Shown: positions 1-40,701 of the stretch, in pieces
Position numbering within the stretch: position 1 is the first letter of the stretch
Layout: each line of letters opens with the position of its first letter
DNA from: a bacterium
GTDB taxonomy: Bacteria; Armatimonadota; Zipacnadia; Zipacnadales; UBA11051
DNA: 40,701 nt
NCBI GenBank assembly: GCA_021372615.1
Contig: JAJFUB010000023.1
Span: 1 to 40,701, forward strand
Direction of reading: 5' to 3'
Position numbers and translations under genes: made by a program
The notes under the pieces: generated by a model
What the model saw: only the letters and a program-made list of their open reading frames with translations
What the model was told of the DNA's origin: nothing
Databases searched by the model: none

Positions 1-1
1 G

Positions 2-40
2 CCACGGGTGGAGCAGGCCGCAGGCCTGCTCCACCCGTGG
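2..40. repeat. Perfect 18-bp hairpin at window edge
   Basis: Bases 2-19 are exactly complementary to 23-40, leaving the 3-base loop GCA. The hairpin is very stable but no T-run follows on either strand, so it looks more like a REP-type extragenic palindrome than a factor-independent terminator. The gene it may flank lies outside the window. Confidence 0.7.
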
Positions 41-127
41 ACTCCGGCTCCCCCTCCCTCCTCCAGGTCGTGCCGTTGAGCGCCGCATGCGCGACACGCC
101 GCGCCCCCTCCCCGCATGGGCCGCCTC

Positions 128-152
128 TGCGGGCTGGAGGCCCGCGCTACTG
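128..152 (+). repeat. Family B palindromic repeat (CTACTG-ended)
   Basis: A short hairpin, TGCGGGC, a 4-base loop, then GCCCGCG, is followed by CTACTG. A near-identical copy in the opposite orientation lies at 20913-20937 inside the start of a gene, and a related hairpin lies at 7747-7765. The CTACTG end is shared with the longer family A repeats at 2644, 11588 and 23843. Bases 1-177 contain no gene that I can support. Confidence 0.6.
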
Positions 153-177
153 ACCTGCATCGGATCAAGATAGGGTC

Positions 178-206
178 TTGACAGGGCGTCGCCCCATTGC
201 TATTCT
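178..206 (+). promoter_or_regulatory. Sigma70-type promoter of the ArsR-rhodanese operon
   Basis: TTGACA at 178-183 is a consensus -35 box. After exactly 17 bases comes TATTCT at 201-206, which matches the -10 consensus at four of six positions. It sits 36 bases upstream of the chosen ATG at 242. The operator at 205-228 overlaps the -10 box, which fits repression by blocking polymerase. This is the only clear promoter I could read in the window. Confidence 0.75.
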
Positions 207-228
207 ATTTAAGAAATCACTTGAATAG
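205..228 (+). promoter_or_regulatory. ArsR-type operator (imperfect palindrome)
   Basis: Left arm CTATTTAAG (205-213), six-base spacer AAATCA, right arm CTTGAATAG (220-228). The arms match as an inverted repeat at 8 of 9 positions. AT-rich dyads of this size, containing TTNAA-like half-sites, are typical binding sites of ArsR/SmtB winged-helix repressors. It overlaps the -10 box and ends 13 bases before the ATG of an ArsR-family gene, so autoregulation is the natural reading. Confidence 0.72.
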
Positions 229-241
229 GCGAGAGCACACC

Positions 242-910
242 ATGTCCAGCCCCTGCCGCGCCTATCGCGATGCCATCTACGAGCAGCTCGCCCGCCTCAC
301 CAAGGCCATGGCCCATCCCAAGCGGCTGATGATGCTCGATCTGCTCGTGCAGGCCCCCCGCACCGTGGAGGTCCTGGCGGATCGCGTGGCCATGTCCGTG
401 GCCAGCGCCTCCCAGCACCTGCAGGTGCTCCGGGCCGCGCGGCTGGTCGAGGCCGAGAAGAACGGCCTGTACGTGACCTACCGCCTGGCGGACGAGACCG
501 TCTACACGCTGCTGCAGGACCTGCGCCTGGTGGCCCAGCATCGGCTGGCGGAGGTGGAGCAGTTGCGGCGGCAGGTCGCGGAGGAGCGCGGGCACCTGGG
601 GCGGCTGAAGGCCACGGACGTCCGGGAATGCCTGCGCGAGGGCGACGCGGTCGTGCTGGATGTGCGCCCGGCCGAGGAGTACCAGGCCGGGCACCTGCCG
701 GGCGCGGTACCGATGCCCCTGGACGAGCTGGAGAACCGGCTGGCGGAGCTGCCCAAGGACCGGCCCATCGTGGCTTACTGCCGCGGCCAGTACTGCCTGA
801 TGGCCCGGCAGGCGGTGGACCTGCTGCAGCGGCACGGGTATGACGCCCGGTACGTGGAGGAGGGGCTCCGCGAGCTGCAGGCGGCGGGGGTAGCTGTAGA
901 GACGGCGTAG
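242..910 (+). CDS. ArsR-family regulator fused to a rhodanese domain
   Basis: 222 aa. Residues 15-100 form an ArsR/SmtB winged-helix domain, with HPKRLMMLDLL before the recognition helix SVASASQHLQVLR and the wing KNGLYVTYRL. Residues 125-218 form a rhodanese domain (VVLDVRPAEEY, then active-site loop CRGQYC with predicted catalytic Cys180 and a second Cys185). The protein is probably a cytoplasmic repressor whose effector is sensed or processed by the rhodanese, for example sulfane sulfur or another thiol-reactive species. That is inference from domain fusion. The ATG at 242 is preferred over the upstream frame start at 197, because that start lies inside the promoter/operator. A consensus promoter and an operator dyad lie directly upstream. 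It heads a probable three-gene operon, 36 bases before the polyferredoxin. The usual metal-binding CxC motif in the recognition helix is absent, which argues against classic arsenite or cadmium sensing. Confidence 0.93.
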   Translation: MSSPCRAYRDAIYEQLARLTKAMAHPKRLMMLDLLVQAPRTVEVLADRVAMSVASASQHLQVLRAARLVEAEKNGLYVTYRLADETVYTLLQDLRLVAQHRLAEVEQLRRQVAEERGHLGRLKATDVRECLREGDAVVLDVRPAEEYQAGHLPGAVPMPLDELENRLAELPKDRPIVAYCRGQYCLMARQAVDLLQRHGYDARYVEEGLRELQAAGVAVETA

Positions 911-946
911 TCGCGCCGGGGACAGGCGCGCGGAAGGAGCATGACC

Positions 947-1645
947 ATGGCTTGTGAACTCAACCCAACTGATGTGAAGACAACGCGCGCGGCCAACCAG
1001 GTCGCGTATGACCGCCGGCGGCGCCTGAAGCGCCTGCTGTGGCTGGCCTTGCCCCTCGCGATCATCGGGGGCTTCCTGTATCAGCCCCTTGGCTACGCGG
1101 TGCTCATCTGCATGGGCGCCTCAGTCGGGCTGGCCTTCACCCGCGGGCGCACCTGGTGCGACTTCTGCCCGCGCGGCACGTTCTTCGATGTGGTGATGAA
1201 GCCCCTGAGCCCCAAGCGACGCCTGCCGAAGTTCCTGCGCTCCACCGGCTTCCGGGTCTTCGCCCTGGCCTTCGTCATGGGCATGATGGCCTTCCAACTC
1301 AGCCGCGTATGGGGCGATGCGGCGGCCATGGGCTTCGTGTTCGTCAAGCTCCTGCTGGCGACGACGCTGCTGGGGATCGTGCTGGCGGTGTTCATCCACC
1401 CGCGTACCTGGTGCACCTTCTGCCCGATGGGCAGCATGGCCAGTTGGATCGGCAAGCGCCGGCGCCCCCTGCAGGTCAGCAACGCCTGCGTATCGTGCGG
1501 AGCCTGCGACCGGGCCTGCCCAATGCAGCTCAGCCCCTCCAGCCACAAAGAGATCGGACAGATGGAACATGGCGACTGTCTGAAGTGCTCGGCCTGCGTG
1601 GCCAAGTGCCCGAAGGCAGCGCTCAGTTGGGATAAGGCGGCCTGA
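947..1645 (+). CDS. Membrane 4Fe-4S polyferredoxin (NapH/CcoG-like)
   Basis: 232 aa. About four hydrophobic segments are visible (around 30-48, 50-66, 104-118 and 128-150). Two CxxCPxG-type motifs lie at membrane edges (CDFCPRG at 71-77, CTFCPMG at 156-162). Two ferredoxin clusters follow at the C-terminus (CVSCGACDRACP at 181-192, CLKCSACVAKCP at 211-222). This is the layout of NapH-like quinol-dehydrogenase membrane subunits and related polyferredoxins that pass electrons between the quinone pool and a partner. No partner reductase or oxidase is seen nearby, so its donor and acceptor are unknown. ATG 947 is preferred to ATG 941 because the GGAAGGAG at 932-939 is better spaced from it. Likely cotranscribed with the regulator upstream and the beta-barrel gene downstream. 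Confidence 0.9.
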   Translation: MACELNPTDVKTTRAANQVAYDRRRRLKRLLWLALPLAIIGGFLYQPLGYAVLICMGASVGLAFTRGRTWCDFCPRGTFFDVVMKPLSPKRRLPKFLRSTGFRVFALAFVMGMMAFQLSRVWGDAAAMGFVFVKLLLATTLLGIVLAVFIHPRTWCTFCPMGSMASWIGKRRRPLQVSNACVSCGACDRACPMQLSPSSHKEIGQMEHGDCLKCSACVAKCPKAALSWDKAA

Positions 1646-1648
1646 CCC

Positions 1649-1665
1649 CCGGCCGCCTCGGCCGG
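1649..1665 (+). other. Small intercistronic hairpin
   Basis: CCGGCCG, a 3-base loop CCT, then CGGCCGG lies between the polyferredoxin and outer-membrane genes. There is no T-run, so it is unlikely to be an efficient terminator. It could be an mRNA-processing or stability element, or a chance feature of GC-rich DNA. Confidence 0.35.
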
Positions 1666-1699
1666 CGACCGCAACACGCGACAGAAAGGAAGATGTCTC

Positions 1700-2560
1700 A
1701 TGCGCAGCACCTGGTTGGCACTGATCGGGATCACACTGGCCTCCGCGGCCTCTGCGACCCCGTGGTTCACGCAGGACCCGCGCACCTTGCCCGCCGGCAA
1801 GTGGCGGGTGGAGGAGCACGTGCTGTACAGTCAGTTCAACGACGCGCTGGTGGACGACGAGCGGGAGCCGCTGAGCACGGCACAGGACTTCAGCGCCCTG
1901 ACGCTCCACACCCGCATCCGCTACGGCCTCCAGGACAACGTGACCGTGTTTGCGGACATCCCGTGGGTGTCCAAGCATGTCACGACGGCCAGCGGCTCGG
2001 CCCTGGACAATGACGACCTGGGCGACATCACGCTGCTGGTCAAGAGCAAGTACTATGACAACCGGGAGCAGCGGAGCCGCCGGGCCTGGGCGCTGTCGCT
2101 GAAGCTGGACACCGGCGACACGCGCGGCACGCCCGCCGCCCTGGCGACCGGTTCCGGCACGACGGACTGGTCGGTCATCCACCTGTGGGAGAAGGGTGTG
2201 GGCGACGCCACCTACTACGCCAGCACCGGCTTCACCATCACCGGCCGGCGCGGCGACCTGAACCGCAACCCCGGAGACGCCGTCTTCCTGAACGTGGCGG
2301 GCGAGCACCCCGTCGGTCACAGCCCGTGGAAGTTCGTGTGGGAGATGAACGGGCGCTACGAGGGCGAGACCAAGGGCGCCGAGGCGACTACCGGCGCGAC
2401 GACCGTGTCGCTCAGCCCCGGCGTGCAGTACGTCCGCCCGGGCAAGCAGGGGAAGCTGCTGCAGTTGGAGGCAGGCGTGCAGGTGCCCGCCCTGACCTGG
2501 GGCGATGCCCCGGCCATCCCCGACTACACGGCGTACGGCGGCGGCTTCATCGTTTTTTGA
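1700..2560 (+). CDS. Predicted outer-membrane beta-barrel transporter-like protein
   Basis: 286 aa. An N-terminal signal peptide (MRSTWLALIGITLASAASA, cleavage near residue 19) is followed by alternating short beta-strand-like stretches rich in Tyr, Trp, Thr and Gly. The last residue is Phe, a classic mark of outer-membrane barrels. The overall style (YGLQDNVTVFADIPW, then GDTRGTPAALATGSGTTDW) resembles the PF13557-type transporter/MetA-pathway barrel family, whose substrates are mostly unproven. The start is set by GAAAGGAAG at 1684-1692. It is third in the ArsR-rhodanese operon, so it probably moves or senses the compound controlled by that regulator. A bidirectional terminator follows at 2765-2795. 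An outer-membrane protein implies a didermic envelope. Confidence 0.82.
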   Translation: MRSTWLALIGITLASAASATPWFTQDPRTLPAGKWRVEEHVLYSQFNDALVDDEREPLSTAQDFSALTLHTRIRYGLQDNVTVFADIPWVSKHVTTASGSALDNDDLGDITLLVKSKYYDNREQRSRRAWALSLKLDTGDTRGTPAALATGSGTTDWSVIHLWEKGVGDATYYASTGFTITGRRGDLNRNPGDAVFLNVAGEHPVGHSPWKFVWEMNGRYEGETKGAEATTGATTVSLSPGVQYVRPGKQGKLLQLEAGVQVPALTWGDAPAIPDYTAYGGGFIVF

Positions 2561-2605
2561 GCGCCGCGCGGCCTGCTTGGGGCCTCGCCGGCTCTCAGAC
2601 AGGAC

Positions 2606-2632
2606 CAGTAGGGCAGGCGGCCTCGCCTGCCC
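2606..2632. repeat. Family A repeat, left half only
   Basis: Begins CAGTAGGGCAGGCGG and ends GCCTGCCC, an inverted repeat in itself. It matches the first 27 bases of the full copies at 2644, 11588 and 23843. It sits immediately before a full copy, so this intergenic stretch holds a tandem one-and-a-half unit. Confidence 0.75.
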
Positions 2633-2643
2633 GCGGATAGGAC

Positions 2644-2706
2644 CAGTAGGGCAGGCGGCCTCGCCTGCCCAGCCCCGAGGCGCGGGCGAGGCCGCCCGCG
2701 CTACTG
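2644..2706. repeat. Family A palindromic repeat, full copy
   Basis: About 63 bases made of two hairpins. The left begins CAGTAGGGCAGGCGG and ends GCCTGCCC. The right is GCGGGCGAGG, CCGCCCGCG, and ends CTACTG. The whole unit starts with CAGTAG and ends with its complement CTACTG. Full relatives lie at 11588-11651 and 23843-23902. I see no open frame in 2561-2825, which holds only repeats and a terminator. Confidence 0.82.
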
Positions 2707-2764
2707 TACAGCGCAGACGACGCCTGCAGACATCAAGTCACGGCGCCGCGCGATCTGGAGAAAC

Positions 2765-2795
2765 AGTGGGAGGGCCCAACCTGGGCCCTCCCACT
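2765..2795. terminator. Bidirectional hairpin terminator between convergent genes
   Basis: A perfect 14-bp stem (2765-2778 with 2782-2795) encloses the loop ACC. On the plus strand TTCGTT follows, and on the minus strand TGTTTC follows. It lies between the stop of the plus-strand barrel gene (2560) and the stop of the minus-strand lyase gene (2826), so it can end transcripts from both sides. The T-runs are short, so efficiency is uncertain. Confidence 0.72.
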
Positions 2796-2825
2796 TTCGT
2801 TCGCGTCCTCGGTTCGGCACGGCCC

Positions 2826-5800
2826 TTACGGCAGCGGCAGGACCACCAGGTTGCCGTCGCCCGTCGAGACCGCCAGCGCCGGACGGCCCTGCGCCTGACA
2901 GGCCACCATCTTGAGCACCGCAGCCTTCGCCGTGTACTGCGCGACCGGCTTGCCGTCGGCGGCATCCTGCACGCGGATCGAGCCATCTTCACAGCCCGCA
3001 GCCACGACGAGCTTGCCGCCGGCCTTCGCCAGCGCCAGCGTCTTGACCGGGCTGCCCAGGTCCTGCCGCCAGAGCATCTTGCCCGTCCCGTCCACGCAGT
3101 AGAGGTTGAACGAGAGCGACCCCACCAGCACCTCCGCCTTGCCATCCCCGTTCACATCCGCGCACTGCACCGCCTCGACCTCGTCGCCGGTGTTGAAGGT
3201 CCACAGGAGCTTGCCGGCTTCGGTGAGGGCATGGACCATCGTGTCAGCCCCGCCGAAGAAGACCTCCTGCTTGCCGTCGCCGTCCACATCGCCCGCCGCG
3301 GCCGCATTGGCCGTCGGGCCCTTGGTGTTGTAGCCGAAGCGCCGCGAGCCGTCGGGGTTGATGACATGCCACCAGTAGTACTCGGTGCCGGCGATGATCT
3401 CGTCCTTCTTGTCGCCGTCGAGGTCGGCGGCGGCGCCGGCGGTGGAGCCATGGACGCTCTCGTAGCGCCAGATCTGCTTGCCGGCCGCATCCACGGCGTA
3501 GTAGTGCCAGTTGTCCGCGCCTGCCACGACGGCTTGCTTGCCGTTGCCCTGCAGGTCCGCCGGGAGGACCACGCGGAAGTGCGCCGCCTCCTTGTAGAAC
3601 TGCGGGGTGAACACCCAGAGCTGCTTGCCCTGGCCGTCGAGGGCCACCAGCCGGGAGTTCATGCAGGCGGCGACGACCGTGCGCTTGCCGTCACCGGCGA
3701 AGTCCACGCCTGCCAGGGCGTTGACCGGCGCGCCGCAGTCGGTCTTCCACAGCAGCTTGCCCTCGCCGGTGAAGCAGGTCACGGTGCCATCGCTGCTCCC
3801 GGCCAGCAGCTCGTTGCTGCCGTCGCCGTTGAGGTCGGCCGTCTGCAGCGCCTGGAACATATGGGTCGGCACTCCAGCGGCCTGCTTCTTCGCCAGGTCA
3901 ATCTCCAGGCCCGGGCGGCTGCCCCAGAGCTGCAACTCGGCAACGTAGATGGCCGTGCCCGAACGCGGGGTCAGAGACAGCCGCAGTTGCTTCGCCTTGC
4001 CCGACAGCTCGAACGCATACGTCTCGGGCATGTGGGCCGGCAGGCCCCAGTTGGCGTGGTCGGCCGTGTCGGTCAGCTCAGCCAGCACGCGCCGGTCCGC
4101 CTTGAAGCCGTCATTGCTGCCCACAAGCTGCAGCTTGCCGAGCTGGAAGAGCTTGCCCTTGCTGGAGGAGGTCGCGAACCAGGCTTTCAGCACGAGGCGC
4201 TGCAGGTCGTAGACGTTGTCGAGGGCCAGGTCAATCGTGACCGGCTGGTCGTCGGCCCACATGACCCCGCCATCGGTGCTCAGCAGCTCACCGTCCACGA
4301 GGTTGTCCAGCGTGTTGGTCTTGTCCCCCGAGAAGACGTTCTGCGGCAGGGGCTCGGGGCTGCAGGACAGCTTCAGCCCGGCCTCGACCGCCTCGAAGGC
4401 GTTGGGGTTGTTGGTCAGCAGGTAGGAGGTGAGCTTCTGCGCGTACGACCACAGCGGCTGGAGAGCCGGGCCCTGTGTCGCGGCGCCACCCGCGGGCGCC
4501 GTGGGCGTGGCCGTGGCCACAGCCATGTTCATGAAGCCGCGGATCTCCTCGGCCGGGGCCTGGATGGGGCTGGTGGACCGGCTGACCTGCTGCTGGGTGC
4601 GCGGGCTCGTCCGCGCCGGGGTCTTCGCCACGATCTCACCGTTGGCCAGGTTCACCTCGGCATCGGCCCCCTCCGGGAACTTCCCCTGCCCGCCGAACAG
4701 GGCTGCATCGCGGACGCCCACGGCAATTCCCTTCTCCGGGGTGAACAGCGCCGCTCCCAGCGTCCCCTGCGCCTGGCCCAGCAGCGCAATGCGACCGTCC
4801 TTGTCCGGCAGGCCCACCATCACCGGGTCGCCTGCGCCCGAGATGACCGCCAGGTTGTCGCCCACGCGCGCGATCTTCAGTTGCGAGGGCTTGTCGCCCG
4901 AGGCCTGCAGGACGGTGAAGAGGTTGAACGTCTGCCCGGCCTGCAGGGACTTGTTGAACACGCTCTGCATCACCCGCACGACGGGCTTGCCGGCATACGG
5001 GTAGCTGGCCCAGTTCGCGCCGGTCAGCGCGTCATCGTCCAGCAGCACTCGGGCATCGGCCGTGGTCGCAAAGCGCGCCCACTGCCCGCCCTGCTCCACA
5101 TCCATGGCGCTGCCGTTGATCTTGGCGTTGCCGACGGTCTGCCAGATGGCGCGGAAGCTGTAGTCGCCCGCCTGCTTCGCCACCATCTGGTCGGCCACGA
5201 TGAACATCCGGTCCTTGAGCCAGATGATGTTGCGGCGCCAGTCCACGCCCGCGTAGTTGCGGTAGGTCGTCACCGACACGGCCGCCGAGGGCAGGTCGGT
5301 CACATGCTCCACCTCGACGAAGTCGGGGATGGTCGCCGACTGGCCGTCCTTGAGGATCAGCACCCCGTTGTGGTACTTGGGCAGGGACTTGATGTAGTCG
5401 GCGTCGGCGATCCAGACGCGCTCGTTCTGCGTCCACTGCAGCACCGCGTTGCCGTCCATGTGGCGGTGGCCGCCGTTGGACAGCCCGTCCAGCAGCAGGA
5501 AGGCCCGCTGGGGGTCGAAGCTGTCGCGGAAGGCGATCTTGTCGCAGGCATGGTCCAGCGTCACACCGCTCTTCTCTCCGCCGGCGGACTTGTACCAGTG
5601 CTCGTCGAGCGGGATCGCGTCGAAGGCGGCGAGGTCCGTGGGCTCTTTGGCGGTGCCGCCGGGATCGTACTCCCACAGCGGCCGGGACTGGCGCACCTGG
5701 AGCTTCTTGTCCACGCACCAGCGGTACGTGCCGTCGCGGTAGAACCACTCGGCCATGCGCAGCACGGGCAGCTCGCTGAACCAGCAGACCCACGCGCCGG

Positions 5801-7622
5801 TGTCGCCGTAGGGCACCTGGTAGCCCAGGTTGTTCATGGTCAGGATGGCATAGTTGGCGATGGTGCGGGCGTTGCCGTTCTCGAAGACGGCAAAGTTCGG
5901 CCGGGTCAGGGCGTAGCGCATGACGTGGCTGTTGGTGAGCCACTGGTAGCCGTTGCAGTCCTCGTGGGCCTTGGCGGTCTTGGCGAGGTTGCCGAAGCAG
6001 TTCTCCCCGATCTGCAGCCATTGCCGGGCCTCAGCCGAGTCGTAGTACTTGCTGAAGTATTCGCCGGCCAGGAAGGTGGCCAGGGCGGCGAAGGTGCCGT
6101 GGTTGGAGACCGAGTGGCCGGCCTTCGCGCTGGCGGCAGCGCCACTGCCCTCGGGCAGCGCGGCCTCCCGGACGTACTCAAACAGAATCCGGCTGACCTC
6201 GAGGCGGTCCTGGTCGGTCAGGGCGGGGGATTGCTCTACGCTGGCCCACATGGGGATGACGCGATGGCCCATGAAGTCCGAGTCCATGCCCCACGGCCCG
6301 CCGAAGGTCGTCGGCTTGCCGTCGCGCCACTGCTTGGCCTTGCGGGCCAGCCACACGAACTGCCTGGCGTACTCGTCGCGCCCGGTGACGATGTACTGCT
6401 CACCGATCGAGGACATCGTGCCGAGCAGGCCGGTGTGCGCCCCGGCTTCCAGCGCCTTCTGGGCGCTCTCCTGCTGGGCGGCGACCCACTTGTCATCGAG
6501 TTGGGCGTCGAAGGCGCCGAAGCGGGCGCGGGCCTCAGGGGAGGGCTGAACCTCGAGCAGGCGGGGCAGGACCACCGAGTCATCGGGCCCCGCCGACTTG
6601 GCCGCCGCCACTGCCTTCAGGAAGGCCGCAACACCAGCCTTGCCCCCGGCCGCGTCCGTGGCGCCGATGATCACGGCATTGCGCTTGTTGCCCCAGGGGT
6701 CGCTGAGGGTCCGCAGCTCATAGCCGCCGGCGCCGGGGAAGTTGCCGTCCGCGGTCATCATGTAGTGCGAGTATGGGTAGAGCATCGCCCGATTGTTGCC
6801 GACATTGCCCAGGAGCACGACATGGGTGGCCGGGGGCTTGAGGGCTTCAGGCCCATCACCTGCGGCCACCGGTGGCTTCTGGCCGAGGGCCTTCTCCAGC
6901 CCGGCGGCCAGCTCCGCGGCGACGGCCTGCCAGGCGGGGTCTGACGGAGCGACGATCGCGATCTGCAGGGCGCCCTTTTCAAGCAGCGGAGTCTGGCGCT
7001 GCAGCGGGTGGGCCTCTTTGGTATCCACGAACGATTTCACCTCACTGGGCACAAGGCGCAGATTGTCCAGATACAGATCGAACGGCACTCCCGGATCGTG
7101 GGCGCCGACATAGAACTCCCACTTGACGATGGCACGGCGGTCGTCGCTCTTGATGACCCCCGGCTCCCACTGCAGCGGCCCGAGGCTGACGCCGGGGGCC
7201 AGCTCAAAGGTGGTCTTGTCGCCCTTCAGCGGCCCGGCCCAGCTTAGCCAGCTCAGGACCGCATTGCCCTTCGCGTCATAGCCGCGCACGTAGAGCGCCT
7301 GGGTGATCTTGGGGTCGGTCGTCGCCGCCTCGAAGAGCAGCGCCTTGCCGCTCATGTCCACCGGGGCGGTCGTGAGGATGACGCTCAGGTACGAGTTGCC
7401 GGTGGCGTCCTTGGGCGAGACGGTGGAGGCGTGCAGGGCGCCCTTGCCCTCGGCGATGAACCGCGCGTCCTGGCTGATCTCCAGCTTCGTCTCGGGAGCC
7501 TTGCCCGCGTTCCCGACGGCCCAACCTGTCAGGGCGTCGCAGGTGCTCAGGGCCTGCGGCTGCGGCTGGGCCCCGGCCAGGGAGAGCGCGAGCAAGCCCG
7601 CGATGATGGCGAGTGTTCTCAT
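2826..7622 (-). CDS. Secreted multidomain heparinase II/III-like lyase with FG-GAP propeller
   Basis: 1598 aa. Signal peptide 1-18. Residues about 20-190 are a carbohydrate-binding-like beta-sandwich. About 210-340 resembles the N-terminal domain found before some glucuronidases and hexosaminidases. About 370-700 is an alpha-helical toroid of the alginate-lyase/heparinase type (SNHGTF near 507). About 700-990 is a heparinase II/III-like beta domain with GGHRHMDGNAVLQW near 720. An Ala/Pro/Thr-rich linker follows (about 995-1045), then an F5/8 type C-like domain (about 1090-1236). Last comes a propeller (1254-1598) with at least four calcium-binding FG-GAP-type loops such as DLNGDGSNE and DVDGDGKQE. 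It probably cleaves a uronic-acid-containing polysaccharide outside the cell. GGAGG sits six bases before the ATG at 7622. The longer frame to 7730 lacks a signal peptide and is rejected. The gene is last before the terminator at 2765-2795. Confidence 0.85.
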   Translation of the reverse strand: MRTLAIIAGLLALSLAGAQPQPQALSTCDALTGWAVGNAGKAPETKLEISQDARFIAEGKGALHASTVSPKDATGNSYLSVILTTAPVDMSGKALLFEAATTDPKITQALYVRGYDAKGNAVLSWLSWAGPLKGDKTTFELAPGVSLGPLQWEPGVIKSDDRRAIVKWEFYVGAHDPGVPFDLYLDNLRLVPSEVKSFVDTKEAHPLQRQTPLLEKGALQIAIVAPSDPAWQAVAAELAAGLEKALGQKPPVAAGDGPEALKPPATHVVLLGNVGNNRAMLYPYSHYMMTADGNFPGAGGYELRTLSDPWGNKRNAVIIGATDAAGGKAGVAAFLKAVAAAKSAGPDDSVVLPRLLEVQPSPEARARFGAFDAQLDDKWVAAQQESAQKALEAGAHTGLLGTMSSIGEQYIVTGRDEYARQFVWLARKAKQWRDGKPTTFGGPWGMDSDFMGHRVIPMWASVEQSPALTDQDRLEVSRILFEYVREAALPEGSGAAASAKAGHSVSNHGTFAALATFLAGEYFSKYYDSAEARQWLQIGENCFGNLAKTAKAHEDCNGYQWLTNSHVMRYALTRPNFAVFENGNARTIANYAILTMNNLGYQVPYGDTGAWVCWFSELPVLRMAEWFYRDGTYRWCVDKKLQVRQSRPLWEYDPGGTAKEPTDLAAFDAIPLDEHWYKSAGGEKSGVTLDHACDKIAFRDSFDPQRAFLLLDGLSNGGHRHMDGNAVLQWTQNERVWIADADYIKSLPKYHNGVLILKDGQSATIPDFVEVEHVTDLPSAAVSVTTYRNYAGVDWRRNIIWLKDRMFIVADQMVAKQAGDYSFRAIWQTVGNAKINGSAMDVEQGGQWARFATTADARVLLDDDALTGANWASYPYAGKPVVRVMQSVFNKSLQAGQTFNLFTVLQASGDKPSQLKIARVGDNLAVISGAGDPVMVGLPDKDGRIALLGQAQGTLGAALFTPEKGIAVGVRDAALFGGQGKFPEGADAEVNLANGEIVAKTPARTSPRTQQQVSRSTSPIQAPAEEIRGFMNMAVATATPTAPAGGAATQGPALQPLWSYAQKLTSYLLTNNPNAFEAVEAGLKLSCSPEPLPQNVFSGDKTNTLDNLVDGELLSTDGGVMWADDQPVTIDLALDNVYDLQRLVLKAWFATSSSKGKLFQLGKLQLVGSNDGFKADRRVLAELTDTADHANWGLPAHMPETYAFELSGKAKQLRLSLTPRSGTAIYVAELQLWGSRPGLEIDLAKKQAAGVPTHMFQALQTADLNGDGSNELLAGSSDGTVTCFTGEGKLLWKTDCGAPVNALAGVDFAGDGKRTVVAACMNSRLVALDGQGKQLWVFTPQFYKEAAHFRVVLPADLQGNGKQAVVAGADNWHYYAVDAAGKQIWRYESVHGSTAGAAADLDGDKKDEIIAGTEYYWWHVINPDGSRRFGYNTKGPTANAAAAGDVDGDGKQEVFFGGADTMVHALTEAGKLLWTFNTGDEVEAVQCADVNGDGKAEVLVGSLSFNLYCVDGTGKMLWRQDLGSPVKTLALAKAGGKLVVAAGCEDGSIRVQDAADGKPVAQYTAKAAVLKMVACQAQGRPALAVSTGDGNLVVLPLP

Positions 7623-7708
7623 GGTAGCCTCCGGCATTGTGCCTGTTCGGATTGCGCAGGAGTAGTTCCGCGCGGCGGGCGTCCGGCCCTGCCCGTGGTG
7701 GAACGGAA

Positions 7709-7736
7709 CAGGCCGTGGGGCGAACCCCACGGCCTG
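7709..7736 (-). terminator. Hairpin terminator after the minus-strand aminotransferase
   Basis: A perfect 12-bp stem (7709-7720 with 7725-7736) closes on a four-base loop that reads TTCG on the minus strand, a stable tetraloop. On that strand it is followed by TTCCGTT. It lies 42 bases beyond the stop of the aminotransferase gene (7779) and before the start of the lyase gene (7622), so it probably separates the two transcripts. Confidence 0.65.
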
Positions 7737-7746
7737 CCTACACCGC

Positions 7747-7765
7747 TGCGGGCCGGCAGCCCGCG
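7747..7765. repeat. Degenerate family B hairpin
   Basis: TGCGGGC and GCCCGCG arms resemble the repeat at 128-152 but the loop differs and the CTACTG end is missing. It lies between the terminator hairpin and the aminotransferase stop. Confidence 0.4.
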
Positions 7766-7778
7766 GTCCCGGTCGCGA

Positions 7779-9053
7779 CTACGCCTGCGCCAACTCCACG
7801 ACGCGGGTGGCGTTCTCGCTGATCTTGCGGAAGCCGTCCACGTACTGCTGCATCAGTGCCATGGTGTTGGGCGGGTAGACGCCGCCGAGATAGGCGTGCG
7901 CGTCAATGAAGTCCACCGTGCGTGGGTAGTCTTCGTCGTACTGGATGTTCCCGCGGCCGTACTGGCAGGTCCACGGACAGCCCTTGCCGTAGCCGATGCG
8001 GTCGTGGAAGACGTCCTGGGCCGGCACCGGGCGCGTCTGCCACTGCCCCAGGCCCACACCCTCGGCCGCCAGGGCCTTCTGCGAGGCGCGCTTCCACTGC
8101 GCCGGCGTCAGGTCCAGCCCCAACTCCTCGGGCTTGAAGGTCACGACATAGCTGAAGTAGCACGGGTTGGCGTAGTCGGGCGTGTACGGACCCTCGAAGC
8201 CGGGGATGCCGGTCAGCTCGGTGGTCAGATAGTCGGCGAACTGGCGGCGCTGGGCGTTGTAGTCGTCCAGGCGGTCGAGCTGGCTGAGGATGAAGGCATT
8301 GATGAACTCGTGCGGGCGGTACATCCAGCCGAGGCCGTAGGCGTTGTACTCGCGGACCTGGCCGGCGACGACGACCTCACCGAATTCGCGCAGCATCGAG
8401 GCATGGGTGCGGTAGGCCTCGTTGTTCGTCGTCCACAGGCCGCCCTCGCCGCCCGACAGGTTCTTGCTGCGGTTGCACGAGAAGCAGCCGATGTCACCCA
8501 GCGCGCCGGTCTTGGCGCCCTTGTACTCGGCGCCGTGGGCCTGGCAGGCGTCCTCGATGACCACCAGGCCGTGCTTCTTGGCGACGGCGTTGATCGGGTC
8601 CATGTCGGCGACCATGCCGTGGATGTGCACCGGCAGGATGGCCCGGGTGTGGTCGTTGATGCGCTCCTCGATCAGCGCCGGGTCCATCGTGTAGGTCTTC
8701 GGGTCAATGTCCACAAAGGTGGGAATGGCGTTGTGGTGGAGCACGGCGGCGGCGGTGGACCAGTAGGTGAAGGCGCTGGTGATAACCTCATCGCCCGGTC
8801 CCAGGCCGGCGGCGGCCACGGCCATGTGCAGCGAGGCGGTGCCGCTGTTGGTGACGAGGGCGTACTTGGTGCCGCAGTACTGGGCCCATCGCTCTTGCAG
8901 TTCGAGAGCGCGGGGGGCGGAGTTGCCGTGGAGCTGGTTACTGTCAAAGACAGCCATGACCGCATCGCGGTCGGCTTGAGTCAGAGGCGGCCAGGTGCCT
9001 ACCGCTCCCTCGGGAACGACGCGCGGGCCACCTTCGAGCGCGAGCTTGGACAT
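7779..9053 (-). CDS. DegT/DnrJ/EryC1/StrS-family PLP aminotransferase (first copy)
   Basis: 424 aa, usual length for the family. It shows TNSGTASLHMAV (cofactor phosphate site, about 68-79), IEDACQAHGAEYKG (Asp168 for the pyridine ring) and CNRSKNLSGGEGG, where Lys197 is the predicted Schiff-base lysine. Family members transfer an amino group to keto sugars or keto-cyclitols in the cytoplasm, and some are dehydratases or regulators. The sequence style is close to the AHBA-synthase-like/StsC-like side of the family, but I cannot fix the substrate. AGGAGGA at 9062-9068 sets the ATG at 9053. The longer frame to 9314 would run through the terminator of the pseudopilin gene. The 5-prime leader holds a short GGGGCCC/GGGCCCC hairpin (9084-9101). 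It is flanked by hairpin terminators, so it may be a single-gene transcript. A paralogue of 390 aa lies at 19730-20902. Confidence 0.92.
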   Translation of the reverse strand: MSKLALEGGPRVVPEGAVGTWPPLTQADRDAVMAVFDSNQLHGNSAPRALELQERWAQYCGTKYALVTNSGTASLHMAVAAAGLGPGDEVITSAFTYWSTAAAVLHHNAIPTFVDIDPKTYTMDPALIEERINDHTRAILPVHIHGMVADMDPINAVAKKHGLVVIEDACQAHGAEYKGAKTGALGDIGCFSCNRSKNLSGGEGGLWTTNNEAYRTHASMLREFGEVVVAGQVREYNAYGLGWMYRPHEFINAFILSQLDRLDDYNAQRRQFADYLTTELTGIPGFEGPYTPDYANPCYFSYVVTFKPEELGLDLTPAQWKRASQKALAAEGVGLGQWQTRPVPAQDVFHDRIGYGKGCPWTCQYGRGNIQYDEDYPRTVDFIDAHAYLGGVYPPNTMALMQQYVDGFRKISENATRVVELAQA

Positions 9054-9174
9054 TGGGTTCTTCCTCCTGAATGCACATGGGGCGGGGCCCTGGCGGGCCC
9101 CACAGCCCTTGCTTGCCTGTTCGGCCGGGCCATGTTCCCCCGGGGCCCGAGAAGGACCTCCTGCCCCCGCAGAC

Positions 9175-9202
9175 AAAAGGGGCCCGTCTGGTGACGGGCC
9201 CC
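9175..9202 (-). terminator. Factor-independent terminator of the first pseudopilin gene
   Basis: A perfect 10-bp GC-rich stem (9179-9188 with 9193-9202), four-base loop, and TTTT directly after it on the minus strand (plus-strand AAAA at 9175-9178). It starts 29 bases past the pseudopilin stop at 9232. This is the best classical terminator in the window. Confidence 0.85.
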
Positions 9203-9231
9203 GAGGAGACCACGAGGTGTGTCCAGTCGGG

Positions 9232-9861
9232 CTAGTTGGCGTCCCAGATGCTGGACCCGGCGCCACGGACATAGGTCGCGGCCAGCCACTTGCTGTGGCC
9301 GTCCACAAAGGCATGGTTGGACCCGCTGTTGTGGCGCATGGCCGCGCCGCCGCTGGGATTCAGCGGGTCCCAGCCGTTGTAGCTGTTGGTGTCATACCGG
9401 GGACTGCCGCCGCTGGTACGGCCACCGTAGAGCGAGTAGGCGGCGTTTGAGTCGGACAGCATGACGGTCTCCGCTGGCGACTTGATGGTGCCTAAGCCCA
9501 CGCCTCCGACCTGCGTACCAGCCGTTCCCCACGAGTACCCCAGGTAGTCCATGTTGTACCCATAGTCTACTGCGCCGCGCCTGCTGGGGCACTGTAGAAT
9601 CTGGGTGCTCTTCATGTACGGTGCGGCAGCAACGTACCAGTAGGTCCCCGGCGGGTTGAGGTTGGCGTACATGAACACTTCGTCATTGTCCTGCACGTAC
9701 TGCAGGATAGCCAGTGCCAACTGCCTCGTGTTCGACAGACAGGACGATTGGCGGGCCTTCTCACGGGCCTTGGCGAACACGGGAAACAGAATGGCGGCCA
9801 GGATCGCGATGATCGCGATCACGACCAATAGCTCGATAAGCGTAAAGCCACGTCTGGACAT
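9232..9861 (-). CDS. Type II pseudopilin-like protein with H-X9-DG C-terminus (first copy)
   Basis: 209 aa. MSRRG then FTLIELLVV is the prepilin peptidase site (cleavage after Gly5, Glu at mature position 5), followed by a single hydrophobic helix and [14 protein letters not shown]. The C-terminal half holds CPS, a [10 protein letters not shown] stretch and [14 protein letters not shown], which fits the H-X9-DG signature of the large DUF1559-like pseudopilin group. These proteins are thought to be membrane-anchored or assembled into pseudopili and occur in many copies in Armatimonadota and Planctomycetota. Their cargo is unknown. AGGAGA at about 9872-9877 supports the ATG at 9861 rather than the frame start at 9897. 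A strong terminator follows. The second copy is at 14909-15547. Confidence 0.92.
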
Positions 9862-10169
9862 GATAGGCGCTCTCCTCTCGCAGTATGGACGCCCCAAAGG
9901 CGCCCTGTACCTAGCGGCTCACAGGCTATCGTACAGGCAGGCTGCGTTGCCATACGCCGGGCCCACGAGCGCCTGCGTCGAGAACCATTCGCCATGGCCA
10001 TCCAAGGCCGTCGCACAGGCAACCCACAGGGCTTGCAGACCACGACAGACTCTCATCTGTGTAGTAGGTATTCTGTCCTCCTGCCAATTCCTCCTGCCTG
10101 CGGAAGGGAATTCCTGCGCATGCCTTGAACAAGACGCCAGGCCGCAACCAGACCACGGAGAGATCCACC
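9862..10169. other. 308-base intergenic region between divergent genes
   Basis: The only gene-free stretch longer than 300 bases. On the minus strand it carries two direct copies of GGCAGGAGGA (plus-strand 10076-10085 and 10089-10098) and the palindrome GGAATTCC nearby. A minus-strand open frame of 45 codons (10056 down to 9919) starts MRVCRGLQALW but has no well-spaced ribosome site. I see no convincing -35/-10 pair in either direction. It must hold the promoters for the pseudopilin (minus) and probably for the gene at 10170 (plus). Confidence 0.5.
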
Positions 10170-11558
10170 ATGACCAGCCCGAACATCAGCGGCGTCTTCC
10201 CCCACCTGGCCGTCAAGGCCGGGCACCTGCCCCAGCGCACCGAGACCGGCATCGGGGCCCTCATGCCCTGGGCGGACCGGCTCTGGTTCGTCACCTATGT
10301 CGCCCACAAGTCCGCCAGTGGCAGCGGCACCGGGCTGTTCTGCGTGGATGACAACCTGACGCTCACCAAGCACCCCGAGAGCGTCGTGGGCACCTACGCC
10401 AACCGCATGATCCACAAGGCCACCGACCAGCTCATCATCGGCCCGCATGTCATTGACATGGAGGGCCACGTGCGGACCTTCCGCGACCTGGTGGACATCC
10501 GGATTACCGCCACCGCCCAGCACCTGGAAGACCCCGAGCACCTCGTCTACATGCTGGGCATGGAGGGGGAGCTGTTCGAGGCCAACGTGCGGACCCTCGA
10601 GTGCCGGCAGATCGCCGACCTGCTCCAGGAGCTGAACACCGCCCGACCGGGGGAGCCGGGCTACTCGGTGCTGCACATGAAGGGGGCGTACTGCGCCCAC
10701 GGGCGCCTCGTCGTCGCCAACAACACCTACAACAACCTCGACTACACGGGGGCCTCGGCCCAGGGGCGGCTGGCGGAGTGGGACGGCCGCACCTGGACGA
10801 TCCTCGACACCGCCCAGTACAACGAAGTCACGGGCGCCGTGTCCGGCATCGGGCAGGCCACCTTCGCCACCGGCCAGGACCGCGCCTCGGCCATCCTGCG
10901 GGTGTTCGTGGACGGCCACTGGGACGTCTACCGCCTGCCCAAGGCCACGCACACCCAGGACCACACCTTCACCACCGAATGGCCCCGCATCCGCGAGATC
11001 GAGTCGGAGCGCTGGCTGATGAACACCTGCGGGATGTTCTACGAGCTGCCGGCGATGCAGTACGCGGGCAAGGTGTGGGGCGTGCGGCCGGTGTGCTCGC
11101 ACCTGCGCATCATCGGCGACTTCTGCTCGTGGAACGGGCTGCTGGTCATGGCCGGCGACCAGACGACACCCATCGGCGACAGCAACCCCTTCGTCGGCCA
11201 GCCGCAGGCGAACCTGTGGCTGGGCAAGAGCGACGACCTGTGGCAGTGGGGCAAGCCGCGGGGCTGGGGCGGCCCGTGGTTCCGCACACCCGTCCAGGCC
11301 GAGGTTCCCTCCGATCCCTTCCTGATGACCGGCTTCGAGCACAAGTGCGTCCACTTCAGCCACGACCACCCCGGGCTGGTGACGTTCGTGATCGAGGTGG
11401 ACTTCCACGGCGATGGCGAGTGGCACGTGGCCCGGCAGGTGACCGCCGGGGCCAACGGGTCGGTGACCTACTGCTTCGAGCCGGGCTTCAGTGCCCACTG
11501 GGTGCGCTTCCGGGCCAGCCAGTCGTGCACGGCCTCGGCGCAGTTGCACTACACGTAG
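10170..11558 (+). CDS. Uncharacterised conserved-looking cytoplasmic protein, possibly a beta-propeller
   Basis: 462 aa with no signal peptide or membrane segment. I do not recognise the family with certainty. Repeated short beta-like stretches with W, G and D (MPWADRLWFVTYV, LAEWDGRTWTILD, LWLGKSDDLWQWG) recall a propeller that binds a small molecule or glycan, followed by a C-terminal beta domain (DGEWHVARQVTAG). Conserved-looking Cys, His and Asp residues (GFEHKCVHFSHDH near 390) could bind a metal or form an active site. GGAG at 10157-10160 lies nine bases before the ATG at 10170, so this start is preferred over 10125. The gene is followed by a family A repeat and then the LamG protein gene. 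Function unknown. A cytoplasmic sugar-processing role is only suggested by its neighbours. Confidence 0.8.
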   Translation: MTSPNISGVFPHLAVKAGHLPQRTETGIGALMPWADRLWFVTYVAHKSASGSGTGLFCVDDNLTLTKHPESVVGTYANRMIHKATDQLIIGPHVIDMEGHVRTFRDLVDIRITATAQHLEDPEHLVYMLGMEGELFEANVRTLECRQIADLLQELNTARPGEPGYSVLHMKGAYCAHGRLVVANNTYNNLDYTGASAQGRLAEWDGRTWTILDTAQYNEVTGAVSGIGQATFATGQDRASAILRVFVDGHWDVYRLPKATHTQDHTFTTEWPRIREIESERWLMNTCGMFYELPAMQYAGKVWGVRPVCSHLRIIGDFCSWNGLLVMAGDQTTPIGDSNPFVGQPQANLWLGKSDDLWQWGKPRGWGGPWFRTPVQAEVPSDPFLMTGFEHKCVHFSHDHPGLVTFVIEVDFHGDGEWHVARQVTAGANGSVTYCFEPGFSAHWVRFRASQSCTASAQLHYT

Positions 11559-11587
11559 GCGGTCCGCTAGGGGAGCATCTCTGGGCC

Positions 11588-11651
11588 CAGTAGGGCAGGC
11601 GGCCTCGCCTGCCCGGCCCCCGGAACGCGGGCGAGGCCGCCCGCGCTACTG
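11588..11651. repeat. Family A palindromic repeat, full copy
   Basis: 64 bases, starting CAGTAGGGCAGGCGG and ending CGCGCTACTG, with the same two-hairpin layout as 2644-2706. It lies in the gap between two plus-strand genes and just after it comes GGGACCGCGGGTGTCCCCGC. It may reduce read-through or protect mRNA ends. Confidence 0.85.
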
Positions 11652-11734
11652 GGACCGCGGGTGTCCCCGCTACTGGCACGGCGACTCTCGCACAACTGGT
11701 GCCGCAACCCGTCTGTGACTGGGAGATGATCGCG

Positions 11735-14700
11735 ATGACAAGGACACTGCTCATCGGCTGTCTCATCATCCTGGCAGCCACCCTCAGCGCCGCCGCCGAG
11801 GGGGGCCTCGTGGCGCACTGGAGCTTCGATGAGGGCACCGGCGACGTGGCCCGGGACCTCACCGGCCACGGGCACGACGCGGCCCTGAAGAACACCGCGT
11901 GGGTGCCCTCACCGCGCGGCCATGCGCTCCGCTTTGACGGCAAGGACGACGTCGCGCGGTACGGCGAACTGGACAGCATGAACCTGAGCGGCGACCTTAC
12001 CCTCGCCGTGTGGCTCAAGACGGACTCCTCGGTCGAGCCCAAGACCAACCGCATCATCATCGGCGACACCGGCCTGGGCGTGGAGCGCAACCTGAACCTG
12101 CGCATGGACGGCTACGGCTACCTGCGGTTCGAATGGGCCGACGGGACGCGCAATGCCTCGCTCCTGGCCCCTAACAGCCTGCTCAACGGCACCTGGAAGC
12201 ATGTGGTCGTCACCTGCGCCTCGACGGCAAAGGTGGCGACGATGTACGTGGACGGGCAGCAGGTCGCGCAGATGCCCATGCCTCTGCCGATCAGCAAGGC
12301 GCCGACGAAGGAGCGTCTCACCGGCTGGTTCTACAACGGGTACTTCCAGGGCGACCTCGACGACATCCGGCTCTACTCGCGGGCGCTGACCGCCGCCGAA
12401 GTGACGGAGCTGTTCCAGGCCGGCGCAGACCTGCAGATCGGCAAGGCGCAGGTGCTCTGCGATGCTGACGCCGGCACGCCAGCCGGGGTGGTGTCCGTAC
12501 CCGTGCGCAACTGGAGCCAGGCCCCGCGCGACCTCGAGGTCGCGGTGCCCGGCCAGCCGACACAGCGGCTGCAGATCCAGCCCGGCGCGCAGGCTGACGT
12601 GGCGTTGGGGCACGTGCCGCTGACGCCACTGTGGCGCAGCCGCACCGACCTATTCCTGTGTGAGGCCCCGCCCGAGCAGCAGAAGGTGACCTTCACGACC
12701 CGTCGCGGCGACACAGCGGACGTGCAGCCGGTGGACACAGCCGCCCAGCTCGTCGTGGAGCCGCTGCAGGTGCACGTGCTGGATGCCTGGCAGAAGCAGA
12801 TGAAGCCGGGAAGGACCGACCAGGTGAGGCTGAACATCGCCCTGGCCATGCCGATGGCGCAGGTCCGCCGCGGGGCGGTGCGCGTTGTCCTCGTCTCACG
12901 GGAGACCCGCAAGACGGCCCTGACCCGTCAGTTCCGGCTGCAGGAGAACCGCCTGGCCCTGGCGCTCAACGTGGAGGCCCTGCCGTGGGGCGCCTACGAG
13001 GTGACCGTGAGCTTCGTCAACGGCGCCGGGAGGGAGGTCGTCGCCACGCAGGCCCTGGCCACCGTCCTGCCCACCGACAAGCAGCAACTGCGCGTGCTGA
13101 ACAACCTCGTGACCGAGCTGATGGACGCGCAGGCGCGAGGTCTGCTCGGCAGCAAGCAGATCGCCTTCATGAACCCCCGCCACGGGTGGGTGTGGTTCAG
13201 TGCGACGGGACAGTGCGGATTGAAGCTCGACGGCGCGGACCTGCTCACAGGGCAGTCGTCGTCGCCGGTCGAGGCCATGCGGCTGCTGCCGGCGGGGAAG
13301 CATGTGCTGACGGTCAGCGGCGTGCCGACCGCTGTGCAGGTGCGCGCCGTCCCGGCCCTGCTGTACAACGTCTATCCTTCGTCCCCGCAGATCGCGCCCT
13401 TCGGCGCCAACACGTGGGAGCGGCTGCGCCGGCACACGCTCCCGAACATGAACATGATCGAGGCCCAGGTGGTGGGCACGCCGGAGCAGGCCGAGTGGAC
13501 CGCGCAGGGCAAACTCTGGATCGCCAACATCCAGGCTCCGGGGCTGCTCGACAAGACCGAGTGGACGGCCGAGAAGATGCTGGAGGTGTGGCTGAACCCG
13601 GGCAAGCCGACCGCGTGGGCGCCGCGGCCCGGCTATGACCTGACCCAGTTCTCCGGCCTGCAGATTGACGAGTACGACGCCGGGATGGACCAGAAGCTGC
13701 TCCGGACCACGGCGCAGTCCGTCGCGCGGCTGGCCGAGGACCCCGCCTTCCGGGGCAAGATGTGGATCCCGTTCGTGGGGCGGATGTACGGCAACGAGGC
13801 GGCGGTGCTCTTCCACAAGGCTACCGTCGGAGCAGGCTGGCCATTCTCGATCGAGGTCTACCTGGGCGAGTCGCCGACTGAGCAACAGAACGCCGAGAGC
13901 ATCGCCGCCAGCTTCGTGGACCGCGCCCAGGGCTACGAGCACGCCTACCCCGGCTCCATCCGCCAGGCCATCTTCACCCCGATGTATGCCTACCTGCCGT
14001 ACTGCACCACCAACTGCTACCCCCAGGCGGACTTCCGCGTGCATCTGGACATGCAGATGAACCTGCTGGCCAACCACCCGGCGTACTTCGGCCTGTGGGG
14101 CGTGCAGCCCTACCGCTCCAACTACGTGGACGAGGAGATTCTCAACTGCATGGGGCGGCTGTTGCGGCACTACTGCCTCGAGGGCAAGACGGAGCGGCTG
14201 CTGACCGACCCGTACGAGTTGCGTCATGTGACCGACCCGGACTTCGTGGAGGGGACGAAGCACTGGCAAGTCGCTCCGGCGGAAGAGGGGGGCATCACCG
14301 CCGGGGCCTTCAAGGGCTACGGCATCCTGCAGGGGCGCTACCCCGGCGGGGCCTTCGGCGACACCTTCGCCCTGCTGAAGCGCAGCGCCAAGGGCCCGAA
14401 CGTGCTGAGCCAGGAGTTGCAGGGCCTGAAGCCGGGGCGGCTGTACTCACTGAAGGTCTACACGGGTGACTACGCCGACCTCAAGGCCGGCAAGACGCGC
14501 AAGGACCAGCAGGTCCTCGCCATCGGGCTCGAGGGGGCCGAGGTGCAGCCCGGTGGCTTTGCCTACCCCTTCCGCAGCGCCCGGGGGCCGCAGCCGTTCA
14601 CCATGCAGGCCCCGCTGTGGATGACCTACCACTGGCTACAGTTCCGCGCGCAGGGCCCGACCGCGAGGCTGAGCCTGAGCGACTGGGCGAAGCCCGACAC

Positions 14701-14773
14701 GCCGGGCGGCCCGGTGGGGCAGGAGATGATGGTCAGCTTCGTGGAAGTGCAGCCGGTGCTGGAGACGCCGTAG
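11735..14773 (+). CDS. Secreted LamG-domain protein with TIM-barrel-like core
   Basis: 1012 aa. Signal peptide 1-21 (MTRTLLIGCLIILAATLSAAA). Residues 22-230 are a LamG/concanavalin-A-like domain (WSFDEGTGDVARDLTGHGHD at the start, DLDDIRLYSRALTAAEV at the end). Residues about 235-550 are beta-sandwich modules. About 555-830 looks like a glycoside-hydrolase-type barrel, with LQIDEYDAG near 643 as a candidate acidic active-site strand. The C-terminal 170 residues look like another carbohydrate-binding sandwich. It probably acts on, or binds, extracellular polysaccharide, but no known GH family can be assigned by eye. GGGAG at 11721-11725 sets the ATG at 11735 rather than the frame start at 11699. 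The pseudopilin gene follows after 135 bases. Confidence 0.82.
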   Translation: MTRTLLIGCLIILAATLSAAAEGGLVAHWSFDEGTGDVARDLTGHGHDAALKNTAWVPSPRGHALRFDGKDDVARYGELDSMNLSGDLTLAVWLKTDSSVEPKTNRIIIGDTGLGVERNLNLRMDGYGYLRFEWADGTRNASLLAPNSLLNGTWKHVVVTCASTAKVATMYVDGQQVAQMPMPLPISKAPTKERLTGWFYNGYFQGDLDDIRLYSRALTAAEVTELFQAGADLQIGKAQVLCDADAGTPAGVVSVPVRNWSQAPRDLEVAVPGQPTQRLQIQPGAQADVALGHVPLTPLWRSRTDLFLCEAPPEQQKVTFTTRRGDTADVQPVDTAAQLVVEPLQVHVLDAWQKQMKPGRTDQVRLNIALAMPMAQVRRGAVRVVLVSRETRKTALTRQFRLQENRLALALNVEALPWGAYEVTVSFVNGAGREVVATQALATVLPTDKQQLRVLNNLVTELMDAQARGLLGSKQIAFMNPRHGWVWFSATGQCGLKLDGADLLTGQSSSPVEAMRLLPAGKHVLTVSGVPTAVQVRAVPALLYNVYPSSPQIAPFGANTWERLRRHTLPNMNMIEAQVVGTPEQAEWTAQGKLWIANIQAPGLLDKTEWTAEKMLEVWLNPGKPTAWAPRPGYDLTQFSGLQIDEYDAGMDQKLLRTTAQSVARLAEDPAFRGKMWIPFVGRMYGNEAAVLFHKATVGAGWPFSIEVYLGESPTEQQNAESIAASFVDRAQGYEHAYPGSIRQAIFTPMYAYLPYCTTNCYPQADFRVHLDMQMNLLANHPAYFGLWGVQPYRSNYVDEEILNCMGRLLRHYCLEGKTERLLTDPYELRHVTDPDFVEGTKHWQVAPAEEGGITAGAFKGYGILQGRYPGGAFGDTFALLKRSAKGPNVLSQELQGLKPGRLYSLKVYTGDYADLKAGKTRKDQQVLAIGLEGAEVQPGGFAYPFRSARGPQPFTMQAPLWMTYHWLQFRAQGPTARLSLSDWAKPDTPGGPVGQEMMVSFVEVQPVLETP

Positions 14774-14908
14774 CGGCCCGTTGGAGGGAGCACTGGCTCG
14801 CCGTCGCTGCGAGACAATACCAAACGAATACGCAACAGAAGAGGAGGAATATGGAAGGGATTGGGGAACAACCCTTGGTGAGCACCTTGCGACACCAGGG
14901 AGGGAGCC

Positions 14909-15547
14909 ATGCGCCACGGCTTCACACTGATCGAGTTGCTGGTTGTGATCGCGATCATCGCGATCCTGGCCGCCATACTGTTCCCGGTCTTTGCGCGGGC
15001 CCGCGAGAAGGCGCGACAGGTGAGTTGTCTGAGCAACGTCCGCCAGATCGGGGCCGCCATCGCGTCGTACACCCCCGACTACGATGAGACATACCCGCCC
15101 TTCTGGCACAACGTTACCGTGGACAGCCGTCTGAGTGCAGTCGTCATTCTGAACGCCTACATCAAGAACGCCCAGATCTGGCGCTGTCCTTCCTCCCGGG
15201 TCACCGGCAACATCGGCGGAGTGAGTTGCACCTACTTCGCCAATGGGGTGATCTTCCAGGCGGTCAACAGCGACAACGTGCTGACTCGCCCGGCGGAGAC
15301 GGTTCTCATGTGGGAGGGCGATGAGGCCGGCGACCACTCCTTCGACTACCCCCGCTACATAGGCGGCGGCAGCTGGGGCGATTTCGTCAATGACGGTCAC
15401 TGGGGTGCGGTCCATCACGGTGGCGGCAACTGCGTCTACGGCGATGGTCACGCCAAGTGGGTGAAGGAGCAGCGACACACTGCGGGGATCTTCGCCCTGC
15501 TGCCCGACAACCGGATCAGCCTGGGCTACCACTACCGGAACTACTGA
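14909..15547 (+). CDS. Type II pseudopilin-like protein with H-X9-DG C-terminus (second copy)
   Basis: 212 aa. MRHG then FTLIELLVV gives a prepilin peptidase site (cleavage after Gly4, Glu5 next), followed by a hydrophobic helix and [20 protein letters not shown]. The C-terminal region has [20 protein letters not shown] and [16 protein letters not shown], so the first His fits H-X9-DG. Same family and role as the copy at 9232-9861, from which it differs through the middle. GGGAGGGAG at 14898-14905 sets the ATG at 14909. Upstream at 14841 lies an even better ribosome site (GAGGAGG) in front of an out-of-frame ATG at 14851. No clear terminator follows. The convergent GHL10-type gene ends 67 bases away. 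Confidence 0.93.
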
Positions 15548-15614
15548 CGCCCCGGCCCGGCCGCTGCCCGATCCGCAGCTGTTCCCCATGGGTCTACCAG
15601 CGCACAGCCGATCG

Positions 15615-17708
15615 CTACTTCGGGTAGGTGACCCCCACCACCACATCCAGCAGCGTGACCGCCGGGTTGCGGACACGGACCATCTCCCACAGGCCCTCCC
15701 CGAGCGTGCCGCTGTTGGACGCGCCGAACATCATCCCGCTGCGCCCGCCCGCCGGCGCCGGGTTGGTGAACTTCCCCGTCCCGTCCAGGATCAGCCTGCC
15801 GTCCATATGAATGAGCAGATCCTGGCCCTTGGTCACGATCCGGTAGGTGTGGAAGTCGTCGTCGGTGCGGACGTTCGTGCTGACCCGCGCGTGACGCATG
15901 CAGACATGATCGGGGAAGAACTGCACCTGATCCCCGGTGATGCCGTTCTCGACCAGGATGCTGCTCTCGCTGGAAATCGTCTTGAGTCGGGCCTCGATGA
16001 CCGTCTCGCGCGCGGGGTCAATGAAGGCCGGATAGCGGAAGTAGTGGTAGCTGTCCCCAACCGTGCTGCGGTCGGCAATGAGCAACTTGCCGTCCTGCAG
16101 TTCGATGACGCACCCCTTCGCCCCGCCGATCCGCTGCCAGGCCGGCCCCGGCAACTTGTCGCTCTCCCAGGAGATCATCCACTGGTCATCGCCCGGTGGC
16201 ACCGTTTCGGGCGCGGTGAGGACAACCCGGTTCTGGCGGAACTTCAGCGCCTCCAGCGGCACGGGGTAATCATACCAGTCTTCCTTCACGGTCGGGTTGG
16301 CGAGGGTGTGATCGTTCAGGGCCACCTGCGGCGGCACGGGGCTGACGGCACGCACGTGGCAGATGACCGTCGGCTTGACGGCCTGCGTGAAATCCTCAGC
16401 TACGACCAGGTCGAAGGCCTGCGGACGGCCGGCTTCGAGCAGGTGACCGTTGACGGGCGTGAGCACCGGGACGGTGCGGTAGCGTGACCCGCCCTTGAGA
16501 TAGGACTCGGGCGGGCCGTTGCGGACCGTCAGGAAGTAGAGCTTGTCCCTGGTCTTGAGGGCCTGCGGGTCGCCTAGCTCGCGCCAGATGGGGCCGCGCG
16601 GGTTGAAGTAGTTGAAGATGTAGATGCCATCGGCGCCCGCGGCCCAGGCATTGGCGGCGCGGGCCCGGTAGCTCTCCAGGCTGCTGCGCCGGAAGCGCGT
16701 CTCGCCCAGGACGCGCGAGTCGCTGAGCGACGGGTAGACAGGCACATCGTACTTGTGCCCCAGATCGATGAGGGTCTCCCACGGGTTGAGCCGGAAGTAG
16801 CACGTGCCCGAGAGCACGTCCACCAGCCCCTCCTGCAGCCACCGCTCGATGTCCAGGCCGAGGGCGCGGCTGTACTCGACAGAGTCCGGCACGCGGATGG
16901 CGATGAGGATCGGGCGGCCGCGGCGCATCCCCTCGCGCTCGGTCATGGCGCGAATGCGGCGCACGAGGTCAGTCATCATGTCGCGCTCTTCGTCCGAGGC
17001 CTCCCCGCCCCACGCGACGCTCTTGAAGAAGCAGGCGTGGCGGAAGAAGTCCATCTCCACCCCGTCCACGTCGAATCGCTGGCAGACCTCCTCGAAGAAC
17101 CGGTAGCACAGATCGCGCACTTCCGGCACCGCGTAGTTCACTGACGACCAGGTGCCATAGGGCGGCTGGTGGTCCGGCGCGCCGACGAGGTACTCCGGGT
17201 GGTCCTTCTTGAGTTGCGGCAGCATGATGGGGCCGTAGCCCGTCAGCCCCGCGTCATGCGTGTCATTCATGCGCATGTCCCAGAAGATCTCGATCCCGTG
17301 GGCATGGCAGAAGTCGGCCATGACCTTGATCGGGTCCAGGCCCACCCGCAAGTAATCGGGCATGCCGTTGTCCTTGCACAAGTCCTCGCGCGAGACGAAG
17401 GGCGGGAACACAGCGCTGTGGTGCAGCGCCCAGCCGAAGCACATCGAGTTGCTGTAGAAGATGCTGTCCACCTGACTGCCGAGCAGGGGGGTGGTGCGCA
17501 GGGCCAGGAGCGCCTCGGGGGTCGGCTCCTTCCTGGTGTAGATGACATCATCGCCGTCGTTGTTGAAGATCATGCGGCGGGGGCGATGGGCCGCCTCGCG
17601 GCGCATGGCGCGCAGCCTGGCGAGGTCAATCGGGGCGTTCTGGGCCAGAGCCTGGCTGAGCAGCATGAGCACCCCTCCCGACAGCAGCACTGCAGTCATG
17701 GTCCGCAT
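15615..17708 (-). CDS. Secreted GHL10/family-10-like glycoside hydrolase with C-terminal LamG-like domain
   Basis: 697 aa. Signal peptide 1-23. Residues about 40-400 form a TIM-barrel-like domain of the GHL10 type (putative glycosyl hydrolase, DUF187-like): MIFNNDGDDVIY near 45, EIFWDMRMNDTHDAG near 140 and DVDGVEMDFFRH near 213, whose Glu and Asp are candidate catalytic residues. Residues about 400-520 form a beta-rich domain. About 527-697 is a LamG/3-keto-disaccharide-hydrolase-like sandwich (IHMDGRLILDGTGKFTNP). The substrate is unknown. GGAGG lies eight bases before the ATG at 17708. A GTG two codons upstream is too close to the ribosome site. Its start lies 18 bases after the dhaL stop, so cotranscription with dhaK-dhaL is likely. 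An extracellular hydrolase tied to a ketose kinase suggests that it releases, directly or indirectly, the sugar later phosphorylated. Confidence 0.85.
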   Translation of the reverse strand: MRTMTAVLLSGGVLMLLSQALAQNAPIDLARLRAMRREAAHRPRRMIFNNDGDDVIYTRKEPTPEALLALRTTPLLGSQVDSIFYSNSMCFGWALHHSAVFPPFVSREDLCKDNGMPDYLRVGLDPIKVMADFCHAHGIEIFWDMRMNDTHDAGLTGYGPIMLPQLKKDHPEYLVGAPDHQPPYGTWSSVNYAVPEVRDLCYRFFEEVCQRFDVDGVEMDFFRHACFFKSVAWGGEASDEERDMMTDLVRRIRAMTEREGMRRGRPILIAIRVPDSVEYSRALGLDIERWLQEGLVDVLSGTCYFRLNPWETLIDLGHKYDVPVYPSLSDSRVLGETRFRRSSLESYRARAANAWAAGADGIYIFNYFNPRGPIWRELGDPQALKTRDKLYFLTVRNGPPESYLKGGSRYRTVPVLTPVNGHLLEAGRPQAFDLVVAEDFTQAVKPTVICHVRAVSPVPPQVALNDHTLANPTVKEDWYDYPVPLEALKFRQNRVVLTAPETVPPGDDQWMISWESDKLPGPAWQRIGGAKGCVIELQDGKLLIADRSTVGDSYHYFRYPAFIDPARETVIEARLKTISSESSILVENGITGDQVQFFPDHVCMRHARVSTNVRTDDDFHTYRIVTKGQDLLIHMDGRLILDGTGKFTNPAPAGGRSGMMFGASNSGTLGEGLWEMVRVRNPAVTLLDVVVGVTYPK

Positions 17709-17726
17709 GGCCACTCCCTCCGGGGG

Positions 17727-18368
17727 TCACTCGTTGACGTAGTCGGCCACCGCGCGCACGACCACGGCCACGACCGTCGCCCCGGCGTCCTGGACACCGA
17801 TGCTGCGCTCCTGGAACCAGGCCGACCGGCCGAACTTCCCCTGCAGAGGAGTGGTGCTCTCCGCGCCGGCCTGCGCGGCCTCCGCCGCCGCGGCGCAGGC
17901 GTCCGCGAGTGAAGCCCCGCCGGCTTCCGCCTCTTTCAGCGCCCCCACCGCCGGGATGAGCGCATCCACCAGTGTCTTGTCTCCCTGTTGCGCCCCGCCG
18001 CGCTGCTGCAGTCCGGCGATGGCCGCTTCCCCGGCCGCGACGATCGCGGCCAGATCCCACTCCGCCAGCCCGCCGTCCTTGGCGACCTTCGCCGCGCGCA
18101 TAACTGCGGTGGCGACCAGGGCCCCGAACGTGGAGGCTCCCGCCGAGTTGAAGGCCATACCGGCCTTCAGGAGGGCGTCGGCGAGGCTCCCGGCGGCCTC
18201 GCCCGGGGACTCGATGACCGCCTGCAGGCCCAGGCGGCAGGTGACGCCGAGGTCGCCGTCGCCGGTGGCGGCGTCGAGGGCGGTGATCTCGTCATGCGCC
18301 GCCGCCAGACCGGCCGCGAGCTTGGTGGCCAGGGGCTGGAAGTCGGCGAGGGTCAGTGATTGCTTCAC
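17727..18368 (-). CDS. dhaL: Dihydroxyacetone kinase subunit DhaL
   Basis: 213 aa, normal for the ADP/ATP-binding subunit. LDAATGDGDLGVT at 31-43 supplies the three Asp residues (32, 37, 39) that hold the two magnesium ions. SAGASTFGAL near 75-84 is the nucleotide-loop region, and GRSAWFQERSIGVQDAGA at 180-197 matches the canonical GRASYLGERS-type end. The usual His after the third Asp is replaced by Leu. DhaL passes a phosphate to the ketose bound by DhaK. The start is GTG at 18368, six bases after AAGGAGA. dhaK lies upstream, separated by a 150-base inverted repeat. No DhaM phosphocarrier, EI or HPr gene is in the window, so whether it is PTS-driven or directly ATP-driven is open. Confidence 0.93.
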   Translation of the reverse strand: MKQSLTLADFQPLATKLAAGLAAAHDEITALDAATGDGDLGVTCRLGLQAVIESPGEAAGSLADALLKAGMAFNSAGASTFGALVATAVMRAAKVAKDGGLAEWDLAAIVAAGEAAIAGLQQRGGAQQGDKTLVDALIPAVGALKEAEAGGASLADACAAAAEAAQAGAESTTPLQGKFGRSAWFQERSIGVQDAGATVVAVVVRAVADYVNE

Positions 18369-18396
18369 GGGTGTCTCCTTCTGGACGGCAACGGCT

Positions 18397-18546
18397 CCTC
18401 ACCCCTGCCCCTCTCCCTCGCTCCGCTCCGGAGAGGGGAGGCGTCCGTTCTCCTTGTAGCTTCGAAGCCACAGAGTGGTCGCACGAGGTCCCCCTCTCCG
18501 GAGCGCTCAGCCTCACCGAGCGCGAGGGAGAGGGGTAGGGGTGAGG
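18397..18546. repeat. 150-base inverted repeat between dhaK and dhaL (family D)
   Basis: The outer arms pair over about 25 bases with one mismatch: CCTCACCCCTGCCCCTCTCC on the left, and GGAGAGGGGTAGGGGTGAGG on the right. Internal GGAGAGGGG and CCCCTCTCC segments add further pairing. It fills most of the 189-base gap between two kinase-subunit genes that are usually adjacent. A smaller relative lies at 37732-37785. No coding potential is evident. Confidence 0.78.
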
Positions 18547-18557
18547 ACGCCGTTTGT

Positions 18558-19559
18558 CTACCCCTGCAACAGGAACGGCGAATGCGCCGGGGCGTCCAGG
18601 CAGCGCTTGAGTTCCTCATCCAGCCTGCACAGCGTCACCGACGCTCCCGCCATCTCCATCGAGGTCGCGTACTCCCCGACGAAGGCCTTGTGGATCGTGA
18701 GGCCATGCCCGGTGATGACCTCGTGGGCGCGGCGGTAGAGCAGGTACAGCTCCTCGGGCGGCGTGGCGCCCAGGCTGTTGACGAGGACCGCGACCTCATC
18801 CCCGGACTGGAAGGGCAGGTCGGCCAGCACACGCTCGGTCATCACGGTCGCGACCTCGTCGGCCGTCTGCAGCTTGCCGCGCTGAATGCCCGGCTCGCCG
18901 TGGATGCCCATGCCCAGCTCCATCTCGTCCTCGCCGAGGGTGAACGTGGGCTTGCCGACGGCCGGGATGATGCACGGGGAGAGCGCGACACCCATGCTGC
19001 GGGTGCTGGCGACGACCTTCTCCGCGGTGGCGACGACCTCGTCGAGCGAGGCGCCTTCCTCGGCGCGCGCGCCGACGATCTTGTAGCCGAAGAACAGCCC
19101 GGCCACGGCACGGCGCTTGCCCTCGCTTTCGGGCGGGGCGGAGACGACGTCATCGCGCATGCGAACCGTCGCGACGCGGATGTCCTCCATCTCGCACATC
19201 TCGGCGGCCATGTCAAAGTTCATGATGTCACCGCCGTAGTTGCCGTACAGGTACAGCACCCCGGCGCCGCTGTGGATGGCCTTCGTGACGGCGACCATGG
19301 CGTCAATCGAGGGCGAGGAGAAGACATTGCCGATGGACACGCCGTCGCACAAGCCGGGCCCGACATAGCCCAGGAAGACGGGGATATGGCCCGAGCCCCC
19401 GCCGGTAGCGAGGGCGACCTTGCCCGCCACGGGGGCGTCAACGCGCATCAGCCCGCGCGGCGTGTCCGGCACGCGCTTGAGGTGCGTCGGGTGTGCCGCG
19501 AGGATACCCTCGATGGTCTCCTCGACAAAGGCTTCCGGGTCGTTGATGAGCTTCTTCAT
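18558..19559 (-). CDS. dhaK: Dihydroxyacetone kinase subunit DhaK
   Basis: 333 aa, usual length. [10 protein letters not shown] at 51-60 gives the substrate-site Gly and His58. [10 protein letters not shown] gives Asp111. [10 protein letters not shown] at 217-226 carries His220, the residue that forms a covalent hemiaminal with the ketone of the substrate. All key residues of DhaK are present, so catalysis on dihydroxyacetone or a related ketose is likely. It acts in the cytoplasm with DhaL. GGAGG sits six bases before the ATG at 19559, and the longer frame to 19706 is rejected. It is the first gene of the dhaK-dhaL-GHL10 minus-strand set and is divergent from the aminotransferase gene at 19730, with a shared 170-base control region. 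Confidence 0.94.
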
Positions 19560-19729
19560 GGGTTGCCTCCGTGGGGGCGCAGGACGCGGCGCCCCGGCCA
19601 GTTGCGAGCCAGCGCCCCAGTGTTCACCGCTCGCGCGCCCGGCACCTGCGCTGCCACGCAGGGGAGCCCGGCTGGGGCAGCGAACCTCTCCCCGTGGCCA
19701 CACCATCTCTCCCCCGGGGAGGGCCAGCC

Positions 19730-20902
19730 ATGAGCACCGACATCCCCCGCAACTACCCCGCGCTGCCGCCGCTGGGCGGCTGGTTCACCGACGAGGAAGT
19801 CCAGGCCGTCATGGAGACGCTACGTGACTCCATGGACTGGCGCACGGGCTTCGGCGGGCCCGAGATCGGCCAGTTCGAGGAGGCCTTCGCGGCCTACTGC
19901 GGGGTCGAGCACGCCATCGCCGTCAACTCCTGCGGCACAGGGCTGGACCTCGCCATGATGTGCCTGGACCTGCAGCCCGGCGATGAGGTCATCAGCCCCG
20001 CCATCACCTTCAAGGCGACCCACCAGGCGATTATCGGCCAGGGGGGCACGGTCGTCATGTGCGAGATTGACCCCGCGACCTTCAACGTGGACGTGGCCGA
20101 TGTCGAGCGGCGCCTCACGCCGCGCACGCGGGCCATCCTCGCGGTCCACAACAACGGCCTGTCGGTGTTCATGGATGAGCTGGAGGCCGTCGCGGCGGCC
20201 CATCCGCACCCCACCTACGGCCCGGCGAAGGTCATCGGCGACGCCGCCCGGGCCTGCGGCGCAGGCTACAAGGGCACGAAAGTGGGGAAGATGGGCTGGA
20301 TGAACGTCTTCAGCTTCCAGACCAGCAAGAACATGACCACGCTCGGCGAGGGCGGGATGATCACCACCGATGACCCCGAGGTGGCCCGTCGCGCGCGGGC
20401 ACACCGCTCGTTCGGCGCCGGGGACATGTTCTGGGGCACGAACTACCGCATGATCCGGCTGCAGGGCGCCGTCGGGTTGGTGCAGTTGCGCCGCCTGGAC
20501 GAGATGAACGACCGGCGGCGCGACCGGGCGCACAACCTCAGCCGGCTGTTGCGCGGCCTCCCCGAGCTGACGCTGCCGACCGAGCCGCCGGACTGCCGGC
20601 ACATCTACTACGGCTACACGGTGATGGTGCCGGAGGACTGGGCGGGGGAGAAGCGGCAGAAGCTGATGGACTGGGTCGGCGCCCGCGGCGTCGGCACGGT
20701 CGTGATGAATGACTGCACCTGGACCTTCGACCCGTATATCGCCTCGCTGGGCTACGACGGGGCCGACACGCCCGTCAGCGTCCTCACCGGCAAGCGCCTG
20801 TTCTGCCTCAGCCTCCACCCGCTGATGACCGACGACGACCAGGAGTACATCGCCCGGACGATGGCCGAGGGGGTCGAGGCGGTGAAGTCCGGTGAAGCCT
20901 GA
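19730..20902 (+). CDS. DegT/DnrJ/EryC1/StrS-family PLP aminotransferase (second copy)
   Basis: 390 aa. VNSCGTGLDLAMM (about 65-77) is the phosphate-binding region, VIGDAARACGAGYKG supplies the ring-binding Asp171, and FQTSKNMTTLGEGG carries the predicted Schiff-base Lys200. It most likely transaminates a keto sugar or keto-cyclitol with glutamate or glutamine as donor. It is clearly diverged from the 424-aa paralogue at 7779-9053, so the substrates may differ. GGGGAGGG at 19716-19723 sets the ATG at 19730. Its stop overlaps the next gene by 11 bases, showing translational coupling with the NodB-like gene. The oxidoreductase two genes downstream could supply the keto substrate, a common pairing in amino-sugar and aminocyclitol pathways. 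Confidence 0.92.
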   Translation: MSTDIPRNYPALPPLGGWFTDEEVQAVMETLRDSMDWRTGFGGPEIGQFEEAFAAYCGVEHAIAVNSCGTGLDLAMMCLDLQPGDEVISPAITFKATHQAIIGQGGTVVMCEIDPATFNVDVADVERRLTPRTRAILAVHNNGLSVFMDELEAVAAAHPHPTYGPAKVIGDAARACGAGYKGTKVGKMGWMNVFSFQTSKNMTTLGEGGMITTDDPEVARRARAHRSFGAGDMFWGTNYRMIRLQGAVGLVQLRRLDEMNDRRRDRAHNLSRLLRGLPELTLPTEPPDCRHIYYGYTVMVPEDWAGEKRQKLMDWVGARGVGTVVMNDCTWTFDPYIASLGYDGADTPVSVLTGKRLFCLSLHPLMTDDDQEYIARTMAEGVEAVKSGEA

Positions 20903-22790
20903 CCCCATCGCGGCAGTAGTGCGGGCTTCCAGCCCGCCCGTGCTGCTCGTCACCGCCGCCGATGAGCAGCACCCGTTCGACGACTACCTGGCCGAGGTGT
21001 TGCTGACCGAGGGGTATGCGTGCTTCGCGTGGTGGGGTCTGTCCCCGGAGGGTTGGCGCCAGCCAACCCGCAGGGGACTGACCCCAGGAGGAGATGGCGA
21101 TGGGGTCAGCCCCCTGCAGACCGGCTCCGCCGGCCTTCCGGGGACAGACCCCGACTCGCGGACAGACCCCGCCCCTTCCCTCCTCATCCTCGGCGCTGGC
21201 GCCGCCGCTCAGACCCCCGTGGAGGAGGTTGAGGCGTACCTGCGCCGCGGCGGCAAGATGATCGTCATGCGGCCGCCCGACTCCTGGGCGCCGCTGCTGG
21301 GCCTGGCCGTGCCGGGCGAGCTGTACCGCACCGCGCCCGATGCGTACCTGCATGTCAACACGGACCACCCGTGGCTGCAGGGCTTCCCCGAAGGCGACCT
21401 GCAGTGTCCCGGCGAGAGCCGCGTGTTCCGCGCCGAGGGGGCCGAGCCGCTGGCCTTCATCGCCGGGCAGCTGGGCATGCCCTCGATCTTCCCCGCCGTG
21501 TCTCACCACCGCGTGGGCGAGGGCGAAGTCGTCACCTTCACCTACGACCTCCCCGAGACCCTCGTGCTCTTCCAGCAAGGCCGAGCGGAGAACTCCAGCA
21601 CCGGCCGCAACCCTGACGCCAACCGCGACGGGAAGTTCTGCGCCGATGACGCCATGACGGCGATGCGCGACTACCGGCTGCGGTTCGTCCCGCAGGCCGA
21701 CGTGCACCGCGACCTGCTGGTGCGCGTGATCCGGGGCCTGCTGGGAGACACGCTGCCCCTGCCACGCCTGTGGCACTTCCCCGACGCCGCGCCCGCCGTG
21801 CTGTTCGTGGATGGCGACGGCGACAGCATGATCTGGGACGACCTCGAAGTCACGGTCGCGATGGCCGCGGAACAGGGCTACCCGTACACGCTCTACATGA
21901 TGCGCGCGGAGATCGAGGCCTTCGACCGAGAGGCCGTGCTCGCGCTGCGCGACCGGGGCTTCGCGTTCGGCGTGCACCCCTGGTGCGGGCCGCGGCCGAC
22001 CATCGAACAGTGGGAGACGGAGATCGGCGAGATCGTCGCGGTGTTCACCGAGAAGTTCGGCTTCGCACCGACCAGCCTGCGCTCCCATTCGTGCATCTTC
22101 CCCGGCTGGGACGAGCATCCCGACATCATCCGTCGGCACGGCCTGCGGCTGGACACCAACCTCGCACCCGGCTATCGCTACCGGGACGGCTACCCCAATG
22201 GCAGCGGCCTGCCGCTGCGCTTCGTGGACCGGGCCGGGCAGATCGTGGACTGCTGGGAGCAGAGCACGATCCAGACCGAGGACGGGGCGCTGACGCCGAA
22301 GGTGCTGCTGCCGCCGCTGACACGCGAGGAGGCGCTGGTGCTCGCCCGGTCCATGCTGCAGCGCGCCGCGGCAACCTACCACAACGTCTTCCACCCTTAC
22401 TTCCACCCCATCAATCTCGGCGAGCGCGGGGCGCGAGTGGCCGCCTGGTTCCGCGGCGTGCTGCGCGAGGCGCGCGACCTGGGCCTGCCCGGCGTCAATG
22501 CCTCCGAGTGGCTGGCCTTCAACGACGCGCGGATGGGTGTGCGCTGCGAGGATGTTCGCTGGGACGCCGCGGGCCGCGAGTTGTCCTTCACCGTCAGCAG
22601 CCCGGCGCCCCTCGACGGCGCGACCATCCTGCTGCCGCCGTGCGGCGGCTTGATCCCGGTGCAGGCCATGGTCGGGGGCAACGAGGCGGAGCTGGAGCCC
22701 GTAGACCTGGAGCGATCCGACTGGACAGCGCTGGTGCTCGACCTGCCGCCACAGGGCCGCCTGTCGGTCAGCATCCGGTATGAAGCATAA
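20892..22790 (+). CDS. Polysaccharide-deacetylase-like (NodB-fold) protein carrying an in-frame repeat insertion
   Basis: 632 aa, no signal peptide. Residues 17-46 (VLLVTAADEQHPFDDYLAEV) begin a Rossmann or glutaminase-like domain that resumes near residue 95 (LLILGAG, then RRGGKMIVMRPP). The stretch between, residues 48-87, is encoded by the palindromic repeat at 21034-21152 and is rich in Gly, Pro and Thr. Residues about 300-560 resemble the NodB deacetylase barrel: LFVDGDGDSMIWDD near 303, FGVHPWCGPRP near 360 and SLRSHSCIFPGW near 397. The standard TFDDG and HxxxH motifs are altered, so activity is uncertain. A beta domain ends the protein. The start is GTG 20892, inside the preceding gene. 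An in-frame GTG at 20940 would exclude the family B repeat but has no ribosome site. Probably acts on an amino-sugar-type substrate with the flanking enzymes. Confidence 0.8.
   Translation: MKPDPIAAVVRASSPPVLLVTAADEQHPFDDYLAEVLLTEGYACFAWWGLSPEGWRQPTRRGLTPGGDGDGVSPLQTGSAGLPGTDPDSRTDPAPSLLILGAGAAAQTPVEEVEAYLRRGGKMIVMRPPDSWAPLLGLAVPGELYRTAPDAYLHVNTDHPWLQGFPEGDLQCPGESRVFRAEGAEPLAFIAGQLGMPSIFPAVSHHRVGEGEVVTFTYDLPETLVLFQQGRAENSSTGRNPDANRDGKFCADDAMTAMRDYRLRFVPQADVHRDLLVRVIRGLLGDTLPLPRLWHFPDAAPAVLFVDGDGDSMIWDDLEVTVAMAAEQGYPYTLYMMRAEIEAFDREAVLALRDRGFAFGVHPWCGPRPTIEQWETEIGEIVAVFTEKFGFAPTSLRSHSCIFPGWDEHPDIIRRHGLRLDTNLAPGYRYRDGYPNGSGLPLRFVDRAGQIVDCWEQSTIQTEDGALTPKVLLPPLTREEALVLARSMLQRAAATYHNVFHPYFHPINLGERGARVAAWFRGVLREARDLGLPGVNASEWLAFNDARMGVRCEDVRWDAAGRELSFTVSSPAPLDGATILLPPCGGLIPVQAMVGGNEAELEPVDLERSDWTALVLDLPPQGRLSVSIRYEA
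20913..20937 (-). repeat. Family B repeat inside the start of a coding gene
   Basis: GCAGTAGTGCGGGCTTCCAG followed by CCCGC is, in reverse, nearly the same as the intergenic repeat at 128-152. It is translated as part of residues 8-16 (VVRASSPP) of the NodB-like protein if the GTG at 20892 is the true start. Confidence 0.65.
21034..21152. repeat. Nested palindromic repeat within a gene (family C)
   Basis: About 119 bases of nested inverted repeats. The outer arms are GGGGTCTGTCCCCGG and CCGGGGACAGACCCC. Inner arms are CAGGGGACTGACCCC and GGGGTCAGCCCCCTG (one mismatch). Small side hairpins are GTTGGC/GCCAAC (21052-21067) and CCGGC/GCCGG. It is fully open in the reading frame of the NodB-like gene. 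A short copy of the same motif lies 3.6 adjacent genes-widths downstream in intergenic DNA at 22796-22824. Confidence 0.85.
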
Positions 22791-22795
22791 CCCAA

Positions 22796-22824
22796 GGGGT
22801 CTGTCCCCGCAGGGGGCTGACCCC
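22796..22824. repeat. Short intergenic copy of family C
   Basis: GGGGTCTGTCCCC, GCAGG, then GGGCTGACCCC combines the outer and inner arm motifs of the repeat at 21034-21152. It lies 5 bases after the NodB-like stop and 27 bases before the oxidoreductase ATG. Confidence 0.75.
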
Positions 22825-22851
22825 ATCTGCACACAGGGAGAGGATGACCAC

Positions 22852-23841
22852 ATGCCCCTGCGTTGGGCCATCATCGGTTGTGGCGACATCGCGCGCAAGC
22901 GCGTCGGGCCGGCCATGGTCGAGGACGAAGGTAGCGAGCCGGTGGCGATGTTCTCGAACTCGCTGGACCGCGCCCGGGAGATGTGCGACCTCTTCGGGGC
23001 GCGGCGGGCCACCGACCGCCTCGACGACATCTGGGCCGACGACGAGGTGGACGCCGTCTACATCGCCAGCCCGCACTTCCGCCACCGCGACGAGACCGTG
23101 GCAGCCGCGCGCGCCGGCAAGCATGTGCTCTGCGAGAAACCGATGGCCTGCGATGTGGCGGAGTGCCGCGAGATGATCGCCGCCTGCGCCGACCGCCGCG
23201 TGGCGCTGGGGATCGCGTACTACCGCCGCTGGTACCCCAAAGCGCGGAAGATGAAGGAGCTGATCGCCGCGGGCGTGATCGGCACGCCCATCCGCGCCCG
23301 TGTGTGCATCGGCGGGCTGTACAGCCCCACGCCGGAGGACTGGAAGCGCTGGCGGGTCAGCGCCCAGGCCCGGGGCGGAGCGCTGATGGATGTCGGGAGC
23401 CACCGCCTGGACCTCATCTGCTATCTGCTCGGCGAGCCGCAGCGCGTCTGCGGCCTGACCGACCACCGCGTGATGGACTACGCCGTGCCCGACACCGAGA
23501 GCCTGCTGTGCCGCATGGCCGACGGAACGCACGTGACGTGTAGCTGCTACTGGAACATGCCGCTGAGCGCCGATGAGATGGAGATTCACGGCACGGAGGG
23601 CTCGCTGCTCGCCACCCCCTTCGATGGCAACACGCTCGTGGTGCGCACGCGCGCGGGCGAGGAGACGCTGGACGTGTCGCGCCCGTTCGACAACGTCCAC
23701 CTCCCGCTGGTCGCCTCCTTCGCCGCGCGCGTCGGCACCGGGCAGCCGCCGGAGTTCGACGGCACGGACGGCATGCAGGCCACGCGGATTATTGACGGGT
23801 GCTACCGGAGCCACGCGTCCGGCCAGTGGGAGGCCGTCTAG
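22852..23841 (+). CDS. Gfo/Idh/MocA-family NAD(P)-dependent oxidoreductase
   Basis: 329 aa. AIIGCGDIA at 6-14 is the dinucleotide-binding loop. CEKPMA at 94-99 holds the conserved EKP lysine (Lys96). GGALMDVGSHRLDL at 176-189 supplies the Asp180/His184 pair expected for catalysis. Members oxidise or reduce a hydroxyl of sugars, inositols or their derivatives in the cytoplasm. AGAGG at about 22839-22843 sets the ATG at 22852. The open frame runs in phase back to 22780 through a repeat, but that extension does not align with the family. It lies between the NodB-like gene and the DUF1284-like gene in one plus-strand run. With the aminotransferase it could interconvert a hydroxyl, ketone and amine on the same sugar or cyclitol. 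Confidence 0.93.
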   Translation: MPLRWAIIGCGDIARKRVGPAMVEDEGSEPVAMFSNSLDRAREMCDLFGARRATDRLDDIWADDEVDAVYIASPHFRHRDETVAAARAGKHVLCEKPMACDVAECREMIAACADRRVALGIAYYRRWYPKARKMKELIAAGVIGTPIRARVCIGGLYSPTPEDWKRWRVSAQARGGALMDVGSHRLDLICYLLGEPQRVCGLTDHRVMDYAVPDTESLLCRMADGTHVTCSCYWNMPLSADEMEIHGTEGSLLATPFDGNTLVVRTRAGEETLDVSRPFDNVHLPLVASFAARVGTGQPPEFDGTDGMQATRIIDGCYRSHASGQWEAV

Positions 23842-23842
23842 C

Positions 23843-23902
23843 CAGTAGGGCAGGCGGCCCGCCTGCCCCGGAAGCGCGCGGACGAGGCCGCCCGCGCTAC
23901 TG
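23843..23902. repeat. Family A palindromic repeat, slightly diverged copy
   Basis: Starts CAGTAGGGCAGGCGG and ends CGCGCTACTG like the other full copies, with a few substitutions and a small deletion in the middle. Its end directly abuts the GAGGGAG ribosome site (23902-23908) of the next gene, so folding of this repeat in mRNA could affect translation. Confidence 0.8.
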
Positions 23903-23915
23903 AGGGAGTTCGCAC

Positions 23916-24881
23916 ATGGACTGCACCACCAACTGGGCCGCCACGCACGGGGAGCCCTGCATCGCCCTGCGGCCGCACCACCTGCTGTGCCTGCTGTGCC
24001 TGCGCGGCGGGGGCGAGCCGCCTGACCGAGGCGAATGGGGACTGGAGGAGGCCCTGCGCCGCATCGCGGCCGACCGCAACCTGCTCATCACGCTGGAGAC
24101 GGCAGTCAACTGCATGGGCGGGCCTACCAACCAGCCCGCGCGCTTCGACCCGGCGACCCGCCGCAAGGACCTTCAGGTGCTGCAGCAGCTCAACCTCGCC
24201 CCCGGCGACACGCGCCCGGCGCACTGGCTGCTGCGGGACGTTGTGCCCAAGCTCTGGCCGACGCTCGCGGGGGTGTGCGACCTGGGCGGCGAGACCGGCC
24301 CGGCCTGGCGCGAGTGCCCGGAGTGCCGCAGCGGCGCGTACGCGCGGGGCGTGGCCGAGGGCGTGATCCCGCTGCGGTCGGCCGAGGACATGGCCGACGA
24401 CAAGGAGCGCTCGTGCGCCGAGATCGTCTCGGCCGAGCGCCTGCGCATACGCCCGCATCACCTGCTGTGCATCATGTGCTTCTGGGGGACGGGCACGGAT
24501 GCCCCGGTCGCCGCGGACAACCTGTGGGAGCCGCTCATCCGCATGAGGGACAACCCGGAGATCGAGGTAGAGCTGGTCGAGGGGGCGTGCATGGTCTGCC
24601 CGCCGTGCCACGGCTGGGATCCCCGGCGCAACATCTGCGACGCGGCCTGCGGGCTGCGCGACCGGCTCAAGGACCTCAACACGCTGCAGCGGCTCGGCCT
24701 CGCGCCCGGCGATGTGCGCACCGCCCGCGAGCTATACGACCTGATCTGGGAGCGCATCACCGACATCGGGGAGATCTGCGGCCGCATGAACGAGACGCCG
24801 CTGGAGTGGCACGACTGCAGCGGCGCCCGCGGCGACCGGCACGGCAAGGCCCGGGAGCGCGGGCAGTTCATCCAGCCGTAG
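23916..24881 (+). CDS. Protein with two DUF1284-like halves, Cys-rich
   Basis: 321 aa, cytoplasmic. ALRPHHLLCLLC at 17-28 and RIRPHHLLCIMC at about 177-188 mark two copies of a domain that recalls the small DUF1284 family, usually a single domain of under 200 aa. Each half also has a NCMGG- or CMVCPPC-type cysteine motif and ends with a helical LAPGD segment (LNLAPGDTRPA, LGLAPGDVRTA), confirming internal duplication. Paired His and clustered Cys suggest metal or iron-sulfur binding, but no activity is established that I know of. GAGGGAG at 23902-23908 sets the ATG. It ends the plus-strand aminotransferase, NodB-like and oxidoreductase set. Only 10 bases separate its stop from the convergent LamG gene, with no visible terminator. 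Confidence 0.83.
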   Translation: MDCTTNWAATHGEPCIALRPHHLLCLLCLRGGGEPPDRGEWGLEEALRRIAADRNLLITLETAVNCMGGPTNQPARFDPATRRKDLQVLQQLNLAPGDTRPAHWLLRDVVPKLWPTLAGVCDLGGETGPAWRECPECRSGAYARGVAEGVIPLRSAEDMADDKERSCAEIVSAERLRIRPHHLLCIMCFWGTGTDAPVAADNLWEPLIRMRDNPEIEVELVEGACMVCPPCHGWDPRRNICDAACGLRDRLKDLNTLQRLGLAPGDVRTARELYDLIWERITDIGEICGRMNETPLEWHDCSGARGDRHGKARERGQFIQP

Positions 24882-24891
24882 GAGCGCGGCG

Positions 24892-27822
24892 TCAGTCCGC
24901 CAGACCCTCCACCGTCACGAGCACCCCGTTGTAGGCGGGCACGGTGAGACTGGCCGTCGCACCGTTTGCCGTCATCGCCTCGGCCTTCCAGGCGGGCTTG
25001 ATCGTGGCCCCGGCGCCCTTGACCGTGACCTGTACCGGCCGGTCCCGGTCGGTGAAGTTGGCCAGCACGACCAGCCGCCGGCCGGGCTTGGCCCAGGCGC
25101 TCACCCGCACCTCCGGGTCCGAGACCGTGAACTCCTGCTGCTGCCAGAAGGGCACGAACCGGACGCCCTGCATGCCGAAGGCGATCTGCACCGCCCACAC
25201 TTCCTCGACGACCTCCCGCCGGATGCTCCCGGCCCACAGCGGCACGCCGTAGCACATGGCCGCGGCGAGGCAGCACTCGCTGGGGCCGCGCTCCTTGGTG
25301 GCGTCCGTCAGGCGGTCCAGCTCCGGCAGCAGGTACGCCGACGCTCCGGTCGTGGGCGCATAGAACTCCGTGCGCCAGGTGCGGTCGGGGATGTCGGTCA
25401 TGTAGAAATGCGGCTTGCCGATGACCGCCGAGCTGTACTGCTCGCCCGGGCACCAGCCGTCGTTGAAGGCGTTGAACAGGCTGTACCAGTAGCTGTGCGC
25501 GTGGCTGAAGTACAGCCTGTGGTGATCGTGGCAGAGGGCGTACAGCCGCCGCGAGACGCCCCGGTGGGCATAGAGCGGGAAGGTGCGGCCACTGCGCCCG
25601 AAGGCGTCCGTGAAGCCGCAGCCGTGGCGCGGGTTGTCGCACGGCGTGGCGCCGTCAATGTCGGTGTAGATGCCGTCGCTCCAGTCGTTGTCCAGGTTCT
25701 GCTTCACACACCACAGCAGGAACTCGGGGAAGCTGCTGCTCGGGCAGACGGGGACGATGCTGTAGGGCGCGTTGTCCCCGACGCGCTTGTAGCCCGAGAA
25801 GCTCCCGCCGTACGGCAGGTTCCATTCCTCGCCCAAGAACAGGTACTCCGGCGAGATGTTGGCAGTGCACTGGACGCAGCTGTAGTCGAGGTTGTGCTTG
25901 CCCTGCGCCCGCCAGCCGTCCACGAGCTTGCGCTCGGCGGCCGGGTCGCGCGCGATCAGCGTGGCGTTGAGCGTCGAGATCTGCTGCCCCCAGCCGTAGA
26001 CGAAATGGGTGGAGCCCTTGAGCTGCGGGCCGCTGGCGAAGCGGATGTCGTGGCGATCCGGGTTCGGCGGGCGCACCGGGGTGGGCTCAAAGCCGAAGGT
26101 GTAGGTGAGGGGCTTGGTGATCTTCGTCGGTTCGCTGATGAGGTGGAGGCGAACGACGACTGCCCCGCCCTCGCGCCGGATCGTTACCGCCGGTTGGTCC
26201 TTGCCTTGCCGCCAGTTGGCGTCAGACTCCATGAACCACGACAGCCCGCGCTGCTCATTGCCGAGCCAGCCGTACGGGAGGAACTCCTTCTCGTCCAGCT
26301 TCTGCCCATCGAACTCCCGGCAGACGGGGTTGCGGTAGAACTTGGCGACCTCCGGCTTGAGGGGGATTTCGAGAGTGAGTGAGTCCATGTCCACGCCGCC
26401 GGCCGGGGGCGTGAGCGTTACCTCCGCTCGGATGAGCCCGTCGAACTCCATCAGCGACCGGAACGACGCGGCCAGGCGCCCGAGCTTCCCGGCGCCGACC
26501 GTAGCGACGCGGAAGGGCTCCTCCTCGACGACCGCCGGGTTGGCCCAGGTCGTCGCCGAAGTGTCCGCTTGCAGCCGGACTGGAGCCGCGAGGAGTTCCT
26601 GCCCCGCCACCTTGATCTGCGTGGGCAGTGCCCCCGGCAGCGCCGCCTCCCCGTTCCAGTACTTCACCGTGCTGCCCGTCAGCGACAGCGGCGTCCACGG
26701 CTCGAGCACGCGGTCGGCACGCCAGTCGCCGGCCTTCGGCAGCCACGGCGTCGGCGGCTTCGTCACCTTCGCCTCGCCCGCCAGCGCCTCGCCGCCGGCG
26801 GCCAGGCTGGCCCTGGCCGTGTAGTCACCGTCCGCCCATGCCTTCACCGGCACCGTCAGCGGCTGGTCCGGCAGGGGCCCCTCGAGCGTCTTGAGGACGG
26901 TGCCCTGTGGGTCGGTGACGGTCAGCTTCGCCTGTGCCTGCGGCAGGCGCTGCTGCCAGGCCGCATCCAGGTGCGCGGGCTTGAGCGTGACGGTCAGCTT
27001 GCTGCCGAAGTAGTCCGGCTTCATCGTGACCGCCAACCCCGGCTTCAGGTCCGCCAGACCCCCGGGCACGTCCATCGCGTACAGATCGAGCACCTCGTCG
27101 TCAGTCAGCGCCCGGTCGAAGACGCGGACCTCGTCGCAGATGGTGCGCTCGTCCGGGTCGGCCCACTGGCTGCCGCTCCAGAACTGCACGGGGCAGATGG
27201 TGAAGGTGCCCTCGGTCAGCTTCGGCAGCGTCCCCGACGTCAGGCCCTCGCCCACGCGCTTGCCGTTGGCATACAGCCGCAACTCCTTGGCGTCCCACGT
27301 GGAGACGAGGTGGGTCCACTCGCCCTGCTTGAGCATGTCCACTGGCGCCCCCGCGCGCGAGGTCGTGTCGGTCGGCGTCTTGGCGTTGACGCGGATGTAG
27401 TGAGAGACATTCTCGTCGCCGATGGGGTACAGGTACAGCAACATCGTGTAGGTGGTCGCCGCCATCCCGTCCCACGGCTTCCGGTCGGCGCTGACCACGA
27501 GGAAGTGGCGGAACTTGCCGCTGTGTCCGTCCCAGTTCAGCGGCTTGACCCACACCGAGTACGTGCCCTGGCTGGTGTCGAGATTGCCGGCGATCTGGTA
27601 GGTGCACCGCTCGCCCTTCTCCTGCAGCAAGCCCGCGCCCTTGACACCCTCCTGGGAGCGCAGCTCGAGGTTGGAGGTGAAGGTGGACTTGGGGTCGCCC
27701 TGGGCAGAGTCGGCGGTGGTGATGAGCTTGTCGAAGGAGACGTAGAAGGTCTGACCAGGCGGCAGCGCCAGGGCGGCGGTGCCGCAGGTCGCCAGTGCGA
27801 GTATCAGCGCGAATGAGCGCAT
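24892..27822 (-). CDS. Secreted LamG plus GH123-like (DUF6067-type) glycoside hydrolase
   Basis: 976 aa. Signal peptide 1-19. Residues 25-250 are a LamG domain (KPLNWDGHSGKF, then DEVRVFDRALTDDEVLDLY). About 260-400 is a beta-sandwich. About 400-880 resembles the DUF6067/GH123-like hydrolases: NPVCREFDG near 498, PYGWLGNEQRGLSWFMES, DYSCVQC near 645 and DGIYTDIDGATPCDNP near 720, with acidic residues suited to catalysis. A C-terminal beta domain follows. GH123 relatives cleave N-acetylgalactosaminides, but the true substrate here is unknown. GGAGG at 27829-27833 is six bases before the ATG at 27822. It is the last gene of the long minus-strand run that starts at 34633, and it may have its own promoter in the 79-base gap upstream. 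Confidence 0.85.
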   Translation of the reverse strand: MRSFALILALATCGTAALALPPGQTFYVSFDKLITTADSAQGDPKSTFTSNLELRSQEGVKGAGLLQEKGERCTYQIAGNLDTSQGTYSVWVKPLNWDGHSGKFRHFLVVSADRKPWDGMAATTYTMLLYLYPIGDENVSHYIRVNAKTPTDTTSRAGAPVDMLKQGEWTHLVSTWDAKELRLYANGKRVGEGLTSGTLPKLTEGTFTICPVQFWSGSQWADPDERTICDEVRVFDRALTDDEVLDLYAMDVPGGLADLKPGLAVTMKPDYFGSKLTVTLKPAHLDAAWQQRLPQAQAKLTVTDPQGTVLKTLEGPLPDQPLTVPVKAWADGDYTARASLAAGGEALAGEAKVTKPPTPWLPKAGDWRADRVLEPWTPLSLTGSTVKYWNGEAALPGALPTQIKVAGQELLAAPVRLQADTSATTWANPAVVEEEPFRVATVGAGKLGRLAASFRSLMEFDGLIRAEVTLTPPAGGVDMDSLTLEIPLKPEVAKFYRNPVCREFDGQKLDEKEFLPYGWLGNEQRGLSWFMESDANWRQGKDQPAVTIRREGGAVVVRLHLISEPTKITKPLTYTFGFEPTPVRPPNPDRHDIRFASGPQLKGSTHFVYGWGQQISTLNATLIARDPAAERKLVDGWRAQGKHNLDYSCVQCTANISPEYLFLGEEWNLPYGGSFSGYKRVGDNAPYSIVPVCPSSSFPEFLLWCVKQNLDNDWSDGIYTDIDGATPCDNPRHGCGFTDAFGRSGRTFPLYAHRGVSRRLYALCHDHHRLYFSHAHSYWYSLFNAFNDGWCPGEQYSSAVIGKPHFYMTDIPDRTWRTEFYAPTTGASAYLLPELDRLTDATKERGPSECCLAAAMCYGVPLWAGSIRREVVEEVWAVQIAFGMQGVRFVPFWQQQEFTVSDPEVRVSAWAKPGRRLVVLANFTDRDRPVQVTVKGAGATIKPAWKAEAMTANGATASLTVPAYNGVLVTVEGLAD

Positions 27823-27901
27823 GGGAAGCCTCCACGGAGGAGTGCAGACGGGTACAATAGTGAGATATTCCCCGCGCGCTGCTCAGGCCCTGCGCACCCA
27901 C

Positions 27902-28693
27902 CTATGCGGGACGACTCGCTTCCACCTCCAGCCGCACCATCGCGACATGGATGCTGCCATCGGCCGCCGGCGGGTGGGCCACCAGATACTCGCCCACCAG
28001 CTCCGCCACGAACTGCTCGCGCAGCTCTTCGGGGACGCGGTGCGTGTACGGCATCCACGTCGTCCGCATCCAGCCGGCCAACTCGTCTGCGTTCGCCTTT
28101 GCCATGTCCTTGGGGATCAGCTCGACGCGCACCGGTGTCAGCCCCGCGGCCAGCAGCCACTGCCGGTACGCGACCGGCTCATGGAAGCCATACGGGAACG
28201 TGAAGCCGCCAAAGAACGACGCCCACGACGGCCGCGCGATCAGTCGCTCCGCCGCCTGCATGACCTCCCCGGCGTTGCCCCGGCCGCCCATCTGCAGCAC
28301 CGCCCGCCCCCCGGGCTTGAGCGCTCGGGCAATGCCGGCCAGCACCGGCCCGTGGTCAACCACCCAGTGCAGCGTCGCATTCGAGAACACCAGATCGAAC
28401 ACGCCGTCGAAGCCCAGCCACCGTGCGTCGCCCGGCTCGAACCGCAGGTTCGGCCACTGTGCGGGCGGGAAATGGGCCTGCGCGAAGCGGACCATCTCCT
28501 CCGAGCTATCGAGCCCGACCACGGACCCATCCGGCACCGCCCGTGCCAGTTGCGCAGTCACCTTGCCATCGCCGCAGCCAATGTCTAGGATCGACTCGTC
28601 GCCGCGCAGGTTGAGCGCACCGATCAGCCCCGCCGCCCAGTCCATCTGGGCCTGCGAGTGCCTGCTGTATTCCTCGGCGTTCCATTGTGTCAC
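27902..28693 (-). CDS. Class I SAM-dependent methyltransferase (Tam-like)
   Basis: 263 aa. ILDIGCGDG at 35-43 is motif I, GLDSSEEMV is the acidic ribose-binding strand, EPGDARWLGF is motif II, and FDLVFSNATLHWV is motif III of the seven-strand Rossmann methyltransferases. The order and the WNAEEYSRHSQAQ start recall trans-aconitate methyltransferase-type enzymes, but the acceptor cannot be read from sequence. The start is GTG 28693, nine bases after GGGAGG. The ATG at 28729 has no ribosome site and adds a low-complexity extension. Its place among polysaccharide genes may be incidental. Confidence 0.9.
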   Translation of the reverse strand: MTQWNAEEYSRHSQAQMDWAAGLIGALNLRGDESILDIGCGDGKVTAQLARAVPDGSVVGLDSSEEMVRFAQAHFPPAQWPNLRFEPGDARWLGFDGVFDLVFSNATLHWVVDHGPVLAGIARALKPGGRAVLQMGGRGNAGEVMQAAERLIARPSWASFFGGFTFPYGFHEPVAYRQWLLAAGLTPVRVELIPKDMAKANADELAGWMRTTWMPYTHRVPEELREQFVAELVGEYLVAHPPAADGSIHVAMVRLEVEASRPA

Positions 28694-28789
28694 GGCCAAC
28701 GGCCTCCCGGCGGGCGTCCCGCCCGGCATAGCAACAGTTCACACTGCAAGTGTAGACAGGGGAAGGCATATCGCCAAGGGCCGCGTAGA

Positions 28790-28847
28790 CGGGTGCGTCC
28801 CCGCACCCGCCCAACCCGCCACCGTGTGGGTTCGAGGACGAACCCAC
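28790..28847. other. Two hairpins between beta-helix and methyltransferase genes
   Basis: CGGGTGC/GCACCCG (28790-28796 with 28803-28809) and GTGGGTTCG/CGAACCCAC with loop AGGA (28826-28834 with 28839-28847). The second begins just 8 bases past the beta-helix stop on the minus strand. Neither is followed by a T-run, so termination is possible but weak. The rest of 28694-28854 shows nothing else clear beyond a small ACACT/AGTGT dyad. Confidence 0.45.
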
Positions 28848-28854
28848 CCACGCG

Positions 28855-31368
28855 CTAGCGTCGCGGGCCGACCTTGCTCAGGTCAATCGGCTCGAACCCC
28901 AGCTTCAGCGCCGGGGAGGTCGGCTTGAGGCGGTAGTCGTGCTGCTGCGGACTGACGAACTGTGGGTCGGCGATCACGCTCTCCTGGTCAAAGCCCAGGC
29001 CCTTCCAGAAGTCCAGCGGGCGGAACCATTCGGCATACGGTTCGTCGCCGGGGGCGTAGAGCTTGACCTCCTCCCCGCCGTGCCAGTAGAGGTTGCTGTC
29101 CCACCGGGTGATGGTCGGGGGCACCTTGCGCCCGCAGTAGATCGCCATCGCGTCGGGCTCCTCGTACGCCACGATGTTGTGATGGAACTCCGTCTCGCGC
29201 GAGTTGTCCGAGAAGTTCGCGATCAGGATCTGCCGCCGCGGCCCGTTGTTGACGAAAATGTTGTTGTAGACCTTGTTGCCCTTGCCGCCCTGCACCATGA
29301 GCCCGCCGTCCCACGCCCCGTACACCACATTGCCGTAGACCGAAAAGCCCCCGGCGAAGGAGTCCAGGTAAATCCCCCACGAGTTTTGCATGTCCCGCCC
29401 CATCATCGAGGAGTACCCGCCGGTGTCGTGGATGAGGTTGTAGCGGAAGATGCTGCCGGAGAGGTGGTCGCGCGACTGCTGCGTGACTTCCAGGCCGCCG
29501 GTGTCGTAGCTCTCCTGGTTCACATCGTGGATGTGGTTGTACTCGACGATGTTGTTGGTGCTGGTGGTGTGGCCGACGCTGATGCCCCAGCGCGTCGTGT
29601 CATGCACATGGTTATGGCTGATGAGCGCCCCGTGCACCTGGTCGCCGCCCGAGATCCCCGCCACATGCTTGTAGACCCACCCGAGGTGGTGGATCTCATT
29701 GTCCGAGATGACCGTACCGGCGGGGGAGTTGTTCACGTAGATGCCGCCCTCGGCCCCGTAGGCGATCTCATTGCCGATGACGCGGTTCCCGCTGCCGTAG
29801 GCCATGTAGATCCCGGCCTTGCCGATGTTGCGCAGGCTGCAGTCCTCGATGGCGACATGGTCGGCATAGCCCAGGGTAATGACCCCATCGGTGCTCTTGC
29901 CGTACATGATGAAGCCATCATCCGGCGTGTAGTCGGTCTCCCGCAGCGCCAGGCCCGCCAGGCGCAGGCACTGCACCGGCTGCTCCTTCGTGCCCGTGAA
30001 GCTCACCAGCCGCGTCAGCCGCGGGGCGATGACCTGTGTCTTGGTCGTGAGCGGCGCCTTGGGCCACAGGTACACCTTCCCCTGCGCGCGGTCGAGATAC
30101 CACTCGCCGGGGCTATCCAGCTCGGCGAGGATGTTCTCAACGAAGTAGCGGTCGCCACTGCAGACGTCCACGGCTGCCTCCTTGCCGCTGATGACGACCA
30201 CGCCCCGGGCTTCGTCCACCCGCTCCAGCTTCGCGATCTCATTGAACGCGCGGCAGGAGGTGGGTGAGGAGGGCCAGACATGCACCTCGGCATCAGGCTC
30301 GTTAGCCCACGCGGGCTTGACCTGGCCGGGCACGAAGGGGAACTCGGTCTTGCTGGCGGCTGACAGGCCGCCACACTCGACGATCTGCAGGCCGTGGCGC
30401 GCCTTCGTCTGCTCGGCCTGGATCAACACCCGGTGCCTGCCGGCGGCCACCGGCGGCATGGTCCAGCCGGACATCTGCCAGGCCGGGTCGTCGGTCAGGA
30501 TGATCGCATCAATGTTGTAGCCCCCGCCCTTGTCGTTGCTCCAGCGCAGCACATGCTTCCCGGCGGTCAGCTTCAGCGTCGCGCTGCGGCTCCACTTGTG
30601 GACCGACCAGCCGCCGGTGTCGGGCAGGTTCATCAGCGGCGTCTTCTCCCCGCCATCCAGGGCCAGGCTGGTCTGCCCGTCCATGTTGTCCCGGTTCAGC
30701 ATCTTCATGCCGTGCGCATACAGCAGCCACACGGAGTACTCGCCCTCGGCCGGCACGTCCATGTCCCACTCCAGCCAGTCGCCGGGGTTGTGCATGGCGC
30801 CGATGGCCTCGCCAAAGCAGCTCGGGCGGATATACAGGAAGCCCTTGCGGTACGGATCGCTCGGCACATAGTTGGGGTAACGGGCGCGGATCATGCGCTC
30901 CCCATCCACAAACAGCGAGCGGAAGGTGACATCCCTCAGCGCCGCGGGGACGTCAGCGACCATGATCTTGCCCTGCCAGGGTCTGAAGCCAGTGACGGGG
31001 ACGCCGCCGCTGAGGACGGGCCTCTCTCCGGTGGCGGCGACGTAGGAGATGGGGCAGGCCTCGGTGCCGGAGTCCTGGGGCTCGAAGGCGAGCATCTCGG
31101 AGGGCCGGTACACCCCGCCGCGCACGCGCACCTGGATGGGCTGTGTCAGCGGCCCGGCGGCCTTGAGTTCGCGGATGGCCTCCCGCGCCCCGGCCAGCGA
31201 TGCCAGCGGGCCGTCGGTCTTCGCCGCATTCGGGGCGGCCAGCTTGCCGGACCAGGAGTCCCTGCCCGCGGGGGAGACGGTGAGGACCAGCGGGGCGGCC
31301 AGAGCGCACCCGCACAGCAGCACTGCCGACACCGCGCCTGCCGTCCGCAGACTCACGAAGAACCGCAT
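28855..31368 (-). CDS. Secreted right-handed beta-helix protein with inserted carbohydrate-binding domain
   Basis: 837 aa. Signal peptide 1-24. LTVSPAGRDSWSGK and the REAIRELKAAG cap are typical of the N-terminal end of pectate-lyase-like helices. Residues about 190-290 look like an inserted carbohydrate-binding sandwich (WLEWDMDVPAEGEYSVWLLY). About 420-790 shows stacked short repeats such as GNRVIGNEIAYGAEGGIYVN and HNHVHDTTRWGISVG. It ends with DYRLKPTSPALKLGF, which is also found in the paralogue at 37814-40582. It probably binds or cleaves a polysaccharide. The lack of a clear calcium-binding Asp cluster leaves the lyase claim open. GGGAGGG directly upstream sets the ATG at 31368. The GH36 gene ends 15 bases upstream, so the two are cotranscribed. 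Confidence 0.88.
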   Translation of the reverse strand: MRFFVSLRTAGAVSAVLLCGCALAAPLVLTVSPAGRDSWSGKLAAPNAAKTDGPLASLAGAREAIRELKAAGPLTQPIQVRVRGGVYRPSEMLAFEPQDSGTEACPISYVAATGERPVLSGGVPVTGFRPWQGKIMVADVPAALRDVTFRSLFVDGERMIRARYPNYVPSDPYRKGFLYIRPSCFGEAIGAMHNPGDWLEWDMDVPAEGEYSVWLLYAHGMKMLNRDNMDGQTSLALDGGEKTPLMNLPDTGGWSVHKWSRSATLKLTAGKHVLRWSNDKGGGYNIDAIILTDDPAWQMSGWTMPPVAAGRHRVLIQAEQTKARHGLQIVECGGLSAASKTEFPFVPGQVKPAWANEPDAEVHVWPSSPTSCRAFNEIAKLERVDEARGVVVISGKEAAVDVCSGDRYFVENILAELDSPGEWYLDRAQGKVYLWPKAPLTTKTQVIAPRLTRLVSFTGTKEQPVQCLRLAGLALRETDYTPDDGFIMYGKSTDGVITLGYADHVAIEDCSLRNIGKAGIYMAYGSGNRVIGNEIAYGAEGGIYVNNSPAGTVISDNEIHHLGWVYKHVAGISGGDQVHGALISHNHVHDTTRWGISVGHTTSTNNIVEYNHIHDVNQESYDTGGLEVTQQSRDHLSGSIFRYNLIHDTGGYSSMMGRDMQNSWGIYLDSFAGGFSVYGNVVYGAWDGGLMVQGGKGNKVYNNIFVNNGPRRQILIANFSDNSRETEFHHNIVAYEEPDAMAIYCGRKVPPTITRWDSNLYWHGGEEVKLYAPGDEPYAEWFRPLDFWKGLGFDQESVIADPQFVSPQQHDYRLKPTSPALKLGFEPIDLSKVGPRR

Positions 31369-31383
31369 GTTCGCCCTCCCATG

Positions 31384-33384
31384 CTACACCATTGGCCGAT
31401 AGGTGATGACAACGGAACCGGGGCAATCCTCGATGGCGAGCCGCAGGCCCTCTTCCGCTAGGTCCCGGCCGGTTGCGACCATGCCCGAGTCGCCCTGCTC
31501 GACGAGGTAGTGCCGCTCTGGGTCCAGGCCGCGCAGCCGGAAGCGGGCGCTCTCGTACGGGCTCTCCGCCCGCCGGAACGCCTGGACCATGCCGGTCTGC
31601 TCCGCCGGGTCGTGGAACTGCCAGGCCATCCAGGAGACGTTGTCGCGGGTGTTGGGTGTCAGCGGGTAGAAGTCGGCCAGAAAGAGCGGGGCGACGGCCC
31701 GCCACTCCTCCACCAGCCGCACCAGTAGCGCCAGGTCCAGGTCGTCGCGCCGCAGGTCGTAGCCGAGCCCCATGCCCGACCCGTGGCCGCTGCGGACGGC
31801 GTACTCGTCCACCGTGTCCACCGGCAGCGTGTTCGAGCCGTAGTAGGGGATCCACTGGCTCAGGCCATAGTGGAAGGACTGCTTGACCGGCAAGTTCCAG
31901 TAGTCGAAGTCAGTGGGATGCAGGGGCACCGCCCGGCGCATGGTCTCCAGGTCGTTGCGGCGCCCGCCGGAGGCGCAGCTATCAATGAGCATCCCCGGGT
32001 GGCGGCGCCGCAGTTCGTCCCAGAAGCGCAGGTAGCCCTGCACATGCTGGTTCTCGGTCATGCCCTGCTGGTCGGGGGCGTCGTGGGCGCGCCAGTAGGC
32101 CAGCGGGTCGAAGTTGTGGTCCTGGCGGTACAGGTCAATGCCCTGCTCGATCAGCACCCGGTCCACGTGGTCAATGAGCCACTGGCAGGCCTCGGGATGG
32201 CCCAGGTCCAGCAGACGGTTCTGGGGCTGGTCGGCGGACACGCCGGGCTGGTTGAGGAGCCACTCGGGGTGCTCGGTCTGCAGCCACGTGCCGTCCGCGA
32301 CGCGCTCGGGCTCGAACCACAGTAGCGTCTTGAGGCCCCGCTCGTGGGCGAAGTCGCTGATCGCGCGCAGGCCGTGGGGGAAACGCACCGGGTCCGGCTC
32401 CCAGGTGCCAGTGCGCGGCCAGTGGCCGTCGCAGGGGTACCAGCCGGCGTCCATCCACCAGTAGTCCAGCGGCACTCCGGCCTGCAGGTACCGGCTGATG
32501 AAGTCCTTCTGGTTCTCCTCGGTGGCCTGGGTCATCTCGTTGAACTGCAGCGACGTGCCGCCGAAGAGCAGCGGCGGCGGCAGCTTCCCCCCCTCGACCC
32601 GCGGCACGTTGTAGGCCAGCATCCAGCGGCGCCACAGGTTCTGGGCGCGGTCCAGGTCGTCACCCTCCCAGCGCAACAGCGCCATGAGCGGGCCGCGGAT
32701 CTGCTCGCCGGGGCGTAACACGAGGTTGACCTGCTGCTGGCCGGCGGCGAAGCGCAGCTCGCCGTTGGCGCTGCGGATGAAGGTGGCTTCCCACTGCCCG
32801 GGCCAGCCGACGGCGATCATCAGGCCGCCGTAGAGGGTGCGCAGGTTGAAGTACGGGAAGGCGCGGTTGCTCCCCCGCCCGCCCACAGGGGCGATATGCT
32901 CCTCACAGCCGGGCGGCAGGTCGAGCACATAGGGCTCGTAGCCGTGCACGGAGTAGTAGTCGCCGGTCACCGAGTGGATCGCCAGGGGCGCGTCGGGGGG
33001 CGCGGGGACGAGCAAGTCGCCACCGTGGAAGTCCGTGATCGGCGGGGTATCGCGGTCGCCGGTGTTGGCGAGCCACACCGTCCACTCCACGACCGGGAAG
33101 TCGGGGTAGGTGCGGCACACGACGCGCACCTGCAGGCCGCTGTTGGGGTCCTGCCAGGTGTGTTCGGACTGCTCGCCATCGGCCGAGTGCTTCGATACGC
33201 AGGGCCACAGGGCGAGGAAGTCGTCCGAGCACTGCCGCCCGTAGAAGAACGAGAACGGGGACAGCAGCCCGCCGTCGGCCTCGCCAATGGCGCGGCCGAC
33301 GCCGCTGCCGTGGAGCGTGCGGGCGCGGGCTCGCGCCCGGTCCATCTCCGCAGGCGTCGGGGCGATGAGGTCAGGCGTAGACAT
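31384..33384 (-). CDS. GH36-like alpha-galactosidase (cytoplasmic)
   Basis: 666 aa, no signal peptide. Residues 1-270 form the N-terminal beta-sandwich. About 280-590 is the barrel with WWMDAGWYPCDGHW, LLWFEPERV, LYRQDHNFD (Asp422, predicted nucleophile) and DSCASGGRRND (Asp478, predicted acid/base). This is the motif order of GH36. It would release alpha-galactose, or a related alpha-sugar, from imported oligosaccharides. YRQDHN in place of the common KWDMN is a variation that may shift specificity. GGGAGG lies eight bases before the ATG at 33384. It lies between the propeller lyase-like gene (88 bases upstream) and the beta-helix gene (15 bases downstream) on the same strand. Confidence 0.93.
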   Translation of the reverse strand: MSTPDLIAPTPAEMDRARARARTLHGSGVGRAIGEADGGLLSPFSFFYGRQCSDDFLALWPCVSKHSADGEQSEHTWQDPNSGLQVRVVCRTYPDFPVVEWTVWLANTGDRDTPPITDFHGGDLLVPAPPDAPLAIHSVTGDYYSVHGYEPYVLDLPPGCEEHIAPVGGRGSNRAFPYFNLRTLYGGLMIAVGWPGQWEATFIRSANGELRFAAGQQQVNLVLRPGEQIRGPLMALLRWEGDDLDRAQNLWRRWMLAYNVPRVEGGKLPPPLLFGGTSLQFNEMTQATEENQKDFISRYLQAGVPLDYWWMDAGWYPCDGHWPRTGTWEPDPVRFPHGLRAISDFAHERGLKTLLWFEPERVADGTWLQTEHPEWLLNQPGVSADQPQNRLLDLGHPEACQWLIDHVDRVLIEQGIDLYRQDHNFDPLAYWRAHDAPDQQGMTENQHVQGYLRFWDELRRRHPGMLIDSCASGGRRNDLETMRRAVPLHPTDFDYWNLPVKQSFHYGLSQWIPYYGSNTLPVDTVDEYAVRSGHGSGMGLGYDLRRDDLDLALLVRLVEEWRAVAPLFLADFYPLTPNTRDNVSWMAWQFHDPAEQTGMVQAFRRAESPYESARFRLRGLDPERHYLVEQGDSGMVATGRDLAEEGLRLAIEDCPGSVVITYRPMV

Positions 33385-33435
33385 GGCACACCTCCCAGGA
33401 TCGCAGACGCAGCAACTGCCGTTGCCGTACGGAGC

Positions 33436-33453
33436 GCGGCTCTCCAGAGCCGC
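33436..33453. other. Intercistronic hairpin between lyase-like and GH36 genes
   Basis: GCGGCTCT, two-base loop, AGAGCCGC gives an 8-bp perfect stem. No T-run follows on the minus strand. Its style, a short hairpin after CGGAGC, resembles the other dispersed GC-rich palindromes in the window. Confidence 0.45.
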
Positions 33454-33472
33454 AGAGGCCCTGCAGACCGCC

Positions 33473-34633
33473 CTACAGCTTCTCCAGCCAGCCGTCCTTC
33501 AGTTCCGCGCCCCAGCACTGCGGGTGGCCGTTACGACGCGCGCCGAAGATCAGCCACTTGTTGTCGGCCGTCAGGTACGGGTGGGCGTGCGCCCACTGGC
33601 CGCCGTCATACTCCGTGCGGCTGAAGCACGCCCGTGCGTACTTGCCCGAGGCGAAGCTGCCCACATAGATGGGGATGCCCGGCTCGCCCGTGTCGCAGAC
33701 CCAGTACTTTGCATCGCGCGACACGCTGATGTGCCCGAAGCGCAGCGGGCCAGCGTACACCGGCGTGGCCTGCGCGTCACCCACCTTGCCCCGCCAGATG
33801 TTCCCCTTGCTGTTGGCATCCGTGCCGGTGGAGAAGAAGATCTCGGAGGTGTTGCCGATCCAGGCCTCGTGGCCGGTCGGGCGCAGCGTGTACGGCTGGT
33901 CGGCCGGGAAGGACTTCTCGCCCCCGCCGATCTCCAGCTCCGACAGCAGTACCACCTTGACGCCCGGCACCTGGTTGAGCTGGATCAGCACGCGGTTGCG
34001 GCCATCGCGCGAGAACTGCTCGTGCTTGGCGTGATAGCCCGGCTTGTCGAGCAGTACGCTCCACTGCTTGGTCTGCAAGTCCAGCAGATGCACCTGCGCC
34101 GGCGGGGCGGGCGCATCCGCAGCGGCGCCCTCGGGCTTGGGCGGCACGACACTGACCGCATAGTAGCGGTGGTCCGGCGACACGGTGCCATAGCTGTAGC
34201 CGCCCCGGTCCGGCGGCAGTTCGGCCACGTTCTCGATCTGCAGCGTCAGGTAGTTGCACCGGCGCAGCATCTTCTTGCCCTCGACCGTCTGGGCGTAGTA
34301 CAGCCACTCGCCCCAGGCGTGGAAGGCCGGGAAGGGCACCTTGCCCGAGAGGATCTCGTGCCGGGAGCCGTCCTGCAGGTCGAGGATGGCGAGGCTGCCG
34401 GGGAGCTTGTCGGTCTTGTAGTAGCGGATGGCGATGCGCCGGCCGGTGGCGTCGCCATAGGGCTGCTCGCCATAGATGTTGTCGGCCGGCCGCTCATCGG
34501 GGCCGAGTACATACACCTGCGCCCCGCTGTCGGGGTCCACTTCCACGGGCTGTCCGAGCATGTTCGCATTCCCTCCGGGTTGCGCGCCGGCGGCGCCGGC
34601 GATCAGGCAGGCAAGGGCCACGACGTAGTACAC
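33473..34633 (-). CDS. Secreted oligogalacturonate-lyase-like (PL22-type) beta-propeller
   Basis: 386 aa. Blade-like repeats include GSLAILDLQDGSRHEIL, AQVHLLDLQTKQWSVLL and HISVSRDAKYWVCD. QWAHAHPYLTADNKW places Gln346, His349 and His351 in the same Q-xx-H-x-H spacing as the manganese ligands of Yersinia oligogalacturonate lyase (Gln350, His353, His355), with His301 as a plausible fourth ligand. PL22 enzymes cleave short oligogalacturonides by beta-elimination. Unlike classical cytoplasmic PL22, this protein opens with a hydrophobic stretch ending AGAAGAQPGG that looks like a cleavable signal. The start is GTG 34633, six bases after GGAGG. It heads the leftward run and is divergent from the GH42-like gene. 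The alternative is a non-catalytic TolB-like propeller, if the ligands are fortuitous. Confidence 0.8.
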   Translation of the reverse strand: MYYVVALACLIAGAAGAQPGGNANMLGQPVEVDPDSGAQVYVLGPDERPADNIYGEQPYGDATGRRIAIRYYKTDKLPGSLAILDLQDGSRHEILSGKVPFPAFHAWGEWLYYAQTVEGKKMLRRCNYLTLQIENVAELPPDRGGYSYGTVSPDHRYYAVSVVPPKPEGAAADAPAPPAQVHLLDLQTKQWSVLLDKPGYHAKHEQFSRDGRNRVLIQLNQVPGVKVVLLSELEIGGGEKSFPADQPYTLRPTGHEAWIGNTSEIFFSTGTDANSKGNIWRGKVGDAQATPVYAGPLRFGHISVSRDAKYWVCDTGEPGIPIYVGSFASGKYARACFSRTEYDGGQWAHAHPYLTADNKWLIFGARRNGHPQCWGAELKDGWLEKL

Positions 34634-34770
34634 GATGCACCTCCGGGCGTGTCAACCCGGTAGCATTCGGCACCGAGGCGCACGCCCCCTTCCCCCTCCG
34701 CAGGCAGGAGCGGCGGCCCCACGGACGGAAGATAGCTGCGGCCACTTGTGCCATGCAACAGGAGTCTGTC
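34634..34770. promoter_or_regulatory. Divergent control region of the polysaccharide locus
   Basis: 137 bases separate the start of the leftward lyase-like gene from the start of the rightward GH42-like gene, so both promoters must lie here. I could not identify convincing -35/-10 boxes or an operator dyad. The two ribosome sites, GGAGG at the left edge and AGGAG at 34760-34764, are clear. Confidence 0.45.
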
Positions 34771-37710
34771 ATGCGCTACGCCAGCCTCTGCTGTCTGCTG
34801 CTTGCCGCCGTTCCGGTCGTGGCCCAGCCTCCCCCGGCGCTGCGGAGCGCCCTGGGGGCGGTCACCAACGGCGACTTCGCGCAACTGACCGACGACGCGA
34901 AGGGCTTCGCCGGCTGGCAGTTCAGCATCTCCCGAGACGCCGTCGTCAGCCTGACGGTGGACCGCACCGGCGGGCGGGGCGGGGGAGCGGCCGCGCTCTT
35001 CCACGACGAGTCGCCCATGTCGCCGCACGTCTACGGGCGCTTCAAGCAGACGGCGAAGGTGCTGCCGGGCATGGGCTACCGGCTGTCGTGCTGGTGCAAG
35101 GCCGAGAAGGCCGCCGGCGGCAACCACTGGACTGACTGGAAGAGCTATAGCCTCGGCCTGCCGGGCGGGACGTACGACTGGCAGCGGGTGGAGCGCCGCT
35201 TCGAGACCAAGCCCGACCAGACGGAGCTGGACCTGGGCCTGAACATCGTGGACGTCACCGACCGGCTCTGGGTCGATGACATCGAGCTGCTCCCGGACCT
35301 GTCCATGGTCAAGGCCCGGGGGGCCTGGCTGGGGTTCTGGAGTACTCCGGTGGTGGACGCCGATCGTGAGGAGCTGAAGTGCCGCGTGTGGGTCGCGGGC
35401 GCGCCGGAGGGGGCGAAGCTGCGCGTGCAGGTCACGGCCGGCGCCGAGCAGTTGGGGCGGCTGGAACTCGTCCCGGCCACTGACGGTGAGGTGGCTGGTA
35501 GCCTGCGACTCACTCCCCCGGCGCAGAGGCGCGGGCAGGTGGTAGCGTCCCTCATCGCGCCCACCGGCCGCACCCTCGTGAAGGCCACTCGTCCGGTGGA
35601 CATCGCCAGCGGGCGGTACGTGAAGACGCGTCTGGAGCAGGCGCGGCAGCAGGCGGCAGCCCTGGCCGAGGCCATGCGGGGCTGGGAGCGCCGGGGCCTC
35701 CCGACCGACTACCCGCGCGTGACGGCGACGGTCGCTGAGAACTTCCTGCCGTGGATCGAGGGTGACATCCGCCAGGGCAACATGAAGCTTGCCGCCCAGG
35801 AGCTGGACGAGCTACACGAGGCGCTGGCCGCGGCGCTGCAGCAGTGCGCCGAGCCGCCGCCCGTCGAGGCCCTGACCGTGCCCCGCTACGCCGGCGGCCC
35901 CATTCGCATCCGGGGCGGGCACTTCGCTGCCCGCGTGCGCTGGCCGAACGGCCACGCGGAGTCGCGCCCGGTCTTCTTCATGGGCTACGGGCATTTCGCG
36001 GCGGTCCGGCGCGACCTGGAGAAGTTCCCCGCCTACGGGCTGAACATCATCCAGGTCGAGTTCGGCCCCAGCAGCGTCGTCCGGCCCGACTTCACCTGCA
36101 ACATGGCTGCCGTGGATGACTTCGTCAAGCTGCTCGATCGCGGCGCGCAGGCCGGCGTGGCCGTCAACCTGCTGCTCTCGCCCCACTACTTCCCCCAGTG
36201 GGCTTACGACAGGTGGCCCGAGATCGGCGGCGTGAACGGCGGCTTCATCCGGTTCGACGTGGACGCCCCCCAGGCGCGCCGGATTGAGGAGGCCTTCCTG
36301 CGGGCGGTCATGCCGCGGCTCATCGGCCACCCGGCGCTGCACAGCCTCTGCCTGAGCAACGAGCCGGTATACGTCAGCGCCCCCAAGAGCGCCCACAACC
36401 TGCGTCTGTGGCGCGAGTGGCTGCGCCGGCGCCATGGCGACATCGCCCGCCTCACCGCGCTGTACGGCACGCAGTACGGGAGCTTCGACGAGGTCCCGGT
36501 GCATCCGTTCGACGACCTGCGCGAGAGCCCGCAGCTCTACGACTGGGTGACCTTCAACAACGAGCGCTTCGCAGCGTGGCACCGCTGGATGGCTGACATC
36601 ATCCACGAGCTGGCCCCCGGCCTCCCGGTCCACGCCAAGATCATGAACCTGCCCTTCAACCGCGGCACCATCGTGTGCGGCAATGATGTCGAGCAGTTCT
36701 GCGACCTGTCGCAGATTGCCGGCAACGACTGCGCCAACAACGTCTCGCGCCACGTAGACGGCCGCTTCACCAACGAATGGCGCAGCGAGTACCGCTACTA
36801 CGACCTGCTGCGCTCGATGCGCGGGCAGCCGGTGTTCAACTCCGAGAACCACGTCGTGCCCGACCGCGACTGGGGCCCGGTGCCGGGGATGCACATGCGC
36901 AACCTCATCTGGGAGGGCGCCGTGCACGGCCTGGGGGCCAGCACCATGTGGGTGTGGGAGCGCAACACCACCGACCCGCGCAGCGACTTCGCCGGCAGCG
37001 TCATGCACCGCCCGGGCCTGTGCGATGCCCACGGCCGGGCCGCGCTGGACCTGATGCGCCTGGCGCCCCAGGTCACGGCCCTGCAGGACCAGCCCGCCCG
37101 CGTGGCGATCGTCTACTCCACCGCCAGCATGGTGTGGAACCAGCGCTACCCGTCGCTCGTGACCGCGGCCTACGAGGCGGCAGCCCGCCTGGGGGAGAAG
37201 GTAGACTTCCTGACCTGGCGGCAACTGGCGAGCGGCGAGGGCGACCGGGTGCAGGCCCTCCTCCTACCCGGCGTGACGCACCTGGAGGAGGAGGGCGTGC
37301 GGGGCCTGCGAGCCTTCGCGGCCCAGCCGGGCAAGCAGCTCATCGCGCTGGGCGACGGCTGCCTGGCGACCGACGAGTACGGCCGCCCGCGCGACCTGGC
37401 CGGCCTGCCGGTGGTGACGCTGGACGCCGGCGATGGCCCCACCCTCCCGGCCCGCCTCCGCGCGGCGCTGAAGCTCGACTGGCCGGTGGCGGTCACTGAG
37501 AACGGCCGCCCGACGACCGCCTGCACGTTCCGCTGGGCGCAGGCACGCGGGCGCTGGCTGGTGGATGTCTGCAACACCTCGCCCGACCCGGTACGGGTCC
37601 GCGTATCCTGCGCCGGAGCGAAGCATCTGACGAACTTGTTCACCAGCCGCCAGATCACCGGCGATGTCGAGCTGCGACCCATGGAGCCGGTGCTGATCGA
37701 GGCACGCTAA
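34771..37710 (+). CDS. Secreted GH42-like glycoside hydrolase with N-terminal carbohydrate-binding domain
   Basis: 979 aa. Signal peptide 1-18 (MRYASLCCLLLAAVPVVA). Residues about 20-180 form a CBM4/9-like sandwich ending WVDDIELLPD. About 180-290 is a second beta module, followed by a helical linker. From about 395 runs a GH-A clan barrel: FFMGYGHFAAVRRDLEKF, LSPHYFPQWAY, CLSNEPVY (Glu531, predicted acid/base) and FNSENHVVPD (Glu692, predicted nucleophile). About 775-930 resembles the trimerisation/GATase-like domain of GH42 beta-galactosidases, and a small beta domain ends it. The 161-residue spacing of the two Glu residues is close to GH42. AGGAG six bases before ATG 34771 is preferred to ATG 34753. 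It probably acts outside the cytoplasm on galactosides or related glycans together with the downstream beta-helix protein. Confidence 0.88.
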   Translation: MRYASLCCLLLAAVPVVAQPPPALRSALGAVTNGDFAQLTDDAKGFAGWQFSISRDAVVSLTVDRTGGRGGGAAALFHDESPMSPHVYGRFKQTAKVLPGMGYRLSCWCKAEKAAGGNHWTDWKSYSLGLPGGTYDWQRVERRFETKPDQTELDLGLNIVDVTDRLWVDDIELLPDLSMVKARGAWLGFWSTPVVDADREELKCRVWVAGAPEGAKLRVQVTAGAEQLGRLELVPATDGEVAGSLRLTPPAQRRGQVVASLIAPTGRTLVKATRPVDIASGRYVKTRLEQARQQAAALAEAMRGWERRGLPTDYPRVTATVAENFLPWIEGDIRQGNMKLAAQELDELHEALAAALQQCAEPPPVEALTVPRYAGGPIRIRGGHFAARVRWPNGHAESRPVFFMGYGHFAAVRRDLEKFPAYGLNIIQVEFGPSSVVRPDFTCNMAAVDDFVKLLDRGAQAGVAVNLLLSPHYFPQWAYDRWPEIGGVNGGFIRFDVDAPQARRIEEAFLRAVMPRLIGHPALHSLCLSNEPVYVSAPKSAHNLRLWREWLRRRHGDIARLTALYGTQYGSFDEVPVHPFDDLRESPQLYDWVTFNNERFAAWHRWMADIIHELAPGLPVHAKIMNLPFNRGTIVCGNDVEQFCDLSQIAGNDCANNVSRHVDGRFTNEWRSEYRYYDLLRSMRGQPVFNSENHVVPDRDWGPVPGMHMRNLIWEGAVHGLGASTMWVWERNTTDPRSDFAGSVMHRPGLCDAHGRAALDLMRLAPQVTALQDQPARVAIVYSTASMVWNQRYPSLVTAAYEAAARLGEKVDFLTWRQLASGEGDRVQALLLPGVTHLEEEGVRGLRAFAAQPGKQLIALGDGCLATDEYGRPRDLAGLPVVTLDAGDGPTLPARLRAALKLDWPVAVTENGRPTTACTFRWAQARGRWLVDVCNTSPDPVRVRVSCAGAKHLTNLFTSRQITGDVELRPMEPVLIEAR

Positions 37711-37731
37711 CACTGCCGTTGCCGTCGCCGT

Positions 37732-37785
37732 CCCCCCTCTCCCTACCGCGCTCGCGGGCGAGCGCAGGAGGGGGTAGGGGGTAGG
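37732..37785. repeat. Family D-like inverted repeat between the two plus-strand genes
   Basis: The core stem GCGCTCGC/GCGAGCGC (37748-37755 with 37758-37765) is flanked by CCCCCCTCTCCCTACC on the left and GGAGGGGGTAGGGGGTAGG on the right, which pair imperfectly. The C-rich CCTCTCCCT and GGTAGGGG parts match the larger repeat at 18397-18546. Confidence 0.65.
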
Positions 37786-37813
37786 CCGCCGTTCGACTTC
37801 CAGGAGACCCACC

Positions 37814-40582
37814 ATGCACACTCTCCGGACTCTCGCCGTCGCCGCCCTCCTTCCCGTGGCCTTCGCCTACGGCAAGCCCGCGCCCGTGACGCTCTACGTG
37901 GCCCCGCGCGGCAATGACGCCAACGCGGGTACGCGCGAGCAGCCCTTCGCGACCCTCCAGCGCGCCCGGGACGCCCTGCGCGAGTTGCGCGCCAAGGGCG
38001 CCCTGCCCGGCGGGGCGCGCGTGCTTGTGCGCCAGGGAACCTACCACCTCGCCGAGCCCCTTGTACTCGGGCCGGAGGACTCGGGCGCGGAAGACGGCGA
38101 GATCGTCTATGCCGCCATGCCCGGCGAGCGGGTGCTCCTGAAGGGCAGCGTGCCGCTCGGCGGCTGGAAGCTCTGGCGTGACGGCATCTACCAGGCGTCC
38201 GTGCCGGAGGCCGCCTTGCAGGGCGGGCGCTTCTGGCAGCTCTACTACCGGGACCAGCGACAGGTGCTCGCCCGCGTCCCCAATGCCGATCCGCAGCACC
38301 CGCGCAGCGGCGGCTTCCTCTATGTCCCCACTGTCGTCGAAAGGGAGAGCAAGACGCTGCTGTCGTACAACCCCGACAAGCTCGACCCGACCAAGTGGAC
38401 CAGGCCGACCGAGGTGCGGGTCCACATCTGGTCGTGGCTGAACTGGAACCGCAGCATCGTCCCGGTCAAGTCCGTGGACGCCGACAAGCATGTCATCACC
38501 CTCGGCTCGCCCTGCAGCTACATGATCAGCCGGGGGAACCGCTACTTCGTCGAAAGCGCGCTCGAGGAGCTGGATGCGCCGGGCGAGTGGTACCTCGACG
38601 TTGCGGCGAAGGTCGTCTACTTCTGCCCGCCTGACGGCCAGGACCCGGGCGCGAACGTCTCGGTCCCGGTGCTCGGCAACCTGATCGCCTTCCAGGGTGC
38701 CAAGACTCCCGACCGCTTCGTCAGCGCCGTGCGCTTCAGTCGCTTCGATCTGGCTGAGGCGCGTGGCAGCCTCGTCACCTTCAGCGTCGCGGATCACTGC
38801 ACGCTCACCGCGAGCAACCTGCACCACTGCGGCGGCACGGCCGTGACAATGCAGGACCGCGCCCATCACAACGCCATCCGCGGCTGCGACATCGCCCACG
38901 TGGGCGGCGGCGCCGTCTCGCTCGACGACGTGCGCGACTGGACCCACAGCCCGGAGGGCAAGCTGCATCACAACGTCATTGACAACAACCATGTGCACGA
39001 CGTAGGCGAGTATGGCGACGCCTGGGGCGCCATCCGCATGAACCCCGGCTGCGGCGGCAACTGCAGCTATGCCAACGTCGTGTCGCATAACCTGATCCAC
39101 GACACGCCGCGCCAGGGCATCAGCTTCAACGGCATGGGCAACATCGTGGAGTACAACGTCGTCCACCACACCAACCAGGAGCAATCCGACACCGGGGCCA
39201 TCGGCATGGGCTCCCGCGATATCTATGAGCGCGGCAGCATCATCCGCTACAACTATGTCCACGACACCGGTGGCTACAACATGGTCCGCCCCGGCGTGTG
39301 GGAGTACCCGCACTACTGCTGGGGGATCTACCTGGACGACTACACCTCCGGCGTGCACGTCTACGGCAACCTGGCGGTGCGCACCTACCTGGGCGGCGTG
39401 ATGGTCCACGGCGGGCAGGACAACGTGATCGAGAACAACATCATCGTGGACGGGCAATCCCAGCAGATCCAGTACGCGCCGATTGACAGCCTCACCAGCG
39501 GCCGCACGCCCGGCCACCCCGATGAGAGCATGTGGCTGATGACAGGCACCCGCTGCGTGCGCAACATCTTCGCCTACTCCGACCCGAAGGCCAAGCTCGC
39601 CGCCGGCCGCAAGTGGGAGCAGGCCATCGCCGAGTCCGACTACAACCTGATCTGGCATGCCGGTGAGCCGATCACGCTTAACCTGCCCGACGTGGCCGAC
39701 GGCGACTACTGGGCTGCGTGGCGGAAGCTCGGCTTTGAGCAGCACTCCGTCATCGCCGACCCCAAGTTCCGCGACGCCCGGCATGACGACTACCGCCTCA
39801 AGCCCGACTCCCCGGCGCTCAAGCTCGGCTTCAAGCCGCTGCCCTTCGAGCAGATGGGCCTCTACAAGTCGCCGGACCGGGCCACCTGGCCCGTGAGTGA
39901 CGACCAGTGGCGCGAGGAGCACATTCGCTATCCCGAGGGCGACCCGGCCCTGCAGCCCGTCAAGCCCCGTCCCGCTGCGCCGACGCTCAAGGCCACCCGC
40001 CGCGCCACCCCGCCCGTCATTGACGGCCGCGTCGAGACCCCCGAGTGGAACTGGACGCCGGAACTGACCGCAACCGTCGTGGCGCTCTCGATGGGCGACG
40101 GCCCCGGCAAGCAGCCCAGCCGCGCGTTCGTGACGCACGACGCCGAGGCGCTATACGTCGCGCTCATCAACCAAGTCAGCGACAGCAGCAAGGTCATCAC
40201 GGGCGGCGGTACGTGGGGGCAGGACGACGGGGCAGAGATCTGCTTGCAGGATGTCTCGGGCACCAAGCCCGGCCCCGTGTTCATCATCCAGGGCTACCCG
40301 TCGGGCAGGCACGAGAGCAAGCCCGATGCGGGCGCCCCGCCCGAGGCGGTGGCCCGGGTGGCGCAGGCGACGCGCTATGCCGCCACCATCGGCGACGGGC
40401 AGTGGACGGGCGAATGGCGTATCCCCTTCGCCGCCCTCGGCGTGGACCCGACCAGGACACAAAGCCTGCTGTTCAACATCGGCGTGCTGAAGAAGGCGGA
40501 GCGGGAGTGGATTGCCTGGGTGAGCACCGGCGGTGCTCCCTGGCACATGGAGTTGGCCGGCAAGTTGCTGCTCGCGCCCTGA
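37814..40582 (+). CDS. Secreted right-handed beta-helix protein with C-terminal CBM9-like domain
   Basis: 922 aa. Signal peptide about 1-20. LYVAPRGNDANAGTREQPF and RARDALRELRAKG form the N-terminal cap. About 300-640 is a beta-helix with repeats such as HHNVIDNNHVHDVGEYGDAW and GIYLDDYTSGVHVYGNLAVR. DYRLKPDSPALKLGF near 660 matches the end of the paralogue at 28855-31368. Residues about 720-922 form a CBM9-like module (PVIDGRVETPEWNW, DDGAEICLQD, EWRIPFAALGVD), a domain that binds sugar ends and is absent from the paralogue. It probably binds or cleaves a plant polysaccharide. AGGAGA, seven bases before the ATG at 37814, sets the start. It follows the GH42-like gene after 103 bases and is likely cotranscribed. 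Confidence 0.9.
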   Translation: MHTLRTLAVAALLPVAFAYGKPAPVTLYVAPRGNDANAGTREQPFATLQRARDALRELRAKGALPGGARVLVRQGTYHLAEPLVLGPEDSGAEDGEIVYAAMPGERVLLKGSVPLGGWKLWRDGIYQASVPEAALQGGRFWQLYYRDQRQVLARVPNADPQHPRSGGFLYVPTVVERESKTLLSYNPDKLDPTKWTRPTEVRVHIWSWLNWNRSIVPVKSVDADKHVITLGSPCSYMISRGNRYFVESALEELDAPGEWYLDVAAKVVYFCPPDGQDPGANVSVPVLGNLIAFQGAKTPDRFVSAVRFSRFDLAEARGSLVTFSVADHCTLTASNLHHCGGTAVTMQDRAHHNAIRGCDIAHVGGGAVSLDDVRDWTHSPEGKLHHNVIDNNHVHDVGEYGDAWGAIRMNPGCGGNCSYANVVSHNLIHDTPRQGISFNGMGNIVEYNVVHHTNQEQSDTGAIGMGSRDIYERGSIIRYNYVHDTGGYNMVRPGVWEYPHYCWGIYLDDYTSGVHVYGNLAVRTYLGGVMVHGGQDNVIENNIIVDGQSQQIQYAPIDSLTSGRTPGHPDESMWLMTGTRCVRNIFAYSDPKAKLAAGRKWEQAIAESDYNLIWHAGEPITLNLPDVADGDYWAAWRKLGFEQHSVIADPKFRDARHDDYRLKPDSPALKLGFKPLPFEQMGLYKSPDRATWPVSDDQWREEHIRYPEGDPALQPVKPRPAAPTLKATRRATPPVIDGRVETPEWNWTPELTATVVALSMGDGPGKQPSRAFVTHDAEALYVALINQVSDSSKVITGGGTWGQDDGAEICLQDVSGTKPGPVFIIQGYPSGRHESKPDAGAPPEAVARVAQATRYAATIGDGQWTGEWRIPFAALGVDPTRTQSLLFNIGVLKKAEREWIAWVSTGGAPWHMELAGKLLLAP

Positions 40583-40629
40583 CCGTCCGAGTGCCCTGTC
40601 AGGAACGAACCGATAGGCCGGGCGCCGTT

Positions 40630-40701
40630 GTAGGGCGGGGGCTCGTACCCCGCCTGCCGTTTGGGTAGTGCCATGCGGGGCGGGGTACAAGCCCCCGCCC
40701 T
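40630..40701. repeat. Inverted repeat of family E at the right edge
   Basis: GTAGGGCGGGGGCTCGTACC then CCGCC at 40630-40654, and its complement with one mismatch at 40676-40701 (CGGGGTACAAGCCCCCGCCC). The pair could fold into a long stem with a loop of about 21 bases. It runs to the window end, so it may extend further. It follows the beta-helix stop at 40582 and has no coding potential. Confidence 0.72.

Follow-up and report, generated by a model that had tools for sequence, protein, structure and literature searches.

Which reaction do the neighbouring DegT, NodB-like, Gfo/Idh/MocA and double DUF1284 genes at positions 19730-24881 serve, the making or breaking of an amino sugar or of an aminocyclitol, and do all four belong together? 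The window, by which we mean the whole stretch of 40,701 nucleotides that was analysed, corresponds to contig 23 in a draft genome of 6.4 Mb and has a GC content of about 65-71%. The four plus-strand open reading frames are present as the original prediction described them, and the features used below are:

19730..20902, plus strand: DegT/DnrJ/EryC1/StrS aminotransferase, 390 aa (Pfam, 305.6 bits; PLP lysine K200 and aspartate D171)
20892..22790, plus strand: NodB-like protein, GATase-like domain, NodB barrel and beta-sandwich (predicted model; Foldseek match to Agd3, E 2.5e-9; motif check)
21034..21152, plus strand: four in-frame GGGGNCNGNCCCC palindromic repeats inside the NodB-like gene
22852..23841, plus strand: Gfo/Idh/MocA oxidoreductase, 329 aa (Pfam, 93.2 bits; nearest solved structures 2glx and 5a02)
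23916..24881, plus strand: double DUF1284 protein, 321 aa (Pfam, 27.9 bits; 14-sequence alignment)
24892..27822, minus strand: secreted LamG and GH123_N-like protein (homologues beside the set in G019 and G014)
15615..17714, minus strand: secreted GHL10-like protein (Pfam, 23.2 bits, below the cut-off of 27.9; homologues in G019 and G021)
18558-19556, minus strand: DhaK, upstream of DegT and in the opposite direction
17727-18368, minus strand: DhaL, likewise upstream of DegT and in the opposite direction

The predicted overlap of the DegT and NodB-like genes amounts to 11 nt if the latter starts at GTG 20892 (632 aa), but turns into a gap if GTG 20919 or GTG 20940 (616 aa) is the start. DhaK and DhaL were considered as partners and set aside, as no gene called in the regions fetched from relatives matched either of them. 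The window encodes a second DegT aminotransferase at 7779-9200 on the minus strand (276.7 bits).

The window DegT protein belongs to PF01041 (305.6 bits against a cut-off of 19.8), and K200 and D171, which we take to be the PLP Schiff-base lysine and the aspartate at the PLP nitrogen, are unchanged in 9/9 aligned sequences, and in the alignment to perosamine synthase (3bn1) K200 falls on the lysine of that enzyme. Judged by its sequence, the protein is an intact aminotransferase; a PLP-lacking regulatory role, one of the two findings that had been named as refuting the original prediction, finds no support. None of the NCBIfam equivalog cut-offs for named DegT subfamilies (PseC, ArnB, WecE and others) is reached, the best being PseC with 205.7 bits against 423.5, and the ArnB model gives 194.2 bits against 631. 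Among solved relatives, perosamine synthase (228.6 bits), a scyllo-inositol-type transaminase (214.4), an ArnB-type enzyme (211.7) and QdtB (200.7) score so near one another that the substrate cannot be read from them.

The Gfo/Idh protein is a member of PF01408 (GFO_IDH_MocA; 93.2 bits, cut-off 24), and its nearest solved relatives by profile are 1,5-anhydro-D-fructose reductase (158 bits), aldose-aldose oxidoreductase (150 bits) and glucose-fructose oxidoreductase (129 bits), which differ from it in lacking the DegT and NodB-like context. The residues K96, D180 and H184, counted from Met 22852 and numbered K97, D181 and H185 in alignment A4, which uses a start one codon earlier, are unchanged in 7/7 sequences and are the EKP lysine, the aspartate and the histidine of the active site. 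S36 and R41 (alignment A4), which follow the second strand, are invariant, and anhydrofructose reductase likewise has a serine and an arginine at the aligned positions. As we take this serine and arginine to contact NADPH in that enzyme, the cofactor signature would be more NADP-like than NAD-like. The aminocyclitol half of the original prediction finds no support, as the inositol 2-dehydrogenase model IolG (TIGR04380) yields 120.7 bits where its cut-off is 355. An aminocyclitol or inositol substrate in particular was set aside, the matches of the inositol 2-dehydrogenase and scyllo-inosose type being no better than others.

The NodB-like label was more difficult to assess. The window protein has no Pfam or NCBIfam match at E 0.001, and none to PF01522, the CE4 family, up to E 1; two relatives score 16.4 and 13.7 bits with PF01522, below the cut-off of 23.1. 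The label is backed by a profile match (5o6y, E 0.0058) and by the predicted fold. The model (m1f28c8be4d84; 8 sequences, pLDDT 70.9, pTM 0.76) consists of a GATase/ThuA-like domain (4jqs on residues 1-275, Z 15.6, 191 aligned, rmsd 3.2), a NodB barrel (3qbu on residues 283-534, Z 15.1, 205 aligned, rmsd 3.2) and a beta domain (beta-sandwich), and this succession of a GATase-like domain, a CE barrel and a beta domain is the architecture of the CE18 and CE21 types. Foldseek places Agd3 first (E 2.5e-9), followed by NDST1 (heparan sulfate N-deacetylase-sulfotransferase 1; 8.1e-8), and ArnD (8t0j) is also among its matches, whereas ranking by Z puts a fucosidase on top, matched in its accessory part (6tvk, 18.2). 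With PelA, 409 residues can be aligned (Z 14.0), and with Agd3, 453 (Z 14.5 at an rmsd of 9.8), the high rmsd indicating that the domain angles of the model and of Agd3 differ.

A D-x-D motif (D293 and D295) is kept in 8/8 NodB-like sequences, and we take these residues to be the catalytic base and metal aspartates of CE4/CE18/CE21 deacetylases. H346, R381, H383 and H489 are likewise invariant in 8/8 sequences. The H-x3-H metal motif is absent from all eight, H346 having no histidine at +4 or -4. We conclude that the protein is predicted to be deacetylase-shaped, and that its metal site, if any, would differ. The deacetylase-like step of the original prediction accordingly keeps the Agd3/PelA-like predicted shape and the D-x-D on its side, but is uncertain because the usual H-x3-H is missing. 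The likeness extends to shared structural neighbours, as 3RHT, 4JQS and 3QBU are reported for Agd3 (excerpt of PMC7229062) and are also neighbours of the window model, and to the spacing of the D-x-D, which is that of D528/D530 in PelA (excerpt of PMC12022489). The window protein differs from Agd3 (CE18) and PelA (CE21) in the missing H-x3-H, in that no signal peptide is seen on it, and in an identity of 11%.

The four palindromes in the NodB-like gene fall into a stretch of about 45 aa that is missing from its relatives (alignment A1), and two further ones lie just before the Gfo gene at 22796-22824, so that the window holds six copies where 0.44 would be expected. GGGGNCNGNCCCC is probably a dispersed repeat element, able to lodge within coding sequence. 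Two similar palindromes occur in L061, another contig. The DhaK-DhaL spacer (18369-18557) contains an inverted repeat; L154 and L156, two further contigs of this genome, carry pieces of it at identities of about 76-95%, which makes it a second dispersed repeat family.

Are the genes linked beyond this one genome? Conservation of the neighbourhood of the four families had been suggested as a check, and it was run on 46 genomes of the class, the window genome included, with each protein as query. With identity thresholds set by hand after the match lists had been seen (DegT 70%, Gfo 60%, NodB 43%), orthologues of DegT are found in 9/46 genomes and those of Gfo and NodB in 10/46 each. DegT and Gfo share seven genomes (p 7e-5), as do DegT and NodB (p 7e-5), and Gfo and NodB share eight (p 7e-6), all by a hypergeometric calculation that ignores shared ancestry. 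DegT and Gfo lie on the same contig, at most 2 kb apart, in five of the seven genomes that have both (G000, G019, G021, G022 and G028). In G013 they are on separate contigs, with Gfo well inside its own, and in G023, where contigs are about 3 kb, DegT is followed by just a 33-residue Gfo match. G030 and G014 have DegT, with a Gfo orthologue absent at the threshold. DegT and NodB are on one contig in 5/7 genomes (G000, G013, G019, G021 and G022); in G028 the contig breaks inside the gene preceding NodB, and in G030 the two genes are on separate short contigs. Conservation therefore holds for DegT, Gfo and the NodB-like gene, but not for DUF1284, so that the arrangement goes beyond chance for these three genes.

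Trees were built without loci that repeat contigs of the genome set and without short fragments, and for Gfo also without matches of at most 30%. The cluster DegTs form a single clade (100/98), as do the cluster Gfos (99/98), and the window protein has the longest branch in each (0.25 for DegT, 0.43 for Gfo). For second-tier DegTs (45-62%), no conserved neighbourhood was seen except for one unassigned gene in three f6 genomes.

In relatives the set is fuller, with the order DegT, Gfo, a transglutaminase-like gene (PF01841, 28.2 bits), one further NodB-like gene or in some cases two (the third scoring 34.2 bits with PF01522), and then the first NodB-like gene. Of 291 genomes of the phylum, 19 have the transglutaminase-like gene (E 1e-10) and 12 have the second NodB-like gene (E 1e-30), and the window genome has neither in this search; the orthologue thresholds for these two genes, also set by hand, were 50% and 60%, respectively. 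Due to the absence of these two genes and the longest DegT and Gfo branches, we regard the window as a reduced, perhaps faster-changing version of the set, and the module may be altered or decaying in this genome.

Relatives of the NodB-like gene in named records are mostly from Armatimonadota, several of them from Candidatus Zipacnadia, a class described in PMC10290634 (excerpt). The window genome probably belongs to this class as well. Nine of the 19 NodB-like loci found repeat contigs already in the genome set. The ten others, among them L134, which is also from Armatimonadota, have a Gfo-type neighbour in three cases (L122, L130 and L139) and a DegT neighbour in one (L134); beside the NodB-like gene of six, neither Gfo nor DegT was seen in the part of the neighbours that was scanned. 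Linkage beyond Armatimonadota is weak. A Planctomycetota locus (L130:1101-7624) carries a run of NodB-like, amidohydrolase, unassigned, transglutaminase-like, Agd3-like and Gfo/Idh genes that has no DegT and is a cross-phylum relative of the set.

Based on these observations, we propose with middling confidence that DegT, the NodB-like protein and Gfo/Idh form a conserved intracellular amino-sugar module, which more likely serves the use of glycans or amino sugars than surface synthesis. The Gfo/Idh protein would interconvert a sugar hydroxyl and a ketone, probably with NADP(H), and DegT would turn the same ketone into an amine or the reverse, its partner being glutamate/2-oxoglutarate. The Agd3/PelA-shaped protein would bind or N-deacylate the amino sugar, and the module as a whole would let the cell use an (N-acetyl)amino sugar or oligosaccharide that has been imported. 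The original idea that a dehydrogenase and an aminotransferase place an amine on a sugar or cyclitol has precedent, and the pair is conserved together with the NodB-like gene; the cyclitol and DUF1284 are the parts that drop out.

Gene context makes catabolism the likelier direction, since the neighbours are secreted and glycosidase-like and activation and transfer enzymes are absent from the window. A homologue of the LamG/GH123_N-like protein occupies the same place in G019 (30% over 975 residues), a GH123_N-like homologue is next to DegT in G014 (22% over 577), and GHL10-like homologues adjoin the set in G019 and G021. The N-termini of the GHL10 and GH123-like proteins are clearly hydrophobic, those of the module proteins not strongly so. 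Several glycoside hydrolase families were found by Pfam among the 23 window genes and the 15 flanking genes of G019, G022 and G013. As originally noted, a nucleotidyltransferase or glycosyltransferase is found neither among the 23/23 called window genes nor among those 15 flanking genes. A nucleotide-sugar surface pathway, for which the window holds no supporting genes, was rejected.

A rather unlikely alternative is that the genes are a small biosynthetic cluster yielding an amino-sugar metabolite, in which Gfo/Idh would oxidise a sugar or a sugar phosphate, DegT would aminate it, the NodB-like proteins would take off an acyl group that serves as protection, and an amide would be made or broken by the transglutaminase-like protein found in relatives. 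Its logic is that of NtdC/NtdA (KabC/KabA, kanosamine) and RifL/RifK (aminoshikimate), in which an oxidoreductase produces a keto-sugar that is aminated by a PLP aminotransferase (excerpt of PMC8788734). The same pair types are present here, and NtdA is a PDB match of the window DegT. Further C-N enzymes accompany the set in relatives, namely the transglutaminase core, a CN_hydrolase, which lies near the G013 set together with a class II aldolase, and a class-III aminotransferase upstream in G022. Two observations argue against it: no phosphatase, carrier or transferase family was found by Pfam among the 23/23 window genes, and the neighbourhood is rich in glycoside hydrolase families. The window pair differs from the Ntd and Rif pairs in that the phosphatase NtdB/RifM and the kinase RifN are not seen beside it, in that its DegT is nearer to perosamine synthase than to NtdA (179.5 vs 109 bits in another PDB search), and in its additional partners, the NodB-like protein and, in relatives, the transglutaminase-like one.

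We also consider it unlikely that Gfo/Idh and DegT act in different pathways and are merely linked in a carbohydrate island or regulon. The genome does hold 25 DegT-like matching stretches (search with the window DegT) and 123 first-look Gfo candidates, and the set is split in G013 and is without a Gfo orthologue in G014 and G030, but the orthologues lie close together in five of seven genomes and each falls into a single clade.

The fourth gene had been predicted to encode a double DUF1284 protein, and 'double' is a fair description, since in its relatives the N-terminal half matches the region of the C-terminal half and vice versa (30-35%); PF06935 is matched by the C-terminal half alone (27.9 bits, cut-off 25). 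Ten cysteines are invariant across 14 aligned sequences. The model (pLDDT 84.1) has no Foldseek match in the PDB (best E 3.0) and no VIA row with a Z of at least 2 among 102 chains, which is not proof of a new fold, and no paper naming DUF1284 was found in the literature searched. That all four genes make up one pathway is very improbable: the DUF1284 gene starts 74 bp past Gfo on the same strand with a plausible ribosome site, and tandem copies adjoin Gfo and DegT genes in genus g3, but close orthologues (at least 60% identity, a threshold set by hand) are present in 5/46 genomes, were seen beside the module in the window genome only, and co-occur with p 0.3 for Gfo, 0.3 for NodB and 0.044 for DegT (hypergeometric, ignoring shared ancestry). 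As a pathway member it was rejected, its close orthologues elsewhere being alone or in tandem (in G015 the contig ends within the flanks of the gene); the DUF1284 gene is not linked to the set in relatives and is probably a passenger, a chance neighbour. In g3 (L142, L143, L144 and L146), the tandem double-DUF1284 genes have a different Gfo next to them (25-28%), joined in 3/4 loci by a different DegT (29-31%); as these genomes hold many of both, this proximity may be due to chance.

The Arn pathway for lipid A aminoarabinose likewise combines a DegT aminotransferase, ArnB, with a NodB-fold deformylase, ArnD. The window resembles it in the DegT and NodB-fold proteins, with ArnD a Foldseek match of the model, and differs from it in the low ArnB score (194.2 bits against 631) and in having no transferase partner.

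Returning to the amino-sugar module, we speculate that Armatimonadota might have a cytoplasmic catabolic route in which the amine-adding pair runs backwards and replaces the usual deaminating isomerases. A hexosamine released from glycans would be deacylated by the Agd3/PelA-shaped protein with its altered metal site, DegT would pass the amine to 2-oxoglutarate, and the anhydrofructose-reductase-like Gfo/Idh protein would reduce the keto-sugar with NADPH. We regard this specific scheme as decidedly doubtful.

Taken together, the set is a new variation on the known dehydrogenase and DegT logic; a prior description of DegT together with Gfo, a polysaccharide deacetylase and a transglutaminase was not found in the literature searched. 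With this, a conserved and defined enzyme set is described in an uncultured bacterial class, which, with its two well-formed enzymes, bears on whether DegT and Gfo/Idh proteins also take part in the breakdown of amino sugars. The NodB-like proteins, for their part, form a branch of the Agd3/PelA shape that appears to be intracellular and whose metal motif is changed.

Follow-up and report, generated by a model that had tools for sequence, protein, structure and literature searches.

A probably mobile, REPIN-like palindrome lies in frame in genes of an Armatimonadota genome that also encodes a repeat-flanked candidate transposase

Palindromic elements that lie in frame within genes have been published for enterobacteria, where both ERIC and YPAL elements are involved (PMC2229807). 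Intragenic GTAG and CGTC REPs are on record from several phyla in the study by Di Nocera and colleagues (2013, PMC3733652); the consulted passages on intragenic repeats deal with these two families and not with the TIR families. The same study gives GGGGWSAS as the signature of TIRtrons, or TIRYT repeats, which were later assigned mostly to TnpA-REP subclass 2.1 (PMC6006769). An earlier note on the DNA studied here had described such elements as known in Rickettsia and, to its knowledge, undescribed in this type of bacterium. The first part was too narrow, given the cases published outside Rickettsia (PMC2229807, PMC3733652). The second part stands, in that a literature search found no report of such repeats for Armatimonadota.

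The window analyzed here is a whole stretch of 40,701 nt (contig JAJFUB010000023.1 of assembly GCA_021372615.1); its repeat features are collected in Table 1. The earlier note had described about 119 bases of nested inverted repeats and a related short copy downstream, and all of its repeat coordinates are correct. The 119 nt resolve into two inverted units, and the short copy is a unit without the inner hairpin. In the consensus of 55 units the layout is GGGGTCTGTCCCC, a GC-rich hairpin, and GGGG(G/A)CTGACCCC. Folded as single-stranded DNA, the 119 nt reach -54.1 kcal/mol, a value that none of 200 dinucleotide shuffles attains (-27.1 +/- 3.05; z -8.85). Outer boxes adjoin 11 of the 55 units and 0 of 55 control positions, so the window element probably includes the decayed outer box and ends at 21170, for a total of 137 nt.

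Table 1. Coordinates of the host gene, the repeat features of the window, and the candidate transposase gene
Feature	Position	Strand	Remarks
Host gene	20892..22790	+	Open frame; 632-aa protein, C-terminal part weakly polysaccharide-deacetylase-like, insert in N-terminal domain
Complete inverted repeat doublet (REPIN/BIME-like)	21034..21152	+	In-frame residues 48-87, WGLSPEGWRQPTRRGLTPGGDGDGVSPLQTGSAGLPGTDP; based on sequence and fold (z -8.85)
Repeat unit 1	21034..21085	+	GGGGTCTGTCCCC, hairpin, GGGGACTGACCCC; agrees with consensus of 55 units
Spacer (loop) separating units 1 and 2, 16 nt	21086..21101	+	
Repeat unit 2, inverted	21102..21152	-	Design as unit 1
Decayed outer box	21158..21170	-	12 of 13 bases; 18 nt off inner box
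Short single unit in intergenic gap	22796..22824	+	Two boxes, inner hairpin absent; 5 nt 3' of host-gene stop codon
RAYT gene, 212 aa	3096-3734 (L107, contig C154)		Flanking inverted units 3044-3094 and 3757-3808, immediately on both sides

The repeat is dispersed through the genome. The search for further units that the earlier note had proposed returned 101 GGGGWCWGWCCCC boxes in the 6.41-Mb genome and 0 for the reversed-pattern control; a lack of relatives elsewhere, which the note named as telling against its reading, was not found. There are 85 copies of GGGGTCTGTCCCC and 76 of GGGGGCTGACCCC. GGGGTCTGTCCCC occurs only 0-2 times in each of 60 relatives, and the expansion is therefore specific to this lineage. 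From the fetched sites we identified 68 repeat clusters, mostly inverted pairs of 95-130 nt, in which the units share the nested design and measure 47-54 nt. Across 55 full units the boxes are nearly invariant and the inner stems variable, with 47 different 5' arms. These stems pair with their own partner at 6.6 of 8 bases, compared with 4.6 of 8 for swapped partners. What is conserved is the structure, where the sequence varies.

A candidate for the mobilizing enzyme is encoded in the same genome. Among seven Y1_Tnp ORFs, only one, on contig C154, is flanked by the repeat. Its product carries the HUH motif (HVH, within HVHLV) and YVERNP (within YVERNPVRAG), and matches the NCBIfam model REP_Tyr_transpos at E 1.5e-20 with a score of 73.5, slightly under the curated cut-off of 80. 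Y1_Tnp was the sole domain found by Pfam, which detected no C-terminal helix-turn-helix (Bac_DnaA_C, HTH_23 or HTH_28), and a PDB sequence search gave no match. Both GGGGTCAG and GGGGACAG, which fit GGGGWSAS, are present on both flanks of the gene, and in related genomes RAYT homologues are bordered by inverted repeats whose motifs resemble GGGGACAG or GGGGTCAG. The 55 units have no conserved GTAG or CGTC tag beside them, and their 5' flank preferences are weak. A second RAYT-like gene (L019/L112, G000:C125 10249-10857) has another motif, TATTTTGGGGACACCATACTT, on its flanks, in tandem copies of inverted orientation.

The C154 RAYT gene lies between two inverted copies of the repeat, which makes a RAYT-mobilized REPIN/BIME the most likely identity of the element. 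We consider it very probable that the 119-137 nt in the window are one copy of a mobile palindrome that is non-autonomous, specific to the lineage and made of two inverted REP-like units (REPIN/BIME type), and that this copy was inserted into the gene and is translated with it. Mobilization would probably be the work of the C154 RAYT, acting on the palindrome in the form of a folded single strand.

The host frame is open across the element, as the earlier note had read it, with the repeat at the residues given there (about 48-87). Where the window protein has 50 residues at the insert site, eight homologues have 13-18; the alignment of homologues that the note had called for thus revealed none with the same insert. 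Upstream of the insert, residues 14-46 share 58-67% identity with homologues in the same frame. Matches to the host protein occur in 21 of the 61 genomes searched (its own genome counted), with a best identity of 54%. No empty site was found at the DNA level in a close relative, the nearest homologue being the one at 54% protein identity. A scan of contigs with the single protein as query gave no match; with an alignment as query it gave eight relatives, labelled Armatimonadetes / Candidatus Zipacnadia and, in one case, Pirellulales, so that the DNA is probably from an Armatimonadota MAG.

The description of the host as NodB-like fits weakly. A Pfam search of the window protein at E 0.001 gave no match, and PF01522 was found in five of six aligned proteins (best E 4e-4), the window protein being the exception. 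A host-family profile matched deacetylases in the PDB at E 0.003. The insert sits in the other, N-terminal domain.

It could be asked whether the part of the gene that carries the repeat is translated at all. At the insert the window protein has lost the linker and a portion of a predicted helix, both of which its homologues retain, and GTG and ATG codons are present downstream of the element, so that translation might start beyond it or the gene might be decaying. This is very unlikely, given that residues 14-46 are conserved in frame upstream of the element and the frame remains open. Moreover, the inserts of a GlcD-like oxidase, a sulfatase and a TsaB-RimI fusion lie deep in their proteins, where a downstream start could not help. 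Under the preferred reading, a translated insertion, the element would have landed in a surface-type linker within the N-terminal domain, where it took the place of part of the linker sequence. Assembly error as the cause would require independent occurrence in many genes.

For gene calling we used a home-made ORF caller that relies on codon usage learned from this genome and can err at single loci. At window positions 2505-7730, which hold two very long overlapping antisense ORFs of 1479 aa (+) and 1634 aa (-), it favors the minus strand. Relative to the called genes, 45 of the 68 clusters are intergenic, 11 lie at gene edges, and 12 lie within open genes that have coding signal on both sides. 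The in-gene share (18%) compares with 90% coding in the fetched DNA (p about 1e-45); genes are strongly avoided by the repeat. The gene pairs that flank clusters are unidirectional in 44 cases, convergent in 11 and divergent in none (n=55), versus 222, 37 and 35, respectively, for all gene pairs (n=294). Intergenic copies lie a median of 6.5 nt 3' of the upstream stop. At several gene 3' ends (L054, L069, L075, L083, L093, L104 and L109) units overlap the gene and provide its stop codon and last residues. A full doublet (L064 2979-3085) lies between genes with ATP synthase alpha/beta and gamma-type domains, and core-gene operon junctions therefore tolerate the repeat.

No single gene split in two by the repeat was found at the nine junctions where both neighbors were scanned. 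The strong nested hairpin within a coding region could suggest that the element is skipped, either by removal from the RNA or by ribosomal bypass like that of mitochondrial byp elements. An open frame would be unnecessary for skipping, yet the in-gene copies are open in the frame of their own gene; at none of the nine sampled junctions has a stop or frameshift divided a gene, and intron or intein features are lacking. We regard skipping as extremely improbable. If copies are instead inserted and translated, those that break genes would have been lost by selection.

Homologues lacking the extra peptide were identified for other decorated genes. The GlcD-like oxidase (L062) gains 28 aa at the repeat, and exactly these 28 residues are absent from 11 homologues. 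The sulfatase (L087) gains 30 aa that nine homologues are without. The TsaB-RimI fusion (L068, G000:C40) gains about 34 aa, which are missing from one homologue, in G001, a relative of the same family (L126). In most other genomes of the order, TsaB and RimI are separate neighbors. That the repeat created the fusion was considered and rejected, since G001 has the fusion without the repeat. TsaB is essential in most bacteria, and a search of this genome yielded no second TsaB; the decorated TsaB-RimI protein is therefore presumably functional.

Other copies are less simple. In MtaB (L099) a single unit takes up a variable loop and adds just 4 to 9 residues net; this case was downgraded as a plain insertion. 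The DUF1638-hydantoinase fusion (L106) was downgraded as a proven insertion, since its boxes are scattered in a low-complexity linker and the G001 protein has equal total length. The G001 linker (loci compared: L106 2906-3072, G000:C150, and L178) holds another repeat-like peptide, VSDPD...ISDPD; palindromes may have given rise to linkers more than once. Six further loci (L063, L066, L071, L095, L102 and L110) were counted as in-gene on the basis of an open frame and flanking coding signal. Overall, the core of the earlier note has held up: an in-frame palindrome adds a peptide to one domain of the window protein, the homologues are without the peptide, and the repeat is dispersed and in frame in about a dozen genes.

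The net gain is smaller than the element in every case tested against homologues, by about 14-40 nt. This points to replacement or loss of target sequence on insertion. Such replacement would explain how elements of all lengths modulo 3 can be in frame. Copies with an open frame and a compatible total length would persist and be translated as flexible Gly/Pro/Asp-rich loops. We infer that the inserts are translated in the cell and that the peptides are neutral.

The earlier note had left it that the repeat either evolved to be translatable or happens to be so. Copies are open in 65% of frames, compared with 70% for composition-matched shuffled sequence, so that only the second alternative stands; evolved translatability was rejected. 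The element is translatable because high GC makes stop codons rare, and not through adaptation. The count of in-gene copies and their frames that the note had proposed shows that one frame (RGLSP...GADP) is used by 9 of the 12 (p 0.004, post hoc), even though the three frames do not differ in openness among intergenic copies. This bias is the one hint of selection or targeting. Copies also lie between or beside domains in TsaB-RimI, MtaB and L095. Both observations would be expected if the repeats had been recruited as useful linkers, with the peptides or the frame under positive selection. However, the fusion in G001 indicates that the repeat is not needed for joining the domains, the peptides vary widely, the genes are unrelated, and all 12 in-gene inserts have negative codon scores; we give recruitment very little credence. 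A broader proposal, which we think unlikely, is that a GGGGWSAS-type RAYT repeat serves as a genome-wide source of in-frame linkers, with a biased frame, 10-40 nt of target replaced (which allows the frame to be preserved), and some peptides now part of functional proteins (the only TsaB found being the example).

We know of no transposase identified for the Rickettsia elements, and the spread of coding palindromes is therefore directly testable in this bacterium. One genome holds the repeat together with its candidate transposase and roughly a dozen conserved proteins that the repeat decorates. Both the processing of the repeat by the RAYT and the function of TsaB-RimI, GlcD and the sulfatase with the peptide are open to test. 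Translated palindromes extend beyond both Rickettsia and the GTAG/CGTC REPs. What is new here is the GGGGWSAS type of the repeat, its high in-gene share, and the candidate transposase in the same genome. For annotators there is also a warning: where proteins of this lineage show an indel of about 100 nt, the cause can be mobile DNA.

Judged by its motifs, the repeat is closest to the GGGGWSAS TIRtrons. Like those of PMC3733652, it fits GGGGWSAS in GGGGTCAG and GGGGACAG, flanks a RAYT-like tyrosine transposase as inverted repeats, and forms dimers and dispersed families; unlike them, each of its units has two boxes separated by a hairpin, and about 100 boxes are present. We describe it as closest to TIRtrons rather than file it as a member, because the C-terminal helix-turn-helix reported for TnpA-REP subclass 2.1 (PMC6006769) was not detected by Pfam in the C154 RAYT. 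REP/BIME and REPIN elements (PMC3116915, PMC8266576, PMC2817692) are likewise one-hairpin inverted doublets that are dispersed, mostly extragenic, kept out of divergent promoters, and associated with a repeat-flanked RAYT, but here the GTAG tag is absent and the nested units are larger (47-54 nt). In Pseudomonas fluorescens SBW25, 14 of 1,067 invariant 16-mers overlap genes (PMC3116915), versus 18% of clusters here. RPE and other coding palindromes (PMC10969869, PMC2229807) resemble the repeat in their length of 100-150 bp and in their in-frame insertion into genes that are unrelated and in many cases conserved, where the extra peptide is tolerated. They differ in phylum and probably in sequence, and a repeat-flanked candidate transposase is present here. 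The intragenic GTAG/CGTC REPs of O. terrae, Thauera, R. conorii and others (PMC3733652) also occur as monomers and dimers that encode 20-80 residues in conserved proteins. They belong to another repeat superfamily, and their targets are often replication and repair genes, whereas those of the present repeat are metabolic and tRNA-modification genes.
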